The notes under the pieces: generated by a model
Told to the model about the DNA's origin: nothing
Seen by the model: only the letters and a program-made list of their open reading frames with translations
Databases searched by the model: none
From: an uncultured Pelagibacteraceae bacterium
Lineage (GTDB): Bacteria > Pseudomonadota > Alphaproteobacteria > Pelagibacterales > Pelagibacteraceae
Direction of reading: 5' to 3'
Assembly (NCBI GenBank): GCA_902629935.1
Contig: CACOSU010000004.1
Coordinates: 1 to 64,000, forward strand
DNA: 64,000 bases
In this document: positions 1 through 64,000 of the stretch, piece by piece
Layout: each line of letters starts with the position of its first letter
Position numbering within the stretch: position 1 is the stretch's first letter
Translations under genes and position numbers: made by a program

Positions 1-757
1 ATTTAATGCATTTGCTTTTATCTAAAAAAACATGACATTTATTTTTAACTACAATCCCTTTTAATCCGGCAATTTTACATTGTTTTAAAGTCTTTAATCC
101 AATGGTAGGTAGATCAATTCTAAGATCTTGTTTCTTTTTTGGAAGCTTTACTAAAACACCATGATTTCTAAATTTTTTGCTTCTGCTTTTTTCAAGCATT
201 TTTTGAGTTCCACCTTTGCCTTCAATAGCAACTACCTTATTATTTCTAACTACAACCCCTTGACTAAAATTATATTGTCTTAAATTATTTAATGTTTTAA
301 TTGCTTTTTTAATATTTAATTGATCTTGCTTGTTTGGTTTAAGCTTTGAAAAATTACCTTTTTTTAAAGATAGCTCTGGATTAAAAATTAATGAATTTTC
401 AGTTTTAATTTTATTTTGAACTAATATTTTAATAATTTCTTTAAGTATAGCAGCATCTCCAAGCTTTGAAGCTTTGATTATTCTAGGAATATAATAAATT
501 CCTTTTATATCTAATTTCAATTTAGAAAAGTTTGGTTTATTTACTTTTCCAGCAAATAAGACTTTTTTACAATTATTTTCTTTAAGAATATTTATAATCC
601 TACCAAACTGACCTATCGATGCTACATAAGATTTTTTATCCTTTTTAAATTTCTTTGATTTTGACAAATCAACTATCAAATACTTTATATTCCTTTTTTT
701 GATAGTTTTTAAAATTTCCTTTGGAAAATTAGTATCACCAAAAATTAGTCCTATCAT
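1..757 (-). CDS. lpxI: UDP-2,3-diacylglucosamine diphosphatase LpxI (partial, C-terminus cut by window edge)
   Basis: LpxI hydrolyses UDP-2,3-diacylglucosamine to lipid X and UMP in lipid A synthesis at the inner membrane face. My translation from ATG 757 starts MIGLIFGDTNFPKEILK, contains IGQFGRIINIL and AGKVNKPNFS, and has the C-terminal-domain runs VVAIEGKGGTQKML and VVKLPKKKQDLRIDLPTIG that mark the DUF1009/LpxI family. About 252 codons are present and the frame is open at base 1; LpxI is usually near 270 aa, so roughly 20 residues are missing. The start lies one base after the lpxA stop, so it is the distal gene of the lpx cluster. LpxI substitutes for LpxH in many alphaproteobacteria. 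The family call is firm. Confidence 0.9.
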   Translation of the reverse strand, partial: MIGLIFGDTNFPKEILKTIKKRNIKYLIVDLSKSKKFKKDKKSYVASIGQFGRIINILKENNCKKVLFAGKVNKPNFSKLKLDIKGIYYIPRIIKASKLGDAAILKEIIKILVQNKIKTENSLIFNPELSLKKGNFSKLKPNKQDQLNIKKAIKTLNNLRQYNFSQGVVVRNNKVVAIEGKGGTQKMLEKSRSKKFRNHGVLVKLPKKKQDLRIDLPTIGLKTLKQCKIAGLKGIVVKNKCHVFLDKSKCIK

Positions 758-758
758 T

Positions 759-1535
759 TTATGAAAATGGTGTGCAAATCGATCTTTTTTTATCTTTGTT
801 TATAAAATCAATAACATGTTTAACTAACGGATTCTCTTGGAAAGAACCATTCAATTTACTTATATTTTCGTTGATATTCTTTGAAGCAAAAATTTCTTTA
901 TAAGCTTCACTTAAGCCTAAAATATCCTTATTTTCAAACTTGGCTCTTCTTAACCCTATTAAGTTTAGTCCCTGTAATGAGTTTCTATTTCCTGTTGATA
1001 GTCCATAAGGAATTACATCATGCAACACACCTGTCATCCCACCAATCATTGCCATTTTTCCAATTCGTGTAAATTGTTGAACAGCTGAATTACCTCCAAT
1101 AACAACATTATCCTCAATTATTGCATGACCTCCTAAAGGTACATTGTTAGCAATTATTACATTATTTCCAACTTGGCAATCATGGGCGATATGTGATGAA
1201 ATCATAAATAAACAATTATTTCCAATAACTGTTTTGCCACCACCACCAATCGTTCCCGGATTTATAGTAACGTATTCTCTTATTTTATTATTGTTGCCAA
1301 TTATTAAATTTGTTTGTTCACCATTATACTTCAGATCCTGTGGATCATTAATTGAAACAAAAGGATAAATCTTATTTGCCTTTCCAATTTTAGCACTCGC
1401 AGAAATATTTACATGAGAATGAATGACAGTATGTTCATCAATTTCTACATTTGGACCAATTACACAATATGGACCAATTTCAACATTTGATGCTATTTTT
1501 GCTTTTGGATCAATTATTGAAGTTTTGTGTATCAC
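759..1535 (-). CDS. lpxA: Acyl-ACP--UDP-N-acetylglucosamine O-acyltransferase LpxA
   Basis: LpxA adds a 3-hydroxyacyl chain from acyl-ACP to UDP-GlcNAc, the first step of lipid A synthesis in the cytoplasm. The 258-aa protein matches the family length. Its N-terminal two thirds are hexapeptide repeats (IGPYCVIGPNVEI, IGNNCLFMISSHIAHD) that form a left-handed beta helix, and SSHIAHDCQVG carries the catalytic histidine. The C-terminal third is helical and includes GLNLIGLRRAKF, typical of LpxA. The start overlaps the end of lpxD by 4 bp, so the two are probably translationally coupled. LpxD, a related hexapeptide enzyme, lies next to it and has the extra N-terminal domain that this protein lacks. 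Confidence 0.96.
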   Translation of the reverse strand: MIHKTSIIDPKAKIASNVEIGPYCVIGPNVEIDEHTVIHSHVNISASAKIGKANKIYPFVSINDPQDLKYNGEQTNLIIGNNNKIREYVTINPGTIGGGGKTVIGNNCLFMISSHIAHDCQVGNNVIIANNVPLGGHAIIEDNVVIGGNSAVQQFTRIGKMAMIGGMTGVLHDVIPYGLSTGNRNSLQGLNLIGLRRAKFENKDILGLSEAYKEIFASKNINENISKLNGSFQENPLVKHVIDFINKDKKRSICTPFS

Positions 1536-2512
1536 TTGTTATCTTTAATAAATTTTTTTAAATCCTTAGCTGGATAACCCATAACTTTAGAATTATCAGA
1601 AATATTCTTAACAACTCCAGAGCCACCACCAATTTGAACGTTATTTCCCACTTTTAAATGTCCAGAAATTCCTGCTTGACCTCCAATCATAACATTATTA
1701 CCCAATGTTGAACTTCCAGCAAAGCCAACTTGACCTGCTATAATACAGTTTTCACCTATCTTGTTATTATGAGCGATATGAACTTGATTATCTATAAAAG
1801 TATTTTTACCAATAATCGTATTTGACAAAGAACCTCTATCAATAGTTGACCCACAACCAATTTCACAGTTATCTTCAATTATTACTATGCCAATATGAGG
1901 ATATCTAATATTTACATCTCTACTAGGAAAAAACCCAAACCCTTTTTTTCCAATAACACATCCATCTAGTATTGAAACATTATTTTTAATTAATGTATTT
2001 CTTATAATAACATTAGATCCTATTGAACAATTATCACCAACTACAACATTACTCTCAATAATAGTATTATGTCCTATTGAACAATTAGATCCAATTTTAA
2101 CATTTTTACCAACTAATATGTTTTGGCCATGGTTGACAAAATTATTAAAAGAAGTTTTTTCAATATTTAAAGTTTTAGGATCAAAATCATCTGTAATAGC
2201 ATTTGGATAAAACATTCGAGTAATCATTGCTGTTGAAACAAGTACATTATTAACTTTAATTGGTTCACAGTTTTTTGGTAACACACTTGATAACTGATTG
2301 GTGGTAACACAATATGAAGCTTTTGTTGTTGAGGCTAAAGATTCATATTTTTTCGAATGAAAAAAAGTAATATCACTTTTGGTTGCATTAAATAAATCTT
2401 TTACGTCTGAAATACTTGTGTCAAAATTTTTTAAATTACTATCAATATTTATATTGGATAAAATTTCATTAATTTTAAAAGGACCTTTGTTTTCAAAAAA
2501 TGGATTAGTCAT
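1532..2512 (-). CDS. lpxD: UDP-3-O-acylglucosamine N-acyltransferase LpxD
   Basis: LpxD transfers the second 3-hydroxyacyl chain to the glucosamine amine in lipid A synthesis. At 326 aa it has the expected two-part form: an N-terminal uridine-binding domain (residues 1-110, with KSDITFFHSKKYE) and a hexapeptide beta helix (about 115-310) carrying STIDRGSLSNT and HIAHNNKIGENC with the catalytic histidine. It sits between fabZ and lpxA, whereas most Gram-negatives have lpxD before fabZ. A small AT-rich hairpin lies directly before the start codon and there is no clear Shine-Dalgarno sequence, so the start rests on alignment with the family's N-terminal domain. Function is confident. Confidence 0.95.
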   Translation of the reverse strand: MTNPFFENKGPFKINEILSNINIDSNLKNFDTSISDVKDLFNATKSDITFFHSKKYESLASTTKASYCVTTNQLSSVLPKNCEPIKVNNVLVSTAMITRMFYPNAITDDFDPKTLNIEKTSFNNFVNHGQNILVGKNVKIGSNCSIGHNTIIESNVVVGDNCSIGSNVIIRNTLIKNNVSILDGCVIGKKGFGFFPSRDVNIRYPHIGIVIIEDNCEIGCGSTIDRGSLSNTIIGKNTFIDNQVHIAHNNKIGENCIIAGQVGFAGSSTLGNNVMIGGQAGISGHLKVGNNVQIGGGSGVVKNISDNSKVMGYPAKDLKKFIKDNK

Positions 2513-2514
2513 CT

Positions 2515-2535
2515 ATTGTTTTTTATCAAAACAAT
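2515..2535. other. AT-rich hairpin in the fabZ-lpxD gap
   Basis: ATTGTTTT and AAAACAAT form a perfect 8-bp inverted repeat around a 5-base loop, ending two bases from the lpxD start codon. The stem has only two GC pairs, so it is weak. It might modulate lpxD translation or be chance in AT-rich DNA. Confidence 0.3.
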
Positions 2536-2565
2536 TACTAAATACTTATCAATAAATATTACTAA

Positions 2566-3009
2566 TTATTTTCGATCAACTATTGTTGCCGACCATTGAG
2601 CATCAGCCATTTTCTTTCCTTCAACAAAAGCTTCACCTTTATACTTCCATACTTTTCCATGAGATCTTACTGCTTCAATATTTAGTTCTAATTTACAATC
2701 TGGTATAACTGGATTTCTAAATCTAGCTTTTTCTACACTCATTAAAAAAACTAATTTATTTTCATACTCTTTTTTATCGATACCTGCTGCAGTTAAAGCT
2801 GCAGCAGCTTGACCAAAGGCTTCAACAATTAACACACCAGGCATAACGGGTTGTCCTGGAAAATGACCCTGAACATAAAAACTGTTTTTTTTTACATTAA
2901 CAATTGCTGTTGCAGAATGAAGTTTTTTTATATTAATTAATTCATCTATCAATAACATAGGATCTCTATGTGGTAATAAATCAATAATTTGAGATTTACT
3001 TAATTTCAT
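2566..3009 (-). CDS. fabZ: 3-hydroxyacyl-ACP dehydratase FabZ
   Basis: FabZ dehydrates 3-hydroxyacyl-ACP in type II fatty acid elongation and competes with LpxA/LpxD for the same acyl pool. The 147-aa protein is the family's normal length with a single hot-dog fold. Catalytic residues are visible: His49 in GHFPGQPVMPG and Glu63 in VLIVEAFGQAAA. The N-terminal LLPHRDPMLLID is also diagnostic. It starts 2 bp after the ompH stop, so it belongs to the bamA-ompH-fabZ-lpxD-lpxA run. The only oddity is its position before lpxD rather than after it. FabA is excluded by the short length and the FabZ-type PHR..MLLID motif. Confidence 0.96.
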   Translation of the reverse strand: MKLSKSQIIDLLPHRDPMLLIDELINIKKLHSATAIVNVKKNSFYVQGHFPGQPVMPGVLIVEAFGQAAAALTAAGIDKKEYENKLVFLMSVEKARFRNPVIPDCKLELNIEAVRSHGKVWKYKGEAFVEGKKMADAQWSATIVDRK

Positions 3010-3011
3010 AA

Positions 3012-3527
3012 TTACTTCATAGTTATTTGCTTTACTTTATTATTAAATATATCAAAAATTTTCTGAGTTATATCAAGTTCTTTTTTAGCCATTAATAAAT
3101 TTTTTTTATTAAAAATCATGTTTATAGAATTTTCTATTGAATAATTTTCTATGACTAGGTTAAGTTCTTTAAAAAAATTATTTTCAGCCTTTCTTTTAAA
3201 AATAGTAAGTTCGTTTTTTTTGGATGAAATAGTTTCATTCATTTCTTTAATTTTACTTTCTAAATTTGTTATTTTTTTATTATATTCTTCAACTGATATA
3301 ACATTTTTTTGCGATAAAATTTTTTTCTTTTCACTTTCAATATCATTTTTGAAATTATTAATTTCATTATTAATTTGTTTATCTTTAGTTAATATTTTTT
3401 CGTTTAAATCTTTACCAGCATAAGAGTTTTTAAATATAAAATTTATATCAATAAAAACTATATTTTCATTTTCATTTGCATATGAAAAATTAAATATTAG
3501 TAAAAAAATTAATAGGTACTTAAACAT
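3012..3527 (-). CDS. ompH: OmpH/Skp-family periplasmic chaperone
   Basis: Skp/OmpH chaperones hold unfolded outer-membrane proteins in the periplasm and deliver them to BamA. The 171-aa protein begins with a signal peptide (MFKYLLIFLLIFNFSYA, cleavage probably after Ala17), followed by a VFIDINFIFKNS strand typical of OmpH. Residues 40-120 form a long charged coiled coil, the tentacle region. It overlaps the bamA stop by 1 bp and precedes fabZ by 2 bp, the classic bamA-skp context. Sequence conservation in this family is low, so the assignment uses length, signal peptide, coiled coil and position together. Confidence 0.88.
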   Translation of the reverse strand: MFKYLLIFLLIFNFSYANENENIVFIDINFIFKNSYAGKDLNEKILTKDKQINNEINNFKNDIESEKKKILSQKNVISVEEYNKKITNLESKIKEMNETISSKKNELTIFKRKAENNFFKELNLVIENYSIENSINMIFNKKNLLMAKKELDITQKIFDIFNNKVKQITMK

Positions 3528-5776
3528 TAAAATGTTGTTCCCAGATTAAATCTGAAAACTTCTGTTTTGTCTGTAGATTTTTTTGTAATCGGTAATGACC
3601 ATGAAAAACTCATAGGACCGATTGGAGATAAATAGTCAAGACCTAGACCTGTAGAACTTCTTATTGTACTTGAATCTTCTATATTACTGTTATAATCAAC
3701 ACCCCATACGTTTGCGACATCAACAAAATAAGATAAATCTATATTTTCTACTGTACTTAAAATTCCTGGCAAGTTTGTGGATAAATTTAGTGCAGCAGCA
3801 TAATTACCACCAACGAAATCACCGTTATCAATAGGACCAATTTTACCTTTTTCAAAACCTCTTAAACGATTGGACGGAACTTTGGTACGCTTTGAAATTC
3901 TAACATCAGATCCATCTATTGAATTAATTGCACTAAGATAAATACTTGCTTTACCGATCACCTCATTTGTTGAATTTAATGGTTTAAATTTTGAAAATAC
4001 TAAAGTGTTTTTAATTTCATTATCTGTAGAGACTAATGGAAGTTCTTGTGCAAATGAAAAAATATTACCTCTTTTTGGACTAAATTTAGAGTCCCTTGTA
4101 TCAAATGTTAAACCATAATTAAAATAAAAATCACTATAAGATCCTTCTTGTTTTTTTAATGAGTCTGTTGCTGAAGAATTTGTTGTCAAATCTTCAATCG
4201 TAAAATCTATTTCAGGGCTAAAGAATAAATTTTCATATTGTTCAAATCTGGTTCCTACGGAAAATCCAGCTGTATTAATTTTATAACCGTAATTAGCAAG
4301 GCTATCTTGAGTTGTAGATTTCACTGATGTAAATAAAGTATTGTCAGTATAGTTAAAATTAGGTTTTGAGTATGTAATTGACCCCTTAATTCCATCATTT
4401 GAAATCTGTAAATCCGAATCTAAATTAATTCCTTTACCTAAAAAATTCTTCTCTGTGAGTCCACCACCTATTACCCCACCATCTGTACCATAACCGGCAC
4501 CTAAAGAGATTTCACCTGTTGGCTTTTCTTCAACTGACAAATTCAAAACTTTTGTATTTGTTGTAGAACCATCAATTATTTCTGAATTAACAGATTTGAA
4601 AATCCCCAAAGACCTGAGATTATTAATAGATTTGTTAAATAAGAGTTCATTATATGGATCACCCTCATCTACAATTAATTTATTTCTAATAACCTCTTCA
4701 ATAGTATTAAAATTTCCTAAAATATTTATTTTTTCAACGTAGAATTTTTCAGAATCTTTTATTTTAAAAATAAAATTAATTTTATTTTCATTTATCACGC
4801 TTTCATCTACATCAATGCTTATAAAATCGTATAATCTTAAAGATGCAATTTCGTCAATTTCACTTAATATTAAATTTAAATTATTTAATGAATATTGCTC
4901 ATTTTCTAAAGAAACAAAAAGATCTTGAATATTTTTGAAATCTTTTGGATCATAATCTGTAGGCAATTCTAAAGTCAAATTGTTGAAATAATATTTTTGA
5001 CCTGCATTGATATTAAAAGTTAGTTTAAAAAAACCATCATTATTTAATTCAGCAAAAGAATTTAAAATTTCAACTTTATAGTATCCATTATTTTTATAAT
5101 AATTTTCTAATAACCTTTTATCTAATTCAATCAATGATTGATTCAAATAAACTTTGTTAGTTATGAATTTCCAAAATTTGTGCTCTTCTGAAGCAATTAA
5201 TTCTAGTAATTTTTTGTCTTTTATTTTTTTATCACCTATGAAAGATATTTTTTTAATTTTTGCTTTTTCACCTAAATCTATATCTATATTTAAGTTTACA
5301 GAATTTAATTGTTCATCTTTTTTTTGAGAAACTTTTAAATTTGCAAAATAATATCCGCTAGTTTTTAGAATACTATTTATTAAATTTAAGTCATTCTTAA
5401 GTTGATCATCAGTAAAAGACATCCTGTCCTTAAGTGACATTTCTTTGTATATTAGTTCTGTAAAAGATTTTTTTTTAATTCCGGTTATTGTAATTTTTTC
5501 TATAATTGGATTTTCTTTAATATTTATTTTCAATATATTTTCATCAAAATTAATTTGTACGTCACTAAAAAAATCAGTCTTATACAGCTCTTTTAAAATA
5601 TTATTTAATTCAGAAGAGCTTGCTTCTTTGCCTATTTGGATATTTCCTAAAACTAATATTGTTTCCTTTGAGATTCTTTTATTTCCAATAATTTCAATAT
5701 TATTAATCACATTACCGTATGAAGGACTTAATAACACAAATATAAAAAAAGAAATTTTTAAAAATGTTTTTAACAT
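3527..5776 (-). CDS. bamA: Outer-membrane protein assembly factor BamA
   Basis: BamA is the essential Omp85 barrel that folds and inserts beta-barrel proteins into the outer membrane. The 749-aa protein has a signal peptide (about residues 1-21, ending PSYG) and POTRA repeats through about residue 415 (for example INNIEIIGNKRISKETIL and VEKINILGNFNTIEEVIRNK). The C-terminal 16-strand barrel contains GEISLGAGYGTDGGVIGG and the lid motif R(L)RGFEKGKIGP, and ends in phenylalanine, the usual last-strand signal. It follows dxr directly. The zinc protease gene rseP, normally between dxr and bamA, is absent here. Length and architecture are normal for the family. Confidence 0.96.
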   Translation of the reverse strand: MLKTFLKISFFIFVLLSPSYGNVINNIEIIGNKRISKETILVLGNIQIGKEASSSELNNILKELYKTDFFSDVQINFDENILKINIKENPIIEKITITGIKKKSFTELIYKEMSLKDRMSFTDDQLKNDLNLINSILKTSGYYFANLKVSQKKDEQLNSVNLNIDIDLGEKAKIKKISFIGDKKIKDKKLLELIASEEHKFWKFITNKVYLNQSLIELDKRLLENYYKNNGYYKVEILNSFAELNNDGFFKLTFNINAGQKYYFNNLTLELPTDYDPKDFKNIQDLFVSLENEQYSLNNLNLILSEIDEIASLRLYDFISIDVDESVINENKINFIFKIKDSEKFYVEKINILGNFNTIEEVIRNKLIVDEGDPYNELLFNKSINNLRSLGIFKSVNSEIIDGSTTNTKVLNLSVEEKPTGEISLGAGYGTDGGVIGGGLTEKNFLGKGINLDSDLQISNDGIKGSITYSKPNFNYTDNTLFTSVKSTTQDSLANYGYKINTAGFSVGTRFEQYENLFFSPEIDFTIEDLTTNSSATDSLKKQEGSYSDFYFNYGLTFDTRDSKFSPKRGNIFSFAQELPLVSTDNEIKNTLVFSKFKPLNSTNEVIGKASIYLSAINSIDGSDVRISKRTKVPSNRLRGFEKGKIGPIDNGDFVGGNYAAALNLSTNLPGILSTVENIDLSYFVDVANVWGVDYNSNIEDSSTIRSSTGLGLDYLSPIGPMSFSWSLPITKKSTDKTEVFRFNLGTTF

Positions 5777-5783
5777 CAGACGT

Positions 5784-6947
5784 TTATATACTTATTTGTG
5801 ATAATTTAAAACTTACATAATCTTTTAATTTATAAATATCTTCAATATTTTTTGGCTTTATATTTTTATATTTGTTAAATTCTTTTAACTGTATGAATTT
5901 AATAATTATTTTAATCAATTTTTCATAATTGATCTTATTTTCTAAAAATTTATATACAAAAAAATCATTAACAGTAATTAATATAGTTTCGTATAAACTA
6001 TTATTTTTTGGCATTTTATTTAGAATATTTATTACTGGGAATTTTTTTAAATCTACTTTCCTTAACGATAGATTATTTAAAATTTTTAAGTTTAAATCAA
6101 ATGTATTAATTTTTTTAATTTCATTTTCATAAATTGAGTTGTTAATAGGAATGAGCATGTTGGGGTCATGTAATAAAATTTTTATTATTCCATTTTTAAA
6201 CTTTATTATCGCATGTACATAAGAATTTGGATGAATTAAAATTGAAATTTTTTTATATGGAATATCAAAAATATTCTTTGCCTCAATAACTTCAAAAACC
6301 TTATTCATTAATGTAGCAGAGTCTATAGATATTTTTTTACCCATTCTCCAGTTTGGATGCTTCAAAGCCATCTTAGGTGTAATAGACTTAAATTTTTCTC
6401 TAGAATAATTTAAAAAAGGACCTCCAGAGGCTGTAATATAAATTTTTTCAACATCGTAGATTTTATGATTTTTTAATAAATTGAAAATTGAATAATGTTC
6501 AGAATCAACTGGTATAAATGTTGTTTTATTTTTAATGAGTTCTTTTTTAATTAAATTCCATGCACATATTAATGTTTCTTTGTTTGCAATAGCAATTTTT
6601 TTTGTATATTTAATTATATTTAATGTTGGATACAATCCATCTAAACCAATAATTGAACTCATCACATAATCTATTTTTTTTTTAAATATTTTTTTAAAAT
6701 CATTATAATTATTATAAATATTGATATCTGAATACTTTGATTTCTTTTTTAATAAATCATAACTTGTTTTGTTATTAATAATTAAGTTTTTAACTTTAAA
6801 TTCTTTTGCCTGCTTAAATATCTTTTTATAATTTTTATTTGCTGATAATAAAATTATTTCAAAATTTTTTTTATCTTTTTTAATTATTTTAAGTAAATTT
6901 TCCCCTATAGAACCTGTTGAGCCTAATATAGCAATTTTTTTTCTCAT
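5784..6947 (-). CDS. dxr: 1-deoxy-D-xylulose 5-phosphate reductoisomerase
   Basis: Dxr (IspC) converts DXP to 2-C-methylerythritol 4-phosphate with NADPH, the committed step of the MEP isoprenoid pathway. The 387-aa protein opens with the NADPH-binding ILGSTGSIG motif. It contains IANKETLICAW, PVDSEHYSIFN, the substrate loop TASGGPFLN and HPNWRMGKKISIDSATLMNK, all standard Dxr signatures. The start overlaps the cdsA stop by 1 bp. With uppS two genes upstream it supplies precursor and enzyme for undecaprenyl phosphate. Its lysine and asparagine content is very high, as expected of an AT-rich genome. Confidence 0.96.
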   Translation of the reverse strand: MRKKIAILGSTGSIGENLLKIIKKDKKNFEIILLSANKNYKKIFKQAKEFKVKNLIINNKTSYDLLKKKSKYSDINIYNNYNDFKKIFKKKIDYVMSSIIGLDGLYPTLNIIKYTKKIAIANKETLICAWNLIKKELIKNKTTFIPVDSEHYSIFNLLKNHKIYDVEKIYITASGGPFLNYSREKFKSITPKMALKHPNWRMGKKISIDSATLMNKVFEVIEAKNIFDIPYKKISILIHPNSYVHAIIKFKNGIIKILLHDPNMLIPINNSIYENEIKKINTFDLNLKILNNLSLRKVDLKKFPVINILNKMPKNNSLYETILITVNDFFVYKFLENKINYEKLIKIIIKFIQLKEFNKYKNIKPKNIEDIYKLKDYVSFKLSQISI

Positions 6948-7564
6948 TAAACTATATTGGTAATTAAATTAATTAAATAATAGACTGGAAATGCAAAAAT
7001 CATACCATCAATTCTATCAAGTAAACCTCCGTGACCTGGAATTAAATTTCCTGTGTTTTTAAGCTTTGATAGTCTTTTAAAATATGAAATAATTATATCT
7101 CCTATCTGGCTTGCCGAAGAAACCAAAATTGTTATTAAAAACCAATCAATTGTAATTATCTTTTTAATGTAGTGAAAGTATAATGAAATAAAAAGTATTG
7201 ATAAAAAATAACCTCCAATCATTCCTGCGTAAGTTTTATTTGGGCTTATTTTTGTTAATTTAGGTCCCTTAAAAATTTTTCCAAAAATATACCCTCCCAT
7301 GTCAGTGAAAATACAAATTAAAAAAGGGATAATTACAATGTAATCTATTGATAGTTTATAAAACGTATAAAACGAAATAATTAAATAAATAAATCCCATT
7401 AATTTAAGTTGTTTGTTTTTTACTATTTTATTCCACTCAAATGATGCAATTAAAAAACAAATTGTAATTAAAAAAGCAAGATAGAATGAGCCCTTAAATA
7501 TAAAATAAAGTACTAATGGTAATAATATTATTGTACTCACTATTCTTTTGAGCAAATCAGTCAT
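6947..7564 (-). CDS. cdsA: Phosphatidate cytidylyltransferase CdsA (short form)
   Basis: CdsA makes CDP-diacylglycerol from phosphatidate and CTP in the inner membrane. The protein has several hydrophobic segments and the C-terminal signature KRLSKLKNTGNLIPGHGGLL followed by DRIDG. At 205 aa it is shorter than the usual 260-285 aa, with fewer N-terminal helices. In the signature the aspartate that normally follows the lysine (K-D-x-G) is asparagine here (KNTG), a substitution at a conserved position. It overlaps uppS and dxr by 1 bp each, in the standard frr-uppS-cdsA-dxr order. The neighbourhood and HGGLLDR motif make the family certain; the effect of the substitution is unknown. Confidence 0.92.
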   Translation of the reverse strand: MTDLLKRIVSTIILLPLVLYFIFKGSFYLAFLITICFLIASFEWNKIVKNKQLKLMGFIYLIISFYTFYKLSIDYIVIIPFLICIFTDMGGYIFGKIFKGPKLTKISPNKTYAGMIGGYFLSILFISLYFHYIKKIITIDWFLITILVSSASQIGDIIISYFKRLSKLKNTGNLIPGHGGLLDRIDGMIFAFPVYYLINLITNIV

Positions 7565-8238
7565 TAAATTTTACCAAAATTTCTTTTAATCTTCTTATAT
7601 TCTTTAATTATTCTATTATAATCTTTTTCATTGAAAGAAGGCCACAATTTCTTTTCAAAAAAAATTTCAGCATAAGCAAGTTGCCACAGTAGAAAATTAC
7701 TTAATCTTTTTGTTTTACCAGTTCTTATTAATAAATCTGGATCTGGTATTTTTTTTGTTTGTAAATTAATATCTATATTTTTTTCAGTTATAGCTTTTTT
7801 ATTTTTTTTTATTTTTTTAAAAGCATTAATTAATTCTGATTTTGATCCATAATTTAATGCAAGATTAATTTGTAATTTTGAATTTTTAGAAGTTTTTTTT
7901 TCAGAATTATTTAACAACTTGTTAAGTTTTGGCGAAAATTTTTTAGATCCTAAAATTTTAAGCTTTATTTTTTTTTTATGAAGATCTTCAATTCTATTTA
8001 GTAAAAAATTTTCCAATAAATTAAATAAATAATCTATTTCTTTTTTAGGTCTTTTCCAATTTTCGGTTGAGAAAGCAAATAATGTTAAATATTTAATTTT
8101 GTTTTTAATTGTCTCTTTAATAATTTTTTCAACAGTATTTAATCCCGCCTTATGACCTGCGTTTCTAGAATTTTTATATTTCATGCCCCATCTTCCATTA
8201 CCATCCATGATTATGGCAACATGATTTAAAGGGTTCAT
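7564..8238 (-). CDS. uppS: Undecaprenyl diphosphate synthase (cis-prenyltransferase)
   Basis: UppS condenses isopentenyl units on farnesyl diphosphate to make the C55 lipid carrier for peptidoglycan and O-antigen. The 224-aa protein has the catalytic HVAIIMDGNGRWG (Asp12), NAGHKAG, TLFAFSTENWKRPKKEID and LLIRTGKTKRLSNFLLWQLA signatures in order. The RTG(G/S)E element reads RTGKT here, a minor change. The start overlaps frr by 4 bp. Farnesyl and geranylgeranyl trans-synthases do not share this fold, so no alternative is plausible. Confidence 0.95.
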   Translation of the reverse strand: MNPLNHVAIIMDGNGRWGMKYKNSRNAGHKAGLNTVEKIIKETIKNKIKYLTLFAFSTENWKRPKKEIDYLFNLLENFLLNRIEDLHKKKIKLKILGSKKFSPKLNKLLNNSEKKTSKNSKLQINLALNYGSKSELINAFKKIKKNKKAITEKNIDINLQTKKIPDPDLLIRTGKTKRLSNFLLWQLAYAEIFFEKKLWPSFNEKDYNRIIKEYKKIKRNFGKI

Positions 8239-8786
8239 ATTGTCATTATTTCTTTTTCTTTAGATGCAACCTTATCATCAACTGATTTTATATGATTATC
8301 TGTTATAATTTGAACTTTCTTTTCGTGAGCTTTTTCGTCGTCTTCACCAATTTCTTTGTCTTTAAACAATTTCTTAAGATCTTCATTTGCCTCTCTTCGA
8401 ATATTTCTAATTGATACTTTGCACTTCTCACCAATCGACTTTATTATTTTTTTTATTTCGATTCTTCTCTCTTCATTTAGCTCCGGAACTGGTAGCCTTA
8501 TAAGTTGTCCATCGATTTGTGGATTCAAACCTAAGTCTGATTTTTTAATCGCTGCGTCAACTAAAGGTACATTATTTGCATCCCAGATCTGAATATTGAT
8601 CATCCTAGGTTCAGGTGTTGTAATACTTCCTACTTGATTAATTGGCATTTGCTGCCCATATACATCAACTCTAATTAAATCTAACATTGATGCATTCGCT
8701 CTTCCTGTTCTTAAAGAAGATAGTTCTTTTGAGAAAACCTCTATGGCTTTATCCATTTTAAGGTTGTATGATTTCTCATCAAACAT
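8235..8786 (-). CDS. frr: Ribosome recycling factor
   Basis: RRF splits post-termination ribosomes together with EF-G. The 183-aa protein has the normal length and the three-helix-bundle signatures: LSSLRTGRANASMLD, YGQQMPINQVGSITTPEPRM, LIRLPVPELNEERRIE and the C-terminal SIRNIRREAN. It abuts tsf directly, with no base between the tsf stop and its start; pyrH (UMP kinase), which lies between tsf and frr in most bacteria, is not present here. Confidence 0.97.
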   Translation of the reverse strand: MFDEKSYNLKMDKAIEVFSKELSSLRTGRANASMLDLIRVDVYGQQMPINQVGSITTPEPRMINIQIWDANNVPLVDAAIKKSDLGLNPQIDGQLIRLPVPELNEERRIEIKKIIKSIGEKCKVSIRNIRREANEDLKKLFKDKEIGEDDEKAHEKKVQIITDNHIKSVDDKVASKEKEIMTI

Positions 8787-9638
8787 CTATTCTCCAATCT
8801 TTATTCTATAAAACTCTTTAATTTTTAAATCAGCAATAGAAAGTTCTTTTAATACATCCTGAACTTTTTTTTTTGGTTCCATTACCCATGCTTGAGTTAA
8901 CAGAGCGTTTTCTTCTTTAAATTTATTCATCTTACCTAGGCTAATCTTTTTTGCAATGTCGTCCGGTTTTCCTGAATTTTTTAATTCCTCAGCAACTAGT
9001 TCTTGCTCTTTATCAATTATAGCTTGATCGATTGAATTAGACTCTAGTGCCAAAGGGTTTGAAGCAGCAATATGCATAGATAATTGCTTACTAAATGTTT
9101 TTACTGTATCTGATTTATCATTAGTATCTAGTGAGACCATTACTGCTAACTTCGCCACATTGTCTTTTACCACTGTATGTAAATAGTGATTATTTATTCC
9201 ATTTGAATTTTGAATCGTTTTAGCTTTACCTATAGTAATTTTTTCTCCAATTTTAGCAATTAATGCCACTAAGTTTTCTTCAACAGTTTGATCATTTTTC
9301 ATTTTAACTGATTTCAATTCTTCTATATTTGAATTTTTTTGATTATTTAATTCACTTAATTCTTTAACAAAATCAATAAAATCATCATTTTTAGCAACAA
9401 AGTCGGTTTCACAATTAACTTCTATTACTGATTTTTTTTCATCATCCCCACTAACCACAACAACACCTTCTTTAGCATCTCTAGACATTTTTTTTGAGGC
9501 TTTTGAAATTCCTTTAACTCTAAGTATTTCTATTGCCTTTTCTAAATCTCCATCAGACTCTTTAATTGCTAGGTTACAATCTTTAAAGCCAGCTCCAGTT
9601 GCTTCTCTTAATTTTTTTACTTTTTCAATATCACTCAT
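8787..9638 (-). CDS. tsf: Elongation factor Ts
   Basis: EF-Ts is the guanine nucleotide exchange factor that regenerates EF-Tu-GTP. The 283-aa protein has the N-terminal UBA-like domain ([20 protein letters not shown]), the [12 protein letters not shown] linker and the core motif [11 protein letters not shown] that contacts EF-Tu; TDFVAKN is the family signature. It overlaps the rpsB stop by 1 bp (TAATG), the near-universal rpsB-tsf pair, and is probably under the same leader control as rpsB. Confidence 0.97.
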
Positions 9639-10456
9639 TAATTTAATTTCCCCTTATCTTCATTTGAAAATTTTTTTTCAAGTTTTTCTCTATCAAGCTC
9701 TTGAACAGTTTTTGTTTTATCTTGCGTTTTACTATCTTTTGTTTTTTCTTTCTGATTTTCAGTCTTTGGCATAGAAGTTTTCGCACTATTAATCGTCTCT
9801 TTAATTAAATTACAATAAAGGTCTATAGCTCTTCTTGCGTCATCATTACCAGGAATTGGATAATCTATATTCTCAGGATTAGAGTTACTATCTAAAATAG
9901 CGATAATAGGAATTCCCAATTTAGCAGACTCAGCAATAGCTAATGATTCATAATTCGTATCAATAACAAATACTAAATCTGGAACTTTTTTCATTTCAGC
10001 TATGCCTCCTAAAGATCTTTGAAGTTTATCTTTTTTAACACTCATTTTAAGGAGTTCTTTTTTGGTAAAACCTCTATTTTCTGATGCCAAATCAGTTTCT
10101 AATTTTTTTAATTTTTTGATTGAATTTGAAATAGTTCCCCAATTAGTTAGCATACCTCCTAACCATCTATAATTTACAAAATATTGATCTGTCTCTTTTG
10201 CAACTTCAGCTATAGCTTCAGATGCTTGTTTTTTTGTAGATACAAATAAAATTTTTCCATTATTTGAGATAGTGTCATAAACTTTTTCTAATGCCACTTT
10301 GGTCAACTCAAGAGTTTGAGTTAAGTCTATTATATGAATTGAATCTCTTTTTCCAAAAATGTATTTTTTCATTTTTGGATTCCACCTTAAAGTTTTGTGT
10401 CCAAGGTGAACGCCTGCTTCAAGTAATTGTTGAATTGTTAAGTTAGGTATTTTCAT
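9638..10456 (-). CDS. rpsB: 30S ribosomal protein S2
   Basis: S2 is a late-assembling small-subunit protein that helps bind S1. The 272-aa protein shows [50 protein letters not shown] and [12 protein letters not shown] in the expected order. A charged C-terminal tail of about 40 residues, rich in Lys, Glu, Asp and Thr, extends beyond the conserved core; such tails occur in other alphaproteobacteria. Its start is preceded by a leader with pseudoknot-like pairing that covers the region just before the ATG, pointing to autoregulation. Confidence 0.97.
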
Positions 10457-10464
10457 ATTTATTC

Positions 10465-10525
10465 CCGGTTAAGCCACCACAGTAATTTCCAATTAAGGAC
10501 CGGAGGTATAAAACCAAAAACTGTG
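10465..10525 (-). promoter_or_regulatory. rpsB leader with interleaved pairings (pseudoknot-like, probable S2 autoregulatory site)
   Basis: Reading the minus strand, segment a CACAGT (10525-10520) pairs with a' ACTGTG (10483-10478), and b CCGGT (10503-10499) pairs with b' ACCGG (10469-10465). The order a-b-a'-b' is that of an H-type pseudoknot. Segment b' ends 9 bases before the rpsB ATG at 10456, so the fold would cover the ribosome binding region. Ribosomal protein S2 leaders are known autoregulatory RNAs in several bacterial groups; that this one binds S2 is inference. Confidence 0.6.
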
Positions 10526-10549
10526 TGCGTGTTAATTTAATTTATGAAG

Positions 10550-10578
10550 TATTTACAAATATTTTTTAAAATTAACAA
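10550..10578 (-). promoter_or_regulatory. Candidate sigma70 promoter of rpsB-tsf
   Basis: On the minus strand TTGTTA (10578-10573) and TAAATA (10555-10550) are separated by 17 bp, which would start transcription near 10543, just upstream of the structured rpsB leader. AT-rich background makes chance matches common, so this rests mainly on position. Confidence 0.4.
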
Positions 10579-10586
10579 GTGATTAT

Positions 10587-13500
10587 TTAGTGGATAATTG
10601 CTTGAATTTCTTGATTTCTAAGGAGATTTAATGATTTTCTATCCAATTTCCTAGTATTTTTTAATGTAAATTTAATAATATTATCCTCAGTAACTAAATT
10701 AATATTTATAATAGTTTTACCTTCATCTTTTAAAAATGTAGATATAGTTTTAATTTGCTCTGTGGATTGAATATTAAATGATGCCTCATTGATAGGACTA
10801 TTAAATAAATCTTTAAGCGAAGCTATTTTTTGAACATTAATTCTAGTTAATCTATTTTCATCATTAGAAATATTTTTTAATAGTGTTAGAATTAAAGAAC
10901 TACCTTCTTTCAAAATTTCTCTATTTAATTCTAAAACATCTGAAAAAACAAATAGCTCAAATACACCTGATAAATCAGTTAATTTTAAAACAGCATAAGA
11001 ATTTCCTTTAGCAGTTTTTCTTTCATGAACTTTTAAAAGTGTTGCGGCAATGTTAGAATCTTTTAAATCTTCATTTGATACAAAATTCGAGTAATTTGTT
11101 ATTTTATAATCATCAAAAATATCTGTAAATTGATTTAATGGATGATCTGAAATGAAAAAACCTATAGCTTCAAATTCTTTTGACAATCTTTCCTCAAATT
11201 TCCAATCATTGGTTTGAATTAAAATATTATCTTGAAAATTTTCGTCCTCTGAAAATAAGTCAATTTGATTTGTAGATTTATTATCATGCTTATTTTTATT
11301 TTTAACAATAATAGAAGGAATTGACTCAAATAATGTTTGTCTATTTGTATTTAAGTTATCAAAAGCTCCTGCTTTAACTAAACCTTCTAATTGAAGTTTA
11401 TTTATATCTTTTGGATTTACTCTACTTATAAAGTCATGAATTGACCTAAATTTTCCATTTAAAGTTCTTTCTTTTACTATATTTGATATTGCTTCATATC
11501 CTACAGCTTTAATGCCACCTAAAGCATAATAAAATTTATCATTGATTGTTCTAAAATCGGCAAAACATTCATTAATGTCTGGTCTAACAATTTCAATATT
11601 TAATCTTTTTAATTCTTCATAAAACTCACTTAACTTATTTTGGTTAGATATATCCATTGTCATTGAAGCAGCAATAAATTCTTTAGGATAATATGTTTTT
11701 AAAAAAGCTGTTTGATATGAGATAATTGCGTATGCAGCAGCATGACTTTTATTAAAACCATATTCAGCAAATGGTTCTATTTTTAAAAAAATTCCAGCTG
11801 CAACGTCTTTTGCTATTCCATTTTTTACTGCTCCAGCAATAAATCCTTGTTTCTGTTTTTCAAGTTCTGCTCGTTTCTTTTTCCCCATTGCCCTTCTTAA
11901 AAGATCAGCCTGCCCTGCTGTAAATCCTGATAATTTTTGTGCGATTTGCATTACTTGTTCTTGATAAATAATAACTCCATATGTAGGTTTTAAAATATCT
12001 TCTAAAAGTGGGTGTAAATAATCTGGGTTTTGATGTCCATGTTTGCAATCATTATAAGTAGGAATATTGCTCATTGGTCCAGGTCTATACAGAGCAACTA
12101 AAGCAATAATATCTTCAATATGATTTGGCTTCATTTGTACTAACGCTTCTCTCATACCAGCACTTTCAATTTGAAATAGGCCAACTGTTTTGCCAGTGGA
12201 CATAAGATCAAAAACCTTTTGATCCTCGTAACTAATTTTTTCAATATCAAAATCTTTAATATTTTTTCTTACAAGTTTTTGAGTATTATTAATAACTGTA
12301 AGTGTTTTTAATCCTAAGAAATCAAATTTTACTAATCCTGCGTTTTCAGCTGAATACATATCAAATTGTGTAGATGGTAATAATAAATCTGAAGAAATAT
12401 CTTTATACAAAGGAACAATTTCAGTAAGTTTTTTATCTGCTATTACAACTCCAGCAGCGTGAGTGGCAACATTTCTATTAAGCCCCTCTAATTTGAGAGA
12501 TAGGTCTATTAGTTTCTTTACTCTTGGATCGTCATTTATAAGTTTTTGTAATCGTGGCTCTCCAGCAATGCACTGAGTTAAATTTTGTGGTCTAGATGGA
12601 TCAAATGGTATCATTTTCGATATACTGTCGACAAATCCATAAGGTAATCCTAAAACACGTCCAACGTCTCTAATGACCATTCGGGCTTTTAATTTACCAA
12701 ATGTTATAATATGAGCTACACTGTCCTTGTATTTTGTTGTCAGATATTCAAAGACTTGATCTCTTTTATCTTCACAAAAATCTATATCAAAATCTGGCAT
12801 TGAAATTCTATCAGGATTTAAAAATCTTTCAAAAATGAGATTAAATTTTATTGGATCAACATCGGTAATAGATAAACACCAAGCTACTAAAGAACCAGCA
12901 CCCGAACCTCTTCCAGGACCTACAGGAATATCATTATTTTTAGCCCATTTTATGTAATCAGCAACTATAAGAAAATAACTAGAGTATTTCATTTCTACAA
13001 TTATAGAAAGTTCATGGTTTAGTCTATTTTTATATTCTTTATAGGAATTGTTATTTTCTAATTCATCATTGCTTAAACTAAATATCTTATTAAATTTGAC
13101 TTTTAATCCTTCTAATGAGTCTTTTTTTAAAATTTCATCTGCATTTCCTTCTTTATCACTACTAATATTCGGTAATATTGGATTAGAAAAAGAAGGTCTA
13201 TAATTACATCTTAATGGAAAATTATAATTATTTTCTAAAGCCTCTGGTAGGTCCGAAAATAATTTGGACATTTCGTGGTCTGTTTTTAAGTAATGTTGGT
13301 CACTTAATCTTAGTCTGTTTTTTTCATTTATATAAGTTTTATTACCAATGCAAATTAATGCATCATGAGCTTCATGCATTTCTTTATCAACATAAAAAAC
13401 TTCATTAGTCGCAATAATAGGTATTTCAAGATCGAATGATTTTTTTAAATTATATTTTTCAAATTCAATTTCATTTTTATCATTATGTCTTTGAATTTCT

Positions 13501-14003
13501 AAATAAAATTTATCACCAGAAGTACTTTTAATTTTTCTATAAATCTCATCAATTTCATTAAATTTCCCTTTGTCAAACAATTTACCAAATAAACCAAATA
13601 CAGTTCCTGAAAATATTGCAACACCTTCAGAGTTTTTTAATAATTCTTCAAAATCTACGTGTGGGTCTGATAATTCATCGTTTTCTAAATACGAGGAAGA
13701 TGAAAGTAATATTATATTTTTATATCCAACTTCATTTAGAGCAAATAGAGGGAGTAAACCTATTGTTTCTCCAATTTTAAAATTAATTTGTGTTCCAATT
13801 ATTGGTTGTGTACCAGACTTGGATATCTTTTCAGCAAATTCTAGTGCACCACATAAATTTGTAGTATCACATAGGCCCAAGGATTTTAATTTATTATTTT
13901 TAGAATATGCTTGTAAATCATCAATTCTGGCTGCTCCTTCACAAATAGAATATTGAGTATGAATTTTAAGATGATTAAAGTTTTGTGACTCAGATTTAAG
14001 CAT
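10587..14003 (-). CDS. dnaE: DNA polymerase III alpha subunit
   Basis: DnaE is the replicative polymerase subunit. The 1138-aa protein has, in order: an N-terminal PHP domain (residues 8-200, beginning FNHLKIHTQYSICEGA), the polymerase core with PVGPGRGSGAGSLVAW and the catalytic MPDFDIDFCED, VATHAAGVVIA, ALYRPGPMSNIPTY, QEQVMQIAQKLSGFTAGQAD and GFNKSHAAAYAI, then helix-hairpin-helix and OB-fold regions. It ends near residue 1138 without the longest tau-binding tail seen in some relatives. It overlaps lolD by 8 bp. PolC and DnaE2 are excluded by domain order and the lack of an inserted exonuclease. Confidence 0.97.
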   Translation of the reverse strand: MLKSESQNFNHLKIHTQYSICEGAARIDDLQAYSKNNKLKSLGLCDTTNLCGALEFAEKISKSGTQPIIGTQINFKIGETIGLLPLFALNEVGYKNIILLSSSSYLENDELSDPHVDFEELLKNSEGVAIFSGTVFGLFGKLFDKGKFNEIDEIYRKIKSTSGDKFYLEIQRHNDKNEIEFEKYNLKKSFDLEIPIIATNEVFYVDKEMHEAHDALICIGNKTYINEKNRLRLSDQHYLKTDHEMSKLFSDLPEALENNYNFPLRCNYRPSFSNPILPNISSDKEGNADEILKKDSLEGLKVKFNKIFSLSNDELENNNSYKEYKNRLNHELSIIVEMKYSSYFLIVADYIKWAKNNDIPVGPGRGSGAGSLVAWCLSITDVDPIKFNLIFERFLNPDRISMPDFDIDFCEDKRDQVFEYLTTKYKDSVAHIITFGKLKARMVIRDVGRVLGLPYGFVDSISKMIPFDPSRPQNLTQCIAGEPRLQKLINDDPRVKKLIDLSLKLEGLNRNVATHAAGVVIADKKLTEIVPLYKDISSDLLLPSTQFDMYSAENAGLVKFDFLGLKTLTVINNTQKLVRKNIKDFDIEKISYEDQKVFDLMSTGKTVGLFQIESAGMREALVQMKPNHIEDIIALVALYRPGPMSNIPTYNDCKHGHQNPDYLHPLLEDILKPTYGVIIYQEQVMQIAQKLSGFTAGQADLLRRAMGKKKRAELEKQKQGFIAGAVKNGIAKDVAAGIFLKIEPFAEYGFNKSHAAAYAIISYQTAFLKTYYPKEFIAASMTMDISNQNKLSEFYEELKRLNIEIVRPDINECFADFRTINDKFYYALGGIKAVGYEAISNIVKERTLNGKFRSIHDFISRVNPKDINKLQLEGLVKAGAFDNLNTNRQTLFESIPSIIVKNKNKHDNKSTNQIDLFSEDENFQDNILIQTNDWKFEERLSKEFEAIGFFISDHPLNQFTDIFDDYKITNYSNFVSNEDLKDSNIAATLLKVHERKTAKGNSYAVLKLTDLSGVFELFVFSDVLELNREILKEGSSLILTLLKNISNDENRLTRINVQKIASLKDLFNSPINEASFNIQSTEQIKTISTFLKDEGKTIININLVTEDNIIKFTLKNTRKLDRKSLNLLRNQEIQAIIH

Positions 14004-14673
14004 TAGATGATTTTATACTACCATCTCTCATCTCCAATAAATAATCAGCCTTTTTAGCAAAAAATCTATTATGAGTTGCAAAAATAATTATTCTGTTTGA
14101 TTTTTTTTGTTTATTTAAAAGTTTGAAAATATCTTTGGCAGTATTCATATCAAGACTACCAGTTGGTTCATCGGCTAAAATAATTTGAGGATCATTAATA
14201 ATTGCTCTTGCAATAGCAACTCTTTGAGCTTCACCACCAGATAATTGTGAAGGAAAATGATTTAATCTATGTGCAAGACCTATTTCTTTTAATAATTTTT
14301 TTGCCTTTGATATTGCTAATTCTTTGTCATTATTAACCGACAAGGAGGCAAAATACACATTTTCCAATGCTGTAAAATCAGAAAGAAGATTATTTTGCTG
14401 ATAGACAATTCCTATTTTTTTAGCTCTAAATAAATCGTTTTTTTCATCTTCTCTGAAATTAGTCTCAAGATTATTAAATTTAATTGTACCAGAAGTTGGC
14501 TTATCAATTAATGATATTAAATTTAATAAAGTTGATTTTCCAGAGCCGGAAGGTCCCATTATTGCATAAATTTTACCTAATTTAAATTTTTTAGATAAAT
14601 TTTTTAATACCTTAATTTTTTTGTCGATATTAAAATTTTTATTTATATTTTTTAATTCTAAAAAATTATTCAT
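13996..14673 (-). CDS. lolD: Lipoprotein-releasing system ATPase LolD
   Basis: LolD powers extraction of outer-membrane lipoproteins from the inner membrane for transfer to LolA. The 225-aa ABC ATPase has Walker A MGPSGSGKST, a Q-loop (YQQNNLL), the signature LSGGEAQRVAIARAI, Walker B ILADEPTGSLD and the switch histidine in ATHN. It overlaps both lolC/E upstream and dnaE downstream by 8 bp. MacB- and FtsE-type ATPases look similar; the adjacent LolC/E permease decides for LolD. Confidence 0.93.
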   Translation of the reverse strand: MNNFLELKNINKNFNIDKKIKVLKNLSKKFKLGKIYAIMGPSGSGKSTLLNLISLIDKPTSGTIKFNNLETNFREDEKNDLFRAKKIGIVYQQNNLLSDFTALENVYFASLSVNNDKELAISKAKKLLKEIGLAHRLNHFPSQLSGGEAQRVAIARAIINDPQIILADEPTGSLDMNTAKDIFKLLNKQKKSNRIIIFATHNRFFAKKADYLLEMRDGSIKSSNA

Positions 14674-15877
14674 ATTTGAGTGATTTTATAGGGTCCATTT
14701 TAGCAGCTTTAAATGCTGGAAAAATTGAAACTATTACAGTTATTACTATTGAACAAATTGAAATTAATATTATTGAAGATGTATTTATTTCAGATGGCAT
14801 CTTGCTTAAAAAATAAATCTCTTCTGGAAATAAACTTATATTAAATGTTGAGCTAAGAAATTGTCTAAAATTTTCTATGTAAAGAGAAAACGTTACACCT
14901 AAAAAAATTCCAAAAATAGTAGCTGATGTTCCTATTATTACACCTACTAAAAAAAATATTTTTACAATTGATTTATTTAACACACCAATTGACTTTAAAA
15001 TTGCGATATCTCTTGTTTTATTTTTAACTAAAATTGTTAATCCAGAAATTATATTAAAGGCTGCAACAATAATTATTAAAGATAGGATAATGAACATTAC
15101 ATTTCTTTCTACTTTTAAAGCAGAAAATAACGAGCTATTCATATCAGCCCATGTATATACGAACGCATCAGGGTATAATTTTATCAAATTTTCTTTATGA
15201 TATTCAATATTTTTTGGATCTTTAAAATAATACTCGGTAAATCTATCATCTATATTTTTGTCAAAAAAATCTTCTAAGGTATTTAAATTTATATACGCAA
15301 TATTTTCATCATATTCTGATAATCCACTTTCAAAAATTGAGTTTATAAAAAATAATTTTTGTTTTGGTAAAGATCCAACTAACGTTTGAATGCCTGAGGG
15401 TGAGGTAATTGAAACCTCATCTCCAATATCTAGTCCTAAAATATTACTTAAATCTCGACCAATAGAAATTGTATTTTCATTTAAATTTTTAGAACCAAAA
15501 AAACTATCATTATTCGAAATTTCTAGATCTTTAAAATCATTTTCTAAATAACCTTTCAGCAGAATTCCTTTGGTACCATTTTTATGAAAAATAACTGCTT
15601 CTCCGTCATTTGATAATATACCTTTAGCAAAATCTTTGTCTGACATAAAAATAAGTGGTTTGTCGTAAGGTTTGACAACCGCATGAGCATTAAAGCCAAC
15701 TATCTTGTCAATTAAATCTGTTCTAAATCCATTCATGACAGACATCACAATGATAAGAACTGCAACTCCAAGACTTATTCCTATAAAAGAAAAAATAGAT
15801 ATTACATTCAAAAAGCCATCTTTTTTTCTGGCTTTTAAAAATCTAAAAGTAATTTCTTTTTCTAAAGTAGAAATCAA
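14666..15877 (-). CDS. lolC: Lipoprotein-releasing permease LolC/LolE
   Basis: This permease of the LolCDE system recognises lipoproteins in the outer leaflet of the inner membrane. The 403-aa protein has an N-terminal helix (SIFSFIGISLGVAVLIIVMSVMNG), a periplasmic domain of about 200 residues and three C-terminal helices of the FtsX domain with ARDIAILKSIG-like KTRDIAILKSIGVLN, the Lol permease signature, ending AAKMDPIKSLKYE. Only one permease gene is present, as in many alphaproteobacteria where a homodimer replaces LolC+LolE. It overlaps the proS stop by 4 bp. Confidence 0.9.
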   Translation of the reverse strand: MISTLEKEITFRFLKARKKDGFLNVISIFSFIGISLGVAVLIIVMSVMNGFRTDLIDKIVGFNAHAVVKPYDKPLIFMSDKDFAKGILSNDGEAVIFHKNGTKGILLKGYLENDFKDLEISNNDSFFGSKNLNENTISIGRDLSNILGLDIGDEVSITSPSGIQTLVGSLPKQKLFFINSIFESGLSEYDENIAYINLNTLEDFFDKNIDDRFTEYYFKDPKNIEYHKENLIKLYPDAFVYTWADMNSSLFSALKVERNVMFIILSLIIIVAAFNIISGLTILVKNKTRDIAILKSIGVLNKSIVKIFFLVGVIIGTSATIFGIFLGVTFSLYIENFRQFLSSTFNISLFPEEIYFLSKMPSEINTSSIILISICSIVITVIVSIFPAFKAAKMDPIKSLKYE

Positions 15878-17208
15878 ATTGAATTTTTTTGTTTAGTTAT
15901 AATTTCTATAATTTTACTTAATGGTAAATTTTGAGTTTCGCCACCGGTTTCCTTGAACTCTAATAAATCACCCTCACTTTTCTTACCAATAATAATTTGA
16001 TATGGGGCACCAATTAAATTCATTTTTTTAATTTTTGATGAGAAATTCTCATCTGTATCATCAATGATTACATCAATATTTTTTTTGATTAATTCTACAT
16101 TGATATTATTTGCTTTATCTAAAGCTGAGGTGTCATTTTTATTTATCATAGGTATTAAAGCAATATCATAAGGAGCAACAGACAATGGCCATTTCATGAT
16201 TTCATTTTTATCATCATATTTTGCCTCAATTATAGCCCCTACTAACCTTGATACACCAATTCCATAAGAACCCATTTTTACAAAATCTTTTTTACCACCA
16301 GGTAAGTCCACGGATGCACCCATTGCTTTAGAGTATTTGTCACCAAAATAAAAAATATGTCCAACTTCTATCCCCTTGGTAATTAATCTGTTTTCATCTG
16401 AAACTATTTTTTCAAATTCTTTTCTATTAAATTTTTCATCAGTTACAGCATAAAACTGTTCATAATTTTTTCTCATACTTTCTAATGACGATTTTTCTAA
16501 TTGCGTATCATCGCTATTTAAATCAAATATTCTTTTATCTGTAAAAATTTTACTTTCACCTGTGTCTGCAAGGATAATAAATTCATGTGATAAATTTCCA
16601 CCAATAGGTCCTGTATCGGCGGCCATGGGTATTGCTGTTAATGATAATCTTTTAAATGTTTTTAAATAAGAAAGAAAAAATTTATTGTATGAGTAAAAAG
16701 CATCTTCATCAGAAACATCAAATGAGTAAGCATCTTTCATATAAAATTCTCGACCACGCATAATTCCGAATCTTGGTCTTATTTCGTCTCTAAACTTCCA
16801 CTGAATATGATACATAAGTTGCGGTAAAGATTTGTATGATTTTATTGATGATCTAAAAATTTCTGTAACTTGTTCTTCATTAGTTGGGCCATATAACATT
16901 TCTCTATTTTGACGGTCAGTTATTCTAAGCATCTCCTCGCCATAGTCTTCATAACGTCCGCTTTCTTTCCAAATTTCACTCGATTGAATAGTTGGCATTA
17001 ATATTTCTTGAGCTCCAATTTTATTTTGTTCTTGTCTGACAATTTCCTCTATTTTTTTCATCACTTTAAAACCTAAAGGTAACCATGAGTAAATTCCTGC
17101 TGAAGCTTGCTTGATCATGCCTACTCTCAACATTAATTGATGAGATTTGATTTTTGCTTCTGAGGGATTATTTTTTAATATAGGTATAAATGAATTTGAT
17201 AAAAGCAT
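15874..17208 (-). CDS. proS: Prolyl-tRNA synthetase (short alphaproteobacterial form)
   Basis: ProS charges tRNA-Pro. The 444-aa protein has the class II catalytic core: motif 1 region SAGIYSWLPLGFKVMKKIEE, motif 2 IQWKFRDEIRPRFGIMRGRE followed by FYMKDAYSFD, and motif 3 GSYGIGVSRLVGAIIE, then the anticodon-binding domain (from about residue 345). The roughly 180-residue editing insertion of the E. coli enzyme is missing between motifs 2 and 3; this short form is known in alphaproteobacteria. It is flanked by lolC and a DUF1467 gene with 1-4 bp spacing. Confidence 0.95.
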   Translation of the reverse strand: MLLSNSFIPILKNNPSEAKIKSHQLMLRVGMIKQASAGIYSWLPLGFKVMKKIEEIVRQEQNKIGAQEILMPTIQSSEIWKESGRYEDYGEEMLRITDRQNREMLYGPTNEEQVTEIFRSSIKSYKSLPQLMYHIQWKFRDEIRPRFGIMRGREFYMKDAYSFDVSDEDAFYSYNKFFLSYLKTFKRLSLTAIPMAADTGPIGGNLSHEFIILADTGESKIFTDKRIFDLNSDDTQLEKSSLESMRKNYEQFYAVTDEKFNRKEFEKIVSDENRLITKGIEVGHIFYFGDKYSKAMGASVDLPGGKKDFVKMGSYGIGVSRLVGAIIEAKYDDKNEIMKWPLSVAPYDIALIPMINKNDTSALDKANNINVELIKKNIDVIIDDTDENFSSKIKKMNLIGAPYQIIIGKKSEGDLLEFKETGGETQNLPLSKIIEIITKQKNSI

Positions 17209-17209
17209 C

Positions 17210-17455
17210 TTAATTGATCATATTTCTTAAATTTAAATATTCAAATTTAATTAATAGGTAAATTATAATGAAAATGACAGAAGTAATTCCAGTACAATAT
17301 AAGAATTTTTTCAACATTTTTGGATTTTCAGGTGATCCAGGATCCTCACCATCAATTTTTATAGTCTTTTTTCTATTTACATCAATCGGTAAAATAGCAA
17401 AGAAAACTATCCACCATATAATTATATAGATGATAGCTAAGCCTGTTACACTCAT
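17210..17455 (-). CDS. DUF1467 small membrane protein
   Basis: This 81-aa protein has two transmembrane segments (about residues 5-23 and 50-69) linked by a loop with DVNRKKTIKIDGEDPGSPEN. The FAILPIDVN start and the GxxPGSPExP loop are typical of DUF1467, a family found mainly in alphaproteobacteria, often next to proS or lolC. Function is unknown. It overlaps the RNase J stop by 1 bp and lies 1 bp from proS, so it is co-transcribed. Confidence 0.8.
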   Translation of the reverse strand: MSVTGLAIIYIIIWWIVFFAILPIDVNRKKTIKIDGEDPGSPENPKMLKKFLYCTGITSVIFIIIYLLIKFEYLNLRNMIN

Positions 17456-19113
17456 TAAATTCTTACTAAATTTATATTGGTATAAGGTTTTTTTCCTGTC
17501 CTCTCTTTAGAAAATTTTCTACATGCAATTTTTAAAGCATCAATTAAATTATGTTCTTGTTGTTTGCTTCCAACTTTAAATGTTCTAGAAATAATTTCGA
17601 TCTCTTCAATCAAGCCATATATGAAATCGTCTTTATCCTCAACTGGTAAACCTCTAAATGAAAGCACTGGATCATTATGAATATTCCCTTTTGGCGTAAT
17701 CATAATAGTTACTTCTAAATATCCGTTTGCACTTAAATTTTTTCTGTCTTTTATTGACTGAGAGTCTGGATCAATACTTATATTTCCATCTAAATATAGT
17801 CTGCCACTTGGTGCCTTATCATAAATTTCAGGTTTATCTCCTGGAAAAAGTTTAACTATATCACCATTTTCAACTTGAACTGGGTGGGGAACTTGCATTT
17901 CTTTAGCAAAGCTTATGTGTTCAATCATGTGTCTATGTTCGCCATGAACTGGTATTACACATTTTGGTTTTACCCATTGATACATCTCTTTTAAGTCTTC
18001 TCTATTTGGATGACCAGATACGTGTACAAATTCATTTTCTTCAGAAATTACCTCTATACCTTCTTTAACTAGTTGATTGTGAAGTTTATAAAGTTTCTTC
18101 TCATTTCCAGGAATAATTTTAGATGAAAATATTACAGCATCTCCTTGTTCAATAAAAACATCAGGATGTACATAACTAGAAATTCTCATCATTGCACCCA
18201 TTGGTTCGCCTTGACTCCCTGTACACAAATATACAATCTTTTCTCTAGAAAAATTTTTTGCTTCACGAGCATCAATTGGTTCAATAGTATTTTTTAAATA
18301 CCCACATTGTCTAGCAGCTTTATAAATTCGATGCATTGACCTTCCAACTAATGAAATTTGTCTACCAGTTTGCTCTGCACAATAAAATGCTGTCTCCATT
18401 CTAGCTACATTTGATGCAAAAGAGGTTATGATTATTCTTTTCTTTAATCTAGACATTATGTTTAACATACTTTTTCTAACATCTAGTTCAGATCCAGATT
18501 TACCTGCACTCATAACATTTGTTGAATCACAGATCATTGCCAAAACACCTTCGTCGCCAATCTCTTTTAATCTTTTTTCATTTGTTTTATCACCAACCAA
18601 TGGATCTGGATCAACTTTCCAATCACCTGTATGCAAGATAGAACCTACTGGAGTTTGAATTCTTAAACCATTTGGCTCTAATATGGAGTGAGTTAAAGTT
18701 ATATATTCAATTTCAAATGGTTCTAGTGAAACTTTACCATTTAATTCCACTATTTTTAAATCATTTGTGATATCAATTTGTTTTTCTTTAAATTTTTCTC
18801 TAATTAAAAGTGCTGTAAATGGTGTTGCAAATATTTTACATTTGAGCTTTGGCCATATATGTGCAATTGCCCCTATATGGTCTTCGTGCGCATGTGTTAC
18901 AACAATCCCCAATAAATTATCTTTTCTCTCAACTATAAATCCTGGATCAGGATATATCAAATCAACTCCAGGAATAGTATCATCTGCAAATGTTACACCT
19001 ATATCAACCATAATCCATTTATGATCACTGGGCTTACCGTAGCCAAACAAATTCATGTTCATGCCTATTTCACCTGATCCACCCAAGGGACAAAATAATA
19101 ACTCGTCTTTCAT
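17455..19113 (-). CDS. rnj: Ribonuclease J
   Basis: RNase J is a metallo-beta-lactamase/beta-CASP nuclease for mRNA decay and rRNA maturation, with 5'-3' exo- and endonuclease activity. The 552-aa protein has the zinc site VVTHAHEDHIGAI, further ligands in ILHTGDWKVDPDP, the beta-CASP motifs ICDSTNVMSAGKSGSE and CTGSQGEPMGAM, IPVHGEHRHM, and a C-terminal domain after residue 450. The size is that of alphaproteobacterial RNase J. It sits between coaX and DUF1467 with 1-bp spacing. Confidence 0.95.
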   Translation of the reverse strand: MKDELLFCPLGGSGEIGMNMNLFGYGKPSDHKWIMVDIGVTFADDTIPGVDLIYPDPGFIVERKDNLLGIVVTHAHEDHIGAIAHIWPKLKCKIFATPFTALLIREKFKEKQIDITNDLKIVELNGKVSLEPFEIEYITLTHSILEPNGLRIQTPVGSILHTGDWKVDPDPLVGDKTNEKRLKEIGDEGVLAMICDSTNVMSAGKSGSELDVRKSMLNIMSRLKKRIIITSFASNVARMETAFYCAEQTGRQISLVGRSMHRIYKAARQCGYLKNTIEPIDAREAKNFSREKIVYLCTGSQGEPMGAMMRISSYVHPDVFIEQGDAVIFSSKIIPGNEKKLYKLHNQLVKEGIEVISEENEFVHVSGHPNREDLKEMYQWVKPKCVIPVHGEHRHMIEHISFAKEMQVPHPVQVENGDIVKLFPGDKPEIYDKAPSGRLYLDGNISIDPDSQSIKDRKNLSANGYLEVTIMITPKGNIHNDPVLSFRGLPVEDKDDFIYGLIEEIEIISRTFKVGSKQQEHNLIDALKIACRKFSKERTGKKPYTNINLVRI

Positions 19114-19114
19114 A

Positions 19115-19861
19115 TTATTTAATTAGTTTTGAAATCTTTATTAGACCATTAATTGTAATATCTTGGTTATGACTTGCTTTCGTTTTAATTGAATTTTTAA
19201 ATAAATATGAAAATCCACCCGTAATAATTAGTTTGAAAGATTTTCGAGTTTCTTTCTTAATTAAATTAATAATATTGTCAATTAAACCTATATAACCCCA
19301 AAAAAAACCCGATCTAACGGCACTTATTGTATTTTTGCCAATCACCTTGTTTACCTTTTTTAGATCTATTTTTGGAATTAAAGATGCTTTATGAGATAAT
19401 GTATTTAGAGATAATCTCAAACCAGGGGCAATAATCCCTCCATAATAAGTATTTTTAACAAGAACATCAAAAGTCGTTGCCGTTCCAAAATCTAAAATAA
19501 TAAAATTATTTTTATTATTCATAACACTGATGGCATTGCTAATTCTATCTGAACCTACTTGTTTATAATCAACTTTAATTTTTATAAGCGATTTTAAGTT
19601 TAAGTTTTTTACTTCTAAACATTTTAGTTTAATTTTTTTTGATAAAAATTTTTTAATTATTTTGAATGTGCTAGGTACAACACTGCAAAATAAAATTTTT
19701 TCTATTTTATTTAATTGAATTTTGTTTTTTTTGAATAAAGTATTAAGTTGTTTAACATTTACAGATTTAGATAAAAAGGTAATTTTTTTTAAAATTTTAT
19801 TTTTTTTAGAAACAATACAAACTTTAGTTTCCGTATTACCTATATCACCTAAAATATACAT
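19115..19861 (-). CDS. coaX: Type III pantothenate kinase
   Basis: CoaX phosphorylates pantothenate, the first step of coenzyme A synthesis, with an ASKHA-fold ATPase that is not inhibited by CoA. The 248-aa protein has the phosphate-1 motif GDIGNTETKVCI, KQVGSDRISNAISV, the phosphate-2 motif ILDFGTATTFDVL, GGIIAPGLRLSLNTL and, near the end, LIITGGFSYLF. Asp, Gly and Thr residues for ATP binding are all present. It lies 3 bp after birA, and the birA-coaX pairing is common; both act on vitamin-derived cofactors. Confidence 0.93.
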   Translation of the reverse strand: MYILGDIGNTETKVCIVSKKNKILKKITFLSKSVNVKQLNTLFKKNKIQLNKIEKILFCSVVPSTFKIIKKFLSKKIKLKCLEVKNLNLKSLIKIKVDYKQVGSDRISNAISVMNNKNNFIILDFGTATTFDVLVKNTYYGGIIAPGLRLSLNTLSHKASLIPKIDLKKVNKVIGKNTISAVRSGFFWGYIGLIDNIINLIKKETRKSFKLIITGGFSYLFKNSIKTKASHNQDITINGLIKISKLIK

Positions 19862-19864
19862 TTT

Positions 19865-20398
19865 TTAATTTTTATATAATTTAGATAAACTTTTTTCAAA
19901 AATTTGTTTGAGTTTATTTTCAACATTTGTTTTACTAATACTTTTTTTAGTTACTTCTTGCAAGTTTGTAGATGGATAATTTTTGATATGTGGATTTTTT
20001 GTTATATTTATACCTATACCAGTGATTAAAAATTTTTTTTTATTTAAAAATATAACTTCTTGTAAAATTCCACTTATTTTTTTTCTATCAATTAAAAGAT
20101 CGTTTGGTTTTTTAAGTATTATTTTTTTTCTAGTAAATTTAGATAGTAATTTTTTAACTAAAAGACAATTGATTTTAGTTATAGTATTTATTGATAAATT
20201 TTTATTATTTAATTCATTAAAAAAAGATACAAATAAATTTCCTTTTGATGAAATCCATTTTCGTCCATAACGTCCTCTACCATTTGTTTGTATTTCAGCA
20301 ATTACCATACCTAAATTATAATTTCTTTCTTTAATAATTCTTATAGCCGTATTATTGGTGCTTTTAACTTTTTTGAATTTAAATTTTTTAAGTTTCAT
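19865..20398 (-). CDS. birA: Biotin--[acetyl-CoA-carboxylase] ligase (catalytic domain only)
   Basis: BirA activates biotin with ATP and attaches it to carboxylase carrier domains. The 177-aa protein contains the biotinyl-5'-AMP loop GRGRYGRKWIS and the core segment KKPNDLLIDRKKISGILQE. It lacks the N-terminal helix-turn-helix of bifunctional BirA and ends before the C-terminal SH3-like domain, so it cannot act as a repressor. The normally conserved KWPND element reads KKPND here. It overlaps the nuoN stop by 1 bp. The family call is firm; a missing C-terminal domain is known in other compact genomes. Confidence 0.9.
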   Translation of the reverse strand: MKLKKFKFKKVKSTNNTAIRIIKERNYNLGMVIAEIQTNGRGRYGRKWISSKGNLFVSFFNELNNKNLSINTITKINCLLVKKLLSKFTRKKIILKKPNDLLIDRKKISGILQEVIFLNKKKFLITGIGINITKNPHIKNYPSTNLQEVTKKSISKTNVENKLKQIFEKSLSKLYKN

Positions 20399-21816
20399 TA
20401 AATTATATTAATTCTTGATACAACTTCTATTAACGGGCTTGGAAATATGAAGTAAAAAAGAATTAATATCGTTGAAAGTGTTAGTGAAAATTTTAACCAC
20501 AAGCTATGATCAGTATCATATTTATCTTTTTCTTTATCAAAATAAATTATTTTTATAATTCTTAAGTAATAAAAGGCTGCTACTACAGTCGATAATAATC
20601 CAACGATAGCTAAAAAATACATTGATTGTTCTAATACAGCTTTAAAAACATAAAATTTTGCAAAAAAGCCAGCTAAAGGGGGTATTCCTGCTAAAGAAAA
20701 TAAAATTAATAACAAACATAAAGATAATAAAGGGTGATTTTTTGATAACCCAGAAAGATCATCTATATCCTCGTAATATTGATCTTTTCTTCTTAACATT
20801 AATAAACAAGAGAAAAGAGCTAAATTCATAACCACATATATTGAAATATAGATTATAGAACTTTGTATTCCCTCATTTGTTGCCGTAGCTAGTCCTGCCA
20901 ATGTGTAACCAATATGACTGATAGAACTGTAAGCAATTAGTCTTTTAATATTAGTTTGACCTATTGCAGCAACAGCTCCAAATATCATCGAGGCAATTGA
21001 TAAAAAAACAATTATCATTTGCCATTGGTCAATTAAATTTAAAAAAGGAACATATAAAAATCTTATAAATACAGTTAATGCAGCTATTTTTGGTACTATT
21101 GTAAAAAATAAAGTTACTGTTGTTGGAGAGCCTTCATAAACATCAGGTGCCCACATATGAAATGGAACTGCAGAAATTTTGAATGCCAAACCAACTAAAA
21201 TGAATACAATTCCGAATGTTAAAACATATTCATCAGAATTTAATTGGTTTGATATTATGTCAAAATTAGTTGAACCAGAAAAACCATAAACTAGTGAACA
21301 TCCATATAATAATAATCCCGATGAAAGAGCACTTAAAACAAAATATTTCAAGCCAGCTTCAGATGATTTTAGTTGATCCCTATTATAAGTAGCTAACACG
21401 TAAAGAGCTAATGACTGTAATTCAAGTCCCATATAAAAAACAATTAAATCATAAGAGCTAATCATGATCATCATACCAAGTATCGAGCTAAGAATTAGAA
21501 TTGGATATTCTATATTATATATTTTAAAAGTTTTTAAATAGGTTGATGAAATAACTAAAACTAAAAATCCGCCAATTAAAGTTATAATTTTCATCAATGA
21601 TGACATTTGATCAATAACAACACTTCCATTAAATAAAGTTTCTTTATTGACTGAAAAGGTTTCATTTATCGTTATTATTGTTGTAATTAAAATTACAAAT
21701 AAAGATAAGTTGACTGTAATTTTAGAACTATCTTTTTTAAATACACCCAAAATAAGTAAAAACATAATTGATATAGAAATAAAAATTTCTGGTAATATTA
21801 AATTTAAATTTTCCAT
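20398..21816 (-). CDS. nuoN: NADH-quinone oxidoreductase subunit N
   Basis: NuoN is one of three antiporter-like proton-pumping subunits in the membrane arm of complex I. The 472-aa protein has about 13-14 hydrophobic helices and the conserved stretch MELQSLALYVLATYNRD, the helix-7 lysine region FKISAVPFHMWAPDVYEGSP and IAYSSISHIGYTLAG. It closes the 14-gene nuo cluster, starting 2 bp after nuoM, and overlaps birA by 1 bp. The WAPDVYEG motif separates NuoN from its paralogues NuoL and NuoM, which have WLPDA. Confidence 0.95.
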   Translation of the reverse strand: MENLNLILPEIFISISIMFLLILGVFKKDSSKITVNLSLFVILITTIITINETFSVNKETLFNGSVVIDQMSSLMKIITLIGGFLVLVISSTYLKTFKIYNIEYPILILSSILGMMIMISSYDLIVFYMGLELQSLALYVLATYNRDQLKSSEAGLKYFVLSALSSGLLLYGCSLVYGFSGSTNFDIISNQLNSDEYVLTFGIVFILVGLAFKISAVPFHMWAPDVYEGSPTTVTLFFTIVPKIAALTVFIRFLYVPFLNLIDQWQMIIVFLSIASMIFGAVAAIGQTNIKRLIAYSSISHIGYTLAGLATATNEGIQSSIIYISIYVVMNLALFSCLLMLRRKDQYYEDIDDLSGLSKNHPLLSLCLLLILFSLAGIPPLAGFFAKFYVFKAVLEQSMYFLAIVGLLSTVVAAFYYLRIIKIIYFDKEKDKYDTDHSLWLKFSLTLSTILILFYFIFPSPLIEVVSRINII

Positions 21817-21817
21817 A

Positions 21818-23299
21818 TTATTTACTGGCTAAATTAGTTTCATGCATGCTAATTAAATCTTTTACAGAAACCTCTATAGTGTTAATTAATGGATCTGGAT
21901 AAAACCCATAAAATAAAATTGGAGCTGCTAAACAACTTAAAATAAAATATTCAGATTTATTTAAATCTACAATTTTTTTGAGATCTTCATTTATTAGTTT
22001 ACCAAAAACTACTCTCTTATAAAGCCACAACATATATGCGGCACCTAAAATTACTCCAAGACTGGCAATAACAGCCACTAAAAAATTATCTTTGAATGCA
22101 CCCATTAAAATTAAAAACTCTCCAATAAAACCACTTGTCCCTGGTAAGCCTAAGGATGCCAAGGCAAATATCATAAATAATATTGAATATTTTGGAATTA
22201 TAGAAACTAATCCCCCATAAGTACTTATTAATCTAGAATGCATTCTATCATAAACTACTCCAACAGTTAAAAACAAAGCTGCTGAAACCAATCCGTGACT
22301 TATCATTTGAATTATACTACCTTCAATTCCCTGTTGTTGTAGAGTGAAGATACCTAATGTTACAAAACCCATATGGGCAACAGATGAATATGCAATAAGT
22401 TTTTTCATATCTTCTTGCATTAAAGCTATTAGGGACGTGAATATAATTGCAATTACACTCAAAACATAGATTAAAGGGGTAAATATTTCTGATGCTACAG
22501 GGAAAAGCCCTAATGAAAATCTTATAAATCCATATCCAGCCATCTTCAATAATATTGCTGCTAGCAATACAGATCCTGCTGTAGGAGCCTCAACGTGCGC
22601 ATCCGGTAACCATGTATGAACAGGCCACATAGGCGTTTTAACTGCAAATGAACTAAAAAACGCCAGCCATAAAAGATTTTGATATTTAACATCAATACCA
22701 ATTTCATAAAGCTTAACTACATCTGTTGTGCCAGTTATCCAATAAATTGAAATTATTGCTACTAGCATTAAAACAGAACCTAAGAGTGTGTATAAAAAAA
22801 ATTTAAATGCAGAATAAACTCTTCTTGTACCTCCCCAAATTCCAATAATTAAAAACATTGGAATTAATCCTGCTTCAAAAAACAAATAAAATACAACTAA
22901 ATCTAATGCACAAAAAACACCAATCATAAAACTTTCCATAATCAGTATTGCAATTAAAAAATCTCTTAATCTATTTTTTACAGAGTTGTTTACAGAAATG
23001 ACACATAGTGGTGTAATAAAAGTTGTTAATATAACAAATAAAATTGAAATTCCATCTATACCAACTTTATAATTAATAAATCCTTCAATCCATATTCTAT
23101 CTTCTATAAATTGGAAACTAGAGGTAGACTGCTCAAAGGCAATCCACAAATAAATAGAAATTAAAAAATTTACAATTGTTGTGAATAAAGCAACGTATTT
23201 GGCAGTTAAATTATTTCCTTCTTTGTCTTTAGTAAAAAATAAAAATAAAGATCCTATTATTGGTAATAGTATTAAAGATGAAAGAATAGGAAAATTCAT
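21818..23299 (-). CDS. nuoM: NADH-quinone oxidoreductase subunit M
   Basis: NuoM is the central antiporter-like subunit of the complex I membrane arm. The 493-aa protein carries FVILTTFITPLCVISV, LMESFMIGVFCALDLVVFYL with the functional glutamate, FAVKTPMWPVHTWLPDAHVE with the key lysine, and KLIAYSSVAHMGFVTLGIF. Around 14 helices are visible. It overlaps the nuoL stop by 1 bp. The WPVHTWLPDAHVEAPT motif is specific to NuoM. Confidence 0.96.
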   Translation of the reverse strand: MNFPILSSLILLPIIGSLFLFFTKDKEGNNLTAKYVALFTTIVNFLISIYLWIAFEQSTSSFQFIEDRIWIEGFINYKVGIDGISILFVILTTFITPLCVISVNNSVKNRLRDFLIAILIMESFMIGVFCALDLVVFYLFFEAGLIPMFLIIGIWGGTRRVYSAFKFFLYTLLGSVLMLVAIISIYWITGTTDVVKLYEIGIDVKYQNLLWLAFFSSFAVKTPMWPVHTWLPDAHVEAPTAGSVLLAAILLKMAGYGFIRFSLGLFPVASEIFTPLIYVLSVIAIIFTSLIALMQEDMKKLIAYSSVAHMGFVTLGIFTLQQQGIEGSIIQMISHGLVSAALFLTVGVVYDRMHSRLISTYGGLVSIIPKYSILFMIFALASLGLPGTSGFIGEFLILMGAFKDNFLVAVIASLGVILGAAYMLWLYKRVVFGKLINEDLKKIVDLNKSEYFILSCLAAPILFYGFYPDPLINTIEVSVKDLISMHETNLASK

Positions 23300-25209
23300 T
23301 ATTTAATTATTAAAAAGGTTAAAAAGGCAGAGAAACCTACCAACATTATGAATGCATATTGATAGATAAAACCACTTTGAAATTTAGTAGCTTTTTTTGA
23401 ACATTTTTTAATAAAAGAGGAAATTCCATCAGGACCAAAACCATCTATTATAGTTCCATCACAAAATTTCCATAAAAATAAACCAATTTTTTTTGATGAT
23501 TTAATGAATAATACTTCATATAACTCATCGAAATACCATTTATTAACCAAGAAATTATATAAAGGTTTGTTTATTAACGCTATGTCATGAGGTAAATCTT
23601 TATTTTTTACAAACAAGTAATAAGCAATTGGTATAGATAATAAAACTAAACAAGGTGTTAAAAGCAAAAACCATAAAGGAGGATGTTCAGTGCTTAAAGG
23701 GTTTAAAAACTTAATAGACTCTGCCCAGAAAAGATTATCACTATTACCAATGAAAAGATCTTTAAATAAAAAACCAGCAAATACCGCTCCTATTGAAAGA
23801 ATAAATAAAGGAAGAAGCATTACTATAGGTGACTCGTGTGTTTCCTCTATATTGATGTCTTTATTATTATATTCTCCATGGAAAGTTTTAAATATCAATC
23901 TCCAGGAATAAATAGATGTTAAAAATGCTGTCATTATTCCAATCCCAGCAGCGTAATATCCAGTAGTATTACCTTTTAAATATGCAAATTCTATAATTGC
24001 ATCTTTAGAATAAAATCCTGATAAAAATGGAAAGCCTGTTAAAGCAAGAGTTCCTATAATCATTAAAGCGTAGGTATATGGCAACTTTTTCCATACGCCA
24101 CCCATATTATTTATATTTTGTTCATCTTTAAATGCATGGATTACTGAACCAGATCCTAAAAATAAAAGAGCTTTAAAAAATGCATGAGTAAATAAATGAA
24201 ACATAGCAACGTTATATGCACCTACTCCAGCTGCGAAAAACATATAGCCAAGTTGGCTACATGTAGAATAAGCAATTATTTTTTTTATATCCGTTTGAAC
24301 TAATGCAACTGTTGCTGCAAAAAAGGCTGTAGTCATTCCAACTATAGTAATAAAATTTAGTATTAATGGTGAATATTCATAAATTGGAGAACATCTTACT
24401 ACTAAGAAAACTCCAGCTGTAACCATTGTTGCTGCATGAATTAATGCTGAAACTGGAGTTGGACCTTCCATAGCATCAGGTAACCATGTATGAAGTAATA
24501 TCTGTGCAGATTTACCCATTGCTCCAATAAATAAGAGTATGCAAACTAAATCTATTGCTTTAACTTCAAAACCTAAAAATGATAAATTTTTATCTACAAC
24601 TGTTGGAATTTGTTGAAAAACCTCTGAGTAATTAACTGTTCCAAATAAATAAAATATTAAGAAAATACCTAAAGCAAAACCAAAGTCACCTACTCTATTA
24701 ACAACAAATGCTTTGATAGCTGCAGCATTTGCACTTTCTTTTTTAAACCAAAAACCAATTAAGAAATATGAACAAAGACCAACACCTTCCCAGCCAAAAA
24801 ATAATTGAATAAAATTATCTGAGGTTACAAGCATTAACATTGCAAAAGTAAATAATGACAAATAAGCCATAAATCTTGGCTTATGAGGATCATGCGACAT
24901 GTAACCAATTGAGTAGATATGCACAAGAGCAGATACAGAAGTTACAACAACTAACATAACTGCTGATAATGGATCAATTAACATCGACCAATTTACATCA
25001 AGTGACCCAGAACTTATCCAGGTAGCTATAACAATATTTTCTTCGTATTGATTAACAATTACTTGATAAAGAACATGTATTGATAAGAGTGCAGAAATTG
25101 AAACTAGAGCACTTGTTACTATTTCAGAATTTCTATCACCGATATATCTTCCAAAAAAACCTGAGATAATTGAAGCAATGAGTGGAAGGAATATAATTGA
25201 TAGTTCCAT
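23299..25209 (-). CDS. nuoL: NADH-quinone oxidoreductase subunit L
   Basis: NuoL is the distal antiporter-like subunit with the long lateral helix HL. The 636-aa protein has VHIYSIGYMSHDPHKPRFMA, FFGWEGVGLCSYFLIGFWF, KSAQILLHTWLPDAMEGPTP, IIAYSTCSQLGYMFFAAGVG and LTGFPFLSGFYSKDAIIE in order, followed by a C-terminal amphipathic region and a last helix (about 610-635) that fits HL and its anchor. Length is normal. It starts 2 bp after nuoK. Confidence 0.97.
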   Translation of the reverse strand: MELSIIFLPLIASIISGFFGRYIGDRNSEIVTSALVSISALLSIHVLYQVIVNQYEENIVIATWISSGSLDVNWSMLIDPLSAVMLVVVTSVSALVHIYSIGYMSHDPHKPRFMAYLSLFTFAMLMLVTSDNFIQLFFGWEGVGLCSYFLIGFWFKKESANAAAIKAFVVNRVGDFGFALGIFLIFYLFGTVNYSEVFQQIPTVVDKNLSFLGFEVKAIDLVCILLFIGAMGKSAQILLHTWLPDAMEGPTPVSALIHAATMVTAGVFLVVRCSPIYEYSPLILNFITIVGMTTAFFAATVALVQTDIKKIIAYSTCSQLGYMFFAAGVGAYNVAMFHLFTHAFFKALLFLGSGSVIHAFKDEQNINNMGGVWKKLPYTYALMIIGTLALTGFPFLSGFYSKDAIIEFAYLKGNTTGYYAAGIGIMTAFLTSIYSWRLIFKTFHGEYNNKDINIEETHESPIVMLLPLFILSIGAVFAGFLFKDLFIGNSDNLFWAESIKFLNPLSTEHPPLWFLLLTPCLVLLSIPIAYYLFVKNKDLPHDIALINKPLYNFLVNKWYFDELYEVLFIKSSKKIGLFLWKFCDGTIIDGFGPDGISSFIKKCSKKATKFQSGFIYQYAFIMLVGFSAFLTFLIIK

Positions 25210-25211
25210 AA

Positions 25212-25523
25212 TTATCCTTTTAAAGTATCTATTTCCTCAACCCGTATTGTTCCAGAGTTTCTGAAGTACACTACTATAATTGCTAAACCTATAGCTGCTT
25301 CTGCGGCGGCAACAGTTAGAATAAATAAAGTAAATACCTGTCCAGATAAATCACCTAAAAAAATTGAAAAGGAAACTAAATTGATATTTACGGCAAGTAA
25401 TATCAATTCAATACTCATTAATATAACGATAATATTTTTTCTATTAAGGAAAATCCCAATTACGCCTATCGAAAAAATTACAGCACCAAGAGATAAATAA
25501 TGTCCTAGCCCAATTTCAGTCAT
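25212..25523 (-). CDS. nuoK: NADH-quinone oxidoreductase subunit K
   Basis: NuoK is a three-helix membrane subunit of complex I (MrpC-like). The 103-aa protein has three hydrophobic segments with the conserved glutamates in [15 protein letters not shown] and [15 protein letters not shown], needed for proton translocation. It overlaps nuoJ by 8 bp. Confidence 0.96.
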
Positions 25524-26148
25524 CTATTCTAATCCCTTTGTTGGTTTCAACCTCTAATACTTCAACGCCTTCAACTCTTTCACGGGATATCTGCTTAATA
25601 TAACTCTGTCTTTTAACACCAGCTCTTTGTCTAAAAGTTAGTACAATAGCTCCTATCATAGCCACTAATAGTATCATTCCACTTATTTGAAATACGTGTA
25701 TATAATCTGTATATAAAATCTGACCCAAGGAATGAGTATTAGTAACGGTTACCTGAGTAAGGGAATTATTTATATCAAAAATTTCTGGTTTATATTTCCA
25801 GCCACCAATTACAATTATAATTTCAACAAAAATAAGAGTGCTTATAATTAAACCAACTGGTATATGTTTAGAGCTGTCTTTAGATGCAAACCATTGATTT
25901 TTTTGCTGCGCTACATTCAGCATCATTACTACAAACAAAAATAAAACTGCTACAGCTCCCACATAAACAATTAACATTATCATTCCTAAAAATTCAGCTC
26001 CTATCATTATGAATAAACAAGAGATACTTATAAAATCTAGAATTAAAAAAAATACCGAATGCACTGTATTTTTTGATGCCGTAACCATAATCGCTGAGAC
26101 AATAGCAATTAATGAAAAAGTATAAAAAAAAATTGAGTGAGCAATCAT
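25516..26148 (-). CDS. nuoJ: NADH-quinone oxidoreductase subunit J
   Basis: NuoJ is a five-helix membrane subunit next to the quinone cavity. The 210-aa protein has hydrophobic segments at about residues 4-22, 29-47, 52-75, 95-115 and 150-168, with [24 protein letters not shown] as the characteristic third helix and [11 protein letters not shown] in the last. The C-terminal tail after residue 170 is charged. It starts 3 bp after the nuoI stop and overlaps nuoK by 8 bp. Confidence 0.94.
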
Positions 26149-26151
26149 GCT

Positions 26152-26637
26152 TTATCTATGGATATTATCTGCCTTAATGTTTGCGTCTAAAATATTTTCC
26201 CACCTATCTCCATTATCCAATAATTTTTCTTTTGTATAATAAAGTTCTTCTCTAGTTTCTGTTGAAAATTCGAAATTAGGTCCTTGAACTATAGCATCGA
26301 CTGGACAAGATTCTTCACATAGACCACAATAAATACATTTCATCATATCAATGTCATAACGTGTTGTTTTTCTGCTACCATCTTCTCGCTGAGCAGACTC
26401 TATTGTTATAGCTTGTGCGGGACAAACAGCTTCACATAATTTGCATGCTATACATCTTTCTTCACCGTTAGGATATCTTCTCAGAGCATGTTCTCCCCTA
26501 AATCTTGGACTAATTTTACCTTTCTCAAAAGGGTAATTTATTGTTTTTTTTGGTTTAAAAAATTCTTTTAAAGCCATGAATAATCCTCCAAGAAAATCAG
26601 TCATAAATATTGTTTTAAGAAATCTAGAAATTTTCAT
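26152..26637 (-). CDS. nuoI: NADH-quinone oxidoreductase subunit I
   Basis: NuoI carries clusters N6a and N6b that pass electrons towards N2 and quinone. The 161-aa protein has two ferredoxin motifs, [16 protein letters not shown] and [16 protein letters not shown], each with the CxxCxxCxxxCP spacing, and the N-terminal amphipathic helix that anchors it to the membrane. [18 protein letters not shown] is typical. It lies 2 bp after nuoH and 3 bp before nuoJ. Confidence 0.97.
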
Positions 26638-26639
26638 AA

Positions 26640-27638
26640 TTAATTGACTGGTAAAAGATTAAAATAAAATAGATAGCTTGCTGTAAGTACTACCCATATT
26701 AATGAAAATGGAAGGAAAACTTTCCACCCTAATCTCATAAGCTGGTCGTATCTATATCTTGGAACAATGGCCTTAACTAATGCAAATAAAAAAAATAAAA
26801 GTAGAATTTTTAATATTAACCACATCACTCCAGGTACTAATGTAAATGGATAAATTTCTAGGGGAGATAACCAGCCACCTAAAAATAGAACTGCACCCAT
26901 CGCACACATCAATAAAATATTTGCATATTCGCCTAACCAAAACATTGCATACATCATGCCAGAATATTCCGTTTGGTATCCAGCAACTAATTCTGCCTCG
27001 GCTTCTGGTAAATCAAAAGGAGGTCTATTGGTTTCAGCCAAAGCTGAAATAAAAAATATTACAAACATTGGGAATAAAGGAATTACGAACCACATGTTTT
27101 GTTGTGCAATAACAATGTCATTTAAATTAAGTGATCCAACGCATAATAATACATTTATTATAATTACCCCTATAGAAACTTCGTATGAAACCATTTGAGC
27201 TGCAGATCTAATTGCTCCAAGAAAAGGATATTTGGAGTTCGAAGCCCAACCACCCATGATAATTCCATATACACCTAGGGAAGAAACTGCGAACAAGTAA
27301 AGAATACCAACATTTATGTCTGCTAAAACTTGGGTTGCACCAAAAGGAATAACGGCCCACGCTATTAAAGCCAAAGTCATTGTTACAATAGGAGCTAATA
27401 TAAATATTACTTTGTTAGAACTAGAGGGGATAATCATCTCTTTAAAAATATATTTTAAAGCGTCAGCTAATGATTGTAGTAAGCCAAAAGGTCCAACAAC
27501 ATTTGGCCCCTGTCGTTTTTGCACAAAAGCCCAAACTCGTCTATCGAGCCAAACAATCATTGCTACAGAAACCAAAACTGGGACTAATAAAAATAATATT
27601 TTATATACTTCTTCAAAAACTATACTCAAGTATTCCAT
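26640..27638 (-). CDS. nuoH: NADH-quinone oxidoreductase subunit H
   Basis: NuoH forms most of the quinone chamber at the junction of the two arms. The 332-aa protein has eight to nine helices and the conserved motifs [60 protein letters not shown] and [18 protein letters not shown]. These acidic loops line the quinone entry path. It lies 1 bp from the end of nuoG. Confidence 0.97.
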
Positions 27639-27639
27639 G

Positions 27640-29670
27640 TTAACCCTCTGTCCCTGTAGATTTTAAATTTAATTTTGAATTGTTGCACTCAATCATAGTC
27701 TTTGAGCATCTGGCTATGATATTTGAAAAATAATATGGTTTAATATCTATTTTTAATTTTTCATTTTTTAACTCTCCACTAAATTCTTTTTTATACTCTT
27801 TATTTTGTTTTTCTTTTTGAAGATTTAGATAATTGAACATACTACTTTCTAATTCTTCCTTATCGTTGAATAACTTTCTGTTATTCATAAATTCAGCTAT
27901 CTCATTTATTATTTGCCAATCTTCCTTTGCTTCACCTGGTGGATATGAAGCTTTATATGCTTTTTGAATTTTTCCTTCTAAATTTGTATAATGAGCGTCT
28001 TGCTCTGTATAGGCTGATCCAGGCAGTATAATATCGGCAATTTCTGCGCCCTTGTCACCATGACTACCCTGATAAATTACAAACTCATCTCTTTTATTAA
28101 AATTGATATTGTCTTGACCAACTAAATAAACAATTTCGAATTTATTTGATTTTAAATCGTTCAACAAATTAGTTTCTTTATTTATTAAACCAAGATCAAA
28201 GTTTCCCACTGATGAAGCATCGCAAGTTAGAATATTTAAAGGGTTCCAGTCATCTAAAAATTTGTTGTTCTTACTTAAAAATTCTTTAATTTTAATATAC
28301 AAATATTCTGCGTTATTTAATCTTAAAAATGACTCCCCGATTATAATCATTGGTTTTTTTGAATCTAAAATATTTTTTGATAATTCATGTGCCCCATCAA
28401 AAATATTTTTTAAGGTTTGGGTTTGTCCATCAAAACTTTCATAAGGATAAGTTAAATCACCATTTTCGTTTAAAGAAAAAATTCTAGTATTGTTGTTTAA
28501 ATAGGATTTTCTTATTCTTGCATTTAGGATTGTTGCTTCATACCTTGGATTAGAACCTACTAAAAAAATTAAATCGGACTCTTCAATTCCATTTATAGAT
28601 GAATTAAATATATAGTCCTCTCTATTCGAAGTATTGATAAATCTATTATCTGGTCTTGACTCGTAATTTTTTATGTCGAGAGTTCTATCAAAAAATTCTT
28701 TAAATATATAGCTGGTTTCCATATTCGTTAGATCACCAACAAAACCACAAATTTTTTCTTTTGATGTATTTTCAAATTTAGACTTAATGATTTTATATAC
28801 TTCTGCCCATGATGCCTTTTCAAATTTTTTATTATATTTTATAAAAGGTGTATCTAATCTTTGGTGAAGTAAACCATCACAAGCATATCTTGTTTTATCA
28901 GAAATCCACTCTTCGTTAATATCCTCATTTATAATCGGTAATACTCTTTTTACTTCCCAATCATATGTGTCTACCCTTATGTTTGATCCTACAGCATCCA
29001 TCACATCGATAGTTTCTGTTTTTTTTAATTCCCAAGGTCTTGCTTCAAAAACATAAGGTTTAGAGGTTAAAGCCCCTACTGGACATAAATCTACTACATT
29101 TGCTGATAACTCTGATTGCATTGATTGCTCAAGGTATGTTGTAATTTGCATATCTTCACCTCTGCCAATGGCCCCTAACTCTGGTACACCTGCTACTTCA
29201 GTTGCAAATCTTACGCATCTTGTACAATGAATGCATCTAGTCATTTGTGTTTTTATTAACGGCCCCATATATTTCTCAGGAACCAATCTTTTGTTTTCCT
29301 TAAATCTTGATTTATCTACGCCATAATACATAGATTGATCTTGCAAATCACATTCACCACCTTGATCACATACAGGGCAGTCTAAAGGGTGATTAGCTAA
29401 TAGAAATTCCATCACACCTTTACGTGCCTTCTCAACAAATTCTGTATTAGTTTTTATGTTCATTCCATCAGAAGCTGGCATAGCGCATGAAGCAATAGGT
29501 TTAGGAGATTTTTCCATCTCAACTAAACACATTCTACAATTTCCAGCTATTGATAATTTTTCATGATAACAAAATCTTGGAATTTCTACTCCAGCTTTTT
29601 CACACGCTTGAAGAACAGTCAATCCCTCTTCAACTTCGACATCGATATCATTAACTTTCAGTTTAGGCAT
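27640..29670 (-). CDS. nuoG: NADH-quinone oxidoreductase subunit G
   Basis: NuoG is the large iron-sulfur subunit of the peripheral arm. Start ATG 29670 ([13 protein letters not shown]) is chosen because it begins exactly at the ferredoxin domain, follows a GGA element, and overlaps the nuoF stop by 8 bp; the frame is open for 9 more codons upstream. The 676-aa product has the [2Fe-2S] motif ([18 protein letters not shown]), a His-Cys3 site with [31 protein letters not shown], a [11 protein letters not shown] element, and a molybdopterin-oxidoreductase-like domain without a cofactor site. Residues after about 300 are poorly conserved, as usual for NuoG. Confidence 0.95.
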
Positions 29671-30994
29671 TTTTTTTATCCAATAAGTGCTGATCAACTA
29701 AGTAAGGAATATTATTTTTTTTCTGAACAATGGGGTCTAAATTATTTCTCTCAATTATTTCTTTTTTAAAATGCCTTAAAAGACCCTGAACAGGCCAAGA
29801 TGATCCTTCTCCAAATGCACAAATTGTATGACCTGCTATTTGGTTTGTTACATCGCCTAACATATCTACTTCATCCTTTGTTGCATCCCCTTTAGCCATT
29901 CTTTCTAGCATTCTCCACATCCAACCAGATCCCTCTCTACAAGGTGTGCATTGACCACAACTTTCATGTTTATAAAATCTTGCAATTCTTGCCATGCATT
30001 TGATTATGTCTTGGTCTTTATTTATCACAACAATACCTGCAGTTCCTAACCCACTTTTTTCAGCCATAAGTGAGTCGAAATCCATAGTTAATGTTTCACA
30101 TTTTTCTTTTGGAATCAGTGGCATTGACGAACCACCTGGGATAACTGCTTGAAGATTATCCCATCCTCCAATAACACCCCCTGCATGAACTTCGATTAAT
30201 TCTTTTAAAGGAATATTCATTTCCTCCTCAACGTTACAAGGAGTATTTACATTTCCAGATATGCAAAATATTTTTGTACCTGTGTTCTTTTCTCTCCCAA
30301 GAGAAGAAAACCATTTTCCTCCCCTCCTAAGAATTGTTGGAACTACAGCTATAGTTTCAACATTATTTATAATTGTGGGACATCCATAAAGACCAATTAA
30401 AGCTGGGAATGGTGGTTTTAATCTTGGTTGTCCTTTTTTACCTTCAATACTTTCCAATAAAGCTGTTTCTTCTCCACAAATATATGCTCCAGCTCCATAA
30501 TGAATAAAAATATCTAAATCCCATCCAGTTCCAGCCGCATTTTTACCTAGTAATTTTTTTTCATAAGCCTCATCTATAGCAGCTTGAAGTTTTTGACCAT
30601 CAACAAAATACTCGCCTCTAATATAGATGTAACAAACATGTGCTTGAACTGCGTATGATGCAATTAGACAACCTTCAATTAATTTATGAGGTTCAAATCT
30701 TAGAATATCTCTGTCTTTACATGTACCTGGTTCAGACTCATCCCCATTTATTACCAAGTAATGAGGTCTCGAACCTACTTCCTTAGGAGCAAAAGACCAT
30801 TTTAAACCTGTTGGAAATCCAGCACCACCTCTACCTCTAAGCTGTGAATCTTTTATTTCATTTATTATCCAATCTCTTCCTTTATCTATAATTTCTTTAG
30901 TATCAGTCCAATCACCTCTTTTCTGAGAAGAAACAACGTCTGAACCCAAGTCATTATATAAATTTTTAAATATTCTGTCTTGATCCTTAAGCAT
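29663..30994 (-). CDS. nuoF: NADH-quinone oxidoreductase subunit F
   Basis: NuoF binds NADH and FMN and carries cluster N3, the electron entry point of complex I. The 443-aa protein has the NADH loop [16 protein letters not shown], the FMN motif [35 protein letters not shown] and the cluster motif [12 protein letters not shown] with a later Cys in HTICAFGEG. Length is normal. It overlaps nuoE by 8 bp and nuoG by 8 bp. Confidence 0.97.
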
Positions 30995-31595
30995 TTTTAT
31001 ATTCCATTAGCGTTTTTCTATTATTTTCTGGTTCGTTATTTAATCTACCTCTATAGGAACCTGGTTTAGGAGATTCTCCTTTTAAAATTTTATCCAAAAT
31101 TTTCAATGTTTTTTCTTTATCCAAATCTTCATAGTACTCGTCATTAATTTGCATCATAGGCGCATTAACACATGCTCCTAAACACTCAACTTCCATCCAC
31201 GAGCAACTTTTATCATCTGATAATTCACATTCATTTTCTGATATTTTTTCTTTACATGCTTCAACTAATTTACCTGCTCCTCTTATCATGCAAGGTGTTG
31301 TTGTACACACTTGTATAAAGTGTTTTCCTACAGGAGATAAATTATACATAGTATAAAAGGTTGCTACCTCATAAACTTTTATGTAAGGCATATCTAAAAA
31401 TTTTGCTATGTATTTCATTGCAGCTAAGGGTATCCAATTAGAATTTTGTCTTTGAGCAATATAAAGTAGTGCCATAACAGCACTTTGTTGTTTACCTTTA
31501 GGATATTTTGATACTATTTTTTTTGCAGCATCTAACGATGAACTACTGAATTCAAAATTTTCTGGCTGATGTTTAGCTGGTCTTCTTAAACTCAT
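30987..31595 (-). CDS. nuoE: NADH-quinone oxidoreductase subunit E
   Basis: NuoE holds the off-path [2Fe-2S] cluster N1a. The 202-aa thioredoxin-like protein has the four ligands in [11 protein letters not shown] (C-x4-C) and [15 protein letters not shown] (C-x3-C), preceded by the helical domain with [20 protein letters not shown] short C-terminal extension ([15 protein letters not shown]) is common in alphaproteobacteria. It overlaps nuoD by 4 bp and nuoF by 8 bp. Confidence 0.97.
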
Positions 31596-32767
31596 CTATC
31601 GACCTCCCCAAACACAATATCTAAAGAGCCTAGTACAGCAGGAACATCGGCCAACATGTGTCCTTTTATTAAATAATCCATAGATTGTAAGTGTGAAAAA
31701 CCAGGCGCTCTTATTTTGCATTTATATGGTTTACTTGATCCATCAGATATTAAGTAAACACCAAATTCACCTTTTGGAGCCTCGACAGCAGTATATATTT
31801 CATCTTTTGGAACTCTGTAACCTTCAGTAAAAAGTTTAAAATGATGAATAAGTGCTTCCATCGATTGTTTAATTTCTTTTTTTGGAGGTGGACTAATTTT
31901 ACCATCTAAAGATTTTATCGGTCCCTTTTCCATTTTTGATAAACATTGTTTAATTATAGATACACTCTCTTTCATTTCCTCAATTCGACACAAATACCTA
32001 TCATAACAATCTCCATTTTTTCCTACTGGTATTTTAAAATCTAAATTTTCATAACAATCATAAGGTTGGGATTTTCTCAAATCCCATGGAACTCCTGATC
32101 CTCTAATCATAACTCCAGAAAATGAATAATCTAGAGCATCTTGTTTAGTAACTATTCCAATATCGACATTACGTTGTTTAAATATTCTGTTATCTGTTAG
32201 TAAACTTTCTAAATCATTTATTATTTTTGGAAAACTCTCACAAAATTCTGCAATATCTTCTTCAAGTCCTTGTGGTAGGTCTTGATGTACTCCTCCAGCT
32301 CTAAAATAATTTGCATGAAGTCTAGAACCAGATACTCTCTCATAAAAACCCATTAATTTTTCTCTTTCCTCAAATCCCCATAAAGTTGGTGTTAAAGCTC
32401 CTACATCCATTGCTTGAGTTGTAACATTTAAGATATGACTTAAAATTCTTCCAATCTCACAGAATATAACTCTTATAAATTGAGCTCTAATAGGAACACT
32501 TAATTTAAGAATTTTCTCAACAGCTAATGCAAAGGCATGTTCTTGGTTCATTGGAGCCACATAATCTAATCGATCAAAATAAGGTACAGCTTGCATATAA
32601 GTTTTATTTTCAATTAATTTTTCTGTACCTCTATGTAATAAACCAATATGAGGGTCGGCTTTTTCTACAATTTCTCCATCTAGTTCTAAAATTAATCGTA
32701 GAACACCATGAGCTGCTGGGTGTTGTGGACCAAAGTTTAGGTTTAAATTTTTAATTTTTTTTGTCAT
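31592..32767 (-). CDS. nuoD: NADH-quinone oxidoreductase subunit D
   Basis: NuoD, related to NiFe hydrogenase large subunits, lines the quinone site. The 391-aa protein shows [20 protein letters not shown] with the quinone-binding histidine, [38 protein letters not shown], and the C-terminal [15 protein letters not shown]. Hydrogenase cysteine ligands are absent, as expected. It is a separate gene from nuoC, not a NuoCD fusion. It overlaps nuoC by about 17 bp. Confidence 0.97.
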
Positions 32768-33356
32768 TAGTTTCTATTTCATCTTTTATATACTTAGTCC
32801 CTTCCCAAGGACTTTCGTAATCAAAGTTTCTAAAATTTTGCTCTAATTTCACTGGTTCACTAATAACCTTTTTTTCATCCTCGCTATATCTAACCTCTGA
32901 GTGACCAGTAAGTGGAAAATCTTTTCTAAGTGGATGACCCTCAAATCCATAATCAGTTAATATTCTTCTAAGATCTGGATGATCTTTAAATGAAACACCA
33001 TACATATCAAAAACTTCTCTTTCCATCCAATTAGAAGATGGAAAAATACTTGTTAAGGATGGGATTACTTCGTGTTCTGAAATAGAATATTTTAAAATTA
33101 ATCTCTGATTAAATTCATGACTCAAAAATAGATAAACAATTTCAAATCTTTGATTCCTCTCAGGATAATCAACAACTGTTATATCTATTAGTTGTCTAAA
33201 TTTTGTATCGTTGTTAGTTTTTAAAAACAAACATATATCAACTAAATGATCTTTGTCTGTATCAAGATAAATTTGATTATGTTTGATCTGGGTTTTGTTA
33301 ATTTTTGTCGTTAACTCAGAATTAATTTTTTTTTCTAAATCCTCTAAATTTTTCAT
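32751..33356 (-). CDS. nuoC: NADH-quinone oxidoreductase subunit C
   Basis: NuoC is the 30-kDa scaffold subunit that packs against NuoD. The 201-aa protein contains the family signature [21 protein letters not shown] followed by [19 protein letters not shown], then [20 protein letters not shown]. The N-terminal 100 residues are less conserved. It starts 2 bp after nuoB and overlaps nuoD. Confidence 0.96.
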
Positions 33357-33358
33357 TT

Positions 33359-33874
33359 TTACCTTATGAAAGAACCTTTCTCTCTAATTTTTTTTTGAAG
33401 TTGCAATATTCCATATAATAATGCTTCAGCTGACGGAGGACATCCTGGCACATAGACGTCTACTGGTACAATTCGATCACATCCTCTTACAACTGAATAC
33501 GAATAATGATAATAGCCTCCACCATTTGCACAGCTTCCCATGGAAATTACATATCTAGGTTCTGGCATTTGGTCGTAAACTTTTCGAAGTGCTGGAGCCA
33601 TTTTATTGGTCAAAGTTCCCGCTACAATCATTACATCTGATTGTCTTGGAGACGCTCTTGGAGCTGCACCAAATCTTTCAAGATCATATCTTGGCATTGA
33701 TGTTTGCATCATTTCAACAGCACAACAAGCCAAACCAAATGTCATCCAGTGAAGAGAGCCCGATCTTGACCAATTAATTAGGTTGTCTAGTGATGTCGTT
33801 ATAAATCCATCTTTACTAAAATCATTAGCTAATTGTTTAAACTCCTCAGGAACTTGATCTATTTTATTTTTCAT
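33359..33874 (-). CDS. nuoB: NADH-quinone oxidoreductase subunit B
   Basis: NuoB carries the terminal cluster N2 that reduces quinone. The 171-aa protein has the tandem-cysteine motif [31 protein letters not shown] and [20 protein letters not shown], supplying the four ligands. [20 protein letters not shown] is also conserved. A 13-bp gap separates it from nuoA. Confidence 0.98.
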
Positions 33875-33887
33875 TGTGTTTATAATT

Positions 33888-34256
33888 TTATTCCCAGTCT
33901 AAAGCGCCTTTTTTCCATTCATATATAAAACCAATTGTAAGAATGAATAAAAAAATCATCATTGATGAAAAACCAAGTAATCCGATATTGCCAAGAGAAA
34001 TTGCCCAAGGAAATAAAAAAGCTATTTCCAAATCAAATATAATAAATAAGATTGCAACTAAATAAAATCTAACATCAAACTCAAGTCTAGAATCCTCAAA
34101 AGGCTCAAACCCACATTCGTATGCAGATAATTTTTCAGGATCAGGTTTTTTTGGCGATAGAATAAAATTAATTACCACAAATGCACAGCTTAGCCCTAAG
34201 GCTATAATCAAAAATATTATTATTGGTAAGTAATCTTTTAGAAAATCAGATAACAT
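33888..34256 (-). CDS. nuoA: NADH-quinone oxidoreductase subunit A
   Basis: NuoA is a three-helix membrane subunit near the quinone channel. The 122-aa protein has helices at about residues 11-33, 64-84 and 91-112, with the loop motif [20 protein letters not shown] and [20 protein letters not shown]. It is the first gene of the nuo cluster. The 156 bp between it and tRNA-Asp hold a direct repeat and a small hairpin, and transcription may partly come from the upstream tRNA promoter. Confidence 0.96.
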
Positions 34257-34320
34257 GGCAGTCTATATATCAGTTTTTATTTGATGTTGAAGAGCAGATA
34301 CGTCACATTTAACTAAAAAA

Positions 34321-34378
34321 AAAAGATAACAATTTCAACTACTTACATCAAGTAGGCTGAAAAAGATAACAAATTCAA
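34321..34378. repeat. 18-bp direct repeat pair flanking a hairpin, upstream of nuoA
   Basis: AAAAGATAACAATTTCAA (34321-34338) and AAAAGATAACAAATTCAA (34361-34378) match at 17 of 18 positions and are spaced exactly 40 bp. Between them CTACTT and AAGTAG (34340-34356) form a 6-bp stem with a 5-base loop. The copies lie between tRNA-Asp and nuoA. They could be binding sites controlling nuo, or part of a tRNA processing or termination region; on the minus strand each repeat ends in a T run. Confidence 0.5.
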
Positions 34379-34412
34379 TAGTTTAGTAAATTTATTAAAG
34401 AATCGTCTTAAG

Positions 34413-34489
34413 TGGCGGGAGTGAAGGGACTCGAACCCTCGACCTATCGCGTGACAGGCGATCGCTCTAACCAACTGAGCTACACCCCC
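34413..34489 (-). tRNA. tRNA-Asp (anticodon GUC)
   Basis: The 77-nt gene folds as a cloverleaf: acceptor GGGGGTG with CACTCCC, anticodon stem ATCGC/GCGAT around loop CTGTCAC (anticodon GTC), T arm with GGTTCGAGTC, and an encoded CCA end at 34413. It follows tRNA-Val by 15 bp and probably shares its promoter. Confidence 0.96.
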
Positions 34490-34504
34490 ACTTTTAGTAA
34501 TTTC

Positions 34505-34580
34505 TGGTGGGCAGTAAAGGACTCGAACCTTTGACCCCCTCGGTGTAAACGAGATGCTCTACCAACTGAGCTAACCGCCC
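34505..34580 (-). tRNA. tRNA-Val (anticodon UAC)
   Basis: The 76-nt gene has acceptor GGGCGGT pairing with ACTGCCC, anticodon stem TCTCG/CGAGG around loop TTTACAC (anticodon TAC), T arm AAAGGTTCGAGTCCTTT and encoded CCA. It is the first gene after a good sigma70-type promoter. Confidence 0.96.
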
Positions 34581-34599
34581 ATAACCAAAAATACAGTGT

Positions 34600-34627
34600 T
34601 TTATATCGTTTAGTTTAATAACGTCAA
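34600..34627 (-). promoter_or_regulatory. Sigma70 promoter for tRNA-Val/tRNA-Asp
   Basis: On the minus strand TTGACG (34627-34622) and TATAAA (34605-34600) are 16 bp apart, each one mismatch or so from consensus. The predicted start, near 34593, is about 13 bases before the tRNA-Val 5' end. Position and fit make it credible; read-through could also serve nuoA. Confidence 0.6.
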
Positions 34628-34709
34628 GGTCTATTAATATTGAAAAATAGCCAGATTTAAGGGTTTATTTTTTATTCTATATTAGAAAAAAAGAATATTT
34701 ATTTTCAAC

Positions 34710-34829
34710 TTAAAAGCCACCACGCCAATTATTCTTATTTTTAAAATTTTTTTCCTCTGACTTAGTGATTGGCTTTAATAAGTAGAACAAAACTAGAATA
34801 ACAGAAACTAAAAATAATGTTATTTCCAT
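34710..34829 (-). CDS. Small single-helix membrane protein downstream of lon
   Basis: A 39-codon frame starts 12 bases after the lon stop and encodes MEITLFLVSVILVLFYLLK, one clear membrane helix, followed by a basic and polar tail with EEKNFKNKN and ending NWRGGF. No strong Shine-Dalgarno sequence is visible. Hydrophobic start, charged tail and position at the end of the clpP-clpX-lon run suggest a real gene; the function is unknown. A chance AT-rich frame cannot be excluded. Confidence 0.5.
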   Translation of the reverse strand: MEITLFLVSVILVLFYLLKPITKSEEKNFKNKNNWRGGF

Positions 34830-34841
34830 TATAAGACAAAT

Positions 34842-37220
34842 TTATTGTATGCTAGCTTGAGATTTATCGTCTTTTTTTGATATTTCAACCTCAACCCATT
34901 CAGTTGGCTTAAGTTCTTTTGTTAAAGCGATTTTTATAACTTGATCAGCATACTCAACAGGAGTGATTTTAATATCATCAATAATTTTTTTAGGCATATC
35001 TACTAGATCTTTTTCGTTCTCCTTTGGTATCAATACCTCCTTAATACCAGCTCTATGAGCTGCTAATAATTTTTCTTTTAACCCTCCAATTGGTAATACT
35101 TGACCTGTTAAGGTTACTTCTCCTGTCATAGCTACATCTTTTCTAACAGGAATATTTGTAATTGAAGAAACAATTGAAGTTACCATACCAATACCAGCGG
35201 ATGGACCATCTTTTGGTGTTGCACCTTCAGGGACATGAATATGAAAATCTTTTTTCTCAAAAATAGGTGGAATAATTCCATATTCTAGACATTTCGATCT
35301 TACAAAAGATTTTGCAGCCTTAACAGATTCTTGCATAACATCACCTAACTTACCAGTAATCTGCATTCTACCTTTCCCAGGCATAGTAACAGTTTCAATT
35401 TTCAAAATTTCTCCGCCATACTCTGTCCAAGCTAGTCCAGTTACAATACCAACTCTATTATCGGATTCTAGCTCACCGAATTTAAACTTAGGTACGCCCA
35501 AAAATTCTGATAAATTTTTGTGGTTTATTCCAACTTCTTTCTCTTCGCCAGCAACAATTTTTTTAACAACTTTTCTTGCAAGTTTAGAAATTTCTCTCTC
35601 TAAATTTCTTACTCCAGACTCTTTTGTATAACCTCTGATGACTTCTTTTATTATATCATCATCTAGCTTCATTTCTTTTTCTTTAACCCCATTATCTTTG
35701 ATTTGTTTTGGTAATAAAAATTTGTTAGCGATATTTATTTTTTCGTCTTCTGTATAACCTGCTAATCTAATTACTTCCATTCTATCTAATAAAGGAGGTA
35801 AAATATTTAAAGTATTGGCAGTTGTTACAAACATAACATCAGACAAATCATAATCAACTTCTAGATAGTGATCATTAAATGTTGTATTTTGCTCCGGATC
35901 TAACGCTTCTAATAAAGCTGAAGAAGGGTCACCTCTATAGTCGTTTCCAATTTTATCAATTTCATCTAATAAAATTAATGGATTTTTTGTTCCAGCTTTT
36001 TTCATCATTTGAATTATTTTACCAGGTAAAGATCCAATATATGTTCTTCTATGACCTCTTATCTCGGCTTCATCTCTCATTCCACCAACAGACATTCTAA
36101 CAAACTCTCTATTTGTTGCCTTAGCAATTGATTTACCTAAAGATGTTTTTCCAACACCTGGAGGTCCTACTAAACATAAAATTGGACCTTTGATTTTTTC
36201 CATTCTTTTTTGAACTGCTAAAAATTCAATTATTCTCTCTTTAACTTTTTCCAAACCAAAATGATCTTTATCAAGAATATTTAAAGCCTTTGTTAAATCA
36301 ATATCAACTTCACTTTTTTTATGCCATGGAAGTTCAATCATCCAATCTAAATAATTTCTTACTACTGTAGCCTCAGCAGACATTGGACTCATATTTTTTA
36401 ATTTTTTTAATTCTTGAAGACATTTTTTCTCAACCTCCTTAGGCATCTTTGCTTTAGATATAGCTTTATTAAGACTTGTTGTTTCATCTTTGCCGTCTTC
36501 AATTTCACCAAGTTCTTTTTGTATAGCCTTTAGTTGCTCATTAAGATAGTACTCTCTTTGAGTTTTCTCCATTTGATTTTTAACTCTTCCTCTAATTCTT
36601 TTTTCAACACCAATTATACTTGTTTCATTTTCCATTATCTTGATGATTGCGTTTAATCTTTTCTTTACATCAACTGTTTCAAAAATTTGTTGTTTCTCAG
36701 AAATAGTAGCTGTTATATGAGATGCAATATTATCAGCTATTTGAGAAGGATCTTTTAATTGCTTAATAGTATTAATTGTTTCTGTTGCGATTTTTTTATT
36801 TATTGATGTTAGTTTTTCTAATCTTCTTAATGCTGTGGCTGCAAGTGGAAATAAATCCTCATCTTCGGGTAAAACATCATGATAATGAGTATAATCACAA
36901 GTTATGAATTTTTCGTTATCTTGAAAATCTAAAATTTTAACTCTCTTAATTCCTTCAACCAAAACTTTAACAGTCCCATCAGGTAGTTTTAATAGTTGTA
37001 AAATACTACCTTCACAACCATAAATAAAAACATCTGTTTTTTTCGGATCATCAATTTCTGAATTTTTTTGAGTAACAAGAATAATTTTCTTATCTTTTTT
37101 CATCACTTCATTTAGAGCTGAAATAGACTTATCTCTTCCTACAAAAAGAGGAATGACCATGCTTGGAAACACTACAATGTCTCTTAATGGTAATAACGGT
37201 AATGAAATTTTAACGTCCAT
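34842..37220 (-). CDS. lon: ATP-dependent protease Lon
   Basis: Lon degrades damaged and regulatory proteins in the cytoplasm. The 792-aa protein has the N-terminal substrate domain (LPLLPLRDIVVFPSMVIPLF), a coiled-coil region near residues 190-260, the AAA+ module with Walker A CLVGPPGVGKTSLGKSIA and Walker B PLILLDEIDKIG, and a serine-lysine protease domain with PKDGPSAGIGM (catalytic Ser) and PIGGLKEKLLAAHRAGIKEV (catalytic Lys). Length is normal. It follows clpX by 60 bp, the usual clpP-clpX-lon series. Confidence 0.98.
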   Translation of the reverse strand: MDVKISLPLLPLRDIVVFPSMVIPLFVGRDKSISALNEVMKKDKKIILVTQKNSEIDDPKKTDVFIYGCEGSILQLLKLPDGTVKVLVEGIKRVKILDFQDNEKFITCDYTHYHDVLPEDEDLFPLAATALRRLEKLTSINKKIATETINTIKQLKDPSQIADNIASHITATISEKQQIFETVDVKKRLNAIIKIMENETSIIGVEKRIRGRVKNQMEKTQREYYLNEQLKAIQKELGEIEDGKDETTSLNKAISKAKMPKEVEKKCLQELKKLKNMSPMSAEATVVRNYLDWMIELPWHKKSEVDIDLTKALNILDKDHFGLEKVKERIIEFLAVQKRMEKIKGPILCLVGPPGVGKTSLGKSIAKATNREFVRMSVGGMRDEAEIRGHRRTYIGSLPGKIIQMMKKAGTKNPLILLDEIDKIGNDYRGDPSSALLEALDPEQNTTFNDHYLEVDYDLSDVMFVTTANTLNILPPLLDRMEVIRLAGYTEDEKINIANKFLLPKQIKDNGVKEKEMKLDDDIIKEVIRGYTKESGVRNLEREISKLARKVVKKIVAGEEKEVGINHKNLSEFLGVPKFKFGELESDNRVGIVTGLAWTEYGGEILKIETVTMPGKGRMQITGKLGDVMQESVKAAKSFVRSKCLEYGIIPPIFEKKDFHIHVPEGATPKDGPSAGIGMVTSIVSSITNIPVRKDVAMTGEVTLTGQVLPIGGLKEKLLAAHRAGIKEVLIPKENEKDLVDMPKKIIDDIKITPVEYADQVIKIALTKELKPTEWVEVEISKKDDKSQASIQ

Positions 37221-37280
37221 AGCATTAATATGGATATTATATTTTATAATGCAATAGGTTTTTGCTATTTATTAAGGATA

Positions 37281-38549
37281 TTAAGCCGCTGTTGTCTTAT
37301 TTGACTTAGATTTACTGTCACCTTTAGCATGTACTAAAATCGGTTGAGATTGTCCTTTTGCAGCACTGGCATCAACAATAACTTCTTCTATATTATCTTG
37401 ACTTGGAAGATCATACATTGTTTTTAATAAAATATTTTCTAATATTGATCTCAATCCTCTAGCTCCTGTTTTTTTACTGATAGCCTTTTGTGCAATCTCT
37501 TTTAATGCATTTTCTTTAAATATTAGTTTTGCGCCATCTAATTTAAAAAGCTCTTGGTATTGTTTTGTCAAAGAATTTTTTGGTTCTTGTAATATTTTGA
37601 TTAAAGATTTTTCATCTAAATCCTCAAGTGTTGCTATCATTGGAAGTCTTCCTATAAATTCTGGAATTAATCCAAATTTTAATAAATCCTCAGGTTCTAA
37701 CCCTTTCATCCACTCACCAGTTTTTTTATCTTGTGTATTTTTTACATCTGCACCAAAACCAATTGAAGTTCCCTTATCCCTTTGAGAAATTATTTTATCA
37801 AGACCCGCAAATGCACCACCACAAATAAATAAAATATTTGTTGTATCTACTTGTAAAAATTCTTGTTGAGGATGTTTTCTACCACCTTGGGGTGGAACAC
37901 TGGCAACTGTCCCTTCCATTATTTTAAGGAGAGCTTGCTGTACTCCTTCTCCAGATACATCTCTTGTTATTGATGGGTTTTCAGACTTTCTACTTATTTT
38001 ATCTACCTCATCAATATAGACTATTCCTCTTTGAGCCTTTTCAACATTATAGTCTGAAGCTTGTAACAATTTCAAAATAATATTTTCTACATCTTCACCC
38101 ACATAGCCTGCCTCTGTAAGAGTGGTTGCATCGGCCATTGTAAATGGAACATCTAGAATTCTTGCAAGAGTTTGTGCAAGCAATGTTTTTCCACAACCTG
38201 TAGGACCCACTAAAAGAATATTAGATTTTGATAACTCAACATTTTTACTTGTTTTGCTCTCGTAGTTTAATCTTTTGTAATGATTATGAACTGCAACTGA
38301 CAAAACTTTCTTGGCATGAGACTGACCAATTACATAATCATCTAATACTGAGCAAATTTCTTTTGGTGAAGGGAGACCATCTTGGTGTTTAACGAAAGTA
38401 TCTTTGCTCTCTTCTTTTATTATGTCCATACATAACTCAACACACTCATCACAAATGAATACTGTTGGACCAGCAATTAATTTTCTAACTTCATGTTGAC
38501 TTTTGCCACAGAAAGAACAGTAAAGAATATTTTTATTATTTGTTGTCAT
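37281..38549 (-). CDS. clpX: ClpX ATPase subunit of ClpXP protease
   Basis: ClpX unfolds tagged proteins and feeds them to ClpP. The 422-aa protein has the N-terminal zinc-binding domain ([15 protein letters not shown] and [10 protein letters not shown], four cysteines), Walker [19 protein letters not shown], Walker [16 protein letters not shown], the pore-loop GYVGEDVE and sensor region [10 protein letters not shown]. Its neighbours are clpP, 93 bp upstream, and lon. The last 20 residues are lysine- and serine-rich, a short tail after the conserved core. Confidence 0.98.
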
Positions 38550-38642
38550 TTAAAAATTTTATAACGAATCAATTAGAATACTTTATTATAGAAGACTTAT
38601 ACTAATCAAGTTTCTATTATTAATGGCTCCATATGTTGTGTA

Positions 38643-39254
38643 TCATGATCTTTTCTCTACTACTTCGTCAATAAGACCAAATGATTGTGCAACATCTGCT
38701 GTCATAAAATTATCTCTTTCAAGAGCAGATTTTATCTCATCAACACTTTTGCCAGTGTGTTTTGAGTAAATTTCATTTAGTCTTTTTTTTAAAGATAAAA
38801 CTTCATTTGCATGAATTTCAATATCTGTTGCTTGACCTTGAAAACCTGCTGATGGTTGGTGAACCATTATTCTTGAATTAGGTAAAGAAAACCTTTTTCC
38901 TTTAGTGCCTGCTGCAAGTAAAAAGGATCCCATAGATGCAGCTTGTCCTATACACAAAGTAGAAATATCTGGTTTAACATATTGCATAGTATCATATATA
39001 CCTAAACCAGCTGTAACCAAACCTCCAGGACTATTAATATACAAATAAATTTCTTTTTTTGGATCTTCTGCTTCTAAAAATAATAATTGAGCTGTGACCA
39101 ACGATGCTACATTGTCATTAATTTGTCCTGTTAAAAAAATTATTCTTTCTTTTAGTAGTCTAGAATAAATATCATAAGCTCTCTCGCCTTTGCTTGATTG
39201 TTCAACAACCATCGGTACAAGGTTACTCATATATTCTGATAATTTTGTTGTCAT
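38643..39254 (-). CDS. clpP: ClpP protease subunit
   Basis: ClpP is the serine peptidase that pairs with ClpX or ClpA. The 203-aa protein shows [19 protein letters not shown], catalytic Ser107 in [14 protein letters not shown], His132 in [11 protein letters not shown] and the region with Asp near [20 protein letters not shown]. The N-terminus [20 protein letters not shown] is the usual mature start after a short propeptide. It begins 32 bp after tig. Confidence 0.98.
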
Positions 39255-39286
39255 AAGTTGATTCGTACTACTTATACAACTTGAGA

Positions 39287-40723
39287 TTACTTTTTGCTAA
39301 CCTTTTTTGTCTTTTTCGCTACAGGCTTTGATTTTGCCTTTTTAGTTGAAGGTTTTTTTTCTTTCGAAGATGATGTGGATGATTTTTTCTTAGTTTCTTT
39401 TTTTTCTTCTCCATGGCTATGTTCATGATCATGCTTATGAGCTTCTTTTAAAATCTTTTCCGCTTCCTCTTTTGAAATTTCTTTTTTATTTGCTTTGCCT
39501 TTTTCTTTAATTAAATTTAAAATTTTTTCCTCATATACGGTTCCTCTTAAACTTGCTAATGCAGATGGGTTTTTTTGATAAAAATCCATAACCATTTTTT
39601 CTTGTCCAGGCATCATTCTTAATTGTTTTTGTACTTCAGCTTGAATTTCTTGTTCTGTTACTTTAATTTGATTTTTTTCACCAAACTCGTTTAAAATTAA
39701 TCCAGTTTTAATTCTTGTTTTTGCTTTTTCTTCAAAGTCTTTTTTATTTTTCTTCGCTTCTCCTTCAGACATACCTTGTGAAAGAACTTTAACCTCTTCC
39801 TCAACTAGGTTTTCCGGAACTTCGTCTATTTTAATTTTTTCTATTTCTTTTAAGATTTGATTTTTAGATAATTGATCTAGAGAATTTTTATATTCATCAT
39901 TAATTTGTTTTGAAATTAAATTTTTTAAATCTTTTAAATCTTTTGCCCCTAAATTTTTTGCAAAATCATCATCAATTTTTACTTCTTCCGATTGTTTAAC
40001 GCTTAAAATTTTACAATTAAATTTAGCTTTTTTATTTACTAATTCTTTTTCAGGAAAATTTTCTGGCAGAGTTGCTTCAACAATTTTTTCATCATCTTTC
40101 TTAACTCCAATCAATTGATCGTCGAAACCTTTTAAGAATAAATCTTTACCCAAGGTTAGCTGCGTGTTCTTTCCCTCACTTCCTTTAAAATCCTTACCAT
40201 CAATTGTTGCTTTATAATCTAAAGACACTAAATCACCTTTTTTGGCTTTTGTATCAGCACTAACTTCTTTGAAATTTGGTTGGTTTTTAGCTATTTCTTT
40301 TATTCTTTTATCCGTTTCACTATCTTCAATTTTTACTGTGTATTCATCAAATTTAATATTTTCTAAAGATTTGATTTCTACTTTTGGTAACTCGGTAACT
40401 GATAGAACATATTCAAGATCTTTATCTTCACCGTATGTCTTTAAGTCAAGCTTCGGTTGACCTGCTGGTTTAATTTTATTTTCTTCTAGTGCTTTAGTTG
40501 ATGTTTCTTTTAAAACTTTATCTAAAACTTCTCCAAAAACTGCTTTACCAAACTGTCTTTTTAAAATTTCTTTTGGAACTTTGCCTGGTCTAAATCCTTT
40601 AAGATTTACACTGCCTTTAATCTCTTCATATTTTTCATCCATATAAGAGTTCATTGTCTCTTTATCGATAAAAACTTTAAGATCTTTATTTAATCCTTTT
40701 TTATTTTCTACTGTAACTTTCAT
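39287..40723 (-). CDS. tig: Trigger factor, ribosome-associated chaperone and prolyl isomerase
   Basis: Trigger factor binds ribosomal protein L23 and folds nascent chains. The 478-aa protein has the ribosome-binding signature GFRPGKVP near residue 44, the FKBP-type isomerase domain (about 150-235, [20 protein letters not shown]) and the helical chaperone domain to about 425. A C-terminal extension is unusual: a histidine cluster ([12 protein letters not shown]) and then about 40 Lys/Ser-rich residues. The start codon lies only 10 bp from the 3' end of a tRNA-Leu-like repeat at the prophage junction, so its transcription presumably comes from further upstream, now inside phage DNA. Confidence 0.96.
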
Positions 40724-40731
40724 AATATTTT

Positions 40732-40763
40732 AATGGTAGGGCGAAAAGGACTCGAACCTTCAC
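40732..40763 (-). repeat. 32-bp direct repeat, left copy: probable attL core
   Basis: This copy is identical over 32 bp to 40889-40920, the 3' end of the intact tRNA-Leu (T arm, acceptor 3' strand, CCA, two flanking bases). It ends 8-10 bp from the tig start. Identity stops abruptly to the right, as at an integration junction between host 3' sequence and phage DNA. The partner attR is expected outside the window. Confidence 0.75.
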
Positions 40764-40800
40764 ATGTTGCCATATTGGTTCCTAAGACTAACGCACGTCT
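40734..40800 (-). pseudogene. Diverged tRNA-Leu(UAG)-like relic at the phage end
   Basis: On the minus strand the relic keeps the anticodon-loop block AGTCTTAGGAAC (loop CTTAGGA, anticodon UAG), a GCAA-capped variable arm and the full T arm and CCA end. Its variable-arm stem is ATG/CAT where the intact tRNA has CTC/GAG, so both sides changed together. The anticodon stem TTAGT/ACCAA has one mismatch and no matching 5' acceptor strand is present, so it is unlikely to make a working tRNA. It looks like a phage-derived tRNA mimic joined to host tRNA 3' sequence. Confidence 0.6.
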
Positions 40801-40837
40801 CTAAACCTTGAACTACCAACACTCCTTTCTTCACCCA

Positions 40838-40879
40838 TTGTATCAATGAATACGTTTTTGTATCCATCATTGTATCCAT
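40838..40879 (+). repeat. Three TTGTATC(C/A)AT direct repeats: candidate integrase arm sites
   Basis: TTGTATCAAT (40838-40847), TTGTATCCAT (40858-40867) and TTGTATCCAT (40870-40879) lie in the same orientation between the two tRNA-Leu repeats. Tyrosine integrases of the lambda type bind short direct repeats as arm sites near the core. The repeats and their position next to core and integrase are seen; the role is inferred. Confidence 0.5.
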
Positions 40880-40888
40880 TTTTTGACC

Positions 40889-40920
40889 AATGGTAGGGCG
40901 AAAAGGACTCGAACCTTCAC
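40889..40920 (-). repeat. 32-bp direct repeat, right copy, at the 3' end of tRNA-Leu
   Basis: This copy forms the T arm and acceptor end of the intact tRNA-Leu and matches 40732-40763 base for base. The 157-bp offset between copies is too short for a whole element, so the intact tRNA is either carried by the phage or marks a second, older junction. Confidence 0.75.
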
Positions 40921-40975
40921 CTCTTGCGAGACCAGTTCCTAAGACTGGCGCGTCTACCAGTTCCGCCATCGCCCC
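40891..40975 (-). tRNA. tRNA-Leu (anticodon UAG), intact, between attL and integrase
   Basis: The 85-nt gene folds as a class II cloverleaf: acceptor GGGGCGA with TCGCCCT, anticodon stem CCAGT/ACTGG around loop CTTAGGA (anticodon TAG), variable arm CTC-GCAA-GAG, T arm AAGGTTCGAGTCCTT and encoded CCA. It is complete and has its own promoter. It lies 35 bp downstream of the integrase stop and points towards tig. UAG reads CUA and related leucine codons. Whether it is a host tRNA rebuilt at the junction or a phage-borne copy cannot be decided without attR. Confidence 0.96.
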
Positions 40976-40991
40976 AACTATTGATACGGAA

Positions 40992-41019
40992 GTTATAGAC
41001 ATCATTTTCTCTATTTCAA
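40992..41019 (-). promoter_or_regulatory. Sigma70 promoter of tRNA-Leu, overlapping the end of the integrase gene
   Basis: On the minus strand TTGAAA (41019-41014) and TATAAC (40997-40992) are 16 bp apart; the -35 box is formed by the last two sense codons of the integrase gene, just before its TAG stop. Transcription would begin near 40985, about 10 bases before tRNA-Leu, and could continue through the attachment region into tig. Confidence 0.6.
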
Positions 41020-42288
41020 CACCTTTCTACTATTGTGACCAATTAAAGATGATACTTCAGCTTTTTTACTTTTAGCTTTCTTGTATTCCTCTAATTTAGT
41101 TATAGCATTTTCAAGCACCTCGTTTGTACTATGCGTGTAGTACTGTAGTGTAGTTTCAATAGACTTATGTCCTGCTAAATGCTGAACTGCTTTTGGACTT
41201 ACATCAGCTTCTACTAACCTAGTAATAAAAGTGTGTCTTGTTGAGTAAGGCGTATACTCATCGCTTATACCTGATAACTTGATATACTTATCCCAGTTAT
41301 GTCTAAGAGAAGATTTAGATATAGGAAAGAAACGGTTGCCATCATTTTTCAAAGCAACTTCACGTCTTCTTTTTACTACTTCTAATGCTCTATTAGTTAA
41401 TGGAACTGTAGACCATTTACCAGTTTTAGGTCTTTTCAACGTCATAGTCTTTTTACCAAAGTCTATTTCATCAGGCGTAAATTTATTCAATTCGCCATCG
41501 TGTCGAAGACCTGTATCAATTGCAAAAACTATCACATCATACCAAAAGCCATCTTCACGTAGCTTACAAGTATCAAGTAATTGGTTTTCTTCTGCAATTG
41601 ACAGTGCAGGTTTAGGTTTACTTTCTGCACGTCTTTCATCTTGTATCCCAAAGTTTTTAGCACTTGGGTCAATACAATCATCAAGACTAAAAAGTCTTTG
41701 TTTGATTGCGAAGGACGTTAATTGTCTTAACAAACCTAAACGCTTGTTCACGGTATTAGTGCTACAAGAGTTATAATTATTCATTTTCTTTTTAGCTGAA
41801 TGAATAATCGCCCACTCTTTAAAGTCAGCTAAAGTAAATACATCGTGAAAGTCTTTAAGTTTAGGATTTAAATTATCCTTATCCTTAAAGAAATCTAATA
41901 TATCTTTAGCATAATTAGCAACAGTTTCACCGTGCTTACCTTTCCAAGTTTTCAGTCTTACTAAGTCTTGATAAAGATTATTGATATATGCTTCACCTAC
42001 AATCTTTACATTATCAGTAAGTAGAAAACTTCTACTTGCTAATCGTTGTGTCATTTGAGACTTCACCTTGATTGCTTTACCAAGTGCTTCCTCAAACTTC
42101 TCCAACTGTTTAGCGTCAGACATTGTATTATCAATATCTAACTTAACGGTTTCAGTAAGTCGTTTGGACTTCTTCTCACCGTCTACGTGATACTCTTTAT
42201 ACTTTGATACCCATAAAGTATTACCACGCCTTAGCGTTATACCTTTCGGTAAACTACTAAGGATTTTTTCTTCTACTGCTTTTCTCAT
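41011..42288 (-). CDS. int: Phage tyrosine integrase
   Basis: This integrase catalyses site-specific recombination between phage and tRNA-Leu attachment sites. The start is ATG 42288 (MRKAVEEKIL): it has AAGGAG 8 bases upstream and overlaps the preceding gene by ATGA, whereas the longer open frame begins inside that gene. The 425-aa protein has an N-terminal arm-binding domain, a core-binding domain (about residues 80-200) and a catalytic domain with Arg in DTGLRHDGELN, Lys in RPKTGKWSTVPL, YSTRHTFITR (Tyr replaces the usual His of HxxR), His in LAGHKSIETT and the nucleophile Tyr in LQYYTHS. It lies beside the attachment repeat, as expected. Confidence 0.93.
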   Translation of the reverse strand: MRKAVEEKILSSLPKGITLRRGNTLWVSKYKEYHVDGEKKSKRLTETVKLDIDNTMSDAKQLEKFEEALGKAIKVKSQMTQRLASRSFLLTDNVKIVGEAYINNLYQDLVRLKTWKGKHGETVANYAKDILDFFKDKDNLNPKLKDFHDVFTLADFKEWAIIHSAKKKMNNYNSCSTNTVNKRLGLLRQLTSFAIKQRLFSLDDCIDPSAKNFGIQDERRAESKPKPALSIAEENQLLDTCKLREDGFWYDVIVFAIDTGLRHDGELNKFTPDEIDFGKKTMTLKRPKTGKWSTVPLTNRALEVVKRRREVALKNDGNRFFPISKSSLRHNWDKYIKLSGISDEYTPYSTRHTFITRLVEADVSPKAVQHLAGHKSIETTLQYYTHSTNEVLENAITKLEEYKKAKSKKAEVSSLIGHNSRKVLK

Positions 42289-42710
42289 TTTATACTCCTT
42301 GCAGTTTTTAGTTGGTTCTCTATCTTCAACTTCGGCACATCTTTCCAATCTGACGTAGTTCCGATAAAGAGTTTTTGAAGTCTTCTTCCTGTTGGTGTTA
42401 ATTTAATCCAACTTAATCTTCTATTCTCGAATGGATTTACAACTCTTTCAACGAAACCTAGAGTATGTAAATCACTTACATTTCGAGATATTGAAGACAA
42501 GGAAATCACAACTCCAAAAAACTTGTGATACCATTCTCTTATAACCTGAGTGTTCAATTCCTGACCATCAGGTAAACAAGAGATTGTCTTAAATGTTAAG
42601 ACCAATTGTAATGGAATACCATTACCAAAAGTCTTTGCCTTAGACTTTGCTACTTCTTGCATAAACACTTTGTCAAAGTGAATATTACTTGTTGTGCAAC
42701 TGTAAGACAT
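42285..42710 (-). CDS. Winged-helix (MarR-like) regulator upstream of integrase
   Basis: The 141-aa protein has a helix-turn-helix at about residues 70-92 (VISLSSISRNVSDLHTLGFV), then a wing-like ERVVNPFENRRLSWIKLT and TPTGRRLQKLF, the pattern of MarR-type winged helices. The start has AAAGGAG 4 bases upstream. It overlaps the integrase start by ATGA, so both are made from one transcript and coupled. It could be an excisionase or lysogeny regulator; no recognised phage repressor lies elsewhere in the window. The fold is fairly clear, the role inferred. Confidence 0.6.
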   Translation of the reverse strand: MSYSCTTSNIHFDKVFMQEVAKSKAKTFGNGIPLQLVLTFKTISCLPDGQELNTQVIREWYHKFFGVVISLSSISRNVSDLHTLGFVERVVNPFENRRLSWIKLTPTGRRLQKLFIGTTSDWKDVPKLKIENQLKTARSIK

Positions 42711-43155
42711 TATTCTCCTTTCGATTTAACTTTATAACCTTCAACTTATCAGGACGGTTATGAGAGAGTTTTGTCTGCGCTATCACATTTTCAATCGTAG
42801 ACTTATATGGGTCGTAATGTTCAAACAATGGAATTACTTCACTGTCTTCTATTAGACCTTGTCGTCTTAGTTTATTGAAAGTGTATTGGATAACTGCGTC
42901 ACCTATTTTAATTGATGAAGTCCTTTCATACTCATCATCAACTTCTACGGTTTTGCAGTAGTAAGGTAGGTCACCAACCGCCTTAGTGTAAACTAAAGGA
43001 TTGGGATATTGGGAACGTAAGTCTGAAATATAATAATCAAAATCATCTATATCTCTCCACAACTTACATCTTGCAACCTTCCATACTTTGCAGACTACGC
43101 TACATACGTTCATAACGCACCTAGTCGAAAGTTTACTTTTTTTATTTATAACCAT
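42685..43155 (-). CDS. Unknown phage protein in the integrase operon
   Basis: This 156-aa protein is not recognised. It starts after AGGAG, has a basic, cysteine-containing N-terminus (four Cys within residues 13-30: RCVMNVCSVVCKVWKVARCK), then an acidic tyrosine-rich middle, and VIQYTFNKLRRQGLIEDSEV, which could be a small winged-helix or DNA-binding segment. It overlaps the winged-helix gene by 26 bp and so belongs to the integrase operon. The Cys cluster suggests but does not prove metal binding. Confidence 0.6.
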   Translation of the reverse strand: MVINKKSKLSTRCVMNVCSVVCKVWKVARCKLWRDIDDFDYYISDLRSQYPNPLVYTKAVGDLPYYCKTVEVDDEYERTSSIKIGDAVIQYTFNKLRRQGLIEDSEVIPLFEHYDPYKSTIENVIAQTKLSHNRPDKLKVIKLNRKENNVLQLHNK

Positions 43156-43309
43156 ACTTCTCCTATTATTAAGTTATTCGTTTGCTTTTCACAAGTGCAA
43201 ACTTTCAACTTGTGGATTAATTGCAATTTAGACTCAATATAAACTGCGTAAAAATAGATAAAAAGAAATCTCGGCTTCCTACCTATTGTTCGTCACAACC
43301 TGAAGACGA
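43156..43309. other. 154-bp gap before the integrase operon
   Basis: No gene is visible. The gap includes an ACAAGTGCAAACTTTCAACTT element on the plus strand around 43190 that resembles, in inverted orientation, ACAAGTGCGAACCTTTACTT around 43820. It ends with the AGGAG ribosome site of the 42685-43155 gene. A promoter for the integrase operon would be expected here, but AT-rich DNA gives no clear winner. Confidence 0.35.
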
Positions 43310-43480
43310 CTACTCTAAATCGTCTTCTGGCGTTTGATACAAGACCACCTTATTCGCTATCTTTGGTCTTTTACTTAACTCAGTAAAACAATTCGCTAAC
43401 GCTTCAGCTAATTTATCTTTACCTTTAGTGTCGAGCATATGACCTGAATTAGGTAGTTCTTTGACTACTTGTATTATCAT
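43310..43480 (-). CDS. Small unknown phage protein
   Basis: Start ATG 43480 (MIIQVVKELPNSGHM) is preferred because AAGGA lies 7 bases upstream and this gives a 10-bp gap from the previous gene; the longer frame would overlap it. The 56-aa product contains DTKGKDKLAEALANCFTELS, an amphipathic helix, and ends acidic. It pairs with the 82-aa gene upstream. Function unknown. Confidence 0.55.
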   Translation of the reverse strand: MIIQVVKELPNSGHMLDTKGKDKLAEALANCFTELSKRPKIANKVVLYQTPEDDLE

Positions 43481-43490
43481 TAGTCTATCC

Positions 43491-43739
43491 TTAGTTGAGG
43501 TGCTTACTAGCACTCTCTTTTGCTTCTGCTTTTATTTCGTCAAATTCTTTTTGTGAAACAAATGCAACACCTCTTGTATGAGCCGTTTCGTGTAGGTGAT
43601 TTATAGCAATTGCAAGTATAGGTAATGGCTTGATTAAGTTTTTCTTATCAGGACTAATCTCCATACTTATATCAAACATACGTTGCCATAAGTCCTGAGG
43701 AATTTTTAAAGTTTCCGTCTTTTCTTTTTGTGCTTTCAT
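43491..43739 (-). CDS. Small unknown phage protein
   Basis: The 82-aa protein starts after AGGAG. It has LKIPQDLWQRMFDISMEISP, a helical segment, and a C-terminal charged helix (QKEFDEIKAEAKESASKHLN). There are no cysteines or membrane segments. It is the first gene of a short unit downstream of the paired hairpins at 43930-43978, which may control it. Function unknown; a small DNA-binding or anti-host protein is possible. Confidence 0.55.
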   Translation of the reverse strand: MKAQKEKTETLKIPQDLWQRMFDISMEISPDKKNLIKPLPILAIAINHLHETAHTRGVAFVSQKEFDEIKAEAKESASKHLN

Positions 43740-43929
43740 TGCACTCCTAACAATTAATCTTTCTGGTTAAGGAATAGTTCTAACGAATAGAAAGAAGTAA
43801 AGGTTCGCACTTGTACACAAAGGAAAAACAAGTCTTATATCTTCATTGCAAAGTTATAAGTAGAACTTATTCCTGCGATTTACTTAATCACAAAAATAAT
43901 ATTATTCAATTGGTGCAACCCCTAATTTA
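43740..43929. other. Gene-free leader of the small-gene unit
   Basis: No gene is visible. The stretch holds the ribosome site of the 82-aa gene and an ACAAGTGCGAACC element on the minus strand near 43820. It separates the late-type gene at 43996 from the lysogeny-side genes and probably holds their promoter. Confidence 0.35.
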
Positions 43930-43978
43930 ATCCGAACTGAAATCGGATTGTTGTTTTTTATCCGAACTGACTTCGGAT
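43930..43978. promoter_or_regulatory. Two tandem operator-like inverted repeats
   Basis: ATCCGA-7 bases-TCGGAT occurs at 43930-43948 and again at 43960-43978, exactly 30 bp apart, with the loop start ACTGA also conserved. Each is a perfect 6-bp inverted repeat. Neither is followed by a T run in the direction of the minus-strand genes, so they look more like paired protein-binding sites than terminators. They sit upstream of the small gene unit and integrase operon, where a lysogeny regulator would act. Confidence 0.55.
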
Positions 43979-43995
43979 TTTGTTCTACGTGAAAC

Positions 43996-45078
43996 TTAAA
44001 TCAAACCTTTAGAATTAGTTTGAGATAAATATTCTACATAACTTTCTAACAAACCTTGTTCATTTTCTTTTTTCTTTCTTGCTCTTGCAGTAAATATTTT
44101 AATCCAATGCTTAAATTGTTCGTGAAATCTTTTGTAGTCTTTCCAATCATAATTAAAATCTTTACTCCACTTCTTTCTTGCTTTTGAATTGAAGAACATT
44201 GTCATTGGTAGTTTCTGTGGCTTCTTATCTGCTTCTGCTTTGAGCCATAAGTTTACAAGTGTTTCACCTGCAATTCCTGCCATTATATTATTATTAGTCT
44301 TATAATGCTTGGCTCTTTTGGCTATATAATCTATCACACATTCCAGTAGTTCTTGATGTAGGACACCAACGCTTTCTGCTATGGCTACTGCGTCCTGATA
44401 TGAAATAGTAAAGTAGTCATCATATAACTTCTTCTCCTTCTTCATCTGAGCCATCTTTATTACCATATCAACTGGGTCTTTAATCTTGTGTCTTTCGCAG
44501 AAACTATTCAGTCCGTGATTAGCTACTGATATATCTTCTCCTTGTAAATGCGCCTTCAGTCTATTTATCTGTTGCTTTACTTTAGTCTTATTTGGTGTCG
44601 GAGAAAGCAAACCCATTGGATATAATTCATCACCTACTTTACCCATCTGTATCATCTGACCTGATACATTAAATGGATTACTACTACGTCTTATATCTTC
44701 TCCAAGTTTCTGGTATGTCTTCTCCATTTCATACATTGCTCTTGGTTTGATTGCGTTCTTTAATTTATCCAATGCGTCTTGTTGTTTCTTTAACCACGCC
44801 TTGTATACCTTGTTTGTCTTCTTATAATTAAGAACTCTTTGTTCATTCTCCGCAGACAATAGTTTACCTTCAAAGTAAAACATCTTATCTCTTTGTTGAC
44901 TGGTAGCAATCCAATGTACTTCTTTAACTGACAATGGTTTCGTATGGTACTCTAGCTTTACACTGCTATCTATTTTAATTGTAGGTCTACCAAGAAATAT
45001 ATCTAGTCTTCTCTCTAAATCCTTTTGTCTATCTTCAGTCTTCTGCTTTGTTGTTTTCTTTTTTAATAACTTAACCAT
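43996..45078 (-). CDS. Unknown 360-aa phage protein
   Basis: No family is recognised. The protein is basic (N-terminus MVKLLKKKTTKQKTEDRQKD), mostly alpha-helical by composition, with a region AGIAGETLVNLWLKAEADKK and a lysine-rich C-terminal part (FTARARKKKENEQGLL). There is no signal peptide or membrane helix. It stands alone between the terminase-side genes and the lysogeny genes, where the ends of the linear phage genome would lie in a T7-like map, so it may be an early gene. No Shine-Dalgarno sequence is obvious at its start. Confidence 0.6.
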   Translation of the reverse strand: MVKLLKKKTTKQKTEDRQKDLERRLDIFLGRPTIKIDSSVKLEYHTKPLSVKEVHWIATSQQRDKMFYFEGKLLSAENEQRVLNYKKTNKVYKAWLKKQQDALDKLKNAIKPRAMYEMEKTYQKLGEDIRRSSNPFNVSGQMIQMGKVGDELYPMGLLSPTPNKTKVKQQINRLKAHLQGEDISVANHGLNSFCERHKIKDPVDMVIKMAQMKKEKKLYDDYFTISYQDAVAIAESVGVLHQELLECVIDYIAKRAKHYKTNNNIMAGIAGETLVNLWLKAEADKKPQKLPMTMFFNSKARKKWSKDFNYDWKDYKRFHEQFKHWIKIFTARARKKKENEQGLLESYVEYLSQTNSKGLI

Positions 45079-45331
45079 ACTGAACTTGATGTATCACAAA
45101 GTTTATAAAGTTTCAAAACAGATAATGAGAAAGATAAAGCTAAAAAATTTTTTGAAAGAAAAAAACTACAAAAAAGTACATCGGTAGTCTAGAAGACTAA
45201 CGTAAATCAAAACTATCATAGGGTTTCCTGCAGAAAAATTGTATCTTGGATACAAACTAGGGTAGCCACCTATTATTTTTTATTGTAGGGGCAAGGGGGT
45301 AAAAAAAATTTTGTGTATATACGTGAACTTG
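45079..45331. other. Gene-free 253 bp with inverted repeats; possible phage genome-end region
   Basis: No gene is visible. It contains TAGTCT-AGA-AGACTA (about 45184-45198) and TTGTATC-TTG-GATACAA (45239-45255); the latter shares TTGTATC with the candidate integrase arm sites. A G-rich stretch (GTAGGGGCAAGGGGGT, about 45285-45300) stands out in AT-rich DNA. By analogy with T7 the packaged genome ends should fall after the terminase genes, so terminal-repeat or cleavage sites could be here; this is inference. Confidence 0.4.
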
Positions 45332-45604
45332 TCAGATTTTTTCGTCAAAAGTTTTTAAATCAAAGAACTTATCAAACATTGAGTACTCCACCGCATATCC
45401 TAAGAAGTCCTGAACATTATTAAGAATAAAAGTTCTAGCCACTTTAGACTTATCTTCTGGTGGAACTTTGAGTTTATCTTTAGTTGTCTTTGTGTAATCT
45501 GCTTGAATAATAAAATCTTTTATTATTTTCTCTACATTCTTCTTGTTCTTATGCTTTGCAAAAAGAGCTTTAAGATAGATAACCTTAGGTTCATTGTCGT
45601 TCAT
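45332..45604 (-). CDS. Small unknown phage protein downstream of terminase
   Basis: The 90-aa protein is acidic-basic mixed, helical, with KNKKNVEKIIKDFIIQADYT and VARTFILNNVQDFLGYAVEY. No membrane segment or metal motif is seen. It is the last gene of the late strand, preceded by a 125-bp gap full of ACTATA repeats that may be a promoter region. In T7 this place is held by small genes after gene 19. Function unknown. Confidence 0.55.
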   Translation of the reverse strand: MNDNEPKVIYLKALFAKHKNKKNVEKIIKDFIIQADYTKTTKDKLKVPPEDKSKVARTFILNNVQDFLGYAVEYSMFDKFFDLKTFDEKI

Positions 45605-45614
45605 AACTTTATTT

Positions 45615-45694
45615 ACTATAAGATATACTTATAGTCAGATGTTGTTGGTTGCACTTATATCAAGATAAAGATTAACTATAGTATAACTATAGTA
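45615..45694. repeat. Clustered ACTATA repeats and palindromes, possible phage promoters
   Basis: ACTATAAG-5 bases-CTTATAGT (45615-45635) is a perfect 8-bp inverted repeat. TAACTATAGTA is repeated twice in tandem (45673-45694), an 11-bp period of about one helical turn, each containing the palindrome ACTATAGT. On the minus strand GATACTACTATAG resembles the ACTCACTATAG core of T7 promoters. They lie upstream of the 90-aa gene. The repeats are seen; promoter function is speculative. Confidence 0.45.
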
Positions 45695-45729
45695 GTATCC
45701 TAATAGTGGCACTTAATTAAAAACAACAA

Positions 45730-45966
45730 TCAAACAACTTTAAGAGCATTTCTAACCATAGAAGCTATTTTCTTACTATACTTTGCTCTAGTTCTGTTTT
45801 TTCTTTTCTTTGCAGTAGTCCTTGCGTACTCTTTAGAGGACAAACGGTTTATTACGCTTTCTGGTAAATATCTCTCACCAGTGACACTAGATTTTTTTCC
45901 TGATTTAGTTCTCCATTTTTGAGCCGACCAGTTCTTTAAATCTTTTTGTGGTTGTTTAAGTGCCAT
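45730..45966 (-). CDS. Small basic phage protein, DUF5872-like
   Basis: The 78-aa protein has LKNWSAQKWRTKSGKKSSVT followed by GERYLPESVINRLSSKEYAR and a very basic tail. Small proteins with the same W-x-x-Q-K-W-x-T-K-S-G pattern are common in marine phages and, from memory, fit DUF5872. It overlaps its upstream neighbour by TAATG, so it is coupled to it and to terminase. The charge suggests nucleic-acid binding, perhaps in packaging, but this is a guess. Confidence 0.6.
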   Translation of the reverse strand: MALKQPQKDLKNWSAQKWRTKSGKKSSVTGERYLPESVINRLSSKEYARTTAKKRKNRTRAKYSKKIASMVRNALKVV

Positions 45967-46148
45967 TAGCTAGTATAACCCCCACCTGCTTTTTTATACG
46001 CTTTGGCTAGTGCCTGACTTTTTCTTGCCGACCATTTTCCACTAGGCGTACCATAGGAATTACTATTCATTATTCTTCTGAATATTCTTTTTCTTAAAGT
46101 TGGTTTAGTATAATTACCTGCTTTATTTACTGTTGATTTTTTCTTCAT
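45966..46148 (-). CDS. Small basic phage protein coupled to terminase
   Basis: Start ATG 46148 (MKKKSTVNKAG) overlaps the large terminase stop by ATGA; the frame extends 4 codons further upstream but the coupled start is more likely. The 60-aa product is strongly basic with SGKWSARKSQALAKAYKKAG followed by GGYTS, a pattern seen in small marine-phage proteins. It overlaps the next gene by TAATG. Function unknown; nucleic-acid binding is plausible from charge. Confidence 0.6.
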   Translation of the reverse strand: MKKKSTVNKAGNYTKPTLRKRIFRRIMNSNSYGTPSGKWSARKSQALAKAYKKAGGGYTS

Positions 46149-47809
46149 ATTTTTATCCAAGTATTTTCTGTAGTATCTCCAAAGTATTTTTCTATTTCTG
46201 CATTAAAGAGGTCTTCTTTTCTCATTTTCATAGATAACTCTTGGTCTTTTACCAAGTGTTGCACCCAATGGTGACAAGCTACTTGTAGACAATCAATCCT
46301 GTCATCGTGAGATAAAGAATGGACTTCTTTTTGTAATCTACTTATTTGATAGAAAAGCTGATACTTCAATGCGCTTTCCTGAGGATACAACATATTAGTT
46401 TCCTCATAATCTTTCTTAATAACTGCTTTATCTACAATTATTCTATGCTGAGATATTAGAGGTTCTAAGGTATCTAATATCCTTCTATGTTTATTAGAAG
46501 TCTGTCTAATCATTTCTGTAGTACAAGGATATTGCTTAATTAAATAAGGTTTGAGTAATGCTTCAAACATTCCTTGACCAAAGTTTTCTTCAATTAATAT
46601 TTTATTAACTTTAAATTTCTTAGCTATGTCTACTAATTTAGATAACGTATGTTCTGAATAACCACTATTAAAACCACCAATATCTACTAAATAAATATTA
46701 CCATTTAAGAATTTAGTGACACAATAAGCAGTTTCATCTTTACCTTTACCTGAGGGGTCTATAGCCATTACTGTAGATATATAAGGAAGCCACTGACCTT
46801 GTACTTCCATTGGTCTATAATAAGCGTCTCCTTGTAGTCCTACGTTAGGTAAATCATTATGTTGTAATTCAGGACTAGAAGCCCAGATAACCTTTTCTGG
46901 TGCATTATCAGGATTTAAATTCATTACTGATAAATCTGATAGTTTTAACGGAAACTTGTTTAGGTCACTTAGCGTAGTATCTAGCTGATACTGCATATTG
47001 AAACCTAGTCTTCCATAACTAGCTTCTCTTTCTAATAAATCTTTTTCATCAAATCTTGATGGGTCTGTAGGTTTACCAATTAAATTAATACCCCAAGTAT
47101 TATTTATTATAGGCGCAAGATTAGAACCATATGACTTTATCTGTTTCTCACTAGGGTATCTAGCAGTCCAATAACGTATCTTATAACCTCTCTCTTGCAA
47201 CTTGTTATAAATACTTTGTTCTGTTTGTGGCGTACCTAAGTATATAATTCTAGAAGTGTCAGGTTTAATTACTGCTTCAAATTCTTTAATAGCTTCAGAT
47301 AGCTTGTCTCTCATAAACTGAGTTTGAGTATTTCCTGAAGTCTCTACATCATCAGCAATAACTAAGTCTGCACGTGAACCTGTAATTTGAGAAGTAATAC
47401 CTAATGACTTCACTGTTGGTTGTTGTGAAGCAGAAGCCGTATTTACATCAAAACTAATCTTTGACTGTCTTTGGTCGTCTTTAGGATATAGATGTTGAAG
47501 CAATGGCATTTCGTGAAGTAATCTCAAACAGAAAGTACTAAAGTCATCGGCTCTATTCTTTGAAGCAGATACAACAAGTATATTAATGTTTGGATTAAGT
47601 AAGATACGCCATAAAACATAACTTGCAGTTATCCAACTCTTTCCGACACCTCTAAAAGCACTAATAATTATTCTACTGTCTCCATTAGCAATATAGTTAG
47701 CTATATCGTATTGTATCTTAGTAGGTTCAGGTAAATTTAAATGCTTCCAAGTGATGTATAGAAAATTCCTAAAGTCAGTTAGTTTTGACAGGATTTTTTC
47801 GTTTTTCAT
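46145..47809 (-). CDS. Terminase large subunit (T7 gp19-like)
   Basis: The terminase large subunit packages DNA into the prohead using an ATPase motor and a nuclease. The 554-aa protein has Walker A SAFRGVGKSWITASYVLW, Walker B DLVIADDVETSG, a coupling motif near IYLGTPQTEQSIY and the RNase H-like nuclease with MAIDPSGKGKDETAYCV, where acidic residues bind metal, and LIEENFGQG. Length fits the T7 family. It overlaps the small terminase by 35 bp and the next small gene by ATGA. The T7 position after the lysis genes supports the gp19-like call. Confidence 0.93.
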   Translation of the reverse strand: MKNEKILSKLTDFRNFLYITWKHLNLPEPTKIQYDIANYIANGDSRIIISAFRGVGKSWITASYVLWRILLNPNINILVVSASKNRADDFSTFCLRLLHEMPLLQHLYPKDDQRQSKISFDVNTASASQQPTVKSLGITSQITGSRADLVIADDVETSGNTQTQFMRDKLSEAIKEFEAVIKPDTSRIIYLGTPQTEQSIYNKLQERGYKIRYWTARYPSEKQIKSYGSNLAPIINNTWGINLIGKPTDPSRFDEKDLLEREASYGRLGFNMQYQLDTTLSDLNKFPLKLSDLSVMNLNPDNAPEKVIWASSPELQHNDLPNVGLQGDAYYRPMEVQGQWLPYISTVMAIDPSGKGKDETAYCVTKFLNGNIYLVDIGGFNSGYSEHTLSKLVDIAKKFKVNKILIEENFGQGMFEALLKPYLIKQYPCTTEMIRQTSNKHRRILDTLEPLISQHRIIVDKAVIKKDYEETNMLYPQESALKYQLFYQISRLQKEVHSLSHDDRIDCLQVACHHWVQHLVKDQELSMKMRKEDLFNAEIEKYFGDTTENTWIKI

Positions 47810-47996
47810 CGAATGGTAGTTCTTCTATTAATTTTCCTAATGGATTGTCTTCTGTAGGAACTGCATCTATTCCGTTATCTCTTAAAAATTGTCTAGCTAC
47901 ATTTAAATCCGCAGATTTAGCTTTTGGGTCTTTTACTCTTTTTAGTAGTTCTTGTGCTAAAACTCCGTGTAATTCCTTTAATTTACTATCACTCAT
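47775..47996 (-). CDS. Terminase small subunit (T7 gp18-like)
   Basis: The small terminase recognises phage DNA and stimulates the large subunit. Start ATG 47996 (MSDSKLKELHG) follows GAGAG and overlaps the previous gene by ATGA; the longer frame starts inside that gene. The 73-aa product has LAQELLKRVKDPKAKSADLN followed by VARQFLRDNGIDAVP, a helical oligomerisation pattern seen in marine podovirus small terminases. Position directly before the large subunit matches T7 gene 18. The sequence is short and only weakly conserved. Confidence 0.75.
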   Translation of the reverse strand: MSDSKLKELHGVLAQELLKRVKDPKAKSADLNVARQFLRDNGIDAVPTEDNPLGKLIEELPFDEKRKNPVKTN

Positions 47997-48193
47997 TGAT
48001 TTCTCTCTATTCTTATAATTTTCATATCTTCTGATAATTCTGCTTTCACTTTTGAGCATATATAAAGAGCATTACTATTTCTGGTCGCAATACGCTTTTT
48101 CTCAATACATTTAGAAACTGACGGCATATATGTCATTTCAGTAAGTTTTTGTTCTGTACCTACAAACATTAATAAAGCCATTATTTCTACCAT
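47993..48193 (-). CDS. Small phage protein of the lysis cassette
   Basis: The 66-aa protein has a short hydrophobic N-terminus (MVEIMALLMFVG), then a polar body with two cysteines (SKCIEKKR and YICSKVKAEL). It lies between a coiled-coil membrane protein and the small terminase, with TAATG and ATGA overlaps on either side. The secretion-like start and paired Cys would fit a periplasmic protein, perhaps a lysis accessory. No family recognised. Confidence 0.55.
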   Translation of the reverse strand: MVEIMALLMFVGTEQKLTEMTYMPSVSKCIEKKRIATRNSNALYICSKVKAELSEDMKIIRIERNQ

Positions 48194-48543
48194 TAGTGAT
48201 TACCATTTTTTCTAATTAATTTTTCTACGTCTTCTTGTAGTTTATCTATCTTCTTATTTGCTTCAGTTAATAAAACTTTAGTATGAATATTTTCGTCTAA
48301 TTGAATTTGATGTTTCTCTAATAATTTTGAGTTCATCTCAATCAACATCAGCATTTCTAAATTTTTGGGTGTCTGTTCAGCTTTCTTTAATAAGTCAGCT
48401 TCCATTAATTGTTTGGAAGTTTCTAAAGTATTTAATCTTTCAACAATACCAAAGTAAGCCCACAAACCAGAACAAATTACAAAAATCAAAGCTACTAAAT
48501 TACGTATAGGTAAACTTAGATTAGTTTCTGAATTTATCTTCAT
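48193..48543 (-). CDS. Coiled-coil membrane protein, possible i-spanin
   Basis: The 116-aa protein has one membrane helix (about residues 17-35, LVALIFVICSGLWAYFGIV) followed by a coiled coil to the C-terminus with regular leucines (LNTLETSKQLMEADLLKKAE, ANKKIDKLQEDVEKLIRK). This is the layout of an inner-membrane spanin (T7 gp18.5/Rz) that joins inner and outer membranes at lysis. It overlaps both neighbours by TAATG and ATGA. No outer-membrane spanin with a clear lipobox is seen beside it, so the call is tentative. Confidence 0.5.
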   Translation of the reverse strand: MKINSETNLSLPIRNLVALIFVICSGLWAYFGIVERLNTLETSKQLMEADLLKKAEQTPKNLEMLMLIEMNSKLLEKHQIQLDENIHTKVLLTEANKKIDKLQEDVEKLIRKNGNH

Positions 48544-48773
48544 ACCTTAGACCCAAGTTGTTTACACTCAAACCTAATAGCTAACTTTTCTCTTTCTATG
48601 TAATCTCTTTCAAATTCTTCTAATTCTTCTAAACTTCTAAATGTTTGTTGTGCTAGTCCATATCCTGCATTTACACAATCATAATGATTAGTAAATTGAT
48701 AACCAGACACCGTGCTAGATGGACACTGTCCAGTAGCCATACTGCACATATAAAGAATTAAAATATATTTCAC
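48540..48773 (-). CDS. Secreted cysteine-containing phage protein of the lysis cassette
   Basis: The 77-aa protein starts with a hydrophobic signal-like stretch (MKYILILYMCSMATGQC) and has four cysteines (residues 10, 17, 33 and 70). The sequence around the early Cys, LILYMC, is not a proper lipobox, so a lipoprotein is doubtful. The second half is a charged helix (LEELEEFERDYIEREKLAIR). It overlaps both neighbours by ATGA. It might pair with the coiled-coil protein downstream as an outer-membrane spanin, but this is speculation. Confidence 0.5.
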   Translation of the reverse strand: MKYILILYMCSMATGQCPSSTVSGYQFTNHYDCVNAGYGLAQQTFRSLEELEEFERDYIEREKLAIRFECKQLGSKV

Positions 48774-49009
48774 TTAAAATTTAAAAATCCGATTATTGAA
48801 GCTACAAGAGTTCCTACAAATACTAGAACTGCTACTGCACCTTTACCTTTAGAAACTTCGTTTCTTAATGATTTAACTTCCTTACTTAATTCTTTTATGC
48901 TTTCTTGAATGTTTTTCATTCTTTCAGCACAAAGTTTTTCGTGTGCAGAAAGTCTTACTCCTGTAGCTTGTTCAACAAACTCTTTAGCAGTAATCTTTTT
49001 TCTAGGCAT
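48770..49009 (-). CDS. Holin-like/XhlA-type membrane protein
   Basis: The 79-aa protein has an N-terminal coiled coil (about residues 25-52, IQESIKELSKEVKSLRNEV) and one C-terminal membrane helix (GAVAVLVFVGTLVASIIGFL). This layout is that of XhlA-like lysis accessory proteins. The position after the tail fibre group and before terminase matches T7 gene 17.5, the class II holin. It starts a run of four ATGA- or TAATG-coupled genes. No endolysin is present nearby. Confidence 0.55.
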   Translation of the reverse strand: MPRKKITAKEFVEQATGVRLSAHEKLCAERMKNIQESIKELSKEVKSLRNEVSKGKGAVAVLVFVGTLVASIIGFLNFK

Positions 49010-49014
49010 ATTAA

Positions 49015-50388
49015 TTAGGTGTTAGAAATAAATATGTAGTAAATTTCATTTATCCCAGTAGTTTCATACAATTCTATGTATGGTGTAGAACCACTAGGAT
49101 TAAAAGAACTATTATGTATTAATCCTGCTGAACCACTAACACCAGTCGCAACTTGTGTATTGTTAAATTTTAAAAATATTTGTGAACTTGAATAACCAGA
49201 AGCCCATTTAACTCCCATTTTATTTATTCCACTTAAACCTTTTAAATCTAAACTATTTAATCTTAACCAAGAAGTATGTTGAGAATTTCGCCAATAACTT
49301 ATTCTGTCTGTATTTCCACCAAATTGTGATTGACCACCACTAGCTTCTTGGAAATCCCAACCTTTACCTTGCATAGCTGATACTGTGCCTAAATTTGCAC
49401 CATTAATAGTATTTGTAAAACCAGTCACACTTTGGCTAGTACCAAAAGATTGATACAACATATAAGCATTTGAACTATCTCCTGAATATGTTCCATCAAA
49501 ATCACAATAAACTTGTGCAGGACTACCATCAAGAGTAATCCAATAAACTCCATTTGAAACTGATGGATTTAATGTTTTGATTGCATTAGCTGAAGTCGAA
49601 GCTCGTGCAGACGAAGAACCATCTAATGCTTTTTGAATTGTGATTGCAAAATTTCTGTCTGTCGTATCACTTTCGTTATCAGTTGCTCTTATAGTAAATT
49701 GAATTGTCGTGTCGCCAGATACATCATTTGGGTCTCCAGTAATAGCACCAGTAGATGGATTAAGTGATAATCCTGCACCACCTAAAACATTTGAAGTCGT
49801 TTCTGAATAAGTAATTGCACCCCCATCTGGGTCTGTTGCAACAACACTTAAATTTGCTGAAGTCGTATCGCCAATATTTCCTAGTGAGCCACTTGAAGTT
49901 GTCCAAACTGGTGAAGCTGATAATTGCAAACCATCATTAAGAGTTGCTATTAATCCAGTAGGATTTGTGACTTTAACATCAAAAGGTTGTTTTGTGTCAT
50001 CAATAGAACTTGGCACTTGTGCTACAAGCGTTGTAGAATTTGTAAATGTGACACTCGTAGAATTAACTGAAACCCCATCACTACCTGTAAAAGTGACTGT
50101 TGCACCAGATTGAAAACCAGTACCAGTTATAGTTATATTTTGAGGTAGTGGATTACTGTCAATGTCAATATTGTTAGGCGATATAGAAGATACAACTGGT
50201 GTTCCCTCAATATTTACAAAACCTGACCCATTATAATATTCAGCTAATCCAGTCGTAGAATTAAATCTAATTTGACCTGCTGTTGAGCCACGCTGTGCTG
50301 TTGTACCTGTAGCTACTTTAGTACCCTCAGTACCAGTATCAGTGATATTTTCAAATTTAAAATCAGCTATGTCTCTAGCTTTTGTCAT
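49015..50388 (-). CDS. Receptor-binding-type phage protein with IPT/TIG, cadherin-like and fibrinogen-like domains
   Basis: The 457-aa protein begins with a short phage-anchoring segment (MTKARDIADFKFENI, then GQIRFNSTTGLAEYYNG). It has an IPT/TIG domain (about residues 63-157, VVSSISPNNIDIDSNPLPQN), a cadherin/Ig-like domain (about 165-255, SATDPDGG-type VVATDPDGGAITYSE and LNPSTGAITGDP) and a C-terminal fibrinogen-like region from about 260 (NPSVSNGVYWITLDGSPAQV, then YCDFDG). These are adhesion folds, so it is likely a second host-range protein. Domain borders are from pattern recognition only. Confidence 0.7.
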   Translation of the reverse strand: MTKARDIADFKFENITDTGTEGTKVATGTTAQRGSTAGQIRFNSTTGLAEYYNGSGFVNIEGTPVVSSISPNNIDIDSNPLPQNITITGTGFQSGATVTFTGSDGVSVNSTSVTFTNSTTLVAQVPSSIDDTKQPFDVKVTNPTGLIATLNDGLQLSASPVWTTSSGSLGNIGDTTSANLSVVATDPDGGAITYSETTSNVLGGAGLSLNPSTGAITGDPNDVSGDTTIQFTIRATDNESDTTDRNFAITIQKALDGSSSARASTSANAIKTLNPSVSNGVYWITLDGSPAQVYCDFDGTYSGDSSNAYMLYQSFGTSQSVTGFTNTINGANLGTVSAMQGKGWDFQEASGGQSQFGGNTDRISYWRNSQHTSWLRLNSLDLKGLSGINKMGVKWASGYSSSQIFLKFNNTQVATGVSGSAGLIHNSSFNPSGSTPYIELYETTGINEIYYIFISNT

Positions 50389-50410
50389 TTAACTCTCCTT
50401 GAATTTATGA

Positions 50411-50674
50411 TTATTCGTGTATTAAAAGTGCAACTTCATCTTCAGCAAAACCCATATTTCTTAGTTTGTCTTTTGCTCTATCAGAAGCTGACTTATTAGC
50501 TTCAGCAGTTTCCATTTCTGTAATTTTAGCTTTTATATCTGCAACAGAAATTTCTTCTTCGCCATTCCAATCAATTACAAATTCTTCTTCTGTATTACCA
50601 GTTATAGAACCTCTATAATTTGGATTTATTTCTCTGATTGCTTCTACGTATTTTATTGCGATTGGTTTTTCCAT
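50411..50674 (-). CDS. Small tail-associated phage protein
   Basis: The 87-aa acidic protein starts after AGGAG and has IKYVEAIREINPNYRGSITG, EFVIDWNGEEEISVADIKAK and a helical end (ASDRAKDKLRNMGFAEDEVA). It lies between two fibre-type genes. Similar small genes in marine phages sit beside tail fibres and may act in fibre assembly; I do not recognise a named family. Confidence 0.55.
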   Translation of the reverse strand: MEKPIAIKYVEAIREINPNYRGSITGNTEEEFVIDWNGEEEISVADIKAKITEMETAEANKSASDRAKDKLRNMGFAEDEVALLIHE

Positions 50675-50686
50675 ATTAATTTACTC

Positions 50687-51445
50687 CTATGCTTTGTAAT
50701 GAATTAAAGTTACGTTATGACATCTATAAGAACCAGACGCACCAGATGACGCAAGATTAAATTGAACTTGATTATTATTATGCGTAGAACCTGCTTGTTC
50801 TAAATAATAAACTGATGATGTATTTAGTCCAGTACAAGGTAAAATAAATGATTTTGAAGTTGTTTTGTACAATGAAACACTTGAACCTGAAATATATTGT
50901 GCGTGGTTTCCATCATAGTTCAATTTAGTGTCGCCACTTCCTATTGACGAAGAACCTTCTTTCATCATCATATAAACATCAGCACCAGTATCGTTGCCAG
51001 AAAGATAGTAAGCGCAATAGTGACTTATATAAATTAAATCATTTGTGCTAGTTGGTTGAAACTGAACATAATTTCCACCTGCAATATCGTGATAAGCTGA
51101 ACCATTAGATTGGTTTACTTGCGTTTGGTAATTATATTTTGATATTGCGTGAACACTATAAGTTCCTGCTGATATTGTTCCAAATTCAAGAGCAGTTCCC
51201 CCTGAATTAACTTTTACTGATTGTCCTGCACTTCCAAGTGCAAGAGTGCTATCCCAAATTCCACCAGAACCAGAAGCTAGTATGTTCCATTTCGTAGTGT
51301 CAGTTGGAAGATTTCCTGTTGTTGAAGTCTTTGCAACATAAGAACTGCCATTGTAATAGACTATGTCATCTAAAGTATAGGCAGTACTATTGTCGTAAGT
51401 ACCTTTGAATACAGGTTTTATTTTGCCTATATCTATTGTCGCCAT
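50687..51445 (-). CDS. Tail fibre/carbohydrate-binding-like phage protein
   Basis: The 252-aa protein has an N-terminal module YDNSTAYTLDDIVYYNGSSY that resembles the CBM5/12-type repeat of phage fibres, then a short helical linker (WDSTLALGSAGQSVKVNSGG) and a beta-rich C-terminal domain (about residues 110-252) with SNDLIYISHYCAYYLSGND-like segments. The C-terminal part may form a trimeric knob. It sits just downstream of the T7-type fibre gene, so it probably attaches to or extends that fibre. Confidence 0.6.
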   Translation of the reverse strand: MATIDIGKIKPVFKGTYDNSTAYTLDDIVYYNGSSYVAKTSTTGNLPTDTTKWNILASGSGGIWDSTLALGSAGQSVKVNSGGTALEFGTISAGTYSVHAISKYNYQTQVNQSNGSAYHDIAGGNYVQFQPTSTNDLIYISHYCAYYLSGNDTGADVYMMMKEGSSSIGSGDTKLNYDGNHAQYISGSSVSLYKTTSKSFILPCTGLNTSSVYYLEQAGSTHNNNQVQFNLASSGASGSYRCHNVTLIHYKA

Positions 51446-51458
51446 AATTATATTCTCC

Positions 51459-53219
51459 TTATATTGTTGCGATTAAGTTCCCAGTAGTTCCGTCAATGCT
51501 AAATGTAAATCCACTTGCACTAAACAGCGTATCCGTAAACGAATTGTACTGAGTGTTTGTTATGTTATCTGCACCTTGATTGGTCGTGATAACTTGTAAA
51601 GTATTATTAGCAGGTTCTGGCGTGTTCGCCTGTCCACCCATACCAGAGTGATATTGACAGTAGTAGTAAAGCGTTGGTGCTGAACTTCCTACCACAATTT
51701 GTGTCTTGTATGTTGAAGTGTTTACCGTCACTCCTGTTGTATATTCAGTTCCCCCACCGTGTGTACCATTAGAAGTTGTTGAAAATCTAAATGGGTGTGA
51801 GGTTGCTGAAGACCAATCAAAGATATAGGTATTACCCTCTAATAATTCTAAAGTCGGTTGGACTTCTCCATTAATCAAGTACTTGTTAGCACCACCGATA
51901 TTTTGGACAGTCACCGTGTAATTAATTGTTGTTGCTGTGAAACTTTTTATAAATCCGTAAACTTCTGGCGTACTAGCATTGGCAATATCAAATCCATTCT
52001 GTGAAGAATTTACGACTAAAACTTTTCCAGTGTTTCCTGTTAGGTCTGATGTAGTTTTTCCAGTACCACCTCTAACTACAGGTAAAGTATCTGAAGTGAT
52101 AGCAGTAGCTGAGAATGAAGCAATATTAAATGTTCCAAACGAAACTACATTTAAAATATCACCTGCACTAGCACCTGAATTTAAAACTATGCTAGAGCCA
52201 TTAGTTGCTACGTAGTCGTTTGAAGCACCATTAACAAGACGAACTCCGTTTAGATATACGTCTAAGAAATTTGGGTCATACGCCAACGCAACACCGTCAT
52301 CATCATTTCCAGTAAAAGTAGTTTGATTTGAAGTTGCAGTAAATTTATTTCTTTGTGAAGTACCATTGACTGACGAACCTGCATTTTGAAAAGCATTACC
52401 GTCATAAACTTTCATTACATCATTAGCAGTATCAAACCAAAGAGTTCCTTCTGGTATTCCTGTCGGTGCAGTTGGTGAAATTTTATAAGTATTTCCGAAA
52501 GCGTTTACTGAGGTGACATTGTTTGCAACTGTATTTACATTTGCAATATCAGTACCCACTAGATTTACATTGGCTACATTGTTTGCAACAACTTCAATTT
52601 CTGAAGTCGCTTCTTGTAAATCATTAGCAACCTCAATAACTTTATTAATATCTGAACCAACATTATTAACATTTGCAATATTTGTAGCTACCGTATTAAT
52701 ATTAGCTTGGTTTGTAGCAAGAGAACTTAATCCTGATATTCCTGCTAAAGTATTAATATCTGATTTATCACTTGGTGATAACCAAACTGTTTCTAAATAA
52801 TTTTTAGTGACTGCGTCTTGTGCTGACGTTGGGTCAGCTACATTAATAATTCTTTTATTTAAAGCGTCAAATCTATCACTCAAATCTAGCTTCATTGCAC
52901 TTTGACTGTCGTCTTCTATTTCTTGTGCAATAAAGAAGTTTTGGTCTGCAGATTTATCTAAATCACTTTCTGTTAAAACACTTCCATCTTGGAAGTCTAC
53001 TAATCTAGCGTCTGTAGGTGTTTCTCTCTTAATTAAAACCACAACCCCATTTGCAGGATTGCTATTCATAATTACATTACTTCCTGACACTGAGAAAGCA
53101 GTTGTTGCTACTCCATCTAAAAATACTTTTACGTGAGTGCTATCTATGAAGCTAAACGTAATCGCAAACGTAGCGTTTGAACCGTTAGCCGTATAGCTAA
53201 CTCTAGCGTTAAATGACAT
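51459..53219 (-). CDS. T7 gp17-like tail fibre with cupredoxin-like C-terminal domain
   Basis: The 586-aa protein starts with the T7 tail-fibre N-terminal domain that binds the tail (SYTANGSNATFAITFSFID, VKVFLDGV, LIKRETPTDARLVDFQDGSV, then LTESDLD). Residues about 170-245 are NIANVN-type heptad-like repeats suited to a trimeric coil. Near the end, a plastocyanin-like segment has His475 (SATSHPFRFS) and Cys521, His524 and Met527 in YYYCQYHSGMGG, the type 1 copper ligand pattern. The fibre role is firm; metal binding is inferred. Confidence 0.88.
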   Translation of the reverse strand: MSFNARVSYTANGSNATFAITFSFIDSTHVKVFLDGVATTAFSVSGSNVIMNSNPANGVVVLIKRETPTDARLVDFQDGSVLTESDLDKSADQNFFIAQEIEDDSQSAMKLDLSDRFDALNKRIINVADPTSAQDAVTKNYLETVWLSPSDKSDINTLAGISGLSSLATNQANINTVATNIANVNNVGSDINKVIEVANDLQEATSEIEVVANNVANVNLVGTDIANVNTVANNVTSVNAFGNTYKISPTAPTGIPEGTLWFDTANDVMKVYDGNAFQNAGSSVNGTSQRNKFTATSNQTTFTGNDDDGVALAYDPNFLDVYLNGVRLVNGASNDYVATNGSSIVLNSGASAGDILNVVSFGTFNIASFSATAITSDTLPVVRGGTGKTTSDLTGNTGKVLVVNSSQNGFDIANASTPEVYGFIKSFTATTINYTVTVQNIGGANKYLINGEVQPTLELLEGNTYIFDWSSATSHPFRFSTTSNGTHGGGTEYTTGVTVNTSTYKTQIVVGSSAPTLYYYCQYHSGMGGQANTPEPANNTLQVITTNQGADNITNTQYNSFTDTLFSASGFTFSIDGTTGNLIATI

Positions 53220-53229
53220 ATGTTATTCC

Positions 53230-56200
53230 TTAATTAAGTCCGAATGTAGTTATCGGTTTGAGTTTTAAGTTTTGGTTATCTCCTCTATTTCTAGAGATTG
53301 TTTCACTATTTGCTTTATTGTTTGCTATAGCTTTTTTCAAAGTTAGCTTTTCATTATCAACAAATAAGTAATCTTTCTTTTCCAATTCAAATTTACTTTT
53401 TGCTTTTTGTATGTATTGATTTTGGATAAATCTTAATCTTTCGTATTTACTACCATTATCAGTAATACCTTTACCTATAGTTATTGGGTCTGATTTTCTC
53501 TTATAACTATCAAGTTGTATTTCTTCTTCTAATGCTTGTCGTAAAGTCTTTCCATTAATTACAATAGTAGAAACCAATTGGTTCATTCTATCGTATGCAG
53601 AAACTTTACCTTTTTTGTATTTAGCATATTCAACTAAATCCATAAACTTAGGTAAGACAGGTAATCCTTTTCCTAGTCTAACTATTTCTTCAGCAATAAT
53701 ATCGCTTCGCTTTTGTGTAGTAGCTAAAGGATTAATAGCGTTCTTAATAAATCTTTTTATTCCACTGTCTTTATCTTTGTGTGCTTCACCAAGAGCATTG
53801 TATCTAGGAGAAGAAGGTGTTCCCATTCCTGTCCTATTTTTAACTTGTTCTATAATAGTTGTTGCGTCTCTATAGTATGGGTCATTTACAAATTTATAAA
53901 CAATGTTTGGAACATAACTTCCTATTTTTTGAGAAAGGTATCTTTGCATTGCTCTTTCATCTTCAGTATTAAATGCTTCAACTAAATCTGCTAAACCTCT
54001 TAAATAAGTTTTACTAAAGATATTTCTTTTGACTGCTTCATAACCTGAACCTAAAAATATTTGTGCTTTTTGTCCGAAGTCTAATGGATTTTTACCACCA
54101 TTCTGCAACATCATTATTTGCATATCTGCACCAAATCTTTCGATTTCTTCTTCAGTCATTTGGTCATAGACACTTACGAAGTCTACCATTATTCCAAGTA
54201 ATGCACCGTATGGGTCTAGTTGTCCGAATGGTAATTGTCTTCCATCATCAAAGACATATGAATAAGGTTTGAAACCTAAATCAGATTTTTTCATTCTGAT
54301 AATTTCAGCGTCTTTATAAATATCTAAATTCTTTTCTCCTACCTTACCTGTTCTACCTTGTAGTTTACCTTGTTGTGCAAGTATGTAAGCTACACTTAAA
54401 ATAATACTTCCAACTGCTAATTGACCTCTTGCTTTTGCAATTGCTACTGGGTCACCACTTTTCCCTAGTATATCTCCATATCTATAAGCTAAAGCCAAAG
54501 GAGACCTGTCTGCTATTGCTTTTGCAATGTTTGTAGGTGTTTTAACGAAAGGAAAGAATTGTTTTAAATAAGGTTGAGAGTTTACTAAATCTGCAAACTT
54601 ATCTGTAAATCCAACTAATTCATTAGTAAATGTATTTTCTTCAGCATATCTTAATGCTTCTTCATTTACTCCTCTTAATCCAGTCTCGTCATATCCTTGC
54701 CTGATATATTCATCTACGTATTTTTTAATATCTGTCTTTTTAGTTAAACCTAATCTTTTAGCTTCTCTAACTGCTTGTGCTTTAAGTTTACCTCTATAAT
54801 TAATCTGTTTGAAAAATTCATCAGTAGCATTTAAAAATCTTGATGGTGTTCTAACAATAGCCCCACCTAAATAATCAGGAACTTCTTTTGTGACAGAAGT
54901 ATCAAACTTAGAAGCACCTGCGTCTTTTGATTGTAAAACTAATTCACCATTTCTAAAAGCAACACCTGCATATTTTAATGAAGCAGATAAACTTTCCGCC
55001 ATACCTGCATATCTTGCAATTGCTTCTTCTGTATTTAATTGAAATGCTTTTGCTTTATCAAGGTCATTAAATGATATTAGTTCAGATATTTTACTTCCAA
55101 TAGCTTCTTCTATTGGTCTCATCATTCCTATTACACCATTAGATACTGCGTTTACTAATTGTGTTTTTGGTGATGATAGCAATGCGTTAATCCAAACTTC
55201 ATTAGCTACATTCCATATTCTGTTTTTAAGAGCAAAGTTTAAAACTTGTCTACCTACTGTTGGATTATCGGCTCTAGATAATCTTTCGAGAAACATATCA
55301 AAACCTTTCTGTCCACCGCCAAAGTTTTTATATGCGTTCTTTGCATTTAAAAATTCTTCTTCTACGTATTTAGCTTGTAAAAATTCTTCTTTAGTTAAAT
55401 TAAATATTCTTAAATTTCTACCAGTTGCAGTACGAACTCTTTTTGCATTGATTGTCATATTCTCAATCATAAACATCATAAGTTCCATATCTTGTTTAGT
55501 ACGGTTTCCTTTTTTGTACTGTCTTATAAATTTAGGAAATGCGTTTAATAAAGAAGTGTAAGCAACTTCGTGTGCAAATATTAATGAGTTTGTATTATCA
55601 ACATTATCTGCAAACTTAGCAAAATCTTGAAATACTTGGTTTACGTCACCACCATAATCATTAATGGCTTTTCTTTTGACTGCTTCATCAGTCATTCTTT
55701 TATTTAATTTTGTATTAGTAGCAGTAATAGCGTCATAAAAAGATTTAAAAGTTCTTACTCCTTCTATTGTCAAGCCACCTTCTACTTTACCTGTCTTAGG
55801 ATTTCTTACTGCTTTGAAAGTATCTAGATTAATAAATCCTTCAGGAATATTAAATGCTTCTTCTGAAGTAAGTTCACCTTTATTCCATCTTTCAAAATTA
55901 TTTTTTAATCCTGATTTAACAGTATCATTTATAATTTTAATTCTTTGAGTTTGTGCTAATTGCTTAGTTTTAAATTTCTTTGGTAATACATCATCTATAG
56001 CAGTATTAAGAATATCCATCTTTTGACTAATAGTCTGCGCTTCATTTAATCTATCGCCTACATCATCAAAAACATTTCTAGTCTTTTCTAAATATGCTTC
56101 GTCTTCTTTTGCTTGTTTAGTATTTACTTTTCTATCTCTAATAGCTTTACCAAATCTAACACCTCTAAATAGTGCTTCTGCTATTGAACCTAAACCTAGA

Positions 56201-56985
56201 CCTTCTATCGTATTCTTAAATCTTGCTTCCCACCATTCATCATCTACATCAGACTTTAAATATCCTAAATAACTATCAACAGTTTCTGGTGCATATTCAG
56301 CAAGTAAATCTGTCATTCTTCCTGAATTTTCATCGAATACTGTAAAGTCAGCTAAAGCCCCTTTTGCAGACGCTTGACCAAAAGCACCTAGAGTTGATTG
56401 CGCTTTTGGCACTTTAGATAATTTTAATAATTTATCTGCACCTTTAAATCCAATAACAAACTGACCAATACCTTCTACAAGATTACCAGTCATACTTGTC
56501 GTATGGTCATCGTTGTCAGGATTGGTTGGGTCGTAAAAGAAACCTTTTATATTGAAAGCGTCATTGACACCTATAGCACCTGTTATTGGTGCGAGTATTC
56601 CGTATGTTGCAACTTTATCTGCTTCTTGTACTGCTTGTTTGTATGGAATGTATTCAATCAATCCATTATTAGCGTCTTTACCATATCTAAAGCCACCAAG
56701 AGTAGTCTTGTCTCCTAAAGTGTCACCTAAATCTTCTACCAGACCTACTGCACTATTTATTGCTTTTCTTGACGCTTCATACGGTGCAACTGCAAAAGTA
56801 TCAAACGCCCAATTATTTTTTAATGCAGGTGGTAAGTCAGATAACACTCCACCTTCTGTAGGTTTTTCTACAGTCGTTGCAGATTGATATTCTGGTTTTG
56901 CAAATTCTGCTTGAATTTCTGCTTCTGTTGTTCCGTCTACAAAACTTTTAAGTTCACCATTAGGTGCTTTTCTAATTATTGCCAT
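53230..56985 (-). CDS. Internal virion protein, T7 gp16-like
   Basis: This 1251-aa protein is the largest of the phage set and has the place of T7 gp16, which is ejected into the cell to help form the DNA conduit. Long helical stretches predominate (DRKVNTKQAKEDEAYLEKTR, NKRMTDEAVKRKAINDYG), with a glycine- and alanine-rich membrane-like segment near residues 870-885 (GQLAVGSIILSVAYILAQQG). The lytic transglycosylase motif of T7 gp16 is not evident at the N-terminus. It follows gp15-like with a TAATG overlap. The call rests on size, position and helical content. Confidence 0.75.
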   Translation of the reverse strand: MAIIRKAPNGELKSFVDGTTEAEIQAEFAKPEYQSATTVEKPTEGGVLSDLPPALKNNWAFDTFAVAPYEASRKAINSAVGLVEDLGDTLGDKTTLGGFRYGKDANNGLIEYIPYKQAVQEADKVATYGILAPITGAIGVNDAFNIKGFFYDPTNPDNDDHTTSMTGNLVEGIGQFVIGFKGADKLLKLSKVPKAQSTLGAFGQASAKGALADFTVFDENSGRMTDLLAEYAPETVDSYLGYLKSDVDDEWWEARFKNTIEGLGLGSIAEALFRGVRFGKAIRDRKVNTKQAKEDEAYLEKTRNVFDDVGDRLNEAQTISQKMDILNTAIDDVLPKKFKTKQLAQTQRIKIINDTVKSGLKNNFERWNKGELTSEEAFNIPEGFINLDTFKAVRNPKTGKVEGGLTIEGVRTFKSFYDAITATNTKLNKRMTDEAVKRKAINDYGGDVNQVFQDFAKFADNVDNTNSLIFAHEVAYTSLLNAFPKFIRQYKKGNRTKQDMELMMFMIENMTINAKRVRTATGRNLRIFNLTKEEFLQAKYVEEEFLNAKNAYKNFGGGQKGFDMFLERLSRADNPTVGRQVLNFALKNRIWNVANEVWINALLSSPKTQLVNAVSNGVIGMMRPIEEAIGSKISELISFNDLDKAKAFQLNTEEAIARYAGMAESLSASLKYAGVAFRNGELVLQSKDAGASKFDTSVTKEVPDYLGGAIVRTPSRFLNATDEFFKQINYRGKLKAQAVREAKRLGLTKKTDIKKYVDEYIRQGYDETGLRGVNEEALRYAEENTFTNELVGFTDKFADLVNSQPYLKQFFPFVKTPTNIAKAIADRSPLALAYRYGDILGKSGDPVAIAKARGQLAVGSIILSVAYILAQQGKLQGRTGKVGEKNLDIYKDAEIIRMKKSDLGFKPYSYVFDDGRQLPFGQLDPYGALLGIMVDFVSVYDQMTEEEIERFGADMQIMMLQNGGKNPLDFGQKAQIFLGSGYEAVKRNIFSKTYLRGLADLVEAFNTEDERAMQRYLSQKIGSYVPNIVYKFVNDPYYRDATTIIEQVKNRTGMGTPSSPRYNALGEAHKDKDSGIKRFIKNAINPLATTQKRSDIIAEEIVRLGKGLPVLPKFMDLVEYAKYKKGKVSAYDRMNQLVSTIVINGKTLRQALEEEIQLDSYKRKSDPITIGKGITDNGSKYERLRFIQNQYIQKAKSKFELEKKDYLFVDNEKLTLKKAIANNKANSETISRNRGDNQNLKLKPITTFGLN

Positions 56986-58652
56986 TACTTATCACTCATC
57001 TTCTTTAAGGTTTCATCTAAATTATTAAATACTGCACCACTAGATTGGGTTTCATTAAATTGTAATGCTTTGAATACAGCGTCACCATCAGGTGTCTTAG
57101 CAGACTTCATTACTTCAATTATGTTTCTAAAATGATTTATAAAATCTGTTTCAAATGCTTCTGCTTGAAATACACCATCAACCATATACTTACCTTGTTT
57201 ATGGTTTTCTCTATACCATCTTAACATTCTAGTATTGATATAAGTCTTAGCTTGTCCTGCTTGAAGTTTATCTCCGTAGTTAGAACTACTAGCTACAAGT
57301 GCGTCCAAACCTTTTATTGTTTCCGTAAATTCAATATTACTAAATACAGGTTTATTTTTATAATTTCGGTGATTAGGAATATCAGAAGTAATTACTGTAG
57401 TGTATGTAGATTTTCTAATATTTCCTTTATAATAATTTTGTCTAGCAAACTCCTCAGCTTCTTCATATTTACCTTCGTCTAAAAGCTGACTTATTCTAAT
57501 CATAATGTCAGAACTATCACTTTTTCCACCATCAAATTTCTGGTCGTTTATAAAAGTATCAATAGCTTTTATTTCTATATTAGTTCTAGACTTATCATTT
57601 CTATATGCTTGAATATCAAACTCATCATCTTGGTTAGTTAAGAAATCATATGTAGCAACAAATTCTTTTTTATCTTTTGCTTCTCTTAATTTAACCTCAT
57701 TATTTAAAGTACTTTCTTCGTTATCTAATAATAGTTTAGTAAGTTCCTCTTTTTTCTTTTTAACTTTACCAATGTTTGCAATGGTATCAGTTCCACCTTG
57801 AATAAAATCTGGTAAGTTTTCTATAATCTCTTTTGCATACTCAAAGTCTGTAGTTGTCGTGACATATGTCTCAATACCTTCAAGTATTCTGTCAGTTATA
57901 TCTGCACTGTCATAACCAACTCCTAATAATTCAGTGACTTCTTTTTGTATTTTACTTGCTAAAAATGAGTATTTATCAACACCATCATCAAAGTCTCCTA
58001 GTGGTGATTGGTCAAAATCTTTAAATTTCTCAAATATACCATAAATTCTATTATCTACTTTCTTATCAAAGTCTTTTTCAAATTCAGATAATTGTGAACT
58101 TCTATGAGTATTTTCTAATATATTTTTATAAGAAGTAGTTTCTTTGAAGAAACCTTTTTCTAATTCTAAAGGTGAAAAGAAACCTAAATCATTTTCTTTA
58201 ATAAATTTATCTAATTCTGATTTATAGAATTGATTAAATGCACCGTCTCTTGTGTCTTTAGCTACATTTTTATTTCTATATTCTTTACCAAGTTTATCTA
58301 TAAATTTATCAGCAAATTCATTTAAACTTAACTCTTTATATTTTTCTATGTAATAAGGATTAGCAGTTTTATCTATTTTTCCATCTTTAACTGCGTCTCT
58401 AAATTTTAATTTATTTTCTAAAAAATCTTTATTTGCTTGTGCTGAATTAATATTCTTTTGTTCTAACTCTTTACCTAAAACAATTTTAACTCCTGCGTCA
58501 TTGATAAAATTATCTAATGAAGCAGTAAATTCTTTTAGTCCAGCAACTTCAGGTTCTGCGTCTGGTTTATAAAATAAATTAAAGTCTTCAGATAATACTT
58601 GTGGTAATTCTGGTTGCAGATTTAATTCTGGTTTTATTCTTCTTTTAGCCAT
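56985..58652 (-). CDS. Internal virion protein, T7 gp15-like
   Basis: Start ATG 58652 (MAKRRIKPELNLQ) is preferred: it forms TAATG with the previous stop and GGAG lies 10 bases upstream, whereas the three extra codons use TTG. The 555-aa protein is almost wholly helical and charged (KKKEELTKLLLDNEESTLNN, KDFLENKLKFRDAVKDGKID), as in the T7 inner core protein gp15. It lies between gp14-like and gp16-like genes. Primary sequence is unlike T7, so the assignment is by order and composition. Confidence 0.7.
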   Translation of the reverse strand: MAKRRIKPELNLQPELPQVLSEDFNLFYKPDAEPEVAGLKEFTASLDNFINDAGVKIVLGKELEQKNINSAQANKDFLENKLKFRDAVKDGKIDKTANPYYIEKYKELSLNEFADKFIDKLGKEYRNKNVAKDTRDGAFNQFYKSELDKFIKENDLGFFSPLELEKGFFKETTSYKNILENTHRSSQLSEFEKDFDKKVDNRIYGIFEKFKDFDQSPLGDFDDGVDKYSFLASKIQKEVTELLGVGYDSADITDRILEGIETYVTTTTDFEYAKEIIENLPDFIQGGTDTIANIGKVKKKKEELTKLLLDNEESTLNNEVKLREAKDKKEFVATYDFLTNQDDEFDIQAYRNDKSRTNIEIKAIDTFINDQKFDGGKSDSSDIMIRISQLLDEGKYEEAEEFARQNYYKGNIRKSTYTTVITSDIPNHRNYKNKPVFSNIEFTETIKGLDALVASSSNYGDKLQAGQAKTYINTRMLRWYRENHKQGKYMVDGVFQAEAFETDFINHFRNIIEVMKSAKTPDGDAVFKALQFNETQSSGAVFNNLDETLKKMSDK

Positions 58653-59227
58653 TATGTCCAAACTCCTGATACTGAATTAGTTTGTGCGTTCTTCTCTTGG
58701 TTTGTCATTAGACCTGCGTTCTGTTTTTGAAATTCTAAACTGTAATAAGTGTTTGCTACATTCAATGCAGACGAAGCAAATAACAATGCAGGATTAGGTG
58801 GTTGTAAATATGTTGATTGTGCTTCTTGTCCAAACTGTATGGCTTCTAGGTTTCTTTCAAATTGTGAAATATTAATTCCTAAGTTTCTTTGAAGTGAAGC
58901 ATTATAATTACCTTGAACTCTATAATAATCACTCATTAATCTTTCTTGTGAACCTGATAAAGCTAAACCTTCAGAACCTGCTATAAATTTTGCTCTAGCT
59001 ACTTTAGAACGTATGTTTGCTTGAAAACCTTTTTCAGAACTTTTAGCAATTGTTTGTCTAATCTTTAATTGTTCAGTTGCATATCTTCTTATTGCATTTG
59101 CTTTAGCAATATCATTTTGTCTTTTCTGGGCAAGGAAACGTGCCTTTTGAGCTTCTTTCGCCTGTTGAAATTGTAAAAAAGACGACCCTGCACTAGCAAT
59201 TAAGAGTGCCGTTGTTGGTTCACACAT
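58652..59227 (-). CDS. Internal virion protein, T7 gp14-like
   Basis: The 191-aa protein starts MCEPTTALLIASAGSSFLQ, the usual beginning of marine podovirus gp14-like proteins, followed by a coiled alanine- and glutamine-rich helix (QAKEAQKARFLAQKRQNDIA) and a C-terminal hydrophobic stretch (PNPALLFASSALNVANTYYS). T7 gp14 is ejected and placed in the outer membrane. It overlaps the gp13-like gene by 28 bp and the gp15-like gene by TAATG. Confidence 0.8.
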   Translation of the reverse strand: MCEPTTALLIASAGSSFLQFQQAKEAQKARFLAQKRQNDIAKANAIRRYATEQLKIRQTIAKSSEKGFQANIRSKVARAKFIAGSEGLALSGSQERLMSDYYRVQGNYNASLQRNLGINISQFERNLEAIQFGQEAQSTYLQPPNPALLFASSALNVANTYYSLEFQKQNAGLMTNQEKNAQTNSVSGVWT

Positions 59228-59682
59228 ATTTTAATAAACTCATAAAATGGTAGTTGTAAAACTCCGTAGTTAATTTTTCGTAAAAATTTAAATCCACACC
59301 ATTTAAGCCAACGTATATGTAGGTCATTTCTACAATCTACGTAGTTCCATAATGTTGGATACTTTTGATTTAAAAAATCTATCACTTTTCTACTTTCTCG
59401 TAAGAAACTAAATCTTATGCGATAAATTTCATCAGAAGCTAATAACCAGATAGCACCATCTTTAGAAACACCAAACATACCTACTGGTATATTTTCTGTA
59501 TCTACAATTGTGAAACATACTTCAGAAGCAACATAACCTCTTAGTAAAACATTGTATGGTGTAGAACCTGAATTAGCTAAAATCTCTTGAACGTCTGCAA
59601 ATCTAAGTTTGTCTTTTAGGTAATGACAATCTTCGTGTTTAGATAAACGAAAACCATTAAATTCTTTGACTTGCAGTGACAT
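59200..59682 (-). CDS. GNAT-like virion protein, T7 gp13-like
   Basis: Start ATG 59682 (MSLQVKEFNGFRL) follows AAGG by 5 bases; the longer frame begins inside the tail tubular B gene. The 160-aa protein has a GNAT acetyltransferase-like fold (VASEVCFTIVDTENIPVGMF, RESRKVIDFLNQKYPTLWNY, then IRWLKWCGFKFLRK), as in T7 gp13 and DUF2833 proteins. The acetyl-CoA-binding Q/RxxGxG/A element is not obvious, so it may lack catalysis and serve virion assembly. It lies between tail tubular B and the gp14-like gene, the T7 order. Confidence 0.72.
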   Translation of the reverse strand: MSLQVKEFNGFRLSKHEDCHYLKDKLRFADVQEILANSGSTPYNVLLRGYVASEVCFTIVDTENIPVGMFGVSKDGAIWLLASDEIYRIRFSFLRESRKVIDFLNQKYPTLWNYVDCRNDLHIRWLKWCGFKFLRKINYGVLQLPFYEFIKICVNQQRHS

Positions 59683-62014
59683 AAAAACCTTGCCAACTTG
59701 CATTTATGAAGTTGCTAGGTAAGTGACTATTATTCTTTAATTTGACTGTTAATTTGTCATTTTCAGATTGAACTGCAAAAGTAAAATCTCCATCTTCTAG
59801 ATTTACAGTGCCTGTTAATCCTGAACCGACTACCGTTCCTGTAAATGTAGAATTTGAGGTACTACGTCCAACTGGTGTGACTTCTGTTGTAAAAAATCCT
59901 GTATCGTTAAAAGAAACAGACCAATTCCTAATTTGTAATCTTCCTTCTTTAACTGAAATTCTGCTACCTACGCTATCTGCTACTTGTAAGAATTGTTGAG
60001 AAAACTGAAACTCAAATTCATATTGTTCACCAATAAAAAAGTTTTGTGCAGTTATATCTCCACTTACTACAATACTTGTTCCTGATTGTGATACAGTAGA
60101 AATTTCTTGACCTGCTTTATTTGAAGCACCAGAACGACCTACTACCTTCATTGTATTATTTATTGCGTATGGCAACGTGATAGTAGTTTGGTTTGTTCCT
60201 GCGTTATAGCTTTCTGTAATCTGAGTGTTATTAAGTTTTCTATCTAAATGAGTAAGATAAGTTTCGCCTGTATCTGTAAGCGCAGGTGAAACATCTATAG
60301 TTTCTAAATAAACACCATCGCTTCTTTCGTTTACAATAAATAAAGTATTTTCAATAAAATCAACATTTAAAATTTTATCTGAAGTAGTAGAACCGTAAGT
60401 CCATTTATGCCACGCAGATTGAAGTCTTTTATTATTTGCTACATAAAATTGAAATACATATAAAGCATTTTGTTCATCGCTAGATAATGCAATTAAGATA
60501 TTTTCAGTAGTAGAAGAAGCAAGTTTAAAAACATTAGCAGGAATAAACTTAGGAACATTAGCCGTAATATCGTCAGCTTTTTTCGTATCTGTATCAGACG
60601 CAACGAAAAACTCTCTAACGCCTGTAAAGTTTCCTTTATTAAACGTGAAGAAGACATTAGAACCTGAGCCAACTGGTTTAACTTTTCTGTCTGCTTCGAA
60701 CTCAGTCGTGACATTAATTGATATATTTCCTGCAGTTAGTGTTGCACCACCAGTCACCATAAATTGAGACTGGTCGCTAAATAATAATAATTCTTCATCA
60801 AAAGATACTGCGTGTCTTAATATACTTACTTTAGTGTGAGTACTTGCAACATCTATTGGGTCTGTATCTAAGGTAGAAGTCACTGTTTCAGGAAAGAATT
60901 GAAAAAACTCTCCACTTCTACTCATAATAACATTTTCATCAGCTAACAAACCTAATCTGTTTCTATGAAAGAAAATGTCATTTAATTTTTTACCTATAAA
61001 ACTTGGGTCAGGTGCTGAAACTAAATCTCCACAAACTCTTTGTCCTAGTGAAGGAACATCAAAAGAAGTTGCTGATATAGTATAAGAACTTCCATCTATT
61101 TGAGTAAATCTAAAATTTCCGTCAGAAGTCCTAATCAATATATGAGGAAACTTTGTATTTTTAATAGTCGTCTTTGTATTTGGTGCTACTGTTTCTTCCC
61201 ATAAATCAGTGACATATTTTACATAATAATTATCAAAGTTATTAGAAGCGTCACCAGTCACTTCAACAACCATTCCATTTATTGCAGGTTGTGGTAAATC
61301 AGAAAAGTTTTGAACTTTATCTTTTACTACTTGTGAAGCGTCATCACCAAAACCATCAGAAGCTGATATATTTAAAGTTCCTGAGGATTTAACAATAGAA
61401 AAACTACTGTCTCCAATGTTTGTTAGAGTAATTCCTGAAGGACTACCGATTGCACTTTTTAATCCGTCTCGAATTGCTTTAGTATCTGTATTTGATGAAG
61501 TAAACGTAGTTGTAGTTCCATCAATTGTAATTGAGTATGGTGTGCTATTTACGCCTTGCAATACAGAATAAACTGCTTGTTCAACTTTTGCAGGACTTGT
61601 CGTTGTGTCCATTTCACACTGAATATTTTTATTTAATACAAAAGTAAAATCTGCAACAGTCACACAAACAAAATCATTCTTTGGGTCTGTAGAAGTTAGA
61701 TATGCAGTTGCGCCTGTTTGATTAACTACAGTCTTTTGAGTTCCATCTGTTTCATATGCTTCGATAGAACCATTTTTAATTACAATAACATATCTCTCAT
61801 TTACGTCTCTATTAATGGTATGCAAAAAAGCATTTCCAAAAGTTGATGATGATAGTTTTGCGATATTATTAGTTGGTGGTCTTTTTTTGAGACCTTCAAC
61901 AACACTAGAAAAACCATTAAGTTGAGTTGTTGCTTGTGAACTTAATCTTAATACTTCTGGTTGCTGACTTATTCCTTGAACCAAGTTTGGTATGGTTCTA
62001 GATACAAGTGGCAT
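59657..62014 (-). CDS. Tail tubular protein B (T7 gp12-like)
   Basis: Tail tubular protein B forms the nozzle of the short tail. The 785-aa protein begins MPLVSRTIPNLVQGISQQP and contains VVEGLKKRPPTNNIAKL, the usual start of podovirus nozzle proteins. The rest is beta-rich (NVIMSRSGEFFQFFPETV, TEFEADRKVKPVGSGSNVFF). T7 gp12 is 794 aa, so length agrees. It overlaps tail tubular A by TAATG and the gp13-like gene by 26 bp. Confidence 0.9.
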   Translation of the reverse strand: MPLVSRTIPNLVQGISQQPEVLRLSSQATTQLNGFSSVVEGLKKRPPTNNIAKLSSSTFGNAFLHTINRDVNERYVIVIKNGSIEAYETDGTQKTVVNQTGATAYLTSTDPKNDFVCVTVADFTFVLNKNIQCEMDTTTSPAKVEQAVYSVLQGVNSTPYSITIDGTTTTFTSSNTDTKAIRDGLKSAIGSPSGITLTNIGDSSFSIVKSSGTLNISASDGFGDDASQVVKDKVQNFSDLPQPAINGMVVEVTGDASNNFDNYYVKYVTDLWEETVAPNTKTTIKNTKFPHILIRTSDGNFRFTQIDGSSYTISATSFDVPSLGQRVCGDLVSAPDPSFIGKKLNDIFFHRNRLGLLADENVIMSRSGEFFQFFPETVTSTLDTDPIDVASTHTKVSILRHAVSFDEELLLFSDQSQFMVTGGATLTAGNISINVTTEFEADRKVKPVGSGSNVFFTFNKGNFTGVREFFVASDTDTKKADDITANVPKFIPANVFKLASSTTENILIALSSDEQNALYVFQFYVANNKRLQSAWHKWTYGSTTSDKILNVDFIENTLFIVNERSDGVYLETIDVSPALTDTGETYLTHLDRKLNNTQITESYNAGTNQTTITLPYAINNTMKVVGRSGASNKAGQEISTVSQSGTSIVVSGDITAQNFFIGEQYEFEFQFSQQFLQVADSVGSRISVKEGRLQIRNWSVSFNDTGFFTTEVTPVGRSTSNSTFTGTVVGSGLTGTVNLEDGDFTFAVQSENDKLTVKLKNNSHLPSNFINASWQGFYVTASQRI

Positions 62015-62619
62015 TAGTATATCCTATTATTTCTTGAAATAGTGTACGCTTGTTCTGGTGTATCAAATATTGAATAGTCACCAGTTCTAGCTTCTGCGTT
62101 TCTTAAAATTGATAACGCCTGTTTTTCATCTTCTTGTGAAAATTTATGTAAAGTGTTTGCACCTAAAGTTCTATCGTGAAAAACTCTAGCACTTCTTATT
62201 GTAATATATCTTTTTGCTTGTTCAGGTATTTCATTAAAAGGTAATAAGACTACCTGAGTGACATCTTCAAAATCTCTATCAAATACATCTGTATTTTTTG
62301 CAAGATTAAATAAAGTACCGTCACGTTGAACTAAATCGTAATCACTTCTAGAAATTAGATTTGGGTCTAAGTCTACTCTTACTACGTTAGTTCCTACTGG
62401 AATTTTGTTATTAGTATCTCTAACTAAAGTTGTTTTATATTGAGTGTTGAAGTGCCAACCTGCAGATTGAACTTCTCTTGAAATTTCTGATAAAACATTT
62501 TTAGCGACTGTTCCGTCTACAGGTAAAGACCCACTTAAACTGTTTAATGGACTTTCCCCAATTGTCGAAAGAATTACATTTACACTTTCTAATTCAGTGC
62601 TTCTTGTTGTTGTTGTCAT
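62014..62619 (-). CDS. Tail tubular protein A (T7 gp11-like)
   Basis: Tail tubular protein A forms the ring between portal and nozzle. The 201-aa protein has TELESVNVILSTIGESPLNS at the start, EVQSAGWHFNTQYKTTL in the middle and IPEQAKRYITIRSARVFHDR, all typical of gp11-like proteins; T7 gp11 is 196 aa. It forms TAATG junctions with a 24-aa frame upstream and with tail tubular B downstream. Confidence 0.9.
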   Translation of the reverse strand: MTTTTRSTELESVNVILSTIGESPLNSLSGSLPVDGTVAKNVLSEISREVQSAGWHFNTQYKTTLVRDTNNKIPVGTNVVRVDLDPNLISRSDYDLVQRDGTLFNLAKNTDVFDRDFEDVTQVVLLPFNEIPEQAKRYITIRSARVFHDRTLGANTLHKFSQEDEKQALSILRNAEARTGDYSIFDTPEQAYTISRNNRIY

Positions 62620-62693
62620 TACGGTAGAAAACTATCGAACCATTGGTCAATCTTTTTTCCTATCCATCTTTTTAATTTACAAAACCAACACAT
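62619..62693 (-). CDS. 24-aa Cys/Trp-rich mini-protein between capsid and tail tubular A
   Basis: A 25-codon frame (MCWFCKLKRWIGKKID, ending SFLP) has a strong AAAGGAG site 9 bases before its ATG and ends in TAATG with tail tubular A. It is too short for usual gene finders. The CxxC pair and basic amphipathic pattern could suit a membrane or metal role. Alternatively it is a leader peptide coupling translation into tail tubular A. Confidence 0.5.
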   Translation of the reverse strand: MCWFCKLKRWIGKKIDQWFDSFLP

Positions 62694-62715
62694 AGTTATT
62701 TTCTCCTTTAAACAA

Positions 62716-62750
62716 CAGGCGTAGATTGTCTGTGTTAATCTCTACGCCTG
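62716..62750 (-). terminator. Hairpin after the capsid gene, T7 T-phi-like position
   Basis: CAGGCGTAGA (62716-62725) and TCTACGCCTG (62741-62750) form a perfect 10-bp stem with a 15-base loop. It begins 14 bp after the capsid stop and lies before tail tubular A. T7 has its main phage terminator at the same place, after gene 10. The downstream T run is short (TTGTTT), so termination may be partial, or it could protect the capsid mRNA. Confidence 0.6.
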
Positions 62751-62763
62751 AAGTTATCTTTTA

Positions 62764-63717
62764 TTAAGATTTGTTAATTGAAACTGCACATTCTGGTCTT
62801 AGAATGTTATGTCCAACCATCATTCTTGCCGTCATAAGAGTTCCCATTCTTCTTGGGTCATAAGTACTTTCAAGAGTTAAATCTTTTCTCTTGATTGTTC
62901 CTATTGCACCTCTTTGAAATAGAACTGCTTGTACGTCTCCTGCGTTCACATTGTAGCTATTATTAGTACCAGTAGTAGAAGCAGACGAAGTGTCTGTAAA
63001 TGCGTCTACTGCAGTATTTGTTTTAATAACTGGAACACCACCGATTGCAACGACAGTACCTTTGCCGAAATCACCATTGTTCGCTGAGAAATCTCTTGAA
63101 ACAAGTTTATCAACATTAGCTAACTTGTAGTAAATGTCTGGTGATACAACAATGTATCTTTCAGTTGAAGGAACATCGTTTTCATCTAACTTCTGAATAC
63201 CTTCAAATAAAGAAGCGATTAAGCTATCCATATTTGTATCAGCGTCAGCGTCAATAATTTCAGTTCCTGCACCAGTATCACCTGCGATATTCGCAGAAGT
63301 TCTACTAGCTTTTACAACTAATTGTAATAAGTTCTGGTCAACTCTTTTTGCGAGTGCCGAACCCATTTCATTTGAAAAAATACTTCTAACGTCAAAATGA
63401 TTTTTTAACTCATCTACTTCTGCAACGAAAGCTGAAGATATAAGCATATCATCTATGTTGATTATTTTTTCTGTTTGTTTAACAGTTGACCCTGTTATCT
63501 CATTTCCTACAGTGTGGTAGTCAGCACTGATTTTTCCTGTAATTGGAAAACTTGCGCTTTTTCCTGACTGTATGTTTCTTACAGTAGTCATATTCATCAT
63601 TTGGTTTTCTCTACCAAAAGCAGATAATACTTCACCACTGAAGATTTTTAGGAAAAGAGCATTAGCGTCACCTGTTGCTAGGTTTTGACCTAGTCTTGTT
63701 GGTGTAGCGTTTGCCAT
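62764..63717 (-). CDS. Major capsid protein (T7 gp10-like)
   Basis: The major capsid protein builds the icosahedral head. The 317-aa protein has the HK97-like fold pattern of T7-like capsids: FSGEVLSAFGRENQMMNMTT, VRNIQSGKSASFPITGKISA, then INIDDMLISSAFVAEVDELK, the P-domain helix NEMGSALAKRVDQNLL and the C-terminal LESTYDPRRMGTLMTARMMV. The ATG follows AAGGAG with good spacing. It is upstream of the tail tube genes as in T7. No frameshift-extended minor form is evident. Confidence 0.93.
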   Translation of the reverse strand: MANATPTRLGQNLATGDANALFLKIFSGEVLSAFGRENQMMNMTTVRNIQSGKSASFPITGKISADYHTVGNEITGSTVKQTEKIINIDDMLISSAFVAEVDELKNHFDVRSIFSNEMGSALAKRVDQNLLQLVVKASRTSANIAGDTGAGTEIIDADADTNMDSLIASLFEGIQKLDENDVPSTERYIVVSPDIYYKLANVDKLVSRDFSANNGDFGKGTVVAIGGVPVIKTNTAVDAFTDTSSASTTGTNNSYNVNAGDVQAVLFQRGAIGTIKRKDLTLESTYDPRRMGTLMTARMMVGHNILRPECAVSINKS

Positions 63718-63837
63718 AGTTTATTTTCTCCTTTTTAACTATTTATTATCTACTCATTTACTTTCATTGCTAAGTTGTCACTCGTAAGTGGCTAAGTTAG
63801 ATTTTAATAAGTACACCCCTCTTATGAGAAGTGGTGT
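63718..63837. promoter_or_regulatory. Leader of the capsid gene
   Basis: No gene is visible. The stretch holds the capsid AAAAAGGAG site, a CACT-TACG-AGTG small hairpin (about 63786-63797) and an imperfect inverted repeat around CACCACTT and AGGGGTGTACTT near 63811-63840. A strong late promoter would be expected upstream of the capsid gene but I cannot define one by eye. Confidence 0.35.
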
Positions 63838-63960
63838 TCACTTGTTAAATCTTTTGGACATTACTTTCCAAAATTCTTCTTCTGTTAATCTTTTCTTTGT
63901 TTTCTTTGTTTTGCATTTACACTCTTTGCATTTACATTTCTTTTTAGATTTTTGTTCCAA
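63838..63960 (-). CDS. Possible Cys/Lys-rich 40-aa phage protein
   Basis: A frame with a TTG start at 63960 (GAGG about 10 bases upstream) encodes EQKSKKKCKCKECKCKTKK, then RLTEEEFWKVMSKRFNK. Four cysteines in a CxC-x2-CxC array and many lysines suggest a small metal- or nucleic-acid-binding protein. There is no ATG and the frame overlaps the end of the upstream partial gene, so it is uncertain. Confidence 0.4.
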   Translation of the reverse strand: MEQKSKKKCKCKECKCKTKKTKKRLTEEEFWKVMSKRFNK

Positions 63961-64000
63961 GTTTCCAAGACCTCAAAGCCCAATATACTGGTGATAGATT
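63944..64000 (-). CDS. C-terminal end of a gene cut by the window edge
   Basis: Nineteen codons are open to the right edge and read NLSPVYWALRSWKLGTKI before the TAA. The residue mix looks like a real C-terminus. In T7 the gene before the capsid is the scaffold, but too little is present to assign this one, and it may be a different small gene. Confidence 0.4.
   Translation of the reverse strand, partial: NLSPVYWALRSWKLGTKI

Follow-up and report, generated by a model that had tools for sequence, protein, structure and literature searches.

A T7-like prophage that splits the tRNA-Leu(UAG) gene of a Pelagibacteraceae host and very probably replaces it with its own copy

Results

Genes and features of the locus

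The window analyzed here comprises 64,000 nucleotides from an uncultured Pelagibacteraceae bacterium. Read on the minus strand toward the gene for the host trigger factor (39287–40723, minus strand; Pfam Trigger_N, Trigger_C, and FKBP_C), which flanks the integration site, it presents in order an integrase gene, a complete tRNA-Leu(UAG), 102 nt of non-coding DNA, a short core, and the 3′ half of a tRNA-Leu. The integrase (41011–42348, minus strand; 445 aa), which adjoins the left attachment junction (attL), is a tyrosine recombinase recovered with Pfam PF00589 (E 1.5e-25) and as a PHROG integrase, and retains R282, R371, and the GHKSIETTLQYY box. The rest of a T7-like prophage occupies 42349–64000 (minus strand) and extends to contig position 77653; it codes for a terminase, tail fibre, internal virion protein, nozzle, and capsid within the window, and for a head-tail adaptor, DNA polymerase, primase/helicase, and a split RNA polymerase beyond it. 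The RNA polymerase consists of two overlapping open frames, for the C- and N-terminal parts (L003 10858–12528 and 12518–13504).

The complete tRNA-Leu(UAG) (40891–40975, minus strand; ARAGORN; Rfam 55.7 bits), the presumed replacement for a split host gene, is followed by the P arm of the phage attachment site attP, that is, the 102 nt from the tRNA to the core (40789–40890, minus strand), which is near-identical in the phage contigs L059/L060 and in the prophages L245–L247. This arm contains three copies of GATACA, putative arm-type integrase sites, at 40839–40844 (about −56 from the core), 40859–40864 (about −75 to −76), and 40871–40876 (about −87 to −88), all on the minus strand. They are matched by three inverted copies of the six-base motif to the right of the core, at about +98 to +122, and the phage tRNA sits just outside these putative sites. 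The letters of the motif vary with the phage group (GATACA, TGTTGC, GTTGCG, CTACGA) while its positions are mostly constant, and the layout of attP supports a predicted lambda-like mode of action for the integrase.

The left junction carries the 3′ half of a tRNA-Leu

The initial annotation had taken this junction for attL, with a left repeat running into a diverged mimic of tRNA-Leu(UAG). The attL label is correct and the repeat is genuine: 32 nt are identical between 40732–40763 and 40889–40920, within a longer repeat (D3) of 63 nt at 86% identity. Also present as described, on the minus strand, are the block AGTCTTAGGAAC and a GCAA-capped variable arm, ATG-GCAA-CAT, which differs on both sides of its stem from the CTC-GCAA-GAG of the tRNA at 40891–40975. 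A covariance-model search, which had been proposed as a check, gave 17.5 bits for 40737–40808 against a cut-off of 29, and ARAGORN found no tRNA in the junction sequence itself, only the separate phage tRNA nearby; the stretch is tRNA-like yet incomplete as a tRNA. Its resemblance to tRNA is far above chance, because it is 99–100% identical to the 3′ half of the complete tRNA-Leu of relatives. The span of 40732–40823 originally assigned to the mimic holds for 40734–40788 (minus strand), which begins with the core, in the anticodon loop, and ends with CCA at 40734; the remainder, 40789–40823, is non-tRNA sequence and belongs to the attP arm of the phage. The core itself, GTCTTAGGA, lies at 40780–40788 (minus strand), and the same 9 bp recur at the right junction (attR; contig C4 77654–77662).

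The missing half lies at the far end of the prophage

Searching the host genome revealed a third tRNA-Leu-like place, where the prophage ends on its far side (contig C4 about 77654–77693), bordered by the gene for the phage RNA polymerase and, in the other direction, by one for a nitroreductase. In this attR, a tRNA-Leu 5′ half up to the core, whose 39 nt match the joined host gene at 100% identity, gives way to phage sequence that is not tRNA; the cores of attL and attR are 36,874 bp apart, which gives a prophage of 36.9 kb. Joining the 5′ half from attR to the 3′ half from attL at GTCTTAGGA yields a complete tRNA-Leu(UAG) by ARAGORN, with a perfect anticodon stem (TTGGT/ACCAA) and the ATG-GCAA-CAT variable arm. 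The proposed origin of the attL sequence in a functional tRNA-Leu(UAG) is borne out. Two candidate arrangements were ruled out: an exchange within the complete phage tRNA, since what follows the host 5′ half in attR is phage DNA other than tRNA, and a mini-element of 157 bp between the two tRNA 3′ ends, since the attR half lies 36.9 kb away.

The same data bear on the classical form of tRNA integration, in which a partial tRNA in attP rebuilds the host gene and 40891–40975 would be the rebuilt gene. It has precedents in tRNA-Leu attP matches of tens of bases (e.g., 42–46 bp) in cyanophages and another pelagiphage (PMC8776855, PMC3861242). However, here attP shares only the 9 bp GTCTTAGGA with attB, the bacterial site within the host tRNA-Leu(UAG); the intact tRNA is separated from the core by 102 nt and lies on the far side of the arm-type sites; attR lacks the tRNA 3′ half and yields no tRNA by ARAGORN; and a functional tRNA is rebuilt at neither junction. 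We regard this reading as having practically no chance of being correct.

As a separate observation, the host tRNA upstream region is retained at attR (L003 13693–13760), with a conserved TTGGAC and, after about 17 nt, a TATAAA-like element; in the lysogen it is directed at the gene for the phage RNA polymerase, with the 5′ half and the P′ arm in between.

Empty sites and host-specific halves identify the resident gene

A joined query of 108 nt retrieved three genomes of the same genus (G052, G058, and G022) at 100% identity over 106–108 nt, and in all three the host tRNA-Leu is uninterrupted and stands directly before the trigger factor gene. The rejoined site of 187 nt matches that of G052 at 183 of 187 positions, all four differences falling far upstream of the tRNA gene. 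Because an uninterrupted gene occupies the same locus in these genomes, the supposed relic at attL is the resident gene; more precisely, what had been called a mimic is its 3′ half.

Close relatives of the integrase (86–93% identical) were found in five Pelagibacteraceae genomes. Three of the related prophages (L245, L246, and L247, the first probably belonging to genome G056) are near-identical before the core and continue after it into three different tRNA halves, ACCAATAGAGCAATCT, ACCAATATGGCAACAT, and ACTAGTGCCGCAAGGC, each of which runs into the start of the trigger factor gene of its own host. In these prophages, the sequence before the core tracks the phage and that after it tracks the host. 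Core junctions of the same type occur in G056, G028, and G001 (in the last, attR alone was observed), so that related prophages do display the junction.

These results decide between two accounts of the variable arm. According to the initial annotation, the attL sequence is a diverged relic from another host or phage and 40891–40975 the local gene, a view consistent with the paired changes that distinguish the two tRNA sequences in their variable arms and anticodon stems. Against this, the half in question is 99–100% identical to the resident gene at the same locus in the same genus; its missing half is located at attR; and the tRNA at 40891–40975 occurs in phage contigs, while none of the 399 same-genus genomes searched yielded it at the native locus. 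Together, the empty sites and the three host halves behind near-identical phage arms refute this reading, which we consider highly improbable, and it is the gene at 40891–40975 that is foreign and phage-borne. The paired variable-arm change is nevertheless genuine and no product of decay. The ATG/CAT arm occurs in many host tRNA-Leu genes, and the host arm varies among relatives with its pairing retained, as judged by eye. What sets the two arms apart is that one belongs to a host tRNA and the other to a phage tRNA, and both tRNAs are apparently functional.

A tRNA-Leu(UAG) between integrase and attP is a conserved phage feature

A tRNA identical to 40891–40975 is present in the phage contigs L059/L060, and a tRNA-Leu(UAG) takes the same position, between integrase and attP, in HTVC011P, HTVC041P, and about 35 further phage contigs. 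In both HTVC011P and HTVC041P, the integrase gene is followed by a complete tRNA-Leu(UAG), a short copy of the core, and then the RNA polymerase gene; the last three are also present in the stretch of S30-C28 examined, which did not include an integrase. At 41 scanned loci from viral contigs, phages, and prophages, the exact core follows the tRNA-Leu(UAG) at a distance of 93–156 nt, and all 41 have an integrase (identified by profile searches) upstream and/or a T7-like RNA polymerase downstream, with both in 35; neither gene accompanies 95 of the 96 tRNA-Leu(UAG) loci without the core. These loci were gathered partly by phage-directed patterns and include a few duplicate contigs, and the counts are to be read as a measure of consistency rather than a survey.

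In the host assembly, which is about 90% complete and could lack a copy, no second tRNA-Leu(UAG) was found, and the only other leucine tRNA detected has the anticodon GAG. This bears on whether the main task of the phage tRNA is to support the translation of phage genes in lytic growth, with any use in the lysogen incidental. While tRNAs are common in lytic phages, the phage tRNA here has the isotype and anticodon of the broken gene, it stands beside attP throughout the group, and the broken gene is apparently single-copy; a predominantly lytic role is accordingly improbable, if less so than the readings weighed above.

The prophage of G028 has at the same place (L064:1694–1778) a tRNA-Leu(UAG) of quite different sequence, with the anticodon arm TACGC-CTTAGGA-GCGTA. 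Because the sequence is so different at the same place, these phages may have obtained a replacement tRNA on more than one occasion.

Discussion

By comparing sequences we show the split halves of a host gene, its empty site, a phage-borne tRNA, and a conserved layout, and we interpret the junction, with high confidence, as attL of a 36.9-kb T7-like prophage that splits the host tRNA-Leu(UAG) gene and would replace the lost function with its own copy. In the mechanism we propose, the integrase would recombine the 9-bp core GTCTTAGGA of attP with the identical 9 bp that the host tRNA-Leu(UAG) gene has at its anticodon loop, the exchange probably taking place in or at the 7 nt of that loop, CTTAGGA. 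The host gene is split as a result, leaving its 5′ half at attR and its 3′ half at attL, and the phage tRNA-Leu(UAG), presumably expressed in the lysogen, would take over the lost function and sustain the cell. By analogy with experiments on mycobacteriophages (PMC10865867), the lysogen would rely on the phage tRNA; excision would restore the host gene.

The same site, trigger factor flank, and replacement by the phage's own tRNA have been described for HTVC011P, HTVC025P, and uv-Fonsiphage (Chen 2019, PMC6811365), and the locus is another clear example of a strategy already published for related phages. Members of group III of HTVC019Pvirus (HTVC011P, HTVC025P, uv-Fonsiphage-EPL) likewise use the host tRNA-Leu(TAG) beside the trigger factor gene, replace the split gene with their own tRNA-Leu, and in most cases have an RNA polymerase in two parts; the core is similarly short, 11 bp as reported for uv-Fonsiphage-EPL and 9 bp here (PMC6811365). 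With its T7-like gene set, integrase, own tRNA-Leu, and site beside the trigger factor gene, the present prophage has the traits of group III. It differs from the described members in host and phage species, and relative to that account both host halves, the empty site, and the host-specific halves behind near-identical arms are made explicit here.

More broadly, the locus would be a case of tRNA-dependent lysogeny, with a broken host tRNA that is apparently single-copy and a replacement predicted to come from the phage. The concept was defined in actinobacteriophages, its reach beyond them being posed as a question (Guerrero-Bustamante and Hatfull 2024, PMC10865867); the text of that paper contains no word beginning with "pelagi". 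The actinobacteriophages Fionnbharth, LeBron, and Gaia (myco- and others) resemble the present case in a core of about 8–11 bp within a host tRNA gene, in junctions neither of which rebuilds the tRNA, in a phage tRNA of the same isotype, and in a lambda-like integrase with arm-type sites (PMC10865867). They differ in that the phages considered here are T7-like podophages of SAR11, and in that the need for the tRNA was established experimentally there and is inferred here (PMC10865867). The T7-like cyanophages P-SSP7 and S-TIP37 also combine an integrase with an attP at a host tRNA-Leu; unlike here, their attP exactly matches a region of the tRNA gene, and the part of that account used here mentions no complete replacement tRNA and reports that stable lysogens were not found (PMC8776855). 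The present locus adds a computational case from SAR11 to a mechanism whose describers sought examples outside the actinobacteriophages. It also offers a guide to reading such loci, in that a whole tRNA next to an integrase may be viral, and the fragment may belong to the host. To read some leucine codons the cell would seemingly need a viral gene, and that need would keep the prophage in place.

An inverted repeat around the attP core

The core of attP is flanked by an inverted repeat, the 5′ arm of which, GGAGTGTTGGTA, lies at 40814–40825 (minus strand) and the partner, TACCGACACTTC, at attR just left of contig C4 position 77654 (L003 about 13640–13652). The left arm runs outward from −26 of the core and the right arm from +2. 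The arms pair at 12/12 positions in this phage (G-U allowed) and at up to 23 in others, and they co-vary across phages. With the ungapped register fixed by the core, since MAFFT gapped the repeat in one clade, 83% of the cells across 11 phages pair, versus 39–50% with one arm slid by 1–3 nt. Swapping arms between phages reached the observed pairing in 0 of 2000 trials. Mismatches comprise 27 G-T versus 7 A-C under a scoring that treats the two alike, an excess that leans toward pairing in RNA, on the int strand. Because the sequences are related, none of these figures is a strict probability; pairing is poor in HTVC011P and L192.

Integration parts the two arms, and we entertain, as a speculation that is more probably wrong than right, that the attP hairpin, which has the int-tRNA unit to one side and the RNA polymerase gene to the other, is a switch responding to the integration state. 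With the hairpin split in the prophage, RNA read out of int and the tRNA would not be the same as in the phage; in principle, sib retroregulation of the lambda int gene would be a parallel.

Separately, almost all phages examined have a run of 6–8 T at 56–58 nt past the core (L003 about 13584–13600 in this phage), and folding places a stable hairpin ahead of it in this phage and some others. A scan for consensus terminators gave no match at attR; hairpin and T-run may be a terminator, or a structural or bend site of the integration complex.

Phage-type tRNAs in relatives

Phage-type tRNA patterns match 5 of 399 same-genus genomes, two of which (G000 and G056) are prophage carriers; in the other three (G033, G150, and G424), neither an integrase nor an RNA polymerase was found near the tRNA gene. 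In each of the latter, the native locus is occupied by a phage-type tRNA-Leu(UAG) (L231:5029–5112, L232:9544–9629, and L241, respectively). Here a phage copy may have supplanted the host tRNA for good, or equally these hosts may be the donors, and the three genomes prompt the question of whether permanent replacement of host tRNA genes by phages occurs. All three have the order host-type upstream (promoter) region, phage-type tRNA, a scar with inverted fragments of the tRNA 5′ half, and trigger factor; the scar of G150 additionally contains a T-run and arm-like motifs.
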